Shown here piece by piece: positions 1 through 41,734 of a DNA stretch of 41,734 bases. Location: positions 1 through 41,734 of the IMG/VR virus record IMGVR_UViG_3300035670_000494. One strand, 5' to 3'. Made by a program: the position numbers and the translations under genes. Numbering within the stretch: position 1 is the first letter of the stretch; the number at the start of each line of letters is the position of its first letter. The stretch is from a virus. Under the pieces are notes generated by a model. The model was not told the origin of the DNA and searched no databases. It saw nothing but the letters and a program-made list of their open reading frames with translations.

Positions 1-12
1 GGTGATTCGGAC
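1..12. repeat. Left terminal repeat, probable cos end
   Basis: The first 12 bases (GGTGATTCGGAC) are identical to the last 12 bases of the window, and the match stops exactly there. A 12-base overlap is the length of the lambda cohesive end. The small terminase gene starts about 300 bases downstream, which is where a cos site normally lies. Reading it as a 5' cohesive overhang, filled in at both ends during library making, is inference. Confidence 0.7.
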
Positions 13-40
13 CCCGACCTTTTCGCAGAGAAACGAATAT

Positions 41-55
41 TGAGAACCATTCTCA
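41..55. promoter_or_regulatory. Perfect palindrome in the left leader
   Basis: TGAGAA and TTCTCA form a perfect 6-bp inverted repeat around CCA, about 30 bases from the left end. It could be a terminase or IHF-like recognition element beside cos, or a repressor operator. A TTGACA hexamer follows at 58-63 without a good -10 box. No function can be assigned from sequence alone. Confidence 0.4.
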
Positions 56-210
56 TGTTGACATGTCCGAATCGCCGCGCTACTCAATGGCCGAGCGCCA
101 ATCCTATGACCGATACCAGCAGAGATGTCGGGGTTCATATGGCGGTGAAATGCTGGCACAAGCCGCCAGGCGCTCTATAGGTTTGAGGCACGGTGCTAGA
201 CGTGTCCTCC

Positions 211-262
211 GTGGCTGGGTGGAGTGGGTGCCGGATTGCTCACTAGCATACCACCCAGCCAC
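211..262. repeat. 12-bp inverted repeat in the cos-proximal leader
   Basis: GTGGCTGGGTGG at 211-222 and its exact reverse complement at 251-262 flank a 28-base loop. No T tract follows, so it is a poor terminator. In lambda-like phages the small terminase binds repeated sites between cosN and the first gene, and these arms are candidates for such sites. A GGGTGGAG sequence also lies 26 bases from the right end. Confidence 0.5.
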
Positions 263-272
263 ACCCTCTCCC

Positions 273-301
273 TTGACACCCCGCCACCAAGCGCCTATTG
301 T
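273..301 (+). promoter_or_regulatory. Promoter for the packaging/structural operon
   Basis: TTGACA (273-278), a 17-base spacer, then TATTGT (296-301). Six bases later comes the GTG start of the small terminase, so transcription would start at or next to the start codon. There is no Shine-Dalgarno sequence. The same arrangement occurs at 36067-36095 and 31467-31494. Confidence 0.6.
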
Positions 302-307
302 CGCGGC

Positions 308-739
308 GTGACTGACAAACAACGCAAACCAACCACAGGCGGCGTCTTGCTGGGATCGTCATACGACGAGGCCCGCACTCGCAAGATCAACGCTGAGGCC
401 GAGATTGCCGAACTCGAACTCGCCCGCATTCGCCAGACCCTGTGCAAGACCGAGGACGTGGTGAAGGCGTGGGAGTCGGTGCTCCACGCCTGCCGCGCCA
501 AGTTCCTAGCGATGCCGAGCAAGATGGCTCCGGTCCTTGCGAATGTGACCGAGACTGCGGTTATCAAGGATCATCTGGAGAACGCCGTCCGCGAGGCGCT
601 GGATGAACTGGCTAACTACCAGCCGTCCGTTGACCCAGTGGCGACGGGTAGTGCCGTGAGAGCCGAGACTGGCGAGGAGCCAGAAGCGCCAAAGCGCGGT
701 CGCGGCAGGCCGAAGAAGATTACGAGGTTGAAGGAGTGA
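308..739 (+). CDS. Terminase small subunit (Nu1-like)
   Basis: A 143-residue protein from GTG 308. It would recognise the cos region and load the large terminase. The N-terminal half is a charged helix rich in Ala/Glu with an ARTRK-like stretch, as in Nu1-type small terminases. The C-terminus ends in a Gly-Arg-Pro-Lys-Lys AT-hook-like tail. The gene sits between the presumed cos end and the large terminase, the canonical position. The frame is open further upstream to 224, but those codons run through the inverted repeat and promoter, so GTG 308 is preferred. There is no Shine-Dalgarno sequence, and a leaderless transcript is likely. The N-terminal helix-turn-helix is not obvious by eye. Confidence 0.75.
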   Translation: MTDKQRKPTTGGVLLGSSYDEARTRKINAEAEIAELELARIRQTLCKTEDVVKAWESVLHACRAKFLAMPSKMAPVLANVTETAVIKDHLENAVREALDELANYQPSVDPVATGSAVRAETGEEPEAPKRGRGRPKKITRLKE

Positions 740-744
740 GTTGC

Positions 745-930
745 ATGGAGCACATTACAAAAATAGAGCCGCAACCAATCGCAGACCAACTTATGGCGAT
801 GTGCTCCTGCGGCTGGAGGAAGCCGGTATCGCTCCTTGAATTTAGTGGCAGCGGGGCATTCGACGAGGCCCACGCGCTTTGCTATAGGCACTATATATCG
901 TCCAGGCTTGGGATTCTTGACGATCAGTGA
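745..930 (+). CDS. Small hypothetical protein with a Cys pair
   Basis: A 61-residue protein between the terminase subunits. ATG 745 is preceded by AAGGAG at 731-736 with good spacing, so it is preferred over the in-frame GTG at 736. It contains a CSCGW motif near residue 23 and further His/Cys residues (HALCYRH), so a single small metal site is possible. It overlaps the next gene by GTGA. No family is recognised. Confidence 0.6.
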   Translation: MEHITKIEPQPIADQLMAMCSCGWRKPVSLLEFSGSGAFDEAHALCYRHYISSRLGILDDQ

Positions 931-1136
931 CCTCCCTCAACACCACATTCCGCGCCAACCTGTCCGCAGCCATCGAGAGCCACCCTGACAAGACTTGGGT
1001 GATCTGCGAGCGGGCCGGGTATGATGTCAGCTACGTTCGGCGGGTGCTGTCTGGCGCTCGCCCCAATCCTACGCTGCTGTTCGTCGAGTCGATGGCTGGC
1101 GCGCTGGGTGTCGAGGTGTTGGATTTGTTGAAGTGA
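927..1136 (+). CDS. Small XRE/Cro-like helix-turn-helix protein
   Basis: A 69-residue protein from GTG 927, translationally coupled to both neighbours by 4-base overlaps. The segment at about residues 20-60 (VICERAGYDVSYVRRVLSG followed by a short conserved tail) has the pattern of an XRE/Cro-type DNA-binding domain. It could regulate the late operon or assist packaging. Its place between the two terminase genes is unusual for a regulator. Fold assignment is moderate and role is inference. Confidence 0.6.
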   Translation: MTSLNTTFRANLSAAIESHPDKTWVICERAGYDVSYVRRVLSGARPNPTLLFVESMAGALGVEVLDLLK

Positions 1137-3001
1137 CCACCCTCGATCCGTCAATCAGGGCATCCGCGCTCGCTCAACTCGCCGAGGCCATGAAGCGGCT
1201 AACCCCGCCGCCGCGCTTGAGCGTGGCTGAGTGGGCTGACCTTGAGCGGCGGCTGGATAGCCAGTCATCGGCGGAGCCTGGGCGGTGGTATACCTCGCGG
1301 GCCGAATATCAGCGCGGGATTATGGATGCCTGCTCCGATCCGGCGATCCGAGAGGTTGTGGTGATGTGCGGGACGCAGAGCGGCAAGTCCGAGGCGATCC
1401 TGAATACCATCGGCTACCACATGCACCACGACCCCTGCCCCATTCTGGTGATGCAGCCCACGCTTGACATGGCGATGGCATTCTCCAAGGACCGCGTGGC
1501 GGCGGGCCTCATCCGGCCAACCCCGGCCCTGCGCGGGCTGGTCAAAGACAGTAAGGCGAAAGATGCAAACAATACGACTCTGCATAAGGTCTTTCCTGGT
1601 GGGGCCTTGTCTCTCGTTGGTGCTAATAGCCCTTCTAGCCTTGCTTCTCGTCCGATTCGTGTTGTTCTCTGCGACGAAGTTGACCGATACCCCGCTTCGG
1701 CTGGCGAAGAAGGCGACCCTATTTCTCTGGCAAAGCGCCGCGCCGCCACCTTCTGGAACCGCAAGATAATCCAAGTCTCGACGCCGACCAATCGCGGGGC
1801 AAGCCGGATCGAGGCATCATACGAGGAAACGGACAAACGCAAGTTCTACGTGCCGTGTCCGCACTGCGAGCACCGCCAGATACTCCGCTGGGCGCAGGTC
1901 CAGTGGCAGGACGGTAATCCCAAGACCGCTCAATACTACTGCGAGGAGTGCGGCACCGGCTGGACCGAGGCGGAGCGCCACAAGGCCGTGTCGCGCGGCG
2001 AGTGGGTTGCCACCGCCCCGTTCAATGGCGCTGCTGGCTTCTGGTTCAACGCCCTCTACTCGCCTTGGGTCGATCTGGTTGATACGGTCGAGGAGTTTCT
2101 GGCCTCGCGCAAAGACCCCATGCGGCTCAAGACGTTCACCAACACTATCCTGGCCGAGACATGGGAAGAACAGGGCGACCAGATCGACGATTACGCGGTT
2201 GCCAAGCGCAAAGAGGAGTATGAAGGCATCCCGGAGGAGGTGGTTCTGCTCACCGCTGGCGTTGACGTGCAGGATGACCGCCTTGAGTGCGAGGTGCTGG
2301 GCTGGGGCGCTGGCGAGGAAACGTGGCAGATTGACTACCACATCATCTACGGCGACCCGTCCAGCCCTCGTATCTGGGCGCAGCTAGACGAGATTCTACT
2401 CAAGACCTACGACCATCCGACTGGTGAGGAAATGATAATCCGGGCCACTTGCGTTGACTCCGGGGGGCACCATACGCGGGCGGTGTATAACTACGCCAAG
2501 ACCCGCGCGGGCCACCGCGTATACGCCATTAAGGGCGTCGGCGGGGAGGGGAAGCCTATCATCGGGCGAGCCTCGCGCAACAACGTTGGCAAGGTTCCGC
2601 TCTATGCTGTTGGTGTTGATACTGCGAAGGAGTTGCATTACTCGCGTCTGCGGATCGAGGACCACGGACCCGGCTTCTGCCACTTCCCGGCAAAGCGCGA
2701 TGACGAGTATTTCCGCCAGTTGACGGCAGAAAAGATCATCACGACCTACCACAAGGGTTTTCCCAAGCGGGCCTGGGTGAAAACGCGCACCAGAAACGAG
2801 GCTCTGGACGTCCGAGTCTACGCCATTGCCGCATTTCATACATTAAATGTCAGCATGGATAGCGTTGTCAAGCGGTTCTATGCTAATGTGGAACGTAAGG
2901 CTGAGGCTTCGGCCCCGAAGGTGGTTGAAAAACCGCATCCTTTGGCCGATCCGAAGAAGTTGAGGCCGACGCGCGGCGGTTTCGCTAATAACTGGCGATG
3001 A
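1133..3001 (+). CDS. Terminase large subunit, GpA family
   Basis: A 622-residue packaging motor and nuclease of the lambda GpA type. Walker A is GTQSGKS at residues 80-86 and Walker B is IRVVLCDE at 175-182. Two CxxC pairs (C242/C245, C270/C273) form a zinc-ribbon-like insert between ATPase and nuclease, as is usual for GpA proteins. The C-terminal half starts the nuclease domain near GVDVQDDRLECE. The gene overlaps the preceding one by GTGA and has no strong ribosome site, so translation is probably coupled. Codons for about residues 141-200 (1555-1735) are strongly biased to third-position T, unlike the rest of the gene. Confidence 0.93.
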   Translation: MTTLDPSIRASALAQLAEAMKRLTPPPRLSVAEWADLERRLDSQSSAEPGRWYTSRAEYQRGIMDACSDPAIREVVVMCGTQSGKSEAILNTIGYHMHHDPCPILVMQPTLDMAMAFSKDRVAAGLIRPTPALRGLVKDSKAKDANNTTLHKVFPGGALSLVGANSPSSLASRPIRVVLCDEVDRYPASAGEEGDPISLAKRRAATFWNRKIIQVSTPTNRGASRIEASYEETDKRKFYVPCPHCEHRQILRWAQVQWQDGNPKTAQYYCEECGTGWTEAERHKAVSRGEWVATAPFNGAAGFWFNALYSPWVDLVDTVEEFLASRKDPMRLKTFTNTILAETWEEQGDQIDDYAVAKRKEEYEGIPEEVVLLTAGVDVQDDRLECEVLGWGAGEETWQIDYHIIYGDPSSPRIWAQLDEILLKTYDHPTGEEMIIRATCVDSGGHHTRAVYNYAKTRAGHRVYAIKGVGGEGKPIIGRASRNNVGKVPLYAVGVDTAKELHYSRLRIEDHGPGFCHFPAKRDDEYFRQLTAEKIITTYHKGFPKRAWVKTRTRNEALDVRVYAIAAFHTLNVSMDSVVKRFYANVERKAEASAPKVVEKPHPLADPKKLRPTRGGFANNWR

Positions 3002-3007
3002 GGGTAG

Positions 3008-3595
3008 ATGGCAAACCTGTTTGATGTGGACAATGCGCCGACCTCCGAACCCTCTGAGGTTACGGTTGGCAGCTATATCCAGTGGAAGCGCGCCGATCTG
3101 GCAGAGGATTACCCGGTAGCGGACTATAGCCTCATCTATATCCTGCGCTTGCGTGGCGGCACTGCGACTGAAATTACCATCACGGCCAACGAAGTCAATG
3201 GCGAATACGTGGTGCAGGTGCCATCGACCACTTCGGCTGGCTGGACGGCTGGGAATTACCACTGGCAGGCCGAAATCCAGCGCACCAGCGACTCCTCGCG
3301 CGTTCTGGTTGGGCGCGGTGACATTCGGATCATGCCTGATCTGGATGATAATGGCACCGACCCGCGCAGCCATGCGGAGATTATGCTCGACAAGATCGAG
3401 TCGCTGCTCTCTGGCCGAGCCGACAAGGACGTTTCCAGCTATTCGATCAATGGCCGCTCGCTTGCCAAGATGAATATCTCGGACTTGCTGGCCTGGCGGG
3501 ACTATTACCGCAAGGAAGTGGCGAAGGAGCGCCGAGAGGCCAATATCGCTAACGGCAAGCCGGTTAAAACGACTGTGAAGGTTCGATTCCTATGA
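3008..3595 (+). CDS. Head-tail joining protein candidate (gpW-like position)
   Basis: A 195-residue protein between terminase and portal, where lambda encodes gpW. The N-terminal 110 residues are beta-rich and immunoglobulin-like. The C-terminal part, with SYSINGRSL, LLAWRDYYRKEVAKER and a basic end, resembles the short gpW-type or hypothetical virion proteins found beside portals. The fusion of a beta domain to this tail is notable. ATG 3008 follows a purine-rich AGGGTAG. The portal ATG overlaps its stop. Confidence 0.5.
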   Translation: MANLFDVDNAPTSEPSEVTVGSYIQWKRADLAEDYPVADYSLIYILRLRGGTATEITITANEVNGEYVVQVPSTTSAGWTAGNYHWQAEIQRTSDSSRVLVGRGDIRIMPDLDDNGTDPRSHAEIMLDKIESLLSGRADKDVSSYSINGRSLAKMNISDLLAWRDYYRKEVAKERREANIANGKPVKTTVKVRFL

Positions 3596-5076
3596 GTTTC
3601 TGGCGCGAAGTATTCGGCCTTCCGGCCCTTCCGGCGAAAACTGCCGTGCAGAAGCGCAGCGCCTACCATGCCGGGGCTGTCGGGCGGCTTTTTGCTGACT
3701 TTCAGGGGTCATACGGCTCTGCGGATGCGGATTTGCGCGGTGACATCGTGCTTATGCGCAATCGCGCCCGCCAAATGGCCCGCGATGACGTTTACGTAAA
3801 GCGTTTCCTCGAACTGCTCCAGACCAACGTGGTTGGCGACAACGGCATGGTGTTGCAGGTCAAGGCCCGTGACACCAGCGGCGGCATGGACGTTATCGGC
3901 AACAGGATCGTCGAGGAGGCGTGGACCGTCTTTGGCCGCAAGGGAAATTGCACTGCCGATGGCCTCATGTCGTGGGTTGACCTCCAGAACTACGTGATCC
4001 GCACGGTTGCCCGCGATGGAGAGGCGTTCCTGCAAGTCATTCGCAACAAGTCGTTCGCGCATGGCATCGCCTTCCATCCGTTCGAGGCTGATCTGGTGGA
4101 CGAGGGCAAGACTGAGCGCGCCCGGAGCGGCAACGAGATTCGCATGGGCGTGGAGGTTGACCAGTATCAGCGCCCGGTCGCCTTCTATGTGCGCAAAAAG
4201 CACCCTGGCGATACTCAGTTTACCTCCGTCACCAGCAATGAGAGCGTCCGGGTTGACGCCAAGGACATTCTGCATATCTACCGCCCGCTCCGGGCTGGGC
4301 AGACGCGCGGGGAGACGTGGCTCCATGCCGCTCTGAGCCAGATAAAGATGCTCAACGCCCACCGCGAGGCCGAACTGGTCGCTTCGCGCATGGCGGCGAG
4401 CAAGATGGGCTTCTTTACGTCCGAATCCGGCGAGGACATGCCCGCCGATGACGTAGACAATGGCGTTCCCATCATCGACGCGGAGCCTGGGACGTTCCAC
4501 CAGCTTCCGGCTGGCGTGGACTTCAAGGCGTTCGATCCGAACCACCCGGCGACTGCCTTCGCGGAGTTCCAGAAGAATATTCTGCGCGGCACCGCCAGCG
4601 GCCTCGGCGTGTCCTATGCCAGCCTTTCTGGCGACCTGTCTGACACCTCGTATTCGTCGGTTCGCCAGGGCGCGCTTGAGGAGCGGGACCACTACCGCCT
4701 GCTCCAGAAGTTCGCGCTGGAGCACTTCATTGAGCGCGCCTATGCGATCTGGCTGCGGCACGTGATGGAGTTCGGCTACATCAATCTGCCGGTCACGAAG
4801 TTCGACAAGTTCTTTGTCGCCTCGACGTTCCGCGCTCGCGGGTGGCAGTGGGTTGACCCCCAGAAAGAGATTTCGGCGGCTGGCGAGGCTATGCACCTTG
4901 GCATCATGTCGCCGCAGGACGTTTCGGCGCAGTATGGCCGTGACTTTGAGGAAACGCAGAGCCAGTGGCAGCGCGACATCGAAACGGCCAAAAACTACGG
5001 CAACGAACTGGCGTTTGGGCCTTTCGGAGGCAGCGAACAAACCAAGGGGGTGACAGAAAATGTCCCAGCAGAGTGA
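3592..5076 (+). CDS. Portal protein, lambda family
   Basis: A 494-residue portal that forms the dodecameric DNA channel at the capsid vertex. Order, length and sequence match lambda-type portals: a long N-terminal region with NRARQMARDDVYVKRFLELL, a central wing with DILHIYRPLRAGQTRG, and a C-terminal clip/crown with GVSYASLSGDLSDTSYSSVRQG, a segment highly typical of this family. It overlaps the upstream gene by ATGA and the downstream protease-capsid gene by 17 bases. Confidence 0.92.
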   Translation: MSFWREVFGLPALPAKTAVQKRSAYHAGAVGRLFADFQGSYGSADADLRGDIVLMRNRARQMARDDVYVKRFLELLQTNVVGDNGMVLQVKARDTSGGMDVIGNRIVEEAWTVFGRKGNCTADGLMSWVDLQNYVIRTVARDGEAFLQVIRNKSFAHGIAFHPFEADLVDEGKTERARSGNEIRMGVEVDQYQRPVAFYVRKKHPGDTQFTSVTSNESVRVDAKDILHIYRPLRAGQTRGETWLHAALSQIKMLNAHREAELVASRMAASKMGFFTSESGEDMPADDVDNGVPIIDAEPGTFHQLPAGVDFKAFDPNHPATAFAEFQKNILRGTASGLGVSYASLSGDLSDTSYSSVRQGALEERDHYRLLQKFALEHFIERAYAIWLRHVMEFGYINLPVTKFDKFFVASTFRARGWQWVDPQKEISAAGEAMHLGIMSPQDVSAQYGRDFEETQSQWQRDIETAKNYGNELAFGPFGGSEQTKGVTENVPAE

Positions 5077-6988
5077 AGAATTGCAGCCCTCATTGAGTGA
5101 TGAGGGAGTTGGCGGTATTGTGGCTGCCGAAATGACCGAAGAAGCGATCACTCCTGTCGAAGATGGCGGCACCCTCGTTGCAGAGCCGGAGGCCGTCATT
5201 GTTGACGAGCCTGTGGCTGACCGGGCAGATGCTAATGTCGTCCACCGCGCAGCCATCGACATCGAGGCTCGCTCGATTGATGAAAAGTCACGCACGGTAA
5301 ACATTGCCGTTTCCTCGGAACTGCCTGTTGAGCGCAGCTTCGGTAAGGAAATTCTCATCCACGACACCAGCGCGATTGACCTCGCATTCCTGGCGTCGGG
5401 ACGCGCCCCGCTCCTGCTCGATCACGACATGGAACGGCAGATCGGGGTAATCGAGTCTGTTGAACTCTCGAACGACAAGAAACTGCGCGCCAAGGTCCGC
5501 TTTGGCCGGAGTCGGCTTGCTCAAGAGGTTTTTCAGGACGTGGTTGACGGCATCCGGGGTAACATCTCGGTTGGTTATCGCGTCAACCAAATGGAGCGAT
5601 CCGGTAAGGACGAATACCACGTCCGCTCCTGGTCGCCTCTGGAAGTCTCCGTTGTTTCGATTCCCGCCGACCCGACCGTTGGCGTGGGCCGCAGCGCGGT
5701 AGCGCCAGAACCCAAACCTACTGTTGAACCATCCATCAAAAAGGAGGCCAATATGGCTGACGAAGTGAACCTGGATGCGGTTCGGGCTGATGCTGCCAAG
5801 GAAGCTGCCCGCAACGCCTCCGAAATTCTGGCCCTCGGCCAGCGCCACAACAAGGCTGATCTGGCCCACAAGGCTATCAGCGAAGGCCGCAGCATCGACG
5901 AGTTCCGGGGCATCGTCCTCGAAGCTATCGGTGACAGCAAGCCGCTTGAGAACAACGACATTGGCCTCTCGGACAAGGAAGTCCGCGAGTTCTCGATGTT
6001 CCGCGCCATCAAGGCGATGGCCGACCCCGGAAACCGCTCGCTGCGTGAAGCTGCCGCGTTCGAGTTCGAGGTTTCGGCTGCCGCTGGCAAGCGTTACGGT
6101 GTGACCCCGCAGGGGATCATGGTTCCCGATGACGTTCTCGCCAATTGGGGCAAGCGCGACCTGAATACCTCGGACGACAACGAACTGGTCGCCACCAATC
6201 TGCTGGCTGGCTCGTTCATCGACGTTCTGCGGAATCAGATGTCGGTCATGCAGGCTGGCGCGCGCATGCTTCCGGGCCTGGTTGGCAACGTTGCCATCCC
6301 GAAGAAGGCAACCGCCTCGACTGCCGCGTGGATCAGTTCGGAAGGTGGCACCGCCACCGAGTCCGAGCCGACTTTCAGCACTGTCTCGCTGGCTCCGAAG
6401 CAGCTTGCGGCCTTCACCGACATGACCCGCCAGATGCTCCAGCAGTCCACCCCGGCCATCGAAGGCATTGTCCGCGATGACCTGGCTATGGCCGTTGCCA
6501 TCGCTCTGGACAAGGCTGGCCTGGAAGGCTCCGGTTCGTCGGGTCAGCCGACCGGCATCCTCAACACCGTTGGCGTCAACAAGCCGACCGCCTTTGCTGC
6601 TGCTGTTCCGACCTACGCCGAAATGGTGGCGCTGGAAACTGCCGTTGCTGAGGACAACGCCCTGTTCGGCAACCTTGCCTACATCACTGATGCAGCTACC
6701 TACGGCGGCCTCAAGACCAAGAGCAAGGACAGCGGTTCGGGCATGTTCGTTCTGGAGAACGGGGAAGCCAACGGCTACCGCGTGATCCGCTCGCAGCAGG
6801 CGACCGCTGGCAACGTCTACTTCGGCAACTTCTCGGACCTGCTGATCGGTATGTGGGGTGGCCTCGACATTCTGGTCAACCCGTATGCCCTGACCACCAC
6901 TGGTGGCCTGCGCATCGAAGTGTTCCAGACCGTCGATGTGGCCGTTCGTCACGCTGTGTCGTTCGCCTACAACAACGACACCGTGTAA
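5060..6988 (+). CDS. Prohead protease-major capsid fusion protein
   Basis: A 642-residue two-domain protein. Residues about 40-215 resemble HK97-type prohead proteases: RSIDEKSRTVNIAVSS at the start, then LLDHDMERQIG with the likely catalytic His, and EVSVVSIPADPTVGVGRS with the likely Ser region. Residues about 232-310 form a charged, scaffold-like delta region. Residues 330-642 are an HK97-fold major capsid protein with typical ATASTAAWISSEGG and LEGSGSSGQPTGIL segments. AAGGAGG at 5741-5747 sits five bases before an in-frame ATG at 5753, so capsid can also be made alone. Cleavage from the fusion versus internal initiation is unresolved. Confidence 0.88.
   Translation: MSQQSEELQPSLSDEGVGGIVAAEMTEEAITPVEDGGTLVAEPEAVIVDEPVADRADANVVHRAAIDIEARSIDEKSRTVNIAVSSELPVERSFGKEILIHDTSAIDLAFLASGRAPLLLDHDMERQIGVIESVELSNDKKLRAKVRFGRSRLAQEVFQDVVDGIRGNISVGYRVNQMERSGKDEYHVRSWSPLEVSVVSIPADPTVGVGRSAVAPEPKPTVEPSIKKEANMADEVNLDAVRADAAKEAARNASEILALGQRHNKADLAHKAISEGRSIDEFRGIVLEAIGDSKPLENNDIGLSDKEVREFSMFRAIKAMADPGNRSLREAAAFEFEVSAAAGKRYGVTPQGIMVPDDVLANWGKRDLNTSDDNELVATNLLAGSFIDVLRNQMSVMQAGARMLPGLVGNVAIPKKATASTAAWISSEGGTATESEPTFSTVSLAPKQLAAFTDMTRQMLQQSTPAIEGIVRDDLAMAVAIALDKAGLEGSGSSGQPTGILNTVGVNKPTAFAAAVPTYAEMVALETAVAEDNALFGNLAYITDAATYGGLKTKSKDSGSGMFVLENGEANGYRVIRSQQATAGNVYFGNFSDLLIGMWGGLDILVNPYALTTTGGLRIEVFQTVDVAVRHAVSFAYNNDTV
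5741..5755 (+). promoter_or_regulatory. Internal ribosome-binding site and start for separate capsid protein
   Basis: A perfect AAGGAGG (5741-5747), a five-base spacer and ATG at 5753 lie in frame inside the protease-capsid gene, exactly at the domain boundary. It is stronger than the site in front of the full-length gene. It would yield a 411-residue capsid precursor (5753-6988) starting MADEVNLD, in excess over the protease fusion. Lambda uses comparable internal initiation for Nu3 within gene C. Confidence 0.7.
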
Positions 6989-6996
6989 TGAGGATC

Positions 6997-7027
6997 GGGG
7001 CGGTTGGTTGGAAGTCCCAGCCGCCCC
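6997..7027 (+). terminator. Strong hairpin just after the capsid gene
   Basis: GGGGCGGTTGG (6997-7007) pairs with CCAGCCGCCCC (7017-7027) around a nine-base loop, with one G-U pair. No T run follows, so it is not a classical Rho-independent terminator. Just after the highly expressed capsid gene, it could attenuate read-through or protect the 3' end of capsid mRNA. Confidence 0.45.
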
Positions 7028-7049
7028 ACCTCTACCGAGGGATTGATAA

Positions 7050-7271
7050 ATGGCATTTCTGTGCATCAAAGGTGTAGTCACTTCTAAGGGCGTAGTGAAC
7101 GCCGGGGATGTTATTGACGAACTGCCTGAGTTCGAGGCTCGTGTTCTTATCGCTCAGGGCAAACTTGTCAAGGAAGAAGAAGCCCGCGCCCAGATCGTGA
7201 CCCGCGACCCGGTGATTGAACACCGCGATCCGGTTGTGGCCCGCCCGCGTGGTCGCCCCCGCAAGGATTGA
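7050..7271 (+). CDS. Small head-region protein with basic C-terminus
   Basis: A 73-residue protein directly after the capsid gene. It ends in RPRGRPRKD, an AT-hook-like basic tail, while the rest is acidic and alternates beta-type residues. Similar small genes with Lys/Arg/Pro-rich ends often lie between capsid and head completion genes, but their role is unknown. A ribosome site GAGGGA precedes ATG 7050. Confidence 0.65.
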   Translation: MAFLCIKGVVTSKGVVNAGDVIDELPEFEARVLIAQGKLVKEEEARAQIVTRDPVIEHRDPVVARPRGRPRKD

Positions 7272-7274
7272 TGA

Positions 7275-7586
7275 GTGGCCTTCGAATCTGCCGATGATCT
7301 GGCCGTTTTCTTCGATGTCGATGACTTCGGAGAGGCGGCTACCTACACCCCGCTCGCTGGCTCGCCCAGCACGGTAAACGGCATTTTCGACAACCCCCAG
7401 GCGAGCCGCACCGTAACCGACATGATGGACGTTACGATCCCGGCCCCGCAATTCCATTGCCGCACGGCAGACGTATCGAGCGCGGGCGAGGGTGATTCGC
7501 TCACCATTCGCTCCGCCTCCTACACCGTCCGCGCCGTCATGACCGATGGCACCGGAACCACTACCCTGATGCTGGAGCGGGCATGA
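7275..7586 (+). CDS. Head-tail joining protein, gpFII-like
   Basis: A 103-residue protein from GTG 7275. Its beginning (acidic, with SADDLAVFFDVDDFGEAA), central TVNGIFDNP segment and C-terminal SYTVRAVMTDGTGTTTLMLE match the pattern of lambda gpFII-like or Gifsy head-tail attachment proteins. It sits between capsid and tail terminator genes as expected. It overlaps the next gene by ATGA. Confidence 0.65.
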   Translation: MAFESADDLAVFFDVDDFGEAATYTPLAGSPSTVNGIFDNPQASRTVTDMMDVTIPAPQFHCRTADVSSAGEGDSLTIRSASYTVRAVMTDGTGTTTLMLERA

Positions 7587-8026
7587 GCCACGTTCGCAAG
7601 CAGATTAGGGACCGTGTAGCAACCCTTGTGACCGGACTGGCGACCACTGGCACTGCCGTCTACAAGATGCGGCGCTATGCGCTGGACGACTCCAAGCTGC
7701 CCGCGCTCTGCGTCTACACTGGCGACGAAACTAGCAGCCTCATTACGGTTGGCTCTCGCACCCTGCGCCGCACCATCAATCTGGTGGTGGAGGGCTACTG
7801 CAAGGGCGCTGCCACGGCGGTATATGACACCATCGACACCATTGCCGTCGAGGTCGAGGAGGCCATTGCCGCAGACTTTACGCTCAACGGACTCGCCAAG
7901 TCCACCGTCCTGGTTGGTTCTGAGGTCGATGTGAACTCGACTGGCGAATACTCCATCGGGACGATCAAGCTGGTTTACGCGGTCGAGTATGTGACCGCCA
8001 TCAACGATGTGGAGACTGCGCGATGA
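7583..8026 (+). CDS. Tail terminator/completion protein candidate (gpU-like)
   Basis: A 147-residue protein starting MSHVRKQIRDRVATLVTG, with an alpha-beta pattern (N-terminal helix, then LPALCVYTGDE and RTINLVVEGY strands) seen in phage tail terminators of the lambda gpU or minor tail type. The position, between head-tail joining and major tail genes, supports this. Sequence similarity of these proteins is low, so the name is provisional. Confidence 0.55.
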   Translation: MSHVRKQIRDRVATLVTGLATTGTAVYKMRRYALDDSKLPALCVYTGDETSSLITVGSRTLRRTINLVVEGYCKGAATAVYDTIDTIAVEVEEAIAADFTLNGLAKSTVLVGSEVDVNSTGEYSIGTIKLVYAVEYVTAINDVETAR

Positions 8027-8163
8027 AAATGGTTCGCGTTTACAAAGAAAATGACAGCATCCTAGCGCCTGCTGTCGATCTGGAGTATTACAAGGGCATT
8101 GGCTGGAGCGACAAAGCCCCGGCCCGCAAGGTTAAGGCTAAGGCCGAAGAAGGAGAAGGTTAA
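8023..8163 (+). CDS. Small 46-residue tail-region protein
   Basis: A 46-residue gene starting MKMVRVYKENDS with overlaps on both sides (ATGA at 8023 and TAATG at 8161-8165), a strong sign that it is real. It ends in a Lys/Ala/Glu-rich tail. The stretch DLEYYKGIGWSDKAP is similar in style to small proteins found before major tail genes. Its function is unknown. Confidence 0.6.
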   Translation: MKMVRVYKENDSILAPAVDLEYYKGIGWSDKAPARKVKAKAEEGEG

Positions 8164-8555
8164 TGGCTACCCACACCGGCAGCGAAGGCACCGTCAAGGT
8201 GGGTGCCAATGCCATCGCTGAAATTCGTTCGTATTCGGTCGAGGAAACCGCCGACACCACCGAAGATACCACGATGGGTGACTCGTATCGCACCCACAAG
8301 ACCACGCTCAAGTCGTGGAGCGGCTCGGTTGATGTATTCTGGGACGAAACCGACACCACCGGCCAGTCGGCCCTTGTGGTTGGCGCGGAGGTGACTGCCA
8401 ACTTCTACCCAGAAGGCTCGACCACTGGCGATGCCTACATGACCGGCACGGCGATTGTTACCAGCAAGACCGTCACCGCCTCGTTCGATGGCATGGTGGA
8501 ATCGACCATCCAGCTTCAAGGCACTGGCGCACTGACCCGTCCGACCGTCACGTAA
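8163..8555 (+). CDS. Major tail (tube) protein
   Basis: A 130-residue Thr/Ser/Gly-rich beta protein (SGSVDVFWDETDTTGQSALVVG, then a GTAIVTSKTVTASFDG segment) with the alternating pattern of tail tube subunits that stack in hexameric rings. It lies just before the tail assembly chaperone pair and tape measure, the invariant order in siphoviruses. AAGGAG at about 8150 supplies its ribosome site. Confidence 0.8.
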   Translation: MATHTGSEGTVKVGANAIAEIRSYSVEETADTTEDTTMGDSYRTHKTTLKSWSGSVDVFWDETDTTGQSALVVGAEVTANFYPEGSTTGDAYMTGTAIVTSKTVTASFDGMVESTIQLQGTGALTRPTVT

Positions 8556-8571
8556 TTAAAGGGAGATTAGC

Positions 8572-8910
8572 ATGAGCATCGCAGAACGGATCAAGGCGCG
8601 CACCAGCGTCAAGCGCCATATCGACGTTGCGGAGTGGGGCGAGGAAGGCAAGCCTGAGCGGGTCCATTTCGGCCCGCTGCTGGCTGGGGAACTGAATCGC
8701 ATTCAGCGCAAGCACCCTACCTTCCTCCAGTCCGCTTCGTTCGAGGCGATGGTAGACCTGATTGTCCTCAAGGCTGAGAACGGCCAGGGCGAGAAGCTGT
8801 TCACGCTGGAGGACAAGCCTGTCCTGATGCGTGAGGAGGTTTCTGTCATCTCGACCGTTGCGGCTGAGATGATGAGTGCGCCCAGCGTCGAGGACCACGA
8901 AAAAAACTGA
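8572..8910 (+). CDS. Tail assembly chaperone, short form (gpG-like)
   Basis: A 112-residue helical protein made by normal termination at 8908-8910. It would bind the tape measure during tail assembly, as lambda gpG does. The position between tube and tape measure genes and the slippery site near its stop identify it. GGGAGATT precedes ATG 8572. Confidence 0.8.
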   Translation: MSIAERIKARTSVKRHIDVAEWGEEGKPERVHFGPLLAGELNRIQRKHPTFLQSASFEAMVDLIVLKAENGQGEKLFTLEDKPVLMREEVSVISTVAAEMMSAPSVEDHEKN

Positions 8911-9065
8911 GGAGCGATCCGTTTAGGGTCAACCTCCTGACCTTGGCGGATCGGCTCGGTAAAACTGTCGAGGAAATTGAACAAATCTCCATCGACGAGT
9001 ATAACCTTTGGGTCGCCTACTTCAAGGTGATTGAGGACAACAAGCGTGGCCCAAAACGACCTTAA
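8572..9065 (+). CDS. Tail assembly chaperone, frameshifted form (gpGT-like)
   Basis: A -1 shift at A AAA AAC (8901-8907) just before the TGA would extend the 112-residue short form by 52 residues to 164, ending at the TAA at 9063-9065. The extension begins LRSDPFRVNLLTLADRLG and is as conserved-looking as normal coding sequence. Lambda gpGT and most siphovirus chaperone pairs use the same strategy. Frequency cannot be judged from sequence. Confidence 0.78.
8901..8907 (+). other. Programmed -1 frameshift slippery heptamer
   Basis: A AAA AAC in the correct phase (zero-frame codons GAA AAA AAC TGA) is the strongest known bacterial slippery heptamer. The next in-frame codon is TGA, so the shift rescues translation just before the stop. 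The downstream -1 frame is open to 9065. Confidence 0.85.
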
Positions 9066-10857
9066 CGTCAACATTGTAACGATGGTGAAGGGCCAAGAGC
9101 AGATCGCGGCCCTCATCAATCGTGTCGGCGCTCTGGAGAAGGAAACGAACCGGCTCCGCACCGCCAACGAGGGGCTGGCGAAAAGCACTGATACCGTCAT
9201 CCGCAATGGCGTCCGCTACAACAATGCGCTGGATGCCCAGAGCAAGGCCCTGCGCCAGAGCCGCCAAGGCACTCAAATGGCGATGATGCAGGTAAACGAC
9301 TTCTTTACCTCCGTCTCGACTGGCGCAAGTCCAGTGCAGGCGTTCAACCAGCAGATCGGCCAGCTTGGCTACTCACTCAGCCTCATGGGAGGTATCGCTG
9401 GCCGCGTCGGTCAATTCCTCGCTGGGCCTTGGGGCCTTCTGGTGCTTGGCGCGTCCACCGCCATCGGCCTGTTCGCCAAGAACACCAAGGATGCTGGCGA
9501 CAAGTCGATTGACTTTGCGGCCACGGCTACCAACGCCTTCGACTCTGTTGCCAATCGCCTCGAAACCGCCCTCAAGCCAGCCATCGAGAATTTGCAGCCC
9601 GCTCTTGCTGTTGTGGGGGAGGCGTTTGGCTGGGTCTATGATGCGGCTATCGCTTTCTCAAAGGGCGCGCTCTACGTCATTAATCGCCTGATCGGCGGCA
9701 TCATTGGCGTGGTCAACGCGGCTACCGTTTTCGGCAAGGGCCTCATGGCCTCTTACTCGGAAATGGGTATCGGCGTGGTCAACTTCTTTGCCCGCGTGGT
9801 CAACAACATCGCCAAGGGCATCGAGCAGACCGTCAATGCCGCACGGCCATACATCAACTCGATGCTGGAGTTTCTGGGCAGCAGCTACCGCATTGCCGAA
9901 CTGCGCCTCGGTCGCCTTGAGGAGAAGGCCAACAAGTTCGCTGGCTCGACCGCGAATACCTTCCGGGATGCCGGGAAAGCCTTTATGCAGGGCTTCAACA
10001 CCGACATCATCGACTTCTCCGACATGGACGTGAAATACAAGTCCAAGGAAGGTAAAGGCAAGGGCGGCGCTGGCGACAGGGCGAGTAAGGAAAAATCAGA
10101 CGCCGATAAGGCAGCTAAGATTGCCGAAAGCCTCGCCAAGCACAAGGCCAAGTGGGAGCAGTATTGGGCAAAGACCTGGACTGATCTTAATGACGAGGTG
10201 GCCCGCAATGACGCAGAGAACATGGCCGACCGCCAGAAGGGCCTCGCTGCGCTGGCCGAAACCACCCAGAACCAGTATGTGAAACCCATCGACGACGCCC
10301 TTGAGCAACTGGCACAGTCCTACGAGCGCGTGGGCCAGTCCGTTTCCGATGCCTTCAAGGGCATGCTCCTGAATGGGGCGTCATTCAAGGATGGTATGCG
10401 CGGCATCATTAGCGCGGTGATTGACGAACTCTGGCGGCTCTATGTCGTCCAGAGCATTGTCGGCATGGTTGGGCGGCTTCTTGGCAGTGCCACCACTGGC
10501 GGCATGGTGGCTGGTGTTACCGCAGGCAACGCACAGGCTGCGGCTGCTTTCTTCAAGCCGAAAGCCAACGGCGGCGGAGTCCAGCAGGGTCAGCGATACC
10601 TCGTTGGCGAGCGCGGCCCTGAGTGGTTTGTCCCTGGCGGCAGTGGGACCATCATTCCTAACCGCAACTCAGACATGGCTTCTGGCGGTGGCGGTGTGAC
10701 GATCCATGTGGACGCTCGCGGCTCTGCTGACCCGGCTGCTGTGCGCGAACAGGTCCAGCGTGGCATCATCGAGGCAGCGCCCTCGATCATCGCTGCCGCA
10801 GAGGCCCGCACGATCACCAGCCTGCGCCGTCCGCGCCTCGGAGGTGCCATCCAGTGA
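9046..10857 (+). CDS. Tape measure protein
   Basis: A 603-residue protein from GTG 9046 (GAGG 10 bases upstream). The N-terminus is coiled coil (ALINRVGALEKETNRLRT). A hydrophobic stretch at about 130-160 (GPWGLLVLGASTAIGLF) is typical of tape measure proteins that enter the host membrane. The C-terminus carries the common YLVGERGPEWFVPGG signature. At about 0.15 nm per residue the tail would be roughly 90 nm. It overlaps the chaperone extension, as usual. Confidence 0.9.
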   Translation: MAQNDLNVNIVTMVKGQEQIAALINRVGALEKETNRLRTANEGLAKSTDTVIRNGVRYNNALDAQSKALRQSRQGTQMAMMQVNDFFTSVSTGASPVQAFNQQIGQLGYSLSLMGGIAGRVGQFLAGPWGLLVLGASTAIGLFAKNTKDAGDKSIDFAATATNAFDSVANRLETALKPAIENLQPALAVVGEAFGWVYDAAIAFSKGALYVINRLIGGIIGVVNAATVFGKGLMASYSEMGIGVVNFFARVVNNIAKGIEQTVNAARPYINSMLEFLGSSYRIAELRLGRLEEKANKFAGSTANTFRDAGKAFMQGFNTDIIDFSDMDVKYKSKEGKGKGGAGDRASKEKSDADKAAKIAESLAKHKAKWEQYWAKTWTDLNDEVARNDAENMADRQKGLAALAETTQNQYVKPIDDALEQLAQSYERVGQSVSDAFKGMLLNGASFKDGMRGIISAVIDELWRLYVVQSIVGMVGRLLGSATTGGMVAGVTAGNAQAAAAFFKPKANGGGVQQGQRYLVGERGPEWFVPGGSGTIIPNRNSDMASGGGGVTIHVDARGSADPAAVREQVQRGIIEAAPSIIAAAEARTITSLRRPRLGGAIQ

Positions 10858-11513
10858 CGACTATCACTTTCCCGTCCACTCCCGGCCCGCAGAGCATGTC
10901 GTGGCGGCTAGTGCAGCCTGCCCAGAATAACATCTCGGAATGGACCGGTCGACGCCAAACCATCGCCTCTGGCCGTGGCTGGTGGGAGTGCGATTACGGC
11001 CTGCCGCCGATTGTCGGGGATAGCGCGATCCGGGAATGGAGAGCGTTTGTGGCGAAGGCTCGCGGGGCGGCGAATGATTTTCGCGTCCCCGTCCATCCCA
11101 CGGCCCAATACAGCCTCTCAGTGACTAGCGAAACGCTGGTCCTTGATTTTGCCGACATGCTCTATCTCAGCGAGGGTGGTGCAGCGTCCTTGACCGCGTT
11201 CGTTGCCGGAGCGAGCCAGACCGGACGCTCCCTGACCACCGATGGGTGGCCCGCCAGCGAAACAGTTCTTGAGGCTGGGCAATTCGTCACGATTGGCGAC
11301 CAGCTTCTCCAGCTTACGGAAGATGTCGTATCGAATGCGAGCGGGGCTGCGACTATCACATTCGAGCCTGCCCTGCGGGCGTCTCCGGCAGACAACGCGC
11401 CCATCGAATACGGCAACCCCTATTGCCTGATGTATCTGGACGAAACCCCGGCCATCTCATCCGGGACCGGACAGGTGCATAGCCTGTCGCTCAAGCTGCG
11501 AGAGTCCTTCTAA
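10854..11513 (+). CDS. Distal tail protein candidate (Dit-like)
   Basis: A 219-residue protein from GTG 10854 that overlaps the tape measure stop. It has a beta-rich start (TTITFPSTPGPQSMSWRLVQ) and a conserved-looking GRGWWECDYGLPPI block. Its place right after the tape measure is where the distal tail (Dit) ring protein is encoded, and in Rhodobacter gene transfer agents a DUF2460 Dit protein lies here. I did not identify a family signature, so the role rests mainly on gene order. Confidence 0.55.
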   Translation: MTTITFPSTPGPQSMSWRLVQPAQNNISEWTGRRQTIASGRGWWECDYGLPPIVGDSAIREWRAFVAKARGAANDFRVPVHPTAQYSLSVTSETLVLDFADMLYLSEGGAASLTAFVAGASQTGRSLTTDGWPASETVLEAGQFVTIGDQLLQLTEDVVSNASGAATITFEPALRASPADNAPIEYGNPYCLMYLDETPAISSGTGQVHSLSLKLRESF

Positions 11514-12151
11514 TGGTGGACGCAACCACCCAGGCTGCACTCGAGGCAAATGTCGTCAACTGGCGGCTGCTGGTCTATGCCGACATTGACGGCGACGTTC
11601 TGCGCGCCACCAGCGGCCTCTATGATAAGACTATCTCTGGCTCAGGCGATTCGGAACTGGACGGCACCTACGAGTCCTACGACCACAACCTGATTAACGT
11701 TGGTCCGGTCAAGCACAACGAAACTGGCTCCGATACCGTCACGATCACCCTGAGCGGCCTTATTCTCAATGCGGACCTTCTTAACACCATTGGCGACCGG
11801 GCCAACTGGCAGGGCCGCTCTGCCCGCATGTGGTTCTATTGCGTTGATGGGAATGAGTCGCAAGTAGGCTCGATCATCCCATATTACACCGGCTACATGA
11901 ACGATGTGACGATCACCGGGACGCCGGAACAGCAGACCATCGGCCTGACCATCGAGAACTATCTGGCGAGCCTGTCTGGTGCGCCGAACAAGACATATAT
12001 GATGCAGAGCATTTTCGATTCCGGCGACCTTAGCGCCAATGCAACTCTCGGCGCGGCCAACGGCCTTGGCTCGGCTGGCACCACTCAGTATGGCGGCGGC
12101 TCTGGCGGCTTTTACGACAAGCCCGCCTCCTGGTTGGTGCATAGCAAATGA
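11513..12151 (+). CDS. Baseplate hub-like minor tail protein
   Basis: A 212-residue protein with NWRLLVYADIDGDVLRATSG near the start, ITLSGLILNADLLNTIGDRANW centrally and a Gly-rich C-terminus. By position it corresponds to the DUF2163 hub in gene transfer agents and related phages, between the Dit protein and the tail peptidase. It overlaps the next gene by ATGA. The family assignment is inference. Confidence 0.5.
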   Translation: MVDATTQAALEANVVNWRLLVYADIDGDVLRATSGLYDKTISGSGDSELDGTYESYDHNLINVGPVKHNETGSDTVTITLSGLILNADLLNTIGDRANWQGRSARMWFYCVDGNESQVGSIIPYYTGYMNDVTITGTPEQQTIGLTIENYLASLSGAPNKTYMMQSIFDSGDLSANATLGAANGLGSAGTTQYGGGSGGFYDKPASWLVHSK

Positions 12152-12546
12152 GGCTGTCTGATTGGGAGAGCCAACTGTCGGCATACGTCACAGCCAAGCG
12201 CGATGAGCCGTTTGCGTGGGGCGTCAACGACTGCTGCTTGTTTGCGGCTGGGGCCGTCGAGGCCGTCACTGGCGACGACCCCATGTTAGAATTTAGGGGC
12301 CATTATTCTAACGAGTTCGGTGCCGCTCGCGCTCTGGTGGAGATTGGTGCTGGCACCCTTGAGGCCACGCTCGACGGGAAGTTCCCCGAAATTGGCAAGG
12401 CCCTTGCGCAGCGCGGCGATCTGGCGTTTCACGAGGGCGCTGTTGGCGTGGTGATGGGTGACTTCGCGTGGTTCGTCTCGGATGACGGCTTGACCCGTAT
12501 TGCCCGTCCGCTGTGGACGAAGTGCTGGAGTGTTGGCCGTGGGTAA
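12148..12546 (+). CDS. Tail-tip cysteine peptidase-like protein (DUF6950 type)
   Basis: A 132-residue protein with FAWGVNDCCLFAAGAVEAVTG. The pattern W-G-x-N-D-C (W24 to C29) is the nucleophile motif of the NlpC/P60-like small tail proteins (DUF6950). H95 in GDLAFHEGAVGVV may be the catalytic histidine. Such proteins are thought to trim peptidoglycan during DNA entry. It precedes the tip gene, the same order as in gene transfer agents. Confidence 0.65.
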   Translation: MRLSDWESQLSAYVTAKRDEPFAWGVNDCCLFAAGAVEAVTGDDPMLEFRGHYSNEFGAARALVEIGAGTLEATLDGKFPEIGKALAQRGDLAFHEGAVGVVMGDFAWFVSDDGLTRIARPLWTKCWSVGRG

Positions 12547-14875
12547 GGTTCTAAAGATTGTGGCTGGCGCTGCCCTGTTCGCGTTTGCCGCGCCCATTGC
12601 CGGATTCATTGGTATCGCGGCAATCACCTCCGCCACCATTGGCGCTATCGGCATCTCTCTCGCCCTATCCGGCGTGGCAGAAGCATTCCTTGGCCCTAAG
12701 GTTCCGCAGAGCCAGCTTTCCCGGCTCAACCTCTCGTTCGATCCCACTACGCCCCGCAAGGCCGTGTTCGGCACTACCGCCATGAACGCGGATATGCGCT
12801 ATCAGGAGGCCAGCGGAACTGACCAGGAATACATCGACTACATCGTGGCGGTAGCAGCCCATGAGGTCGCCTCGATTGACGAGATTTGGTTTGAGGAAAA
12901 GCAGGCGTGGACCGCCAGCGGGGGCGTCACCTCGACCTACTCTGGCTATCTCACTGTCAATGTGCGCGAGGTCGGCACCTCCGCCAATACCATCTCAATC
13001 AATGGCGGCTCCAAATGGGGATCGAACTGCCGCCTGACTGGCTGCGCCTATATCCACCTTCGCGTCAAGCGCACCGGCAACAGCAAGGAAGCGGAAAGCC
13101 CACTGGTTAGCGGCCTGCCCTCGCGTATCACTATTATTGGTGATGGTGCGCTGCTGTATGACCCGCGCCTCGACACCACTGTTGGCGGCTCCGGCTCGCA
13201 CCGAGCGGACGACCAGACCACTTGGGGCAGCTACACGGCGGCTGATGATACCGACAACCCTGCCCTGCAACTGCTGTGGTGGCTGCTTGGCTGGAAGATC
13301 AACGATAAGCTATCCATCGGCTGCGGCGTCCCCCCGGCCCGTATCGACATTCCCAGCTTCATTACTGCGGCCAACATCTGCGACGAGAGCGTGACTCTTG
13401 CCACTGGCGGCACTCAGAAGCGGTATCGCACCAGCGGCACAGCCTCGGACGCCGATGACCGGATGGGCGTGATTAACACCTTCCTCGCCTGCATGAACGG
13501 CTCGCTGCGGGACAGCAACGGCAAACTGTCACTGACTGTTATCAAGAACGATCTGGCTGACTACGTGCTGGACTTTGACGAGAACGACATTCTCTCGGAG
13601 TTCTCATGGAACCAGACTCGCGGCCTGTCGGACAGCTACAACAAGGCGCGCGGTCGCTACGTTGATCCCTCGACCAATGCGCTCTACCAGCTTGTCGATT
13701 ACCCGGAGGTTGGCTTTGACAGCCCTGATGGCATCGAGCGCGTCATGTCGCTCGATCTGCCCTACGTCGAGGACGGTCGCCGCGCCCAGCGGATCGCCAA
13801 GCAAGTCCTCCAGCGCAACCAGTATCGCGGCACCTTCGCGGCCACCTTTACCGCCAAGGCCCAGGGCTGCGTAGTTGGTGATGTGGTGCGGGTGACCTTC
13901 GCTGCCCTTGGCTGGAGCAACAAGTTGTTCCGCGTGGTCAGTCAGGAAATTCGCGTTGACGGCCAGGTTCCGATGACGCTGATGGAGGAAAACGCCGCCA
14001 TCTATGCGTGGGATGCTGAGGACGCTGCCCCGGTGTCCCCGACTGCCCCGACCGTCTATGATCCACTCAAGAATCCATTCATCCTAGCGACCGCCCAACC
14101 CAGCCTTGATGGCATTGCCCCAATCACGCTCTATGCGGATTATCTCGGCGCGTTCCTGACCGACCAGCTTCCGTTCTACTTCAATGTGGTGCGCCGGAAG
14201 GGCGGTGATAATGTGTCGGATTCGACCACTTGGAGCGTTATAAGCCAAGACGGTATCACAGGTGGCACCGTAACTATCGACTCCACCGGCTACGTCACCA
14301 TCCCTTCCGGTATCTCGATGGGTTCTAACGCCTCCGTGGTGATTCGCTCGGTGCGCGATGGCATTACCCTTGAGACGACTGCCGGGATTACGAAACTCAA
14401 CGCACAGGCCCCAACCACTGGCGGCTCTGGCGGAGGGACGACTGTTAGCGACTCGTCGTTCACATCGGTTACCACCACGTCCTTTGTGGACATCTCGGAC
14501 GTTATGACGGTCAATACTGGCTCGGCTGGGCAGATTCAGTTCTCAGCCCCGCTAACCGTGACGGCCACCAAGGCATCGCCAGAAATTGATGGCCCTGAGT
14601 CCAATGTCGAGATGAAGTGGCAGTATCGCACCAGTGGTGGCGGTTCCTATGCGGACGTTGCCAGCGCGGTCAACTCCGACCCGGACGTTGAGATTTATTA
14701 TGACGTAGATTCTGGACTTTATCTGCGGAATAACGGCGCGATTACTTGCTCTCCGCTGCTGACTGGTCTATCGTCCTCCACAGCATACGACGTGAAGCTA
14801 GTTGCTCGCCGCACCTCCTCGACGGTCAGCAAGGCAATCAGCTTTACCGGCACAGCATCCGCCGTTGGGAGTTAA
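12539..14875 (+). CDS. Tail tip/central fibre protein (gpJ or megatron-like)
   Basis: A 778-residue protein from GTG 12539 (GGAG 8 bases upstream; GTG 12530 is an alternative). Residues 4-55 form two hydrophobic segments rich in Ala/Gly/Ile, as in other tip proteins. The middle (LSDSYNKARGRYVDPS, then RRAQRIAKQVLQRNQYRG) matches the hub domains of phage tail tip proteins. The C-terminal part after about residue 520 is Ser/Thr/Gly-rich and fibronectin-like. It would form the tail tip that contacts the host. Confidence 0.75.
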   Translation: MGKVLKIVAGAALFAFAAPIAGFIGIAAITSATIGAIGISLALSGVAEAFLGPKVPQSQLSRLNLSFDPTTPRKAVFGTTAMNADMRYQEASGTDQEYIDYIVAVAAHEVASIDEIWFEEKQAWTASGGVTSTYSGYLTVNVREVGTSANTISINGGSKWGSNCRLTGCAYIHLRVKRTGNSKEAESPLVSGLPSRITIIGDGALLYDPRLDTTVGGSGSHRADDQTTWGSYTAADDTDNPALQLLWWLLGWKINDKLSIGCGVPPARIDIPSFITAANICDESVTLATGGTQKRYRTSGTASDADDRMGVINTFLACMNGSLRDSNGKLSLTVIKNDLADYVLDFDENDILSEFSWNQTRGLSDSYNKARGRYVDPSTNALYQLVDYPEVGFDSPDGIERVMSLDLPYVEDGRRAQRIAKQVLQRNQYRGTFAATFTAKAQGCVVGDVVRVTFAALGWSNKLFRVVSQEIRVDGQVPMTLMEENAAIYAWDAEDAAPVSPTAPTVYDPLKNPFILATAQPSLDGIAPITLYADYLGAFLTDQLPFYFNVVRRKGGDNVSDSTTWSVISQDGITGGTVTIDSTGYVTIPSGISMGSNASVVIRSVRDGITLETTAGITKLNAQAPTTGGSGGGTTVSDSSFTSVTTTSFVDISDVMTVNTGSAGQIQFSAPLTVTATKASPEIDGPESNVEMKWQYRTSGGGSYADVASAVNSDPDVEIYYDVDSGLYLRNNGAITCSPLLTGLSSSTAYDVKLVARRTSSTVSKAISFTGTASAVGS

Positions 14876-14877
14876 GC

Positions 14878-15111
14878 GTGGATCACGAGATTTGGGACCA
14901 TATTCCCGATAGCGTCAAGAATTTGATTGACGTTCTCTCTGTTGGCACTATGCTTGGCGCGCTGTTCCAGATGCTTCCGAATATTGCCGCTCTTCTGACA
15001 ATTCTGTGGACGGCAATCCGCATCTATGAATCGGCCACGGTGCAACGGCTTTTGGGGAGAACCAATGCCAAATCCGAGACTAACCCAGGACGAGATTCTG
15101 GAAGCGATTAG
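14878..15111 (+). CDS. Holin candidate
   Basis: A 77-residue protein from GTG 14878. A short amphipathic start is followed by two close hydrophobic segments (about residues 16-33 and 35-50, with NIAALLTILWTAIRIYE) and a polar, charged C-terminus, the layout of small class II holins. It lies ahead of the endolysin, separated by one gene. The 3' end overlaps the next gene by 47 bases. Two other small membrane proteins downstream (18910 and 19526) are rival holin or antiholin candidates. Confidence 0.5.
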   Translation: MDHEIWDHIPDSVKNLIDVLSVGTMLGALFQMLPNIAALLTILWTAIRIYESATVQRLLGRTNAKSETNPGRDSGSD

Positions 15112-16198
15112 GCTTGTAAATGAATACGGCTCTGTTGCCGAAGCCGCCAGACAGCTAAACATTCCTCGAAACACTCTCCAGCACCGCTATGCGGCGCGGG
15201 ACCGCCTTGAACTGAAAGAGACTGTCGAGTCTCGCGCGCCTGAGGGTCATCTGGTCAAGGGCGTATCGACCTACTACGACGCGGAAGGCCAGATCAAGGG
15301 CCAGTGGGTCAAGACCAGCGTTGAACAGGAGGCGCGGCTCAAGGCGCTACAGGAGGTCATCGACGCCCTCAAGGATGAAATTCCCTACGCCGCTCCGGTC
15401 AATCCCCCGACGATCTGGGATGAGGCGCTCTGCAATCTCTTTACCTTCACTGACTACCACCTTGGAATGCTGGCGTGGCACCGTGAAGGCGGCGAGGATT
15501 GGGATTTGGACATTGCGGAGAACACCATCCTTCGCGCCATGACCTCGATGATCGAGCGTAGCCCTGCGGCGCACACGGCGGTATTGAATATTCAAGGTGA
15601 CTTCCTGCATACGGACGGCAAGATTCCGAAAACGCCCGCCCACGGTCACGTTCTGGACGCTGACAGTCGCTATCCGAAGATTCGGCGAGCGGCGATACGC
15701 ATTATTCGCGCCCTGATTCGCAAGGCGCTTGAGATGCACAAGCATGTCCACCTCATTGTGGCGGAGGGGAATCACGACGAGGAGGGGACCGGCTGGCTTG
15801 CTGATAATTTCGCAGTCCATTACGAGGAGGAGCCGCGAATCAGCGTCAATGACAGCGACCTTCCGTTCTACGTCTACGAGTGGGGCCAGACTATGATTGG
15901 GGTCCATCACGGCCACAAGGTCAAGAACGAGAACTTGCCGCTCCTGTTCGCCGCCCAATACCCGGAGGTATGGGGCCGGACCAAGCGCCGCGAGATTCAC
16001 TGCGGCCACCGCCACCACCGCGACGAGAAGGAATACAACGGCGTAACTGTCGTCCAGCACCCAACCCTCGCAGCCAGAGACGCATATGCCGCTCGCGGCG
16101 GCTGGATCGCGGACCGGGCCGCATGGGCAATCACCTACCACAAGAAACATGGCGCTGTTGGCCGCGTCATGGTTACCCCGGAGATGGTCAATGGCTAA
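15065..16198 (+). CDS. Helix-turn-helix metallophosphoesterase
   Basis: A 377-residue protein from ATG 15065 (GGGGAG upstream). Residues 8-42 form a Psq/Fis-like helix-turn-helix (ILEAIRLVNEYGSVAEAARQ). Residues 122-345 carry the calcineurin-like metallophosphoesterase motifs: D130 and H132, GDF at 178-180, GNHD at 235-238, HHGH at 281-284 and GHRH at 314-317. The catalytic set looks complete, so it should hydrolyse phosphodiesters or phosphomonoesters, possibly DNA. It sits between a holin candidate and the endolysin, an odd place for a DNA enzyme. Its substrate is unknown. Confidence 0.8.
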   Translation: MPNPRLTQDEILEAIRLVNEYGSVAEAARQLNIPRNTLQHRYAARDRLELKETVESRAPEGHLVKGVSTYYDAEGQIKGQWVKTSVEQEARLKALQEVIDALKDEIPYAAPVNPPTIWDEALCNLFTFTDYHLGMLAWHREGGEDWDLDIAENTILRAMTSMIERSPAAHTAVLNIQGDFLHTDGKIPKTPAHGHVLDADSRYPKIRRAAIRIIRALIRKALEMHKHVHLIVAEGNHDEEGTGWLADNFAVHYEEEPRISVNDSDLPFYVYEWGQTMIGVHHGHKVKNENLPLLFAAQYPEVWGRTKRREIHCGHRHHRDEKEYNGVTVVQHPTLAARDAYAARGGWIADRAAWAITYHKKHGAVGRVMVTPEMVNG

Positions 16199-16718
16199 AA
16201 ACAACTTCGACGCCTGCCTTGAGATTATCCTTCATCACGAGGGCGGGTATGTGAATCATCCGCGCGATCCTGGGGGCCGCACGAATCTTGGCGTGACCCA
16301 GCGCGTTTATGAGGAGTGGGTAGGGCACCCCGTCTCCGAGGCCATCATGCGCGGCCTGACTGTCTCGCACGTCAAGGCACTCTACAAGGCGCGCTATTGG
16401 GCTGTGGTAAAGGCGGACGAGATTCCGGCTGGCCTCGACCTGTGCGTGTTTGACTTTGCGGTGAACGCAGGCCCAGGTCGTGCCGCCCGCTACCTCCAGC
16501 GCCTTGTTGGCGCTACTGAGGATGGGCAGATCGGCCCGCGCACCCTGTCGGCAGTTACCCAATTCGTCCGCGACGTTGGCGCGGAGGAGGCGGTCAAGCG
16601 GTATCAGGACTCGCGGCGAACCTACTACAAGAAGCTGGCGACCTTTCCGACCTTCGGGCGTGGCTGGATGCGGCGCGTCATGGAGGTGGAGGCTTCGGCT
16701 CGCCTCATGCTAAAATAG
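16191..16718 (+). CDS. Endolysin, GH108-type muramidase
   Basis: A 175-residue lysin. HEGGYVNHPRDPGG at 16-29 contains the catalytic Glu of glycoside hydrolase family 108 (E17), and TNLGVTQ follows. The C-terminal half has the GATEDGQIGPRTLSA segment of a peptidoglycan-binding-like domain (PG_binding_3). No signal peptide or membrane anchor is visible, so release depends on a holin. ATG 16191 overlaps the upstream stop by 8 bases. Confidence 0.9.
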   Translation: MAKNNFDACLEIILHHEGGYVNHPRDPGGRTNLGVTQRVYEEWVGHPVSEAIMRGLTVSHVKALYKARYWAVVKADEIPAGLDLCVFDFAVNAGPGRAARYLQRLVGATEDGQIGPRTLSAVTQFVRDVGAEEAVKRYQDSRRTYYKKLATFPTFGRGWMRRVMEVEASARLMLK

Positions 16719-16727
16719 CAGGGTAAA

Positions 16728-16756
16728 TTGCTGCCATCTGGCCCCTATGGTATGGT
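16728..16756 (+). promoter_or_regulatory. Possible promoter ahead of the fibre genes
   Basis: TTGCTG, a 17-base spacer and TATGGT precede the 16780 gene, with a CAGGAGG ribosome site further on. Each hexamer matches consensus at four of six positions. It is a weak but well-spaced candidate in the only real gap of the late operon. Confidence 0.3.
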
Positions 16757-16779
16757 TTGCGCCATATCAGGAGGCTTTG

Positions 16780-17052
16780 ATGGCTTACGACCGCGACGAC
16801 TATACCAGTGGATTTGACACCTTTGGGTGGGGCGGGGCTACGATTAGCCTTGCTAGTGGCGATTTTGCCGTTGGCGATACCGTCAAGGGAATTGTTGTGG
16901 TGTCCGCTGGGAACGTTGTATTCCGCCCGGTTGACTCGGCGGCTGACATTACGATCACCTCTGCTCCGACCGGCTACATCATCCCGTGGAACTGTTCGTT
17001 CATCCGGCAGACCGGGACGACCGCAACGCTGGCGACCATTGTTGGCCGCTGA
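16780..17052 (+). CDS. Hypothetical beta-rich virion-associated protein
   Basis: A 90-residue protein from ATG 16780 with a strong CAGGAGG seven bases upstream, which settles the start over the in-frame ATG at 16747. It is Gly/Thr/Val-rich with alternating residues, suggesting a small beta-barrel. It lies before the tail fibre and may be a fibre accessory protein. No family is recognised. Confidence 0.6.
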   Translation: MAYDRDDYTSGFDTFGWGGATISLASGDFAVGDTVKGIVVVSAGNVVFRPVDSAADITITSAPTGYIIPWNCSFIRQTGTTATLATIVGR

Positions 17053-17246
17053 TGCTTGACCTCAGCAACATCGAGATTGGCCTCAAGTCCGTTTCGTCTC
17101 ACGCCGTTCTTGGCGCTGGGCGCAATAACTGGACCCTGCTGATCGACTTCGTTCCCGTTGCTGGCGAAAAATCACTGGAACTCGACTTCATTAGCCAAGC
17201 CTACTGGTCGAGCGACTCCTTTGTCAATATCCTTTCCTGGGGCTGA
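17052..17246 (+). CDS. Small hypothetical protein before the tail fibre
   Basis: A 64-residue protein coupled to its neighbour by TGATG. The sequence (LTLLIDFVPVAGE-like core with aromatic residues) suggests a compact beta fold. It sits three bases ahead of the fibre gene, suggesting a role in fibre attachment, but nothing identifies it. Confidence 0.55.
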   Translation: MLDLSNIEIGLKSVSSHAVLGAGRNNWTLLIDFVPVAGEKSLELDFISQAYWSSDSFVNILSWG

Positions 17247-17249
17247 TTC

Positions 17250-17642
17250 ATGGCGCTGACCAGCAAGACCTTCGACCAACTCATCACCTTCTCGCGAACC
17301 TCTGCGGCGACCTACGTGAACAGCGCGGGGAATATCGCCCAGACCCCAGCGAGCAAGAACCTCCTGCTGTGGACGGAGGTGTTCTCGGATGCGGCTTGGA
17401 GTAAGGCCAATGCGACCATCACCGGAAACAATGCGGTGGGGCCGGATGGGCGGAACACTGCGGATACAATGACGGCAGATGGAACTAGCAGTGTCCACCT
17501 TGTCTCGCAGACAAATGCGGCATCACCTACCGGGAAAACGTTTTCAATTTATGCCAAGGCTGGAACAAATTCGTTTGTTCAGGTGTATTTTGCAGGGGAC
17601 TCCGCGCCTTGGCAAATTTTGACCTATCGAATGGCACAGTAG
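17250..17642 (+). CDS. Tail fibre, N-terminal part of a frameshifted gene
   Basis: 130 residues as read. MALTSKTFDQLITFSRTSAA starts a fibre with the SKNLLLWTEVFSDAAWSK pattern typical of carbohydrate-binding-like modules in phage fibres. The frame ends at TAG 17642, in the middle of a module. Translation that re-reads G17612 (a -1 shift after TGG) would continue smoothly as APWANFDLSNGTVGSVG into the downstream frame. No slippery sequence is present, so a one-base loss in this phage or in the sequence is more likely than programmed shifting. Confidence 0.7.
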   Translation: MALTSKTFDQLITFSRTSAATYVNSAGNIAQTPASKNLLLWTEVFSDAAWSKANATITGNNAVGPDGRNTADTMTADGTSSVHLVSQTNAASPTGKTFSIYAKAGTNSFVQVYFAGDSAPWQILTYRMAQ

Positions 17643-18913
17643 GATCTGTTGGGACCAGCGTTACCGCTACTATCGTATCTGTAGGCGATGGCTGGTATCG
17701 TTGTGTCGTATCAACAACATCCACGACTGCCTCAAATATCAGCATCAATATTATCCCGTCTGCAAGTTCTGGTCGTGGCGCTTCGAGCACTTTGGCATCG
17801 ACCATCCTCATCTGGGGCGCACAGGTTGAACTTGGCTCCGCCGCGACCTCCTACGTCAAGAACGATGGCGGCCTGTTCCCGGCCCGCTTCGACTATGACC
17901 CTGCGACCCTCGCGCCGAAGGGCCTGCTGATCGAAAGCCAGCGGACGAATTTGTTCACACAGAGCGAGTTTGCAAACGGTGTGACTGACGCCCCTACGAG
18001 AGGGGGCTTGCTGTCCGCAACCACGTTCTCAAGGCTTATTGGTAGCACGGGTCTAGCCTTCGGGCATGATGGAGTGCAAACAACTTATGCCTATAAAAAT
18101 GGTGCAGCCAATGGCACCGCCTACGCCTTGTCAGCATATGTTCTAATGGATGACGGAAACGCTCCTGTGTTTGGCAGTTCTACTGCTGCTGACCCAGCTA
18201 ATACTTTTGCAATTATCATTGGTGGTGTAATTGCAAACCCGACAACCTACACAATTCAAAATTGTGGGGGTGGGCTATACCGCGTTTCAGCCACCGCCAC
18301 CGCAGGTGCGGCTACGGCCAATAGTGGCGTTGTGAAGTATGGTGCCAACAATAATCGCACCTTCAAGGTCAGTGGCTACCAACTCGAAGCAGGCTCCTAC
18401 GCCACCAGCTACATTCCGACCGCTGGCAGCCAGGTCACGCGCACGGCTGACATTGCCGCGATTGTCGCCCCGAACTTCGCGCCTTGGTATAACCAGAGCG
18501 AGGGGACGTTTGTGGTGGAGGCGGATACAGCCAAGCCTACGACCACCTCTGCGACGGTCTTGGCCATTGACGCGAGCGACGGGGGCATCACCAATCGTCA
18601 CTACTTGGGTTTCCCCAGTGCAACCGCCCAAGCCCGCACCACTGCCGGAGGAGTAGATCAGGCGGCTATAACGCAAGCCTACACGGCAAATACGACCGAG
18701 AAACTGGCCTACGCCTACAAGGCGAACGACTTTGCCCTTGCTCGCAACGGCAGCTTGGCCGGGACAGACGCAAGCGGCTCACTGCCGACTATCGACCGGA
18801 TGTTCATTGGCAACGCGGCAGGAAGCGCCGCCTTCCTCGACGGCCACATCCGCTCGATCCGCTACTTCCCGACCCGTCTCAGCAACGCTCAATTGCAGGC
18901 CCTCTCCGCATGA
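17609..18913 (+). CDS. Tail fibre/receptor-binding protein, C-terminal part
   Basis: 434 residues open from TTG 17609, which lacks a ribosome site, so it is probably the rest of the 17250 gene (combined length 554). It finishes module one (GDGWYRCVVSTT, then AQVELGSAATSYVKN) and contains a complete second module (NLFTQSEF, then YQLEAGSYATSYIPT). The C-terminus (RNGSLAGTDASG, DRMFIGNAAGSAAFLDGHIRSIRYFP) resembles a LamG/concanavalin-like lectin fold. Stretches around 17460-17800 and 17945-18350 are AT-richer than the flanks, as expected for exchanged receptor-binding sequence. Confidence 0.72.
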   Translation: MANFDLSNGTVGSVGTSVTATIVSVGDGWYRCVVSTTSTTASNISINIIPSASSGRGASSTLASTILIWGAQVELGSAATSYVKNDGGLFPARFDYDPATLAPKGLLIESQRTNLFTQSEFANGVTDAPTRGGLLSATTFSRLIGSTGLAFGHDGVQTTYAYKNGAANGTAYALSAYVLMDDGNAPVFGSSTAADPANTFAIIIGGVIANPTTYTIQNCGGGLYRVSATATAGAATANSGVVKYGANNNRTFKVSGYQLEAGSYATSYIPTAGSQVTRTADIAAIVAPNFAPWYNQSEGTFVVEADTAKPTTTSATVLAIDASDGGITNRHYLGFPSATAQARTTAGGVDQAAITQAYTANTTEKLAYAYKANDFALARNGSLAGTDASGSLPTIDRMFIGNAAGSAAFLDGHIRSIRYFPTRLSNAQLQALSA

Positions 18914-19197
18914 CCATCGTAACCGCAACCTTCATCGCCTTCGTGGTCGCTCAGATCGCGGATGCAGGCTCCACCATCCTCGCCCTCGACCGCAAGGGCG
19001 TGCGCGAGGCAAACCCGGTGCTGCGCTGGCTGATGGACCGCATCGGCCTTGGCCCGGCGCTGTTCTTCCCCAAGCTGGCCTACGTCGCCCTCGCCACCCT
19101 GTTCATGGGCTACCCCGGCATCGAGTGGGTCTATGGCATCATCGCCGCAGCCTTCTTCGCCGTGGCCGTCAACAACGCAAGGATTGCACTGAAATGA
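18910..19197 (+). CDS. Membrane protein, DUF5658-like
   Basis: A 95-residue protein with three hydrophobic segments (about 3-22, 48-68, 73-92). The motif ADAGSTILALDRKGVREANP resembles DUF5658 membrane proteins. It overlaps the fibre gene by ATGA and lies among lysis genes, so a holin or antiholin role is possible. The family name is moderate, the role unknown. Confidence 0.6.
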   Translation: MTIVTATFIAFVVAQIADAGSTILALDRKGVREANPVLRWLMDRIGLGPALFFPKLAYVALATLFMGYPGIEWVYGIIAAAFFAVAVNNARIALK

Positions 19198-19526
19198 GCG
19201 ACTTCTATCTCAAGGCAGCCGATGAAAAGGCAATGGACGCCGCGCTGATCGAGGCGGGGCTGGTAGTGGAGCAGACCGTCACCATCGAGACGGACGGCAA
19301 GCCCCATGAGGAAACGGTGCTGGTCCCGGCCCCCGGCATCTCCATCGACCGCATCGGATCGTTCTCCAAGGTCAGCGGCTATGACGAGAAGGGCGAGCCG
19401 ATCCTCAAGCACTACCCCGAATATCACTGCAACGTCCGTGCGCCGGGCATCGGTGACGAAGCGGTCAAGGTGCTTGAGCCGCTGGCGATTGTGCCGCCTG
19501 AGACGCCGTATCGAGTCTTTGCCTAA
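19194..19526 (+). CDS. Hypothetical protein in the fibre/lysis cluster
   Basis: A 110-residue soluble protein beginning MSDFYLKAADEKAMDAALIEAGLV. Proteins of this type commonly follow fibre genes in alphaproteobacterial phages, but their role is not known to me. Both ends overlap neighbours (ATGA and TAATG). Confidence 0.65.
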   Translation: MSDFYLKAADEKAMDAALIEAGLVVEQTVTIETDGKPHEETVLVPAPGISIDRIGSFSKVSGYDEKGEPILKHYPEYHCNVRAPGIGDEAVKVLEPLAIVPPETPYRVFA

Positions 19527-19798
19527 TGCTCGGCCTCGATAACCCTGACAAGCGCCGCGCGCTTCGCTCCATCGTGCAGGCGGTGGTGGCCCTGGTTATC
19601 GTTGGCCTAGTGGCGTGGATCATCCATCTCCTGCGCACAGAGGTAGAGCCTCTCTACAAAATCGCGCTGGCGCTTGTTGGGATCGTGTTCGCTGGCACCG
19701 TGTTCTACGGGGCGGAGAACGTTACCCGCGCCGTCAAGATCAAGGCTGGGATTTTGGAAGGGAGTATTGGGGATGATGAATCTGGGACTGGTAATTGA
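19526..19798 (+). CDS. Two-segment membrane protein, holin candidate
   Basis: A 90-residue protein with hydrophobic segments at about 14-36 and 44-62, a basic N-terminus and a charged C-terminus. It lies directly ahead of the spanin genes, so it may be a holin or antiholin. It shares no obvious sequence signature with named holins. Confidence 0.5.
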   Translation: MLGLDNPDKRRALRSIVQAVVALVIVGLVAWIIHLLRTEVEPLYKIALALVGIVFAGTVFYGAENVTRAVKIKAGILEGSIGDDESGTGN

Positions 19799-20306
19799 CA
19801 CCGCCATTGCCTTCCTGAAACGCTGGCAATCCCTGCTGCCGTGGGCCATCGTGCTTGCCCTGCTGCTGCGACTGTATGGCTTCCTGTGGTTTGATGGCGT
19901 GATCGAGCAGCGGGACAGGGCGCGCGTCCAGTTTGCCGATTGCCAACGCGCCGGCATCAAGGCCCGCGAGGCACAGATCGCCCTAAACAACCAAACCAAG
20001 GCCAAATACGAGGCCGCAGCCAAAGAGGCAGACCATGAGCATGAGAAAGCACTGGCGCTTGCCAATGATCGCACTGAGCGCTGGATTGCTGCTAACCGGG
20101 TGCGCCAAACGGGTGGAAGTCGGCCCGGTGGAGCCAGCCCCGCCGCCGAAGGTGAAGCTACCGAACGTGGTGACGGACCCGGTGAAGGAACCGACCTGGT
20201 TGCAGTCTCCGCCGACGATGTGAGAATATGCACTGCCAACACCCTGCGGCTCAAGGCGGTCAATGAGTGGGGGAAGGCGCTGGTGGAGAGTGGGGTGGCT
20301 GAATGA
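19776..20306 (+). CDS. Inner-membrane spanin (Rz-like)
   Basis: A 176-residue protein (ATG 19776; ATG 19773 is equally possible) with a GGAAGGGAG stretch upstream. One transmembrane segment at about 20-38 is followed by a long helical, charged region (about 42-115). An Rz1-like lipoprotein is encoded wholly inside it in the +1 frame. Rz disrupts the outer membrane as the last step of lysis in Gram-negative hosts. The C-terminal 60 residues are Gly/Glu-rich, because that part is constrained by the nested gene. Confidence 0.75.
   Translation: MNLGLVIDTAIAFLKRWQSLLPWAIVLALLLRLYGFLWFDGVIEQRDRARVQFADCQRAGIKAREAQIALNNQTKAKYEAAAKEADHEHEKALALANDRTERWIAANRVRQTGGSRPGGASPAAEGEATERGDGPGEGTDLVAVSADDVRICTANTLRLKAVNEWGKALVESGVAE
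20035..20223 (+). CDS. Outer-membrane spanin lipoprotein (Rz1-like), nested
   Basis: A 62-residue lipoprotein encoded entirely within the Rz-like gene, in the +1 frame. It has a basic start, a hydrophobic core and a lipobox LTGC with Cys23 as the acylated residue. The mature part is Pro-rich (PVEPAPPPKVKLP), the hallmark of Rz1. ATG 20035 or ATG 20041 may start it. Nested spanin pairs are known in lambda-like and other phages. Confidence 0.8.
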   Translation: MSMRKHWRLPMIALSAGLLLTGCAKRVEVGPVEPAPPPKVKLPNVVTDPVKEPTWLQSPPTM

Positions 20307-20381
20307 GTGCTGCGGATTATTCTGGGTTTCAGTCACCTGGATACATAGCTGCCTCCCTAGTTAGGCTCTGGCCTCCGCAGC

Positions 20382-20414
20382 CCCATCCCCATACACCACA
20401 ACGGCGGGGATGGG
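20382..20414. terminator. Hairpin between converging operons
   Basis: CCCATCCCC (20382-20390) and GGGGATGGG (20406-20414) form a perfect 9-bp stem around 15 bases, in the 119-base gap where the late (+) and leftward (-) operons meet. No long T tract is seen on either strand, so termination may be partial or protein-dependent. Confidence 0.45.
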
Positions 20415-20425
20415 AAGGGGTTAGG

Positions 20426-20734
20426 TTAGTTGAGGTGTATGACAGGAGGCTTGCGTAGCTTCCCGCCAGTCTCGCGCTCGAATGCCTCAAACTGTTCCGG
20501 CTTGAGGCGAATTGCCGCCGTAACTGTGGATCGCGCGTAGCTAGGCGCGAAGGCGTGAACGCCGCCCAATTCAACGTTGTTCTTGAGGCAGTATGACATG
20601 AACCGCGCAAGGCTTGCGTTGCTCATGGTTAAGCCTTCCTCGCAGTGCATCCACACCCGCCCGAATGGATCAGGCTTTGACTGCTGCTGCTCCCAATGCT
20701 TGCAGTTGCTTTCAGGCCAGTTACACGCCCCCAT
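20426..20734 (-). CDS. Hypothetical protein, last gene of the leftward operon
   Basis: A 102-residue protein. The first half contains CNWPESNCKHWEQQQ. The second half (TMSNASLARFMSYCLKNNVELGGVHAFAPS, then TVTAAIRLKPEQFEAFERETGG) has a helical, ribbon-helix-helix-like flavour. ATG 20734 has AAGGAGGGGG upstream and overlaps the preceding stop by TGATG. No family is recognised. Confidence 0.55.
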   Translation of the reverse strand: MGACNWPESNCKHWEQQQSKPDPFGRVWMHCEEGLTMSNASLARFMSYCLKNNVELGGVHAFAPSYARSTVTAAIRLKPEQFEAFERETGGKLRKPPVIHLN

Positions 20735-20880
20735 CACACCCCCTCCTTCCTAAGCGCCTCTGCGCACTGGCGAAGGAGCGCGGCGGCTTTAAGATTGTTC
20801 TGCATCTGCTCTAGCGTCATAAAGCCGGTCATCGCCTCCAACCGCTCCGCCATACGCTCTGCCTGTTCTGCTAGGGTCAT
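20734..20880 (-). CDS. Small helical protein
   Basis: A 48-residue, Ala/Glu/Met-rich protein that is almost entirely helical (MTLAEQAERMAERLEAM). Overlaps with both neighbours (TGATG at its stop, ATGA at its start) support it as a real gene. It could be an assembly or regulator peptide; no function can be named. Confidence 0.6.
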   Translation of the reverse strand: MTLAEQAERMAERLEAMTGFMTLEQMQNNLKAAALLRQCAEALRKEGV

Positions 20881-21104
20881 TGGTCGGCTCCTGGTGGTTT
20901 GAGGTGCGTCCAGTGCGTCGGATCTTCCACCGTCACGCGCGCATATCCGCCCTCACAGGCGGAGACTAGCCAATCCCCATCGGTCCACGTCGCACTGATT
21001 GGCCAATCGCACCATTGATCGCGTGCCTCGCAATAAAAGCGCCCGCCAGCCAATAGAACCGGTGTGCCATCCTTTCGCGCGCTCTCAATCGGCAACCATT
21101 CCAT
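20877..21104 (-). CDS. DUF551-like protein
   Basis: A 75-residue protein with MEWLPIESARKDGTPVLLAG at the start and a WTHLKPP end, the pattern of the small DUF551 family common in phage accessory regions. Its role is unknown. It starts at ATG 21104 and overlaps the upstream stop by TGATG. Confidence 0.65.
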   Translation of the reverse strand: MEWLPIESARKDGTPVLLAGGRFYCEARDQWCDWPISATWTDGDWLVSACEGGYARVTVEDPTHWTHLKPPGADQ

Positions 21105-21472
21105 CACTCGTCTCCCAAGGCTTTGATTGCTGCGGTGGCGACAATGCTGGCAACCATATCGCTTGCAAAATACGTCCGAATGTCCACCTTCACCCGCTCC
21201 ACATTCTCCGGGGTCAATTCCAGCTTGGCGCGGAGGCGGGCGTTCTCTGCGGTGAGGCGGTCAATTTCCATTCCCTGCTGCACCATCGTCTCGGCGGTTG
21301 ATGTATGCCGGACTTGCCATTTCTGCGCACGAAGTTCCTTAACCTCTGCGGTGAGGCGGTCCAGTTCGTCTGCGGCTTCGTGCAATGTCGCATGAACTCC
21401 GGTGTCTGGACTGATGGGATCATATGACGCAAGGCATCCAAGCGCCCGCAACCGCTCCTGCAACTCACCCAT
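21104..21472 (-). CDS. Hypothetical coiled-coil protein
   Basis: A 122-residue protein. The middle part (EAADELDRLTAEVKELRAQ and EIDRLTAENARLRAKLEL) is a two-part coiled coil with heptad Leu spacing. It overlaps both neighbours within the leftward operon. No family is recognised. Confidence 0.6.
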   Translation of the reverse strand: MGELQERLRALGCLASYDPISPDTGVHATLHEAADELDRLTAEVKELRAQKWQVRHTSTAETMVQQGMEIDRLTAENARLRAKLELTPENVERVKVDIRTYFASDMVASIVATAAIKALGDE

Positions 21473-21890
21473 GCTTCTTCTCCTTGGCCTTGGCGCGGAT
21501 GGTGTCTGCGGTGGCAGTCAAAAGCGTCTGTGCGTGTTCAACGGCTTCATCGCCATAACGCTCAACCATTAGCGGCATTCCGGCATTGTGGGCCATCGCG
21601 CCAAGCATTCCCGCAGCCTCTTCCATGCCTTGCTGATAGCCGCGCTGTTCGGCGGCCTTGTATGCCAGCCAATCCGGGCAGGTCAGATCATCCTCGTGCA
21701 CATAGTCCATGCCGTCGCGCGGGCCGTCCTTGCCGTTCGGGTGCGTGTGACGCTCAGCTTCTTCTAGCGAATAGCGACCAGCCTGAATTGCGCTGTCGGT
21801 GTATCCGCTGGCGTTCGGGCGATACCAGTAGCCCTGCTTGCGAATGAGATAAGGCCGATCCGCAGCCTTCCGATCCTCGTCAGTCACCAT
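21465..21890 (-). CDS. Hypothetical protein
   Basis: A 141-residue protein from ATG 21890 (MVTDEDRKAADRPYLIRKQG). The frame is open further to 21962, but GGAG eight bases before 21890 and the small overlap with the upstream gene favour this start. Acidic and helical C-terminus. No family is recognised. Confidence 0.6.
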   Translation of the reverse strand: MVTDEDRKAADRPYLIRKQGYWYRPNASGYTDSAIQAGRYSLEEAERHTHPNGKDGPRDGMDYVHEDDLTCPDWLAYKAAEQRGYQQGMEEAAGMLGAMAHNAGMPLMVERYGDEAVEHAQTLLTATADTIRAKAKEKKHG

Positions 21891-22245
21891 GTTCCATGCT
21901 CCTGGCAATCGCAGCGATAAGGGCGTGGGCGGGGGTTGGGCCTTTCCCACGGAAGCGCTCAAAACACTTGGCGAGTGATACCGACCAATACAACGTTCTG
22001 CCTAAGTCCTCTGCGGTTCGCTCAATACACGGAAACCATGCATGGCCAGGCCCAGCTACACCTTCGTCAAGGTCGATAAGCATCATCGCCGCTGCCAGAT
22101 GGGCTTCGGGGGTGTTGATGGCGAGGAGGCGAGCAAAAGCGTCCGCCTGCTCATCCGACATCGCAGGTATCAATGCGTCATTGAGCGCCAGAATGAGTGT
22201 GCGCGCATCATCCCCGCGCTCGGCTCTGGTGGATAGGTTAGTCAT
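21880..22245 (-). CDS. Hypothetical protein
   Basis: A 121-residue Ala-rich helical protein (MTNLSTRAERGDDARTLILA; ends ARSMEHGD). An AGGA purine tract precedes ATG 22245. It is packed into the operon with overlaps at both ends. I do not recognise it. Confidence 0.6.
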   Translation of the reverse strand: MTNLSTRAERGDDARTLILALNDALIPAMSDEQADAFARLLAINTPEAHLAAAMMLIDLDEGVAGPGHAWFPCIERTAEDLGRTLYWSVSLAKCFERFRGKGPTPAHALIAAIARSMEHGD

Positions 22246-22477
22246 CTTCCTGTCCTTTCAGGTAGTCGCGGACGGCGAGGCCCGGCTGACAGTCGGTTGT
22301 CGTGAGCGTGTCTGGAAAACCAAGTGTCGGCATTCCATCCACCGCTCCACACAGGATGCACTTCTCGTCATAAAGACTGCTGTCAGAGAAGCGGGTAACA
22401 TGTCCGCGCCCTTTCAAGCATTCCTCCTGCTCCGCCTTGGTCAGCGTCCGCGCAATCTCTGCAACGTCACTCGGCAT
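22238..22477 (-). CDS. Small zinc-binding-like hypothetical protein
   Basis: A 79-residue protein. CILCGAVDG is a CxxC knuckle, with further Cys at TTDCQPG and EECLKGRGHVTRF. A single metal site is possible. It starts at ATG 22477 inside the end of its upstream neighbour. Confidence 0.55.
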   Translation of the reverse strand: MPSDVAEIARTLTKAEQEECLKGRGHVTRFSDSSLYDEKCILCGAVDGMPTLGFPDTLTTTDCQPGLAVRDYLKGQEDD

Positions 22478-22832
22478 CGCCAGTCTCCTTGAATGCGGCG
22501 CGTGTCAGTAGATCTTCGCGGGCGTCTGTCAGGCCACAAGAACACTCCGGGAAATTCATCGCGTAGCTGCTTTGGTAGAGCGCGCATTGCGTCTTGTGCA
22601 GTGTGTAGCCATCCAGTTTGTTCGCCAATTCCACCACCCGCTGATACTCCTCAATCGGGACACAGCGGCGGGATAGTTCGAGGGCGGCGGCTTCAATCGT
22701 CACCCGCAACATGTGCTCCTCAAATGTCGTGCCGGTCGCATCCTTAAGCATGCGCTGGCGGGCCTGCTCGTAAAGCTCCGGCAGGTGTAGGCGGCTGGTC
22801 AGCGCCTCCACGGCCCATTCCGGCGCGGTCAT
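22467..22832 (-). CDS. Hypothetical protein
   Basis: A 121-residue protein, mostly helical (VEALTSRLHLPELYEQARQR), with a Cys cluster (FPECSCGLTDA) near residue 100. It begins MTAPEWAVEAL; the next gene also begins MTAPE, which suggests either shared ancestry of the starts or coincidence. ATG 22832 overlaps the upstream stop (ATGA). Confidence 0.6.
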   Translation of the reverse strand: MTAPEWAVEALTSRLHLPELYEQARQRMLKDATGTTFEEHMLRVTIEAAALELSRRCVPIEEYQRVVELANKLDGYTLHKTQCALYQSSYAMNFPECSCGLTDAREDLLTRAAFKETGDAE

Positions 22833-23056
22833 GGCGCAATGCTCCCTGTCTCGACAAAGCGCATCAGCAGCGGTAAAAGTTGCGCGACTTGCTCTTGTGT
22901 CAGATGCGCCCTGTCAGCGCTACCACCCAACCAAATACAGGCTTCCTCGGCCAGCGAACTGTCTTGAACGCTGTAAGAATTGCCGTATCGGTCAAAGCCT
23001 CGTGCGACGGCGAAGCCCCTGGGCGTGTATTCGACTTTCAGTTCCGGCGCGGTCAT
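22829..23056 (-). CDS. Hypothetical protein
   Basis: A 75-residue protein from ATG 23056 (GGAG upstream, ATGA overlap with the preceding gene). VEYTPRGFAVARGFDRYGNSY suggests beta strands in the first half; the second half has the HLTQEQVAQLLPLLMRFVETG helix typical of phage accessory proteins. Function is unknown. Confidence 0.6.
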   Translation of the reverse strand: MTAPELKVEYTPRGFAVARGFDRYGNSYSVQDSSLAEEACIWLGGSADRAHLTQEQVAQLLPLLMRFVETGSIAP

Positions 23057-23238
23057 GGCTTTGCGCTCCACAGTGCGATACTAAGATAAACTACCCAAGT
23101 CATTGCGCTGAATAATAACGCGATTAAGAACTGGAATGCGCCCACCAACGGATCACGCTCACGGAAACTCCACAGCATCGCCGCCACCGTAAGTAGGGTT
23201 GGGGCAAGCCACCAACCAAGTTCAATTGTGAGGGTCAT
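23053..23238 (-). CDS. Small two-segment membrane protein
   Basis: A 61-residue protein with hydrophobic segments at about 3-23 and 32-58 joined by a charged RERD loop. It would sit in the host inner membrane. It overlaps neighbours at both ends. Candidate roles include superinfection exclusion, but nothing proves this. Confidence 0.6.
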   Translation of the reverse strand: MTLTIELGWWLAPTLLTVAAMLWSFRERDPLVGAFQFLIALLFSAMTWVVYLSIALWSAKP

Positions 23239-23495
23239 GGCTTGATCTCCGGCAGGGCGTAGAGGGGGGTAACGCGCGGATCACCAAAGAGTGGCCCGTA
23301 TTCAATCTGCTCGCATTCGCCATAGCTATTGACATAACACCACCCCACCGGAACCAGCGTCTCGCGCAGGGCGGCGAGGGCGGCGGTGGCAAGATCACGC
23401 CAATGCTCACCTATAGCCGCATAAGCACCATCAGCTTCTTTGCTGTAGCGCTTCTTACACATAGCCCGCGCCATCGCTTCAATCGGATCGGTCAT
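23235..23495 (-). CDS. Hypothetical phage accessory protein
   Basis: An 86-residue protein beginning MTDPIEAMARAMCKKRY, a start often seen in phage accessory proteins of unknown function. The middle is helical, and the tail is beta-like (LVPVGWCYVNSYGECEQ). ATGA overlap with the upstream gene. Confidence 0.65.
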   Translation of the reverse strand: MTDPIEAMARAMCKKRYSKEADGAYAAIGEHWRDLATAALAALRETLVPVGWCYVNSYGECEQIEYGPLFGDPRVTPLYALPEIKP

Positions 23496-23734
23496 TGCTT
23501 TGCCCTTTCTGTGCGCGCATCGAGCATCTCGCGCGTTTCGAACATTGGGTGCCCAAGGTGGCCGAAGTCCGCCGCCCAGCCCCTTCTGTTCACTGGATCA
23601 AATTCGATCAGGGCGCGGCAGTTGTCACAATACCAGCTATGACTCCCGTGGTTATACCAGTTGGCAGGCTCGCGCTGACAGCAACTCCTATTGCAAGCCC
23701 CACCTTCAAGGCCCTTGTTTGGCTTGTCGATCAT
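23492..23734 (-). CDS. Small zinc-ribbon-like protein
   Basis: An 80-residue protein with several Cys: ACNRSCCQREP near residue 14 and WYCDNCRALIEF near residue 35. CxxxC plus CxxC spacing is compatible with one zinc ribbon. It overlaps both neighbours. Function is unknown. Confidence 0.6.
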   Translation of the reverse strand: MIDKPNKGLEGGACNRSCCQREPANWYNHGSHSWYCDNCRALIEFDPVNRRGWAADFGHLGHPMFETREMLDARTERAKQ

Positions 23735-24198
23735 GTGTTGTCTCCTAGGGCTTGGCGGAAGTGGTATAGATACTCGTCAAGGAGCGGCCACATTCCGGTT
23801 TTGGGATCGCCGTTCTTGCCCAAAGCATCACGATCAACATGGGCCTCAATTATGCCGATCGCATGGCCCAAAGCCTCCCGCAACCGCTCCACCTCCGCGC
23901 GCAGGGCTTCGATGCGGTCGGCTAAATCTAGCAATTCTTCGTGATGAACCGGCATTTTTTCCTTAATGCGCCAGAATAAATCCGCCAGTTCTCCATCATC
24001 CCCGGTAGCGCAAAGGGTGGGTGTGTCAGAAACCCAGCCATTTTCTGCAATAAGTGGTTCAGCTTTGTCAAAAGGCTCCCACGCCCATTTGCGGATGGTG
24101 CCAATCTCACTAAACTGGACATAGATCGTGCGCGGCTGCTGAACATCTGCGCTAGTTACATGGCCTAGGGCTTCGGTTGTGTTACTGGTCACGTCCAT
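23731..24198 (-). CDS. Hypothetical protein with coiled-coil C-terminus
   Basis: A 155-residue protein. ATG 24198 (MDVTSNTTE) gives a 17-base overlap with the upstream gene; ATG 24252 is also possible but gives a 71-base overlap. LADRIEALRAEVERLREALG is a clear coiled coil near residue 105. The C-terminal QALGDNT matches the end of the 24847 gene (AALGDNT), suggesting related tails. Confidence 0.55.
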   Translation of the reverse strand: MDVTSNTTEALGHVTSADVQQPRTIYVQFSEIGTIRKWAWEPFDKAEPLIAENGWVSDTPTLCATGDDGELADLFWRIKEKMPVHHEELLDLADRIEALRAEVERLREALGHAIGIIEAHVDRDALGKNGDPKTGMWPLLDEYLYHFRQALGDNT

Positions 24199-24850
24199 CT
24201 CCAAGTCTTTGACGAATGTCCGCTGCAACCGTCTGAGCGAGGTCTTCACCATCCTCGTGGCCCCGGATCATTGCGCTTAGGGCATTCTCTGCGTCGACCA
24301 GCAGCCCCGTCAATTCAGACAGGTTGTGCTCTTGCTTTGCCTGTTCTGCGGCGGCAGCAAGCGGCAGTCTGGCCCACCCCTCGAACCAATCAGCCGAAAC
24401 CCCAAAGCCCGGAAACAGCGACCAATCTCCCGGACCAACATAATGCGTGACAAACCAGCGTCCGCCATAGCTATAAAAAGGGTCGTCCTTTTGTCGCGGT
24501 AGCGTTTTGGCTAAAATGTGCACTCCATTCTGCGGAGCACTGTCCATCGGTAAAATCTGTGTTAGACCCTCGGTATGGCGAGGGACGAGGTGGTGCGCCT
24601 TACGCTGGGCTTCGATGGTGTCGGCGTCGGCGTCGGCGCGGCAGTTCCATGCTGCAATTGCTTCGGCTTCAAGGCTCGGCAAGTCGGATTGCATGTGAAC
24701 GTCTTGATCGACCATCACATTCGCGCCGACAGCATCGCATTCACCGCACTGAATTGTGATGGTGTCGCAGTCGGCATCGAATGGCATAATGACGGGATAC
24801 AATCGCGCCTCACCCCCACAAAACGGACACGGTTTCAGTTCCTCGGTCAT
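24182..24850 (-). CDS. Lar-like restriction alleviation protein with DUF551-like domain
   Basis: A 222-residue protein. The first 75 residues match the Lar/restriction-alleviation zinc ribbon: LKPCPFCGGEA with C8 and C11, then C35 and C38, and an EAIAAWNCRAD end. Lar proteins modulate host type I restriction. Residues about 98-165 (LPMDSAPQNGVHILAK, then WFEGWARLPLAA) resemble a DUF551-like domain, giving an apparent fusion. The C-terminal 50 residues are helical. ATGA-type overlap with the upstream gene. Confidence 0.68.
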   Translation of the reverse strand: MTEELKPCPFCGGEARLYPVIMPFDADCDTITIQCGECDAVGANVMVDQDVHMQSDLPSLEAEAIAAWNCRADADADTIEAQRKAHHLVPRHTEGLTQILPMDSAPQNGVHILAKTLPRQKDDPFYSYGGRWFVTHYVGPGDWSLFPGFGVSADWFEGWARLPLAAAAEQAKQEHNLSELTGLLVDAENALSAMIRGHEDGEDLAQTVAADIRQRLGDGRDQ

Positions 24851-25200
24851 GTGTTGTCTCCTAGGGCTGCGAACAAGCTAGCGTATTGCCGCTCAAACTC
24901 TACTCGCTCCATGTGCGAATGTTGGTGTTCCCAAAGGTCTCCAAGGGCTTCACGCAAAGCCTCCCGCATCCTCTCCGCATCACGAAGGGCACGGGTGAGG
25001 GTTTCGCGGGCGTTGACCAGTTCGACGATCAGGGCAAGGTCATAGCCTTGCAACGGCTCAACCATATCAAAGCCAGTCTCACCGGGCGTTCCTGCAAATA
25101 ACGTTGGCGGCAAGCCGACTTCAGGCTCGCCATATGCAACCCAAGGCCCCGGCGTCGCTCTCTCCGCCAGCGCGTCGATCTTGTCGGCTAGGTTATTCAT
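24847..25200 (-). CDS. Hypothetical protein with coiled coil
   Basis: A 117-residue protein from ATG 25200 (MNNLADKIDALAERATPGPWVAYG). The frame is open to 25347, but that part is covered by another gene in a different frame, so the shorter start is chosen. The ATPGPW motif recurs in many phage accessory proteins of unknown function. The second half is helical, RDAERMREALREALGDLWEH. The ribosome site is weak, so coupling is likely. Confidence 0.6.
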   Translation of the reverse strand: MNNLADKIDALAERATPGPWVAYGEPEVGLPPTLFAGTPGETGFDMVEPLQGYDLALIVELVNARETLTRALRDAERMREALREALGDLWEHQHSHMERVEFERQYASLFAALGDNT

Positions 25201-25363
25201 GGGGGGTGTCCTTGGGTTGAAATTCGCCGCAGAGATGGCTTGGCGCGGTGCCGACGGGGGCCGGAAATCGGAAGCACGTAAAACCTGTGGTCCAGCGATC
25301 ATCGAACGGATCGAAGAAGTTTCTCGCCCACCACCGGCACCGCTCACACTTGTTCGTTTCCAT
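25193..25363 (-). CDS. Small Cys-rich protein
   Basis: A 56-residue gene beginning METNKCERCRWWARNFFD and containing Cys at C6, C9, about 34 and about 49. CxxC followed by two spaced Cys is compatible with a zinc or iron site. ATG 25363 follows a GGGGGGAG stretch, overlaps the upstream stop by TGATG, and its end overlaps the next start. These features make it convincing despite its size. Confidence 0.6.
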   Translation of the reverse strand: METNKCERCRWWARNFFDPFDDRWTTGFTCFRFPAPVGTAPSHLCGEFQPKDTPHE

Positions 25364-25680
25364 CACTCCCCCCTCGCCTTAGCGATAACCTGGCTGTCAT
25401 TCATCAGAGTGTCCTTCGCCTCATCAAACTTGATAGCGAACCAGTCGTTAGCGTCAAGCAGATAATTGGCCTCGCGGACGCCATGGCCGACAGTGCCGTG
25501 ATCCCGGCCAATCATTCGGCCAACTGCGGCAGCGCCGTAGCCCAGGTCATGCAGAATCTTGTAAAGCGCAAAGCGCGGAACGGTATAAAGCCGCTCTCGG
25601 CTACGCCCCAGAATGTCATCCTCGCTCACCAGGAACGAGGAAGCAACCGCCTCAACGGCCCTCTTGGCTATCGGGTGCAT
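25363..25680 (-). CDS. Stand-alone DnaA domain IV-like protein
   Basis: A 105-residue protein from ATG 25680 (GAGGAG eight bases upstream). Residues 36-70 (FALYKILHDLGYGAAAVGRM and then GRDHGTVGHG) match the DnaA-box-binding helix-turn-helix, including its signature motif. No ATPase domain is present, so it could bind host or phage DnaA boxes as a competitor, a replication-start factor or a regulator. ATG 25710 is an alternative start. Confidence 0.75.
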   Translation of the reverse strand: MHPIAKRAVEAVASSFLVSEDDILGRSRERLYTVPRFALYKILHDLGYGAAAVGRMIGRDHGTVGHGVREANYLLDANDWFAIKFDEAKDTLMNDSQVIAKARGE

Positions 25681-25777
25681 TCCGGCGCTCCTCACAAAAC
25701 CTCGACCCATCGGCTCGCCGCAGCGGCCAGGCGGAGTCTTTCGACTTTCGGTAGCGGTCTTTCGTGCAGTGCTTCAT
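25652..25777 (-). CDS. Small basic protein
   Basis: A 41-residue Arg/Lys-rich gene (MKHCTKDRYRKSKDS) with a strong TGGAGG six bases before ATG 25777. It overlaps the DnaA-like gene start by 29 bases. The charge suggests nucleic-acid binding. It fills the otherwise empty 25680-25805 gap. Confidence 0.5.
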   Translation of the reverse strand: MKHCTKDRYRKSKDSAWPLRRADGSRFCEERRNAPDSQEGR

Positions 25778-25804
25778 CTAATCCTCCATATCAATACAAG
25801 CAAC

Positions 25805-26158
25805 TTATCCCCGGTTTAGCACCTCGTCAACAAAAAAATCGACCTTGGCCTGAGCCTCCTCGCAGCCATGGCAGACCATCCAAGTATCGCCGCATTCGTC
25901 CTCCAGATACCGCTGCCAATCACGCTGCTCTGGCGAGAGCCTACCGCCCGTCGCCTTCTTCATTTCGATCCACAGTTTCCACTCAGGGACATAGAGGTCG
26001 GGGACACCGCGACACACACCCTCAGACTTGAGGCGAGCCGCAGTAGCCTTGGAGCGATACCCGCCGTTTGCGATGGCGAAGATTCTGACCGGGCCATACT
26101 TGCGGCGGAACCACTGGACGAAATAGACTTGCTCCAGATGCTCGGATGGCTCGGTCAA
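25805..26158 (-). CDS. VRR-NUC nuclease
   Basis: A 117-residue single-domain nuclease from TTG 26158, which overlaps the upstream stop as TTGA and follows GGGAG by eight bases. The usual virus-type replication-repair nuclease motifs are visible: the Glu of SEHLEQ, IANGG, GVPDLYVPEWKLWIEMKK with the PD-(D/E)xK core (D, E, K), and LSPEQRDWQRYLE. In phages it probably processes branched DNA. The frame remains open upstream to 26392 but is covered by another gene. Confidence 0.85.
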   Translation of the reverse strand: MTEPSEHLEQVYFVQWFRRKYGPVRIFAIANGGYRSKATAARLKSEGVCRGVPDLYVPEWKLWIEMKKATGGRLSPEQRDWQRYLEDECGDTWMVCHGCEEAQAKVDFFVDEVLNRG

Positions 26159-26346
26159 AACGGCACTCCCTCTTTGTGTGCTGGGCAGGCGTTGATCCTT
26201 GCCACATGATCTGCTGGCGGCTCTCTCTCGAAATACTGACACCAAGTTCCCTCGTAGTGAGCGCAAGTGTGGCAGCATCGCGGTCGGCCCAGGGCGGCCC
26301 ATGCCTCCCACTGGATCAAAGCCTCTGGCTTGGGATGCACTACCAC
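26155..26346 (-). CDS. Small zinc-binding-like protein
   Basis: A 63-residue protein with RCCHTCAHYEGTWCQYF and NACPAHK, i.e. CxxC, one Cys about ten residues on, and a distal Cys, typical of small phage metal-binding proteins. It sits between the helicase and the VRR-NUC gene with overlaps at both ends. Role is unknown. Confidence 0.65.
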   Translation of the reverse strand: MVVHPKPEALIQWEAWAALGRPRCCHTCAHYEGTWCQYFEREPPADHVARINACPAHKEGVPF

Positions 26347-27920
26347 CTCCGCTCAAGGACCCTACGATACTTCCCGTCCCGCTTGTGCGCAATAGACCGT
26401 GGCGGATTGCCCGCCGTCAATGCCCCAGCCCAATCGTCCAGCGCCTCCGAATCGAACTTGACCCCGCTCTCCCATGCTATCGTGGCGATGGTCTTGCGCG
26501 CCTTCTGCCCCGCGTAGCCATCGTGCAGAACAGTCAGATACTCGGTTACTGGCGGGTCGGAAATTGCGCCGTAGTAGGTGACGGCCAACATTTCCTTGCC
26601 ACTGGCCTTTGAGACATGCCTGCGCCAGTGCCATGAGGTTACGTCCATTTCCTCAACCTCGATCCCCATGATGTCATCTTGGCGCAAAGAGAAGTCCTTT
26701 TCCTCCGGCTCCGGCACAGGGAATGGCTCTCCGCAGGCAGGGCAGACCTTGGCGCTGATATGCACCAGTTCCCAGCAGTTCTCGCAGGACTTGGTGAGTG
26801 GCTCGCCGGAACCTTCGCCAGCCTTCTTTGGCGGGACGATGGCTGTGATGGGGCCGTGTTGTGCGACCACACCCGCAAAGTCCAGAACGATGCAGTCGGT
26901 TTTCCCCTCAGATACGCGCATACCGCGTCCGGCCATCTGGACGTATAGGCTGGGCGACATGGTTGGCCGGAGCATGGCAACCAGATCAATGCCGGGATGG
27001 TCAAAGCCTGTGGTGAGAACGGATACGTTGGCAAGCGCCCTGATGCGACCGGCCTTGAAGTCCGCCAGAATGCGCTCGCGCTCCGGCTTACTAGTTTCAC
27101 CAGTAACTACTTCTGCGGCAATGCCGTAGGCGCAGAGAATCTCTGCCATGTGGCGAGCGTGGGTTACGCCGGTGCAGAACAAGAGCCATGCCTTGCGATC
27201 TTGGCCAATGGCGACAATTTCCTTGGCGATCTGGAAGTTGTATTCGTCGGTATCCACCCGCGCGGCCAGTTCCGACTCGATATACTCCCCGCCGCGCTTG
27301 TGGACGCCTGACAGGTCGTAGGTCGTGCCGGTCAGCTTGGAGCGGAGTGGCGACAGGAAGCCGCCAGCCACCAGTTCCTCGATGCTGACCGGCTGAATCA
27401 GGTCATCGAATATGGCGGGCTTGTCGGTGATGAGGCCGTGACCCAGCCTCCAGGGGCTTGCGGTTAGACCCACGACTCGCATTGCTGGATTGATGGCGAG
27501 AAGGTCGCCAAGCAGGGTCCGGTAGCTGCCCTCGTCCTTGTGGCCGACCAGATGGCACTCGTCGATCAGGCACAGGTCGATGTGTCCGATTCTTGTGGCC
27601 TTATTTCGGACGGATTGCACCCCCGCGAACGTTATGGCCTCGCCCAACTGACGCTTGCCCACGCTGGCTGAATAGATGCCAACCGGGGCGTTGCGCCAGT
27701 GTTGGAGTAGCTTTTCGTGATTCTGTTCGATCAATTCCTTCTGGTGGGTGAGCATGAGTATGCGGGTTTCAGGCCATGACTGGACCGCGTTCTTGCACAG
27801 GGCCGCGACAATGTGGCTCTTGCCCGCGCCAGTCGGCAGGACAAGGCAGGGGTTGCCATCATTGCTGCGGAACCAGTCATAGAGGTCGTCAATGGCCTTT
27901 TGCTGGTATGGCCTTAACAC
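26340..27920 (-). CDS. SF2 DNA helicase with zinc ribbon
   Basis: A 526-residue SF2 helicase of the DEAD/DEAH type, resembling the RadD/phage recombination helicases. Motif I is PTGAGKS at 29-35, motif II DECH at 120-123, motif III TAS at 153-155, and motif VI QMAGRGMR at 328-335. A four-Cys zinc ribbon follows (C379, C382, C393, C396). It would unwind recombination or replication intermediates together with the neighbouring nucleases. Confidence 0.9.
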   Translation of the reverse strand: MLRPYQQKAIDDLYDWFRSNDGNPCLVLPTGAGKSHIVAALCKNAVQSWPETRILMLTHQKELIEQNHEKLLQHWRNAPVGIYSASVGKRQLGEAITFAGVQSVRNKATRIGHIDLCLIDECHLVGHKDEGSYRTLLGDLLAINPAMRVVGLTASPWRLGHGLITDKPAIFDDLIQPVSIEELVAGGFLSPLRSKLTGTTYDLSGVHKRGGEYIESELAARVDTDEYNFQIAKEIVAIGQDRKAWLLFCTGVTHARHMAEILCAYGIAAEVVTGETSKPERERILADFKAGRIRALANVSVLTTGFDHPGIDLVAMLRPTMSPSLYVQMAGRGMRVSEGKTDCIVLDFAGVVAQHGPITAIVPPKKAGEGSGEPLTKSCENCWELVHISAKVCPACGEPFPVPEPEEKDFSLRQDDIMGIEVEEMDVTSWHWRRHVSKASGKEMLAVTYYGAISDPPVTEYLTVLHDGYAGQKARKTIATIAWESGVKFDSEALDDWAGALTAGNPPRSIAHKRDGKYRRVLERRW

Positions 27921-28510
27921 TCAAGCACCAGAAAATAGCTGTGAAAGATTCGCGCATGGCGCTGCTTGCCAGCCCGGTTCGGCGATGGCATCCTATGCTT
28001 TGCGGCCAAAACAAACAGGTCTTTCAGCCGAAAACCATATTCAGAGGCCCAATTGATTACGTTGGCGTGTGTGCAGTGCATCTTGTGATTGTGGATGATG
28101 TCTTGGCACTTGAAAACCACAATTCCGCCCTTGCGAAGAACGCGAGAGCATTCCATGAGCGTTCCCCTGTAGTGCGCTTCGAGTTCATCATAGCGCCAGT
28201 AACCAGCGAACCGCTTTGCCATCACCATCCTGCCATTCCCCTCGCGGCCTTGCCGAACGTAAGTCAGGAATGGAGGATCGAATACAACGCTGCCAATATG
28301 GTTGTCTGGCAGCGGTATGTCTGTGCTTGATGCCTCTACAACACACTCATGGAGTGGCTGAATGTCAAAGCAATGCCTTGGCCTGTCCAGCATATCCCAG
28401 AACTTGCCATTCCCATAGGTCAAATCGGCGTCAAATCCTTCCGGGCAGTAAAGTTCCTTGATCCAGCCAAGAATTTCGTGCTGGTCGTGTGATATTGATT
28501 TGACTGTCAC
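27914..28510 (-). CDS. DNA methyltransferase
   Basis: A 198-residue SAM-dependent methyltransferase. DPPF at 78-81 (motif IV, amino-methylating) is clear, and LTYGNGKFWD near residue 30 may be the SAM-binding region. VLRKGGIVVFKCQD is a typical strand-helix segment. It probably modifies phage DNA to evade host restriction, or methylates it for regulation. The target base (N6-A or N4-C) cannot be told apart from this motif alone. No partner endonuclease is nearby. Confidence 0.78.
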   Translation of the reverse strand: MTVKSISHDQHEILGWIKELYCPEGFDADLTYGNGKFWDMLDRPRHCFDIQPLHECVVEASSTDIPLPDNHIGSVVFDPPFLTYVRQGREGNGRMVMAKRFAGYWRYDELEAHYRGTLMECSRVLRKGGIVVFKCQDIIHNHKMHCTHANVINWASEYGFRLKDLFVLAAKHRMPSPNRAGKQRHARIFHSYFLVLEC

Positions 28511-29484
28511 CCCACCACCTCCGCACTAGGAAACAACGCCTTAACCTCAGCCACCTCATCCGACACTACAGCCGAAGGATTCGCCAAAATCTCGCGCGAC
28601 TTTAAGCCATCGGGGCCGTTGAGCGCCCACTTGCCGTCAATCAGCCACTCCACATGGCGTCCGTCATCGCGTGGCCGCATCTCCCACGGCACCAGATCGG
28701 GGTGGATGACATGACTGTCGCAGCCCTCGTGCTGATATTCCTCTGGGATCACATCGCCCCAGACCGCACAGTGGAATGTGTTATTACTCTGCGGTGTCGA
28801 GTGGCAGCATGTGCGGCAGTTGGCGTGTTTGATCGGCTTCTTCTCATGGCAGAATGAGTAGGCCGGACAGAACTTGCATTGCCACCAACTCGGATCGGTC
28901 GAGATGGGCGGAGGCATACGCTCTGCCAGCGCCAGCTTCTTCCCGCGCTCGATATACTTGACGGCGGTTTCAGGGTCGGCCTCGATCAGTTCGATGTGTA
29001 GCCTGTCATCGTCCTTGCACACCGCCACATACAGCGCATAGGCCATATTGGTGCCGTGCATGTAGCAGACCATCTGGACGTAGTGCTGCCATTTGGCATC
29101 CTTTACCCCTTTTGCTGCCAATTCGTCGAACGACTTCTTCGAGTGGGTCTTGACCTCAAGGACGCCATTGCGGCGGTCGATCTTGACAACGCCGTCCAGC
29201 GAGCCGGAAACGTGTGAGCCAAACACAACACGGCGCTGCGTCTCGGTGACGATAATGCCAGCCTCGCGCAAGTCGGAGATGACCCAATTTTCCTCATGGT
29301 GGCCGCGCCGGAACAGGCGGAGAATGCGGCCAGGGAATGCTTCTTGGATCGACCAGCGAAAGTTGAGCCATAGGTAACGGTCGCATGGATGACCCAGGAG
29401 GCTAACGCCCATATGGCCGCGTGGGCGGCTGGGTCGTGACTCATGGTGAGCATCAATGCGCTCTATTATTTCTGTGGGGGTCAT
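28507..29484 (-). CDS. Cas4/AddB-like Fe-S nuclease with extra Cys domain
   Basis: A 325-residue PD-(D/E)xK exonuclease. Catalytic residues D97, E110 and K112 (GSLDGVVKIDRR, GVLEVKTHS) are intact. C34 plus C203, C206 and C212 (CKFCPAYSFC) give the one-plus-three Cys arrangement of the Cas4/AddB 4Fe-4S cluster. A second Cys group (C223, C226, C227, C239, C255) follows and is not part of that pattern. It probably resects DNA ends for recombination with the DUF669 protein and helicase. Confidence 0.8.
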   Translation of the reverse strand: MTPTEIIERIDAHHESRPSRPRGHMGVSLLGHPCDRYLWLNFRWSIQEAFPGRILRLFRRGHHEENWVISDLREAGIIVTETQRRVVFGSHVSGSLDGVVKIDRRNGVLEVKTHSKKSFDELAAKGVKDAKWQHYVQMVCYMHGTNMAYALYVAVCKDDDRLHIELIEADPETAVKYIERGKKLALAERMPPPISTDPSWWQCKFCPAYSFCHEKKPIKHANCRTCCHSTPQSNNTFHCAVWGDVIPEEYQHEGCDSHVIHPDLVPWEMRPRDDGRHVEWLIDGKWALNGPDGLKSREILANPSAVVSDEVAEVKALFPSAEVVG

Positions 29485-29503
29485 GCACCAATCCTAAAAC
29501 AAT

Positions 29504-29534
29504 CCCCCGCCCCAGCAACAAGCCAGAGCGGGGG
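29504..29534 (-). terminator. Probable Rho-independent terminator inside the leftward operon
   Basis: On the - strand CCCCCGC and GCGGGGG form a 7-bp stem around 17 bases, followed by ATTGTTTT. It lies between the DUF669 gene and the nuclease gene. Partial termination would give more of the single-strand binding and ATPase proteins than of downstream genes. Confidence 0.55.
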
Positions 29535-29541
29535 AAGTTGC

Positions 29542-30024
29542 TTACTTCTTCATCCAGGGCGGCGTGTTGTCGCTCTGCGCTGCCTTCGGCTCTGCGACCG
29601 TGTTGGTCGGCAGGATAGAGCCAGCGACCGCCTTAAAGCCGCTCACATCGTTGCGGGCCTCATAGTCGCCCTTGGCCGGGCTGGTCTTGACCTTGATCTG
29701 GAGTTCGCCGCCAATCAACTGGTCGGTGTCCTCCAGCTTGGCGAGGCCAACTGCCCGCATGACAGAGCCAAGCTGCTCGCGTCCAATGCGCTCTGCCTCC
29801 GGGTTGCGGTTGCGCAGGTTGATGTTGGCGAAGATCACCCGGCCCTGATGGCTCGGCCCAACGATGTCATAGCGCACAGCGATAAGCTGGCCGCTCCGGT
29901 CCTTGGTCGGGCGCAGATCAGCCTTGGTGATCTTGGCGGTATACCACCCATCCGGGATAAGGTCGTAGGAACGATCCGATTCCGGCAGATCGTTGACGTT
30001 GATTGATTCTCCGAGAAAACCCAT
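29542..30024 (-). CDS. DUF669-like single-strand DNA-binding protein
   Basis: A 160-residue protein. LIPDGWYTAKITKADLRPTK starts an OB-like fold (about 20-110), and an acidic/Ser/Pro tail ends PPWMKK, as in many phage ssDNA-binding proteins. It lies next to a RecA-like ATPase and a nuclease, an arrangement of phage recombination modules. TAAGGAG precedes ATG 30024. Confidence 0.72.
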   Translation of the reverse strand: MGFLGESINVNDLPESDRSYDLIPDGWYTAKITKADLRPTKDRSGQLIAVRYDIVGPSHQGRVIFANINLRNRNPEAERIGREQLGSVMRAVGLAKLEDTDQLIGGELQIKVKTSPAKGDYEARNDVSGFKAVAGSILPTNTVAEPKAAQSDNTPPWMKK

Positions 30025-30036
30025 TTTGCTAACTCC

Positions 30037-30132
30037 TTAGCGGTTGAAATACATGATGAGGTCTACGACGATGCTAAACATGCCGTATGACATGAGGAGC
30101 CATTGCGTAAATTCTATGATGTTCTCCTTCAC
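30037..30132 (-). CDS. Tiny membrane peptide
   Basis: A 31-residue reading frame from GTG 30132, which overlaps the stop of the gene upstream as GTGA. The hydrophobic core (WLLMSYGMFSIVVDLIMYF) would span the membrane once. It fills the 105-base gap between two genes, and its TAA overlaps the ribosome site of the next gene. It is small, so confidence is moderate. Confidence 0.4.
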   Translation of the reverse strand: MKENIIEFTQWLLMSYGMFSIVVDLIMYFNR

Positions 30133-30521
30133 TCCACCTTCTCCTTCGTGATCGAAAATGAAGGACGCCCGGGCTTGGCTGTGATTGCCTTCGCCAGTGG
30201 TCCGGTAATATCAGGGGCGGTTGCTTTCCACACAGCCATGTTAATCTCCGGCTTCCACCGAAACAGGCTTGAGAGGTGGCTGGACAACCCATGCTCTGCG
30301 GCCAGTTCTTGCAGTTTGTCAGCATCGACCTTGCGGTCAATCCGGCCAGTGACCTTGATGACAAAGCCATCCGGCTTGGCCGTCTCGGTGCCATCGAGGT
30401 TATCCGCAATGCCAATCAGGGAGCGCAAGCGGTCCTCGATCTGGCGGCGGCGTTCGATGACCTTCTGCTCATAGTTCTTGGCTTCGAGCCATTCGGAGGC
30501 GAGGGATTGGAGTTCGGTCAT
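30129..30521 (-). CDS. Hypothetical recombination-module protein
   Basis: A 130-residue protein with a helical N-terminal half (EQKVIERRRQIEDRLRSLIG) and a beta-like centre (KPDGFVIKVTGRIDRKV). It lies between an ATPase/HTH pair and the DUF669 gene, so a role in DNA handling is likely. Proteins of similar layout are found beside DUF669 genes, but I cannot name a family with certainty. Confidence 0.6.
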   Translation of the reverse strand: MTELQSLASEWLEAKNYEQKVIERRRQIEDRLRSLIGIADNLDGTETAKPDGFVIKVTGRIDRKVDADKLQELAAEHGLSSHLSSLFRWKPEINMAVWKATAPDITGPLAKAITAKPGRPSFSITKEKVE

Positions 30522-30700
30522 ACCTTGCCTCCAACTCGCGGCCTATAGTCCGAGAACGGAATCGAGAAGGTCTTGGCGTATTCCTGCGCCGTGCGCTTCT
30601 GGATGCCAATGAACTTGATCGTCTCGGCCAGCGTCTTGCCCTTGCCGGAGTAGAAGCGCATCAACTCGACGCGCTTGTCCTTGGTGGCGATGCGGCTCAT
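30518..30700 (-). CDS. Small HTH-like protein
   Basis: A 60-residue basic protein. TLAETIKFIGIQKRTAQEYA looks like a helix-turn-helix recognition region. It overlaps the ATPase gene upstream by ATGA. It may bind DNA near the origin or regulate the operon. Confidence 0.6.
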   Translation of the reverse strand: MSRIATKDKRVELMRFYSGKGKTLAETIKFIGIQKRTAQEYAKTFSIPFSDYRPRVGGKV

Positions 30701-31374
30701 GCCCCACCACCAATCTTGCGGATGATCGCACCAAGGTCAGGGGCTTCCCACTGGCCCAGCTTGCCAGAGCGGTCCTTGGCGAGCCAGATGCCATCGTCCT
30801 TGCACTGGAGGGCGCGCTGGACATTGCCATCCGCATCCCGCTCAAGGCGCAGCGCAAGCACCAGATCGAAGAAGTAGGGCAGGCCCTGAGTGAGCGACTT
30901 ACCCGGCATCGAGGGGTTGTAGACCACCTTGCCCATCTCGTCCTGGCTCTTTTCCAGCTTGGCGCTGAAATACACGTTCTTGCCGGGAAGATCACGGAAC
31001 GAGCGGATGAGGTCGGTCATCTGTTCCGAGAGAGCGCCGTAGGCGGCGCGGGCGTCCTTGTTCTCTTTCTTCTCGAAGTTGAGAACGACTTCGCCAATCT
31101 CGCTGATGGAGTCGAGGGCGATGGACTCGAACTGCTTGGCCTCGTCCGACTGGCTGGCCCAAAGGAATGCCTCGCCCAGATCGGTCATGTTGGAAATTTC
31201 GATGTAGGGAAGGTTGGCGTCCTGAATGGACAGAAGGCCGCCCTCTGCGGACAGGACGATGGGATTGGGCAGGGTCGGGATGAGGCTGGTTTTGCCGCTG
31301 CCGCTGGCCCCGTAGACCACCATCTTGACGCCGTTGCCGGACAGCGTGCCGGTGCTGCGAATGTTGATTGCCAT
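30697..31374 (-). CDS. RecA/Sak4-like AAA ATPase
   Basis: A 225-residue ATPase from ATG 31374 (GGAG seven bases upstream; the open frame to 31443 is not needed). Walker A is GASGSGKT at 22-29, and the FESIALDSISEIGE segment is the likely Walker B. It resembles phage AAA_24 RecA-fold proteins, including Sak4-type annealases/recombinases. As the first gene of the leftward operon it would be expressed early. Confidence 0.8.
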   Translation of the reverse strand: MAINIRSTGTLSGNGVKMVVYGASGSGKTSLIPTLPNPIVLSAEGGLLSIQDANLPYIEISNMTDLGEAFLWASQSDEAKQFESIALDSISEIGEVVLNFEKKENKDARAAYGALSEQMTDLIRSFRDLPGKNVYFSAKLEKSQDEMGKVVYNPSMPGKSLTQGLPYFFDLVLALRLERDADGNVQRALQCKDDGIWLAKDRSGKLGQWEAPDLGAIIRKIGGGA

Positions 31375-31385
31375 GTTGTTACTCC

Positions 31386-31418
31386 ATCCCGCAAGTCGGC
31401 CAATTCCGGTGGCGGGAT
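31386..31418 (-). promoter_or_regulatory. Hairpin in the leftward leader
   Basis: ATCCCGC and GCGGGAT (7 bp, 19-base loop) lie in the 5' leader of the leftward transcript, ending about 12 bases before its ATG. Part of the ribosome site lies just outside the stem. It could regulate early translation or be a protein site. Confidence 0.4.
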
Positions 31419-31425
31419 ATGGCGC

Positions 31426-31453
31426 ATAGTAGGGGCGTGGCAATCGGTGTCAA
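31426..31453 (-). promoter_or_regulatory. Leftward early promoter
   Basis: On the - strand TTGACA (31448-31453), a 16-base spacer and TACTAT (31426-31431). Transcription would start near 31419, giving a leader of about 45 bases with a hairpin and a normal ribosome site for the ATPase gene. It drives about 11 kb of leftward genes. Confidence 0.7.
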
Positions 31454-31466
31454 GCGAAAAAAGAAT

Positions 31467-31494
31467 TTGACAGGCGGGTTGGTGGTGGTAGGTT
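31467..31494 (+). promoter_or_regulatory. Rightward early promoter (leaderless type)
   Basis: TTGACA (31467-31472), a 16-base spacer and TAGGTT (31489-31494), then six bases to ATG 31501. There is no Shine-Dalgarno sequence. Its -35 box is only 13 bases from the -35 box of the leftward promoter, so the two are back to back and could be jointly controlled. Confidence 0.55.
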
Positions 31495-31500
31495 CGGGGT

Positions 31501-31680
31501 ATGGAAAACGAAATCATCAAACGCGCCCGCCAGATGTTCGTCGAACGGAACAAGGTCAGCGCCATCCTGGAGCGGGCCGCGCTTAACGGCGCGTATGACA
31601 ACGGAACCTATATCCAGCAGTATCTTGCCGAAGCTGAGGCTGAGTTGCTGCGGAATAAGGCTGAGAATGTGGAGGAGTGA
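31501..31680 (+). CDS. Small helical early protein
   Basis: A 59-residue, charged, helical protein (MENEIIKRARQMFVERNKVS) and first gene of the rightward early operon. The ATG lies six bases after the -10 box with no ribosome site, implying a leaderless message. It ends in GGAGGAGTGA, which supplies the site for the next gene. Function is unknown. Confidence 0.65.
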   Translation: MENEIIKRARQMFVERNKVSAILERAALNGAYDNGTYIQQYLAEAEAELLRNKAENVEE

Positions 31681-31681
31681 T

Positions 31682-32020
31682 ATGAATAGCGTCGAGCCGA
31701 AGGCGCCACTTCCCTGGGCGTATTCACCGGAGCGTCATACAGGCGACTTTATGGTGCATAGCGCCAGCCCCGCAACTAGTGCGTCAGGCTATATTGACGA
31801 TAAGGACGGCGTGATAGGCTCAAGCGAGTGGACTTGGCTTAACGAGCGTGACGCGGCATATATCATCCAGTGCTGCAACAATTTCCCAAAGGCTCAGGCG
31901 CTATACGATGCGCTAGTAGAGGCGCGCAAATTCATTGTCCGAAACTCATCGTATTCTGATAGTGTGCGCGCGGTGGCCCTAGATAATGTTGACAAGGCAA
32001 TTAGCGATTGGGATGGCTGA
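31682..32020 (+). CDS. Hypothetical early protein
   Basis: A 112-residue protein from ATG 31682 (GGAGGAG upstream). WAYSPERHTGDFMVHSA and then DAAYIIQCCNNFPKAQALYD, a helical end common in phage proteins that track hypothetical accessory families. Function is unknown. Confidence 0.65.
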   Translation: MNSVEPKAPLPWAYSPERHTGDFMVHSASPATSASGYIDDKDGVIGSSEWTWLNERDAAYIIQCCNNFPKAQALYDALVEARKFIVRNSSYSDSVRAVALDNVDKAISDWDG

Positions 32021-32087
32021 CATGGGATCACGAACCCGCACCCAAGCCGCAATCTTTGAATCAATTGAGAAGGAATGGAGTGATAAC

Positions 32088-32453
32088 ATGAAGCATGAGA
32101 ACGAAACCCTGCCCGCGACTTGGGCGCTGGATATGGCGGCGAAGGCTGCTGGCAAAGAGGACTGGGAAGATTTTTGCCTTTACGGGAAGAACACTTCCCC
32201 GATGGGGCGCTCCATCATCGCCCACGCCCGCACCCTTGAAGAACACGCGCCGCACCTAAAGGCCATCGACGAGGACTTGCTGATTGCGCGGGAGATTTGT
32301 GCGCGGGTGGCGATGCAGATGGTCGGCAGCGTTCACACAGGTGCCTACCTTTCTGGCGAATACGACGACGACCCCGAACTCCAATTCGCCCTCTCGATGC
32401 TCAAGCGCGATCCCGAAGCCCTCGATGCTTTCAGGAAGGAGAAGGGGCTGTGA
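32088..32453 (+). CDS. Hypothetical early protein
   Basis: A 121-residue acidic protein from ATG 32088, with GGAG eight bases upstream. The frame is also open from ATG 32013 (overlapping the previous stop) but without a ribosome site there. Residues such as ETLPATWALDMAAKAAGKED and LLIAREICARVAMQM are helical. The downstream gene overlaps as GTGA. No family is recognised. Confidence 0.6.
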   Translation: MKHENETLPATWALDMAAKAAGKEDWEDFCLYGKNTSPMGRSIIAHARTLEEHAPHLKAIDEDLLIAREICARVAMQMVGSVHTGAYLSGEYDDDPELQFALSMLKRDPEALDAFRKEKGL

Positions 32454-32671
32454 GCAGTCGCGAAGAAATTGACCTCATGGCGCTGCGCTATTTGCGCGAC
32501 CACGGGCCTGACGAAATCGGGATAATCGACAGCGAGGAAAAGATCGCTGCGGCTTTGGTTTACTCCGACCTCAAGCGGCAAAAGCTGATTGATTGCGTAA
32601 ATCCAGCACCCGGTGTGGTGCTATGGGACATCAATGATGCTGGCCGCGAGAAACTGGAGTCGGCGCCATGA
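32450..32671 (+). CDS. Winged-helix-like small protein
   Basis: A 73-residue protein from GTG 32450. The pattern (DLMALRYLRDHGP, IAAALVYSDLKRQKLIDCV, VVLWDINDAGREKL) is that of a small winged-helix DNA-binding domain. It may be an early regulator. Both ends overlap neighbours. Confidence 0.55.
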   Translation: MSSREEIDLMALRYLRDHGPDEIGIIDSEEKIAAALVYSDLKRQKLIDCVNPAPGVVLWDINDAGREKLESAP

Positions 32672-32784
32672 CCCGCACCGCCCTCGCACTTTTCGCCCCC
32701 TACGCCTTCCACACCGCCATGATGGCCGACAAGGCCAACCTGTGTGGGAATGACGAAACAGCCTTCAAGGAATGCTCGGAATGA
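32668..32784 (+). CDS. Small hypothetical protein
   Basis: A 38-residue protein (MTRTALALFAPYAFHTAMM) bracketed by ATGA overlaps at both ends, which is the main support. The first half is hydrophobic, so it may be a membrane or membrane-associated peptide. Function is unknown. Confidence 0.5.
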   Translation: MTRTALALFAPYAFHTAMMADKANLCGNDETAFKECSE

Positions 32785-33068
32785 GTGATTGGCAACCGGG
32801 CGATCTGGCGCTGTGTGTGAATGCAGGCTTCATCCCGAAAAGCAATGGCGGTTACGCGACTGGCGCAGGCCTGCGAAAGGGCGCGATTTACCGGGTCCGG
32901 GAATGCGGGATGAACCCCGAAGGGGCCTATTGTCTTTGGCTTCACGAAATTCCCAAGGATGTTTGGGGGCGGCGATCCAGCCGCTTCATCAAAATCACCC
33001 CCGGCGCAAAGATCGAAGGCATCGAGGAAACGCGCCGCATTCCGGTGAAGGAGCGGCAGGATGCATAG
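32781..33068 (+). CDS. Hypothetical early protein
   Basis: A 95-residue protein starting MSDWQPGDLALCVNAG. The repeated turn-rich beta pattern (GAIYRVRECGMNPEGAYCLW) suggests a small SH3-like or beta-barrel fold. Its ATG overlaps the previous stop. Confidence 0.65.
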   Translation: MSDWQPGDLALCVNAGFIPKSNGGYATGAGLRKGAIYRVRECGMNPEGAYCLWLHEIPKDVWGRRSSRFIKITPGAKIEGIEETRRIPVKERQDA

Positions 33069-33147
33069 TCTCCGGGCCTGGGTCTACCTCAACTTCGGCT
33101 GGGACATCACCGGCCATGAGTGGGCTGAGGACGATATTTGGTTTTAG
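33061..33147 (+). CDS. Tiny hypothetical protein
   Basis: A 28-residue reading frame (MHSLRAWVYLNFGWDITG) with AAGGAG upstream and an overlap with the preceding gene. It is rich in Trp and aromatic residues. Size limits confidence. Confidence 0.4.
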   Translation: MHSLRAWVYLNFGWDITGHEWAEDDIWF

Positions 33148-33155
33148 GAGTTCGT

Positions 33156-33329
33156 ATGACTAATGAAGAAAAATTGAGGGCGGCGCTCAGCGATGCAATC
33201 GAGGAATTGTCTTTGCTGAAAGTCGCCATTAAGGCCGGTGTTCCCAATCCCAATCTGGCGATTGCGACAATCGACTTAACTGTTAATTTCCTGCACGTCA
33301 CGCTCGATGAGTGCGATGGTGTAAATTGA
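33156..33329 (+). CDS. Small hypothetical protein
   Basis: A 57-residue helical protein from ATG 33156 (TAGGAG upstream), starting MTNEEKLRAALSDAIEELS. Acidic. Function is unknown. Confidence 0.55.
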   Translation: MTNEEKLRAALSDAIEELSLLKVAIKAGVPNPNLAIATIDLTVNFLHVTLDECDGVN

Positions 33330-33523
33330 GTTACCCACCCGCCTATCCTACAGTGTGGCCGACAGCACCAGCGGCCAGTGAATAGGGTCAACCAGCGGCA
33401 GTAACAAGCGCGTGGCGGGATGGGGGTATGTGACATAGGCGCGCGAATGGTTGGCAGTGGTGTGTGGTCCTGGCCTGATCTTGTGGTTGGGCTGGGGCCA
33501 TTTGTTTTTGAGTAGGGGAGTCC
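33330..33523 (+). other. 194-base gene-free stretch before the replication genes
   Basis: No gene is seen. TGGCCG and CGGCCA around ten bases form a weak hairpin near 33360. A GGGGAG ribosome site precedes ATG 33524. I see no convincing promoter, tRNA or repeat array here. Confidence 0.4.
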
Positions 33524-33865
33524 ATGAAAGAGTTCACAGACCCAATCACTATGGCCCGAATCCTGAGCAGGAAGCGAATCGCTGCCTCCAAGATTCATGC
33601 GATGGTAAAAGAGCGATTCGGCTATGCGCCCAGCCGTCTTGAGATTATGCACATGAAGGGCATCTCAGGGCTAGAGCGGAAAAAGGTGTGGAAAGCCTCG
33701 GATGATGCCGACGACAAGTACGAGTATCTCAGCGAGGCGGACCACCGCCAGATGATGAAGGACGGGTGTGATGCGTTGCTACGCGCCCTGTGGTATCACC
33801 ACGGCCCCATTCTCGCCTACCTGAAACTCAACGGCAAAAACGTGGTGTTCCCCGATGAAACTTGA
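33524..33865 (+). CDS. Hypothetical protein ahead of the primase-helicase
   Basis: A 113-residue basic protein with MKEFTDPITMARILSRKRIA. It is mostly helical and lies 11 bases into the primase-helicase start. Such position suggests an accessory role in replication initiation, but no motif proves it. Confidence 0.6.
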   Translation: MKEFTDPITMARILSRKRIAASKIHAMVKERFGYAPSRLEIMHMKGISGLERKKVWKASDDADDKYEYLSEADHRQMMKDGCDALLRALWYHHGPILAYLKLNGKNVVFPDET

Positions 33866-35822
33866 TAGTCCGTTTACGCCCCCTCTGCCCGTCGAGGCAG
33901 GCCCGCCAGAAGAACAACTCGCAGACGCCATCGCCCAGCATGGCCTCACCCCCCCGCCAATCATCGCAGATGGCAAACTCCACCGCTTCGACACCGACAA
34001 GAAGGGTGACAAGTCGGGATGGTATGTGCTCTATGTCGATGGCGTCCCGGCTGGTCGATTCGGTGACTGGCGCTCTGGCCTAGATGTGGCGTTCCGGGCG
34101 GACATCGGGCGGCAGCTTACCGTGGCGGAGGAGATGGCTCTCGCCGCTCGGCTGGACAAGGCTCGCCGGGAGCGCGACGAGGCGATGGCAAAGACCCGCG
34201 CTGTGGCCTCCGATACCGTTGAGGCCATCTGGGAGCAGTGCATCCCGGCCAGCCCGGATCATCCCTACCTGGTGCGCAAGGGGGTTTCCCCAAACGGAGC
34301 CAAGGTTACTGGCGATGGCCGGTTGATCGTTCCGCTCTACACGCCGGATGGCAAGCTGGCCTCAGTCCAGTATATCGACCACGCAGGGGGCAAGCTGTAT
34401 CACAGTGGAGGCCAGACAGGCGGATGCTTCTGGCTGCTTGGCGATCTGGATGGGGCCAGTAGGCTCTATGTGGCCGAAGGCTTCGCCACAGCCGCCACCA
34501 TCCATGAGGAAACCGGCAGTCCGGTGGTTGTGGCTTACTCGGCCTCCAATCTGGTGCCCGTCACCGGGACATGGCGAGAACTGTCAACGCTCCCCATTGT
34601 GATTGTGGCGGACAATGACGCTGGCGGGACAGGCCGGAAGTATGCCGACCAGGCTGCGGCCAAGTATGGGGCCAGTGTCGTCATCCCGCCAGACCTCGGA
34701 GACGCCAACGACTACAAGCAAGCTGGCGGCGATCTGAAGGCCCTGCTCCAACCCGCAGACGATGGCTGGCTGGTGCAGGCGGATGACTTCTGCCAGCGCC
34801 CAGAGCCTATCCGGTGGCTGGTCAAGCACTGGATTCAGGACAATGCCCTCGTCATGGTCCACGGTCCCTCCGGTGGCGGCAAGACCTTCTGTGTGCTGTC
34901 GTGGTGCCTTGCCATTGCCTCCGGCCATGAGGAGTGGTTCGGGCGGCGGGTCAGGGGCGGGCCGGTTGTCTATCTGGCTGGTGAGGGACACCACGGCCTC
35001 AAGGCACGTATCGCAGCATGGAAGAAGGCCACTGGAACCGAAAGTATCGAGATGTGGCTCTCCAAGCACGGCTGCGACCTCAATACACCCGCTGGATATG
35101 CCAAGGTGGCTGCGGCCATCAGAGGGCTGCCTGTGGTTCCGCGCGTTATCGTGGTGGATACCCTGCATCGCTTCCTGCTGGGCGACGAGAACAGCGCACA
35201 GGACGCCAAGACCATGCTCGATGCCTGCGCCAACCTGATGATTGAGTTCGGCTGCACAGTCATCCTGGTGCATCATACCGGCGTGTCAGAGGAGGCCCAG
35301 CACCGGGCGCGTGGGTCGAGTGCATGGCGAGGCGCTCTCGACATCGAGATTAGCGTGGTGCCGGGGAAAGAGGATCGGCCCATCGAGATTGCCCAGCGTA
35401 AGTCGAAGGATGCGGAACTGGCTCACTCGGTATGGGTCGAACTGCGCAAGGTCGATCTGGACGGCTGGGTTGACGATGACGGCGAGCCTGTCTCCAGTGT
35501 GGTCGTGGTCGAGGCCGAGGCCCCCGCCAAGGCAGAGAAGCAGTCCAAGGTGGCCTCGTTCCAGAAGATGTTTGTGAGCGCCTGGGAGGCGACTGGCAAG
35601 GACGTGCTGGAGGGGTGTCCGTATGTGTCTCGGGCTGGGTTGCTCAATTATCTGGAGAGCGATCAGGGGTGGCCGGAAGGCTCCGCCAAGCAGGCTGTAA
35701 AGCCATCTGAGACAGGCAGACTGATAGGTTCATTGCTCGTTTCCGGGGTGATCGAGCCGAAGTTTAGCGGTTGGGTGGTGGCGGACGAAATTCTCGCCTC
35801 AAGCATGATAATTACGACCTAG
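33855..35822 (+). CDS. Primase-helicase (TOPRIM plus RepA-like ATPase)
   Basis: A 655-residue two-domain replication protein. Residues 120-300 form a TOPRIM-type primase region: RLYVAEGF with E208 and G209, and VIVADNDAGG with D253 and D255. Residues 310-520 form a RecA-fold AAA_25/RepA-like ATPase with Walker A GPSGGGKT at 337-344, VIVVDT at 431-436 and VILVHHTG. The N-terminus has no zinc finger of the T7 kind. It lies at the border of an iteron-like region, consistent with a replication initiator or fork motor. Confidence 0.88.
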   Translation: MKLDSPFTPPLPVEAGPPEEQLADAIAQHGLTPPPIIADGKLHRFDTDKKGDKSGWYVLYVDGVPAGRFGDWRSGLDVAFRADIGRQLTVAEEMALAARLDKARRERDEAMAKTRAVASDTVEAIWEQCIPASPDHPYLVRKGVSPNGAKVTGDGRLIVPLYTPDGKLASVQYIDHAGGKLYHSGGQTGGCFWLLGDLDGASRLYVAEGFATAATIHEETGSPVVVAYSASNLVPVTGTWRELSTLPIVIVADNDAGGTGRKYADQAAAKYGASVVIPPDLGDANDYKQAGGDLKALLQPADDGWLVQADDFCQRPEPIRWLVKHWIQDNALVMVHGPSGGGKTFCVLSWCLAIASGHEEWFGRRVRGGPVVYLAGEGHHGLKARIAAWKKATGTESIEMWLSKHGCDLNTPAGYAKVAAAIRGLPVVPRVIVVDTLHRFLLGDENSAQDAKTMLDACANLMIEFGCTVILVHHTGVSEEAQHRARGSSAWRGALDIEISVVPGKEDRPIEIAQRKSKDAELAHSVWVELRKVDLDGWVDDDGEPVSSVVVVEAEAPAKAEKQSKVASFQKMFVSAWEATGKDVLEGCPYVSRAGLLNYLESDQGWPEGSAKQAVKPSETGRLIGSLLVSGVIEPKFSGWVVADEILASSMIITT

Positions 35823-35841
35823 GGTACAAGGGTACAAGCGC

Positions 35842-35862
35842 GAGGGTACAACTTGTACCCTC
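35842..35862. repeat. Perfect 21-base palindrome in the array
   Basis: Arms 35842-35851 and 35853-35862 are exact reverse complements around C35852. Each contains one GGGTACAA unit. A protein dimer site is the simplest reading. Confidence 0.6.
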
Positions 35863-35980
35863 ATACTTTTGCAAACAAAAACAATGCTTTAACGGTGATT
35901 GGGTACAGAGGGTACATTTTATCAAAATTAGGGTGGCTTTGCGAAGGCGGTGGGTACGAGTGGAAGGTACAACTGGACAA

Positions 35981-36008
35981 GTAAGGCCCCAGCATAGCTG
36001 GGCCTTAC
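35981..36008 (+). terminator. Strong hairpin downstream of the primase-helicase
   Basis: GTAAGGCC(C)CAGC and GCTGGGCCTTAC form a 12-bp stem with one bulged C and an ATA loop. No T tract follows. It could terminate the early operon or serve as an origin structure such as a single-strand start or cruciform. Confidence 0.5.
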
Positions 36009-36066
36009 GTCTTGTACCCTCCGCCGCAGCGGGTGATTTTGTACCGAGTGAGATTGGGTTTGTTGC

Positions 36067-36095
36067 TTGACATAATTTGGTAGGGAGAGTATTGT
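36067..36095 (+). promoter_or_regulatory. Middle rightward promoter (leaderless type)
   Basis: TTGACA (36067-36072), a 17-base spacer and TATTGT (36090-36095), identical hexamers and spacing to the 273-301 promoter. Six bases separate the -10 box from ATG 36102, and there is no ribosome site. It should drive 36102-38794. Confidence 0.65.
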
Positions 36096-36101
36096 CTAGG
36101 T

Positions 36102-36608
36102 ATGGCTTGGAAAGCGAAATACCCGTTTAGCAAGATGAAGGCCGGTGAATCGGTTTTCATTGATGGCGCATCTGGCAATGGCCCGGAGGCTGCTGCTGCC
36201 AGGAAGCACTTCAAGCGGTGTGGGGCCAAGTATAGTGTCCGGTGCCGTGATGGCGGGATCGTTGTGTCGATGCTGTCTGATGCTGCGGTGCGCGAGAAGG
36301 CTCAACGGAAAAGGAAGCCGCAGATGTTTTCTGGGAATCGACCCAATGGTGAGCAGTGGTCGCTGGCTGGGGAATGCCGCAGTGATAACGCTGATTGGGA
36401 GGTGTGGGTAACGCCGCCCAATGATGCTGGCTGGGCTGGTGTGAAAGTCTGCGCCAAGGACATGGCGATCAGGAAGGCTAACTACTGGCTCAACTGGAAT
36501 GGTGAGCGGTTGGCGAAAGGCGTTGGCCTCAATTTGATGTTGACTGGTCGTGCGCCGCTGGTAGATAAGGTGGTCGAGATTTTGAAAGGAGTGTATGATG
36601 ACGATTGA
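36102..36608 (+). CDS. Hypothetical middle protein
   Basis: A 168-residue protein beginning MAWKAKYPFSKMKAGESVFI, in a start context expected for a leaderless message. Residues 9-85 resemble a small nucleic-acid-binding pattern (basic, AAAARKHFKRCGAKYSVRCR). The second half has NADWEVWVTPPNDAGW. Function is unknown. Confidence 0.65.
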   Translation: MAWKAKYPFSKMKAGESVFIDGASGNGPEAAAARKHFKRCGAKYSVRCRDGGIVVSMLSDAAVREKAQRKRKPQMFSGNRPNGEQWSLAGECRSDNADWEVWVTPPNDAGWAGVKVCAKDMAIRKANYWLNWNGERLAKGVGLNLMLTGRAPLVDKVVEILKGVYDDD

Positions 36609-37089
36609 CTGGATGAAACCGATTCGAGTTGTTGCGACCGATTGGGGGCAGGAGGCGATTCCCGCTGAGGTGGTGAGTGGGCCGAGTGATGCTAGTTATC
36701 GCAAGGTTCGCGTTCTTGGCAAACATAGGGTTTGGGCTAGTGATGACTTTCACGACCCTGAATGGTGGCATTTTCACGAAAATGGGAGGTGGATTGGCGG
36801 AGACGAGAACGATATTCGCATCGAGAATGTGCCGGAGGTGGAGGTGCATCCCGTCACGCATCTCAGCAAGGACGAGTCCGACGCGCTCAAGGAACAGGTC
36901 GGCGGCACCCACTACAAGGACATGGCGATCCAGCCGATTGAGTTCATCTTTGCCAATAGCCTCGGCTTCTGCGAAGGAAATGTGGTGAAGTATTGCACCC
37001 GCTGGCGCTCCAAGGGCGGCGTCGAGGATTTGAAGAAGGCGCGGCATTATTTGGACATGCTCATTGAGCGTGAAGAAGGGAGTGAGTGA
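36595..37089 (+). CDS. DUF3310-containing protein
   Basis: A 164-residue protein. The C-terminal 60 residues (GGTHYKDMAIQPIEFIFANS and KYCTRWRSKGGVEDLKKARH) match DUF3310, a short phage domain proposed to be nucleotide-related. The N-terminal 95 residues are beta-rich and not recognised. AAAGGAG precedes ATG 36595. Confidence 0.75.
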   Translation: MMTIDWMKPIRVVATDWGQEAIPAEVVSGPSDASYRKVRVLGKHRVWASDDFHDPEWWHFHENGRWIGGDENDIRIENVPEVEVHPVTHLSKDESDALKEQVGGTHYKDMAIQPIEFIFANSLGFCEGNVVKYCTRWRSKGGVEDLKKARHYLDMLIEREEGSE

Positions 37090-37090
37090 G

Positions 37091-37498
37091 ATGAAGGTTT
37101 ATGCAAAATGTCCCGAGAGCCTGGACCCTAAGTATTCCCCGTATCTGACGCCGGGGAAGATGTATCGCGTTATTGATGGTGATGATCTGGGGTTCAGTAT
37201 GGTTGATGACTTCGGGGGTGAGAGATTTTGCAGATGGAGAAATTCCAGCCATCTTGATTGCGCGGATTGGATTCGAGTTGAGGTTGATGACTCCTGTGTG
37301 GGCCACGAAATGAAGTTCAAGGTCAAGTTGAAGGAACTCCCTGCTGTTGTTGGCGAGATTGGCTACGTCCTCTGTGACGAGAATGGGAATGTCATCCACG
37401 GCCAGATCGCGTCCACCGTCCACACGGCGGTTGGGGTGATGCCCACTATCGACGTTACGTTCAACATTGATGGCGACACCGTTGCTTTCGAGCGGTAG
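37091..37498 (+). CDS. Hypothetical middle protein
   Basis: A 135-residue protein from ATG 37091 (MKVYAKCPESLDPKYSPYL), with GGGAG upstream. Beta-rich, with two Cys-containing segments. The part after residue 80 reads as a compact beta domain. Function is unknown. Confidence 0.6.
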   Translation: MKVYAKCPESLDPKYSPYLTPGKMYRVIDGDDLGFSMVDDFGGERFCRWRNSSHLDCADWIRVEVDDSCVGHEMKFKVKLKELPAVVGEIGYVLCDENGNVIHGQIASTVHTAVGVMPTIDVTFNIDGDTVAFER

Positions 37499-37508
37499 GA
37501 GTGATACC

Positions 37509-37844
37509 ATGACCGACATGGCTACCTTTGTGATCCCGCAGTGCGATGTCCTTGGCCTCCGGGCAGGGAAGTCCTATCTCGCAATTACGGCGAATGCCAA
37601 CCAGGCTACGGTGTATGGGGATGATTACATGCTCTACACCATCGACCGGCACCACGACGAAAGGTTCACGGTGATTGATATGGCGGATGATACCGAACGC
37701 CCGAATGACGCCGACATGGCGAACAAGTATATGCGTGAAGCCGAATACATGGCGGAGGAAGCAAGCGATCTGTTCGAGGAGGTTATGGACCTTGAGGCCG
37801 TGATTATCGCTATGGTGAAGGAGCGATACCTTGGGGGTGATTGA
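37509..37844 (+). CDS. Hypothetical middle protein
   Basis: A 111-residue protein from ATG 37509 (TAGGAG upstream). The first half is beta-like (SYLAITANANQATVYGDDYM), and the second half is a long acidic helix. Function is unknown. Confidence 0.6.
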   Translation: MTDMATFVIPQCDVLGLRAGKSYLAITANANQATVYGDDYMLYTIDRHHDERFTVIDMADDTERPNDADMANKYMREAEYMAEEASDLFEEVMDLEAVIIAMVKERYLGGD

Positions 37845-38061
37845 TACTCTTTCCGGGGCAGACGAACGCCCAGAGGATGCCGCCTGTGGGAACTGCGTGT
37901 TCTACGTGCCGTCCACTTCTGGGAAGCATGGGTATTGCAAGGAGTCGCCTCCGGTGTTCACAAACCTGGACCCGGAGACGGGCCATGCTCGGTTTTGGAA
38001 TCCTGTGGTCTCTCCGGCGAACTGGTGTGGTCGGTTTAGTTGGGGGTGGAGTGATGAGTGA
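37831..38061 (+). CDS. Small Cys-rich metal-binding-like protein
   Basis: A 76-residue protein from TTG 37831 (GGAG seven bases upstream; GTG 37837 is an alternative). CGNCVFYVP, GYCKESPP and NWCGRFSWG give four Cys (about 19, 22, 36, 66) spaced as in small phage zinc/iron proteins. Function is unknown. Confidence 0.55.
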   Translation: MGVIDTLSGADERPEDAACGNCVFYVPSTSGKHGYCKESPPVFTNLDPETGHARFWNPVVSPANWCGRFSWGWSDE

Positions 38062-38092
38062 GAGTGAAGGTTGGGGTGGGGACTAAGTAACC

Positions 38093-38794
38093 ATGCCCCT
38101 CGCCCTCAAAGTTGAAACCGACTTCGACACGAAGCTACAGCGTCTCGCCCAGATGCCAGACCTGATTGTCAAGTCGGTGCGCGGGGCGCTGTCTGACACG
38201 GTGGACGATCTGCATACCCGCGAGACTATGGAGATGGAGCAGGTTTTCGACCGGCCCACTCCATACGTCAAGCGAGGGCTTAAGAAGCGATACCCTGGCA
38301 AGGAAGGGGTGCTGCGGGCTGGGATTTACTTCGAGGAGTGGCCGTTCGGGCATAGCCCAGCCGACATTGTGGCCCCACATGTGTTTGGTGGGCCTCGCCG
38401 CATGAAGGGGTCGGAGCGTAAGCTGGGTGGTCACTGGACCGTGATGGCGCAGGGCTACCCGCGTAACCAGAATGGCAACATTCCCGGTGGGCGCTATACC
38501 CAGATGCTCAACGAGGTCGGCGCGCTGCTGGACGTTCCGACGAAAAAGCGAACCGCTGCCGAAAAGCGAGCAGCGCGGGGCTGGCAGTTTTTCATTGTGC
38601 GCAATGAGGCTGGCGATCCGATTGGTGTGGCAGAGAAGCGTGGACGCACTGGCGTCAAGATGATGCTGGCCTTTACCCGGCAGCCGAACTACCAGAAGCG
38701 GTTTCAGTATTTCGAGGTGGCACAACGCCAGGTGGCGTATTCGCTGCCGCTTCATTTTAGCCGTATCGTGAACAGGTATATGTCGCGGTTGTAG
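38093..38794 (+). CDS. Possible minor tail protein, gpZ-like
   Basis: A 233-residue basic protein. The N-terminal part (KLQRLAQMPDLIVKSVRGAL, then HTRETMEMEQVFDRPTPYVKRGLKKRYP) follows the design of lambda gpZ-type tail-joining proteins: a leading helix, then a basic region before a beta domain. The C-terminal SLPLHFSRIVNRYMSRL is a similar end helix. If correct, it is displaced from the structural module. The name is tentative. Confidence 0.4.
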   Translation: MPLALKVETDFDTKLQRLAQMPDLIVKSVRGALSDTVDDLHTRETMEMEQVFDRPTPYVKRGLKKRYPGKEGVLRAGIYFEEWPFGHSPADIVAPHVFGGPRRMKGSERKLGGHWTVMAQGYPRNQNGNIPGGRYTQMLNEVGALLDVPTKKRTAAEKRAARGWQFFIVRNEAGDPIGVAEKRGRTGVKMMLAFTRQPNYQKRFQYFEVAQRQVAYSLPLHFSRIVNRYMSRL

Positions 38795-38840
38795 AAGGGT
38801 CCACGGGGTCACAGAAGGGTCCACGCAGGCGTAGGGTCCA
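38793..38840 (+). repeat. Direct repeats AGAAGGGTCCACG
   Basis: AGAAGGGTCCACG occurs at 38793-38805 and 38813-38825 (20-base period), and a third GGGTCCA at 38834-38840. A fourth GGGTCCA lies at 39127-39133. This repeated motif upstream of a TTGACA box may be an activator or initiator site. Confidence 0.5.
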
Positions 38841-38842
38841 TA

Positions 38843-38872
38843 TTGACAGGGGGTGGGTAGCGTGATACCCCC
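38843..38872 (+). promoter_or_regulatory. Possible regulated promoter with embedded operator
   Basis: TTGACA (38843-38848) is followed after 17 bases by a poor -10 (TACCCC). GGGGGT (38849-38854) and ACCCCC (38867-38872) form an inverted repeat that fills the space between, and GGGTA/TACCC is nested inside it. An operator-controlled or activator-dependent promoter is one reading. Confidence 0.35.
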
Positions 38873-38899
38873 ATCTCATTAAAACTGACTGATGAGATG
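38872..38899 (+). repeat. 8-bp inverted repeat in a leader
   Basis: CATCTCAT and ATGAGATG flank 12 bases, ending six bases before ATG 38905. In RNA it would be a hairpin beside the start; in DNA it could be a dimer site. Confidence 0.5.
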
Positions 38900-38904
38900 C
38901 TACC

Positions 38905-39099
38905 ATGAATGACAATCTCCCAGCCGTCGAGGGTCCGCGCCACGCTGAGGCTGTGGCTTTGCTGAATGACCTATACCTGATCCTGCGCAACATGGGGGTC
39001 GAAGGCGTCGATGTGATCGGCGCTGATGGCGAGCCGGTGTATCAGCCTGCGTTCTGGGCAGGGCAATGCGCGCGAGTGCTGGGCATCAAAATGATGTGA
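38905..39099 (+). CDS. Small hypothetical protein
   Basis: A 64-residue protein (MNDNLPAVEGPRHAEAVALL) with GC-rich third positions like neighbouring genes. It has no strong ribosome site. It sits in a repeat-rich region. Function is unknown. Confidence 0.5.
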   Translation: MNDNLPAVEGPRHAEAVALLNDLYLILRNMGVEGVDVIGADGEPVYQPAFWAGQCARVLGIKMM

Positions 39100-39102
39100 T
39101 GG

Positions 39103-39151
39103 ATTTTTGGCTCGGAAAGCGTAGCGGGGTCCAATTTTTGCTTCGGAAAGC
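39103..39151 (+). repeat. Degenerate tandem 18-base repeat
   Basis: ATTTTTGGCTCGGAAAGC (39103-39120) recurs as ATTTTTGCTTCGGAAAGC (39134-39151), separated by 13 bases that include GGGTCCA. Part of the control region. Confidence 0.5.
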
Positions 39152-39153
39152 AC

Positions 39154-39184
39154 ATGGGGGTGGGTGCCGCCCCATTACCCCCAT
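39154..39184. repeat. Inverted repeat ATGGGGGT/ACCCCCAT
   Basis: 8-base arms around 15 bases. The GGGGGTGGGT start is shared with the inverted repeat at 38849. A second copy of the same operator-like element is likely. Confidence 0.5.
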
Positions 39185-39224
39185 ACGTTAAATAGCCGGG
39201 GGGTTACGTTAAATAGCCGGGGGG
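39185..39224 (+). repeat. Perfect 19-base tandem repeat
   Basis: ACGTTAAATAGCCGGGGGG at 39185-39203 and again at 39206-39224, with a 21-base (two helical turns) period. AT-rich start and G-run end. A paired protein site or iteron. Confidence 0.75.
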
Positions 39225-39230
39225 CCATTT

Positions 39231-39279
39231 CGTTCCACCCCCGTTCCACTTTCGTTCCAGTTCCGTTCCGTCCGTTCAG
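39231..39279 (+). repeat. CGTTCCA iterons with 11-base period
   Basis: CGTTCCA begins at 39231, 39242 and 39253; CGTTCCG at 39264 and CGTTCAG at 39273. Spacing of 11, 11, 11 and 9 bases places copies on one face of the helix. CCACTTTC (39246-39253) also pairs with GAAAGTGG at 39280-39287. Together with the tandem repeat next to it, this is the better of two origin candidates. Confidence 0.65.
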
Positions 39280-39305
39280 GAAAGTGGCTTGGAATGTGAA
39301 CGAAT

Positions 39306-39339
39306 GTCCGCCAGAGGCTTTTAACGGCACCTGGCGGAC
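39306..39339. repeat. 9-bp inverted repeat
   Basis: GTCCGCCAG and CTGGCGGAC flank 16 bases. It lies just after the iterons. No T tract follows. Confidence 0.5.
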
Positions 39340-39366
39340 TCCCCCGACGGGATGCAGCTTCAATAC

Positions 39367-39428
39367 CGCCAGTATATAGAGCCACACCACGTCACCTTGT
39401 CGTGACTGGCGCATTTTTTCATTTTTCC
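39367..39428 (+). terminator. Possible terminator before the right-end genes
   Basis: CGCCAGT (39367-39373) and ACTGGCG (39405-39411) form a 7-bp stem, followed by CATTTTTTCATTTTTCC. A nested GTCAC/GTGAC alternative exists. The U-rich tail supports termination on the + strand. Confidence 0.45.
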
Positions 39429-39489
39429 GCTTGACGCGACAAAATGGCGGGTTTAGGGAGGGGGTATTGAAACGGATGGAGTAAGTGAG

Positions 39490-39690
39490 GTGAAGCTGAG
39501 AATTTTAGATAGAGTCTTCTGCCCCCCCGATAGGGGGAGTCCGTCATATCGTGGTCGCGTGCTGGCAATCGACTCAAAGCCATCTACGCATATGGGTAAA
39601 TCTTTTTTTTGGGTTACCGTAGAGAGGCTTTCGGGGGATGGGCGGCCAACAGGAGAAAAGTCAATATGGCCTAGCCATAGGATATCCTAA
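39490..39690 (+). CDS. Small hypothetical protein
   Basis: A 66-residue basic protein from GTG 39490 (GGAG upstream). Beta-like (VLAIDSKPSTHMGKSFFWVT). First gene of the right-end cluster, whose codons are AT-richer than the rest of the genome. Function is unknown. Confidence 0.6.
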   Translation: MKLRILDRVFCPPDRGSPSYRGRVLAIDSKPSTHMGKSFFWVTVERLSGDGRPTGEKSIWPSHRIS

Positions 39691-39749
39691 TGCCAGCCAT
39701 GCTAACCGCGCTCATTGCGCTTACCGCTTTGGCTATTGCTTTTAATTGA
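39690..39749 (+). CDS. Tiny 19-residue hydrophobic peptide
   Basis: MPAMLTALIALTALAIAFN, a single hydrophobic stretch, starts within the stop of the previous gene (TAATG). AGGAATT ahead of the next gene follows. Translational coupling is the only support, so it may be an incidental frame. Confidence 0.35.
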   Translation: MPAMLTALIALTALAIAFN

Positions 39750-39761
39750 GAGGAATTAGAC

Positions 39762-40295
39762 ATGCCCCGCACAATTGAAATTACCGCTTATCGGTTTGAC
39801 GAATTGAGCGACCGCGCAAAGGAGCGTGCGCGGGATTGGTATAGGGAAGGCGACACTTGGGGCTGGAGTGATGAATACTGGCAATCTGCCCGGGCCTTTG
39901 CTGCCATTGCGCCAATGGATATTTGGGAGGCGGACTATTCGCGCGGCGATGTTTCTGTGCGATGGGCTGGCGACGATGAGGTCGCAGAATTGACCGGCCT
40001 TCGCGCTTGGAAATGGCTTGCTAACAATGGTTGGTTTGACCTTGCCGCCAAGAACATCCAAGGCGATTGCACCTTGACCGGCTTTTGCGGCGATTGCGAC
40101 CTGTTTGATCCGATTGCACAATACGCCAAGAATCCGCTTCGTGTGCCGGAATTGGAGCAAGTTTTCCGCGAATGCTATTATTCATGGGTGCATGCTGCGC
40201 GCGCCGATATGGAGCATAGCTATTCCGATGAATCCGTTGATGAAAGCATTCGTATCAATGAATACGAATTTGACGCTGAGGGGAATCGACTGTGA
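39762..40295 (+). CDS. Hypothetical protein of a common phage family
   Basis: A 177-residue acidic protein beginning MPRTIEITAYRFDELSDRAK, a start shared by many phage hypothetical proteins (a short beta strand followed by the FDELSDRAKERARDWY helix). Trp- and Asp-rich. AGAGGAATT precedes ATG 39762. I recognise the family but know no function. Confidence 0.65.
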   Translation: MPRTIEITAYRFDELSDRAKERARDWYREGDTWGWSDEYWQSARAFAAIAPMDIWEADYSRGDVSVRWAGDDEVAELTGLRAWKWLANNGWFDLAAKNIQGDCTLTGFCGDCDLFDPIAQYAKNPLRVPELEQVFRECYYSWVHAARADMEHSYSDESVDESIRINEYEFDAEGNRL

Positions 40296-40366
40296 ACAGC
40301 GAATGGCTTTCCTGCATTATCGGCGGCCTGTTTATGGGCCTTGCTTTTGTTCTTTGCTTTTTTTGA
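40292..40366 (+). CDS. Tiny 24-residue membrane peptide
   Basis: GTG 40292 overlaps the previous stop. The product (SCIIGGLFMGLAFVLCFF core) would span the membrane once. GAGAGGG ahead of the next gene begins at its stop. Its layout matches the 39690 peptide. Confidence 0.4.
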   Translation: MNSEWLSCIIGGLFMGLAFVLCFF

Positions 40367-40379
40367 GAGGGATTTGACC

Positions 40380-41012
40380 ATGTTCACCAACTGTGAATCC
40401 AACGCCGCCTATCTTGCCAGCGCTCTCTGTGAAGCGTTGAAGGACAACGACGAGGCAATCTTTGCATATGATGCAAAGCCGGAAGCAATTGAGACTGAGG
40501 CGCGGGACGGGTTTATCCCCTACACCTCTGGCGGTTGGCATATCTGCTTGCCTGCGGCGCTGTCATATTGCCGGTCTAGCGGCCATGCCCCCGCGCCGCT
40601 GCAAGGAGCTATCAGGGAGGGTGAGCGATTTATTGCTGATGCCTGGGCGGAGCGCTTCCCGGAACGTCCCGGCCTGATTGACTGCATTTGCGACGAAAGT
40701 TGCGAATGGCAGGCAGAGGCAGAGGAATGGGAATCCGAAGCATGGATTAACGACGAGGATTGCTATTTCTGGAAGGCGCAAGTTATGTTCCTAGGCCCGC
40801 TTGACCAAGGCAATGAAACAGGCAGGGCCGAGGTCTATATTGACGCATATCTCAATACAGACCTGAATTATGGCCGAGACTATATCGATTGGGCTGGCGG
40901 CAATCAGACGCATGGCAATTTCAAGCGGACAATCCCTGCGGATCAATTTGCGGCCATGACCGAGGATGATCTTGACGCTATCGTGCAGGAAGCGGTGGAG
41001 TCGCTGCCATGA
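40380..41012 (+). CDS. Acidic hypothetical protein
   Basis: A 210-residue very acidic protein from ATG 40380 (GAGAGGG upstream). It has several Cys and Trp residues (LIDCICDESCEWQAEAEEWE), and its acidity could mimic DNA or bind metal. It overlaps the XRE gene by ATGA. No family is recognised. Confidence 0.6.
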   Translation: MFTNCESNAAYLASALCEALKDNDEAIFAYDAKPEAIETEARDGFIPYTSGGWHICLPAALSYCRSSGHAPAPLQGAIREGERFIADAWAERFPERPGLIDCICDESCEWQAEAEEWESEAWINDEDCYFWKAQVMFLGPLDQGNETGRAEVYIDAYLNTDLNYGRDYIDWAGGNQTHGNFKRTIPADQFAAMTEDDLDAIVQEAVESLP

Positions 41013-41170
41013 ACCAGATCAAAGCAACCCGCACCCGCCTAGCCATAACGCAAGAGGAAATGGCCGATAGGCTTGGAATCAGCACAAGACAGTTGCAGCG
41101 CCTGGAAGCTGGCGCTAATGTGAAGCGGCCAATTCGCTTGGCACTTATGATGATTGAGAGGAATGGATGA
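41009..41170 (+). CDS. XRE-family DNA-binding protein
   Basis: A 53-residue single-domain repressor-type protein. ITQEEMADRLGISTRQLQRL at 13-32 is a textbook XRE helix-turn-helix, followed by the usual EAG. It has no dimerisation or cleavage domain. It likely controls its own cluster. Both ends overlap neighbours. Confidence 0.75.
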   Translation: MNQIKATRTRLAITQEEMADRLGISTRQLQRLEAGANVKRPIRLALMMIERNG

Positions 41171-41439
41171 TGATTATTGTTAGTGAAGCGATTGGCTCCG
41201 CACATTGGGCAAGCTATCTAATCAATGACGACTCAAGCGGACTCGATGAACGCGATATTGCGCTGTGCGATGCATGGCAGGAATCGCTCTCTCCTGCCTA
41301 TGTGGTTTGCATCAAGGATTGCGAGGAAACCGGGGAACCGGAGGAACCGTGGTTCACTTGGTCTTATGATCTATACACTGGCGACCCTGATGTCAGTGGC
41401 GGAAGCTGTCTCACCTATATCTTGCATGAGGTGCGGTAG
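41167..41439 (+). CDS. DUF6926-like protein
   Basis: A 90-residue acidic protein starting MMIIVSEAIGSAHWASYLIN, with DERDIALCDAW. The pattern (YLIND then L(D)xxDIALCDAW) resembles DUF6926, a short phage family of unknown role. ATG 41167 overlaps the upstream stop by ATGA. Confidence 0.55.
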   Translation: MMIIVSEAIGSAHWASYLINDDSSGLDERDIALCDAWQESLSPAYVVCIKDCEETGEPEEPWFTWSYDLYTGDPDVSGGSCLTYILHEVR

Positions 41440-41722
41440 GGAGGCAATAGCATAGCATCACACCACACCTAGAGATTGGCCTGGCCTAGCGCCGGGCTTT
41501 TCTTTGCCTGCTATCCTGGCAGGCCATGCATGTTTCGTGCCAAACGCCTAGATGGTTTCAATGGAAGCAACGTGCCCATAGAGGCCCGCTGAGCGCATGG
41601 CTTGGCTTTGGCTGTCTAGCACCATGGCATTGACTAGACCCTATCCAGCGGCCTCCCCTGGGCGCCCTAGGGGCGCTCTAGGGCCGGGGCGCATGGGTCC
41701 TTCCGGGCGGGTGGAGCCTGCG
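41440..41722. other. Right-end gene-free region flanking cos
   Basis: No gene is seen in about 280 bases. GCGCCC/GGGCGC around TAG (41662-41676) is a short palindrome, and CTAGGG-type runs are frequent. This is where terminase binding (cosB/cosQ-like) sites could lie on the left of the joined cos site. Confidence 0.45.
41479..41505 (+). terminator. Rho-independent terminator after the last gene
   Basis: GCCTGGC and GCCGGGC (7 bp, one G-U) around CTAGC, followed by TTTTCTTT. It ends right-end transcription about 40 bases after the last gene. Confidence 0.65.
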
Positions 41723-41734
41723 GGTGATTCGGAC
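41723..41734. repeat. Right terminal repeat, probable cos end
   Basis: Exact copy of bases 1-12. Together with the left copy it marks the window as a complete linear genome whose ends can anneal. See the left copy for interpretation. Confidence 0.7.

Follow-up and report, generated by a model that had tools for sequence, protein, structure and literature searches.

The stretch of DNA analysed here (the window) is an entire virus record, IMGVR_UViG_3300035670_000494, of 41,734 bases. Its genes include those for terminase, portal, capsid and a siphophage tail. The minus strand bears a block for recombination and helicase functions, and a rightward operon codes for a Toprim-AAA primase, a product resembling nucleotide kinases and a minor tail protein. 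Both ends of the record carry the same 12-bp repeat, GGTGATTCGGAC (1-12 and, for the right copy, 41723-41734), and GGGTRATTMGGACC is conserved in relatives immediately upstream of terS; one relative, G003, terminates with the matching 12 bp, and another, L009, starts exactly at GGGTRATTMGGACC. The repeat is likely a 12-nt cohesive end (cos), and the genome is likely complete and linear. Integrase, serine recombinase and S24 repressor domains were not found in the 18 related records, and integrase is absent in almost all phages of the CRP-822 type, which are related to this one (PMC12629253), so that a lysogeny switch is not expected. The phage is an uncultivated, probably virulent siphophage. 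An alphaproteobacterial host is plausible, as its closest cultured TerL relatives are roseophages and one gene of the block described below matches a Citromicrobium phage at the DNA level. The family-library scans, which covered part of the window ORFs, also identified a Lar-like restriction alleviation domain encoded at 24182-24850 on the minus strand.

All features of the repeat region are on the plus strand. Its upstream neighbor is the minor tail protein gene (38093-38794; phrog_1924, E 6.8e-41; 82% identical in record L002). Relative to the cohesive ends, the repeat region is internal, about 2.5 kb from the right one, and thus distinct from cos; comparison with homologous loci identifies it as the head of a block of genes bounded by the minor-tail operon and cos. 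A sequence-only reading had treated 38793-39287 as a single regulatory region, but 38905-39099 is a conserved gene coding for a 64-aa protein (p64), and the non-coding part extends from about 39100 to 39480. By collecting related loci through TerL, tail and primase alignment scans and one DNA pattern, we found p64 homologues at more than 30 loci, between which accessory genes appear and vanish around it. The p64 protein has an invariant MNDN start, W and C and gave no Pfam, PHROG or PDB-fold match; its predicted model (pLDDT 85) consists of a long helix, short strands and a second helix. A role of p64 as a DNA binder was considered and set aside, as this confident model gave no fold match.

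Upstream of p64 are three (A)GGGTCCA direct repeats (38796-38840), with copies in L002, L010, L012 and L088, then TTGACA followed by the inverted repeat GGGGGTGGGT and ACCCCC (38843-38872), and a 7-bp inverted repeat, ATCTCAT/ATGAGAT (38873-38898), that L002 does not have. The TTGACA, which is kept in L002, is a possible candidate promoter for p64. The GGGTCCA copies stand after the 64-aa gene in L010, L012 and L088; together with GGGGGTGGG, the repeats (38796-38872 in the window) make up a unit that shifts position relative to that gene between lineages. No match to the GGGTCCA module was found in PLSDB.

Every repeat class named in the sequence-only reading is present, with corrections of count, length and extent. 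The 20-nt repeat is perfect, at 39184-39203 and 39205-39224 with a period of 21, rather than 19 nt long. Four of the five claimed CGTTCC copies are at 39231, 39242, 39253 and 39264, in steps of 11, 11 and 11; the fifth unit, at 39274 after a step of 9, is GTTC only. Both related inverted repeats were confirmed, as GGGGGTGGGT occurs at 38849 and 39156, each time followed by ACCCCC, and nowhere else in the window. GGGTCCA was found at 38797, 38817, 38834 and 39127, but the last copy is part of a 31-bp tandem repeat (39103-39161) that had not been reported, and a near copy at 38930 falls within a coding sequence. Three of the five tandem arrays of the 41.7-kb genome fall within 39103-39269. When the 495-bp region was shuffled 2,000 times under a first-order Markov model, four CGTTCC were never reached, nor were two GGGGGTGGGT or a 19-bp copy at 21 bp, and three GGGTCCA arose in 0.05% of the shuffles; four GTTC at exact 11-bp steps were found in 0 of 300 first-order shuffles of the window. 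Thus, the repeat clusters are real and non-random. The near relative L002 (TerL 91% identical) keeps the GTTC array, the TATATAGAGCC box and TTGACGCGAYAAAATGRCGGGTYTAGGG.

TTTGSYCCATAAATCGTATGGGGG, an iteron of about 25 nt, follows the 64-aa gene at most loci, either directly or after inserted genes, in two to four copies that are all on the coding strand. Of 18 related records, 16 have the iteron, at a single locus and on a single strand, and no good copies occur elsewhere in these genomes. Its core of 15 bp mostly reaches 1.4 to 1.8 bits per position over 54 copies, with the short-motif scores and E-values being descriptive and the loci non-independent. When the window was scanned with the weight matrix built from these 54 copies, to which it had contributed none, only two sites exceeded 9 bits: diverged copies at 39106-39130 (15.3 bits, the best in the whole window) and 39137-39161 (14.4 bits). 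The second is overlapped by the downstream GGGGGTGGGT...ACCCCC inverted repeat (39156-39182), at whose position L002 has a similar GC-rich inverted repeat. The window iterons carry CGGAAAGC where those of relatives have CATAAATC, and those of L020 do likewise, indicating that the motif has shifted in this lineage. The last iteron of relatives is G-rich (CCATAAACCGAGGGGGGG); from its position and partial likeness, the 20-nt repeat that the window has at that place may be the positional equivalent. In L103, G001, G004 and G007, some iterons end in CCCC or mixed G/C instead of GGGG (TATGCCCC, TATGGCCC), a swap that is hard to explain.

Several candidate identities of the iteron were rejected. An RNA hairpin or dyad was discarded because the arms vary independently, with one compensatory change among 46 distinct copies, and an Rfam search gave no match. 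Plasmid iterons were discounted as PLSDB gave chance-level matches only (E 4), and a host-genome site because the single 18-mer match in GTDB genome contigs is below random expectation, by our estimate. A TerL search of genome contigs yielded no confirmed relative, and our literature search for the iteron returned nothing.

The stretch between the iterons and the promoter is lineage-specific. In the window, it contains the GTTC array (39231-39277), whose steps of 11, 11, 11 and 9 amount to three overlapping GTTC-N7-GTTC sites, and the inverted repeat GTTCA-N18-TGAAC (39274-39301), whose arms and spacing are the same in L002, L012, L020 and L088. Arrays of the same kind occur in L002, L010 and L020, the last with expanded GTTCC units, and single GTTC-N7-GTTC sites in L054, L104, L107, L109 and L118. 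Copies of a palindrome, GCAAYANTRTTGC, replace the array downstream of the 64-aa gene in L025, L097, L108, L110, L111, L115, L117 and L118. Helical phasing, as proposed, is seen in the GTTC array, but the iteron spacings of relatives, mostly 19 to 57 bp, are irregular and only weakly phased.

The half-sites and spacing of the array are exactly those of the Caulobacter SOS box, GTTCN7GTTC (PMC9578287, PMC12700426), raising the idea that it is an operator of the host LexA, which in alphaproteobacteria would place the block under SOS-type control and link it to DNA damage. N7 is the favored GTTC-GTTC spacing, at 9 of 31 loci, with other spacings at 0 to 5 loci and 5 reached solely by a spacing of 18, i.e., two steps of 11; the nine loci represent about three lineages. 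The nearest cultured TerL relatives infect Roseobacter, and host LexA is used by other phages (PMC9437464). However, most relatives have no GTTC-N7-GTTC, the array units are all in one orientation with C-rich spacers, and the three boxes overlap each other, unlike known alphaproteobacterial LexA boxes. In addition, a sigma-70 consensus scan of the window, which covers alphaproteobacterial promoters poorly, recognized no promoter overlapping the array; the usual motive for SOS control is missing in a virulent phage without lysogeny genes. LexA control is rather unlikely for the block, and the resemblance is an attractive lead to a merely candidate operator.

Downstream of the array are a conserved box, TATATAGAGCC (39373-39383), kept in L002 and in L088/L094, and a promoter-like sequence, TTGACG-N17-TAGGGA (39431-39459), recognized by alignment to L002. 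The window promoter is below consensus in the sigma-70 scan, with the same poor cover of alphaproteobacterial promoters. The arrangement recurs in relatives, where a TTGAC-N17 promoter with a -10-like element follows an AT-rich box and contains a short palindrome in its spacer (operator D), a similar palindrome lying upstream (operator-like palindrome U, 39388-39404 in the window). In 17 phages, whose promoters were picked by eye before the test, a choice that favors recognizable cases, a phage's own U and D were more alike than those of different phages (mean 8.8 versus 6.4; 0 of 20,000 permutations as high, P < 5e-5). Both palindromes are imperfect in the window, and their resemblance is weak in the window alone. 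As a sequence pattern, this is the signature of paired operators of a putative fast-changing repressor.

Past this promoter come two block genes coding for 177 and 223 aa (39762-41012), a gene for a 53-aa XRE-type helix-turn-helix protein (41009-41170; HTH_3 E 2.3e-7, 31.2 bits versus a curated cut-off of 23) and a DUF6926 gene (41167-41439). A weaker, terminator-like stem (41478-41498), located after the gene that follows XRE, closes the block. Of 19 phages examined, 16 have a perfect-stem terminator at most 231 nt past the XRE gene. Record G001 and L102 represent one phage; in L102, the whole iteron-to-XRE block is enclosed by two near-identical intrinsic terminators (approximately 1912-1939 and 4272-4304, reverse strand), and L021, which does not have the block, retains one copy of that terminator. 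The block thus behaves as an insulated unit that is gained and lost.

The XRE protein was the sole protein family present in all 16 iteron-bearing records and in none of five iteron-lacking ones, some of which are incomplete or only remotely related (the roseophage L123 has 30 kb, and the structural genes of G014 are different ones), the most telling being G012, which is complete, L021 and L036. On the TerL tree, iterons and the XRE gene were gained or lost jointly at least three times; L021 has neither and G001 has both, and their TerL proteins are near-identical. The variation of the XRE recognition helix does not correlate significantly with that of operator D (r 0.23, P 0.08), whereas a correlation of XRE with the iterons survives correction for TerL (r 0.40, P 0.002, based on few diverged lineages). 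XRE may therefore bind the iterons rather than the operators.

The repeat architecture could also suggest a replication origin, as had been proposed, at which an initiator would bind the iterons and the adjacent arrays would aid opening. Iteron origins are known from theta plasmids and phages, e.g., the lambda and P4 origins, and the likeness lies in clustered directional repeats at a single non-coding locus. In the phages analysed here, two to four asymmetric repeats of about 25 nt lie in one orientation a few kilobases from a primase-helicase gene, and proteins with a DnaA C-terminal domain are encoded in 11 of 18 records. In the window, this is a 115-aa protein with the DnaA C-terminal DNA-binding domain (25363-25710, minus strand). 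It was rejected as the iteron binder, since no DnaA-like gene was found in the iteron-bearing G002, G006, G007 and G010. Moreover, three replication modules without relation to each other are found beside the same iterons, namely, a Toprim-AAA primase, a DNA polymerase with a phrog_1156 primase (G001/G005) and an O-like primosomal module (G004), while L021, with a primase 60% identical, has no iteron within its 17 kb. No GC-skew flip was seen; in eight complete genomes, the skew is positive to the left as well as to the right of the site. Unlike the iterons of known origins, those of this family are thus independent of the replication module, irregularly spaced and without a recognized cognate initiator. 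The exchange of unrelated replication genes around persisting iterons, together with the GC skew, makes an origin served by a phage initiator unlikely. No ParA or ParB names were found among the scanned window ORFs, which are part of all ORFs.

In phages such as F10, related minor tail genes are found where the genome ends on the right, which would fit a packaging (cos/pac) or terminase-binding site. We regard such a role as highly improbable and contradicted by the shared 12-bp ends, whose motif is conserved upstream of terS some 2.5 kb from the region, in agreement with the ends of G003 and L009. The clusters might instead be a recombination hot spot or decaying low-complexity repeats without regulatory role, given the gain and loss of accessory genes around p64 and the GTTCC expansion in L020. 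A strict 15-bp core in 54 copies, confined to one locus and strand, requires selection, however, and leaves this explanation very doubtful.

We marginally favor, at little better than even chances, the reading that the region is the cis-regulatory, autoregulated head of an autonomous, variable early block placed between the end of the replication/minor-tail operon and cos-terS. From the anatomy, the conservation, the shared gains and losses of the iterons and the XRE gene, and the U/D resemblance, all of which are observed, we infer each binding event, the early timing and the direction of control. After DNA entry, the host-type promoter at 39431 would transcribe the small block genes, including XRE; the XRE protein would then bind operator D in the promoter spacer and U, about 45 bp upstream, and shut the promoter down. 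The terminator ahead of cos would insulate the late genes. The upstream iterons and GTTC array are 150 to 300 bp from the promoter, a distance that counts against simple repression, and may be bound by at least one additional protein that determines the timing.

The cis-regulatory reading upholds the earlier suggestion of multi-protein control, since several distinct conserved site types precede a promoter with operators, and an XRE protein is encoded within the block itself. It does not extend to the other functions proposed: an origin is not supported, and a direct role as a late-gene switch is less likely, as the nearest promoter serves small genes and a terminator precedes cos and terS. 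The closest known counterparts are autoregulated phage operator-promoter regions of the XRE/Cro type, in which a small XRE protein is likewise encoded in the unit that it probably controls, with repeated, lineage-specific operators at the promoter. Here, in contrast, the protein is a single 53-aa domain in a genome without integrase or S24-type repressor, and the upstream iteron cluster has no known counterpart. The CRP-822-type roseophages have TerL proteins 57 to 61% identical to that of this phage and a similar head-tail gene order; one of them, CRP-821, has a 30-kb genome with no p64, iteron or XRE match.

Searches of annotated phage and plasmid collections and of the literature did not find the iteron, and the control region seems previously undescribed. 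Dozens of related phages retain clusters of the repeat words at the same place. A more speculative and improbable extension is that these are terminator-insulated blocks exchanged between the tail genes and cos of virulent alphaproteobacteria phages, each with a control region of its own headed by iterons and a minimal XRE regulator of 53 aa, in which the iteron represents a new class of control site read by a conserved factor, with host LexA boxes added in some lineages to sense DNA damage. The locus would provide a large set of uncultivated phages with a shared control site, defined by a strict 15-bp core, one place per genome and one tiny regulator gene. Two questions thereby become testable: which protein reads the iteron, and whether virulent alphaproteobacteria phages tap the host SOS system.
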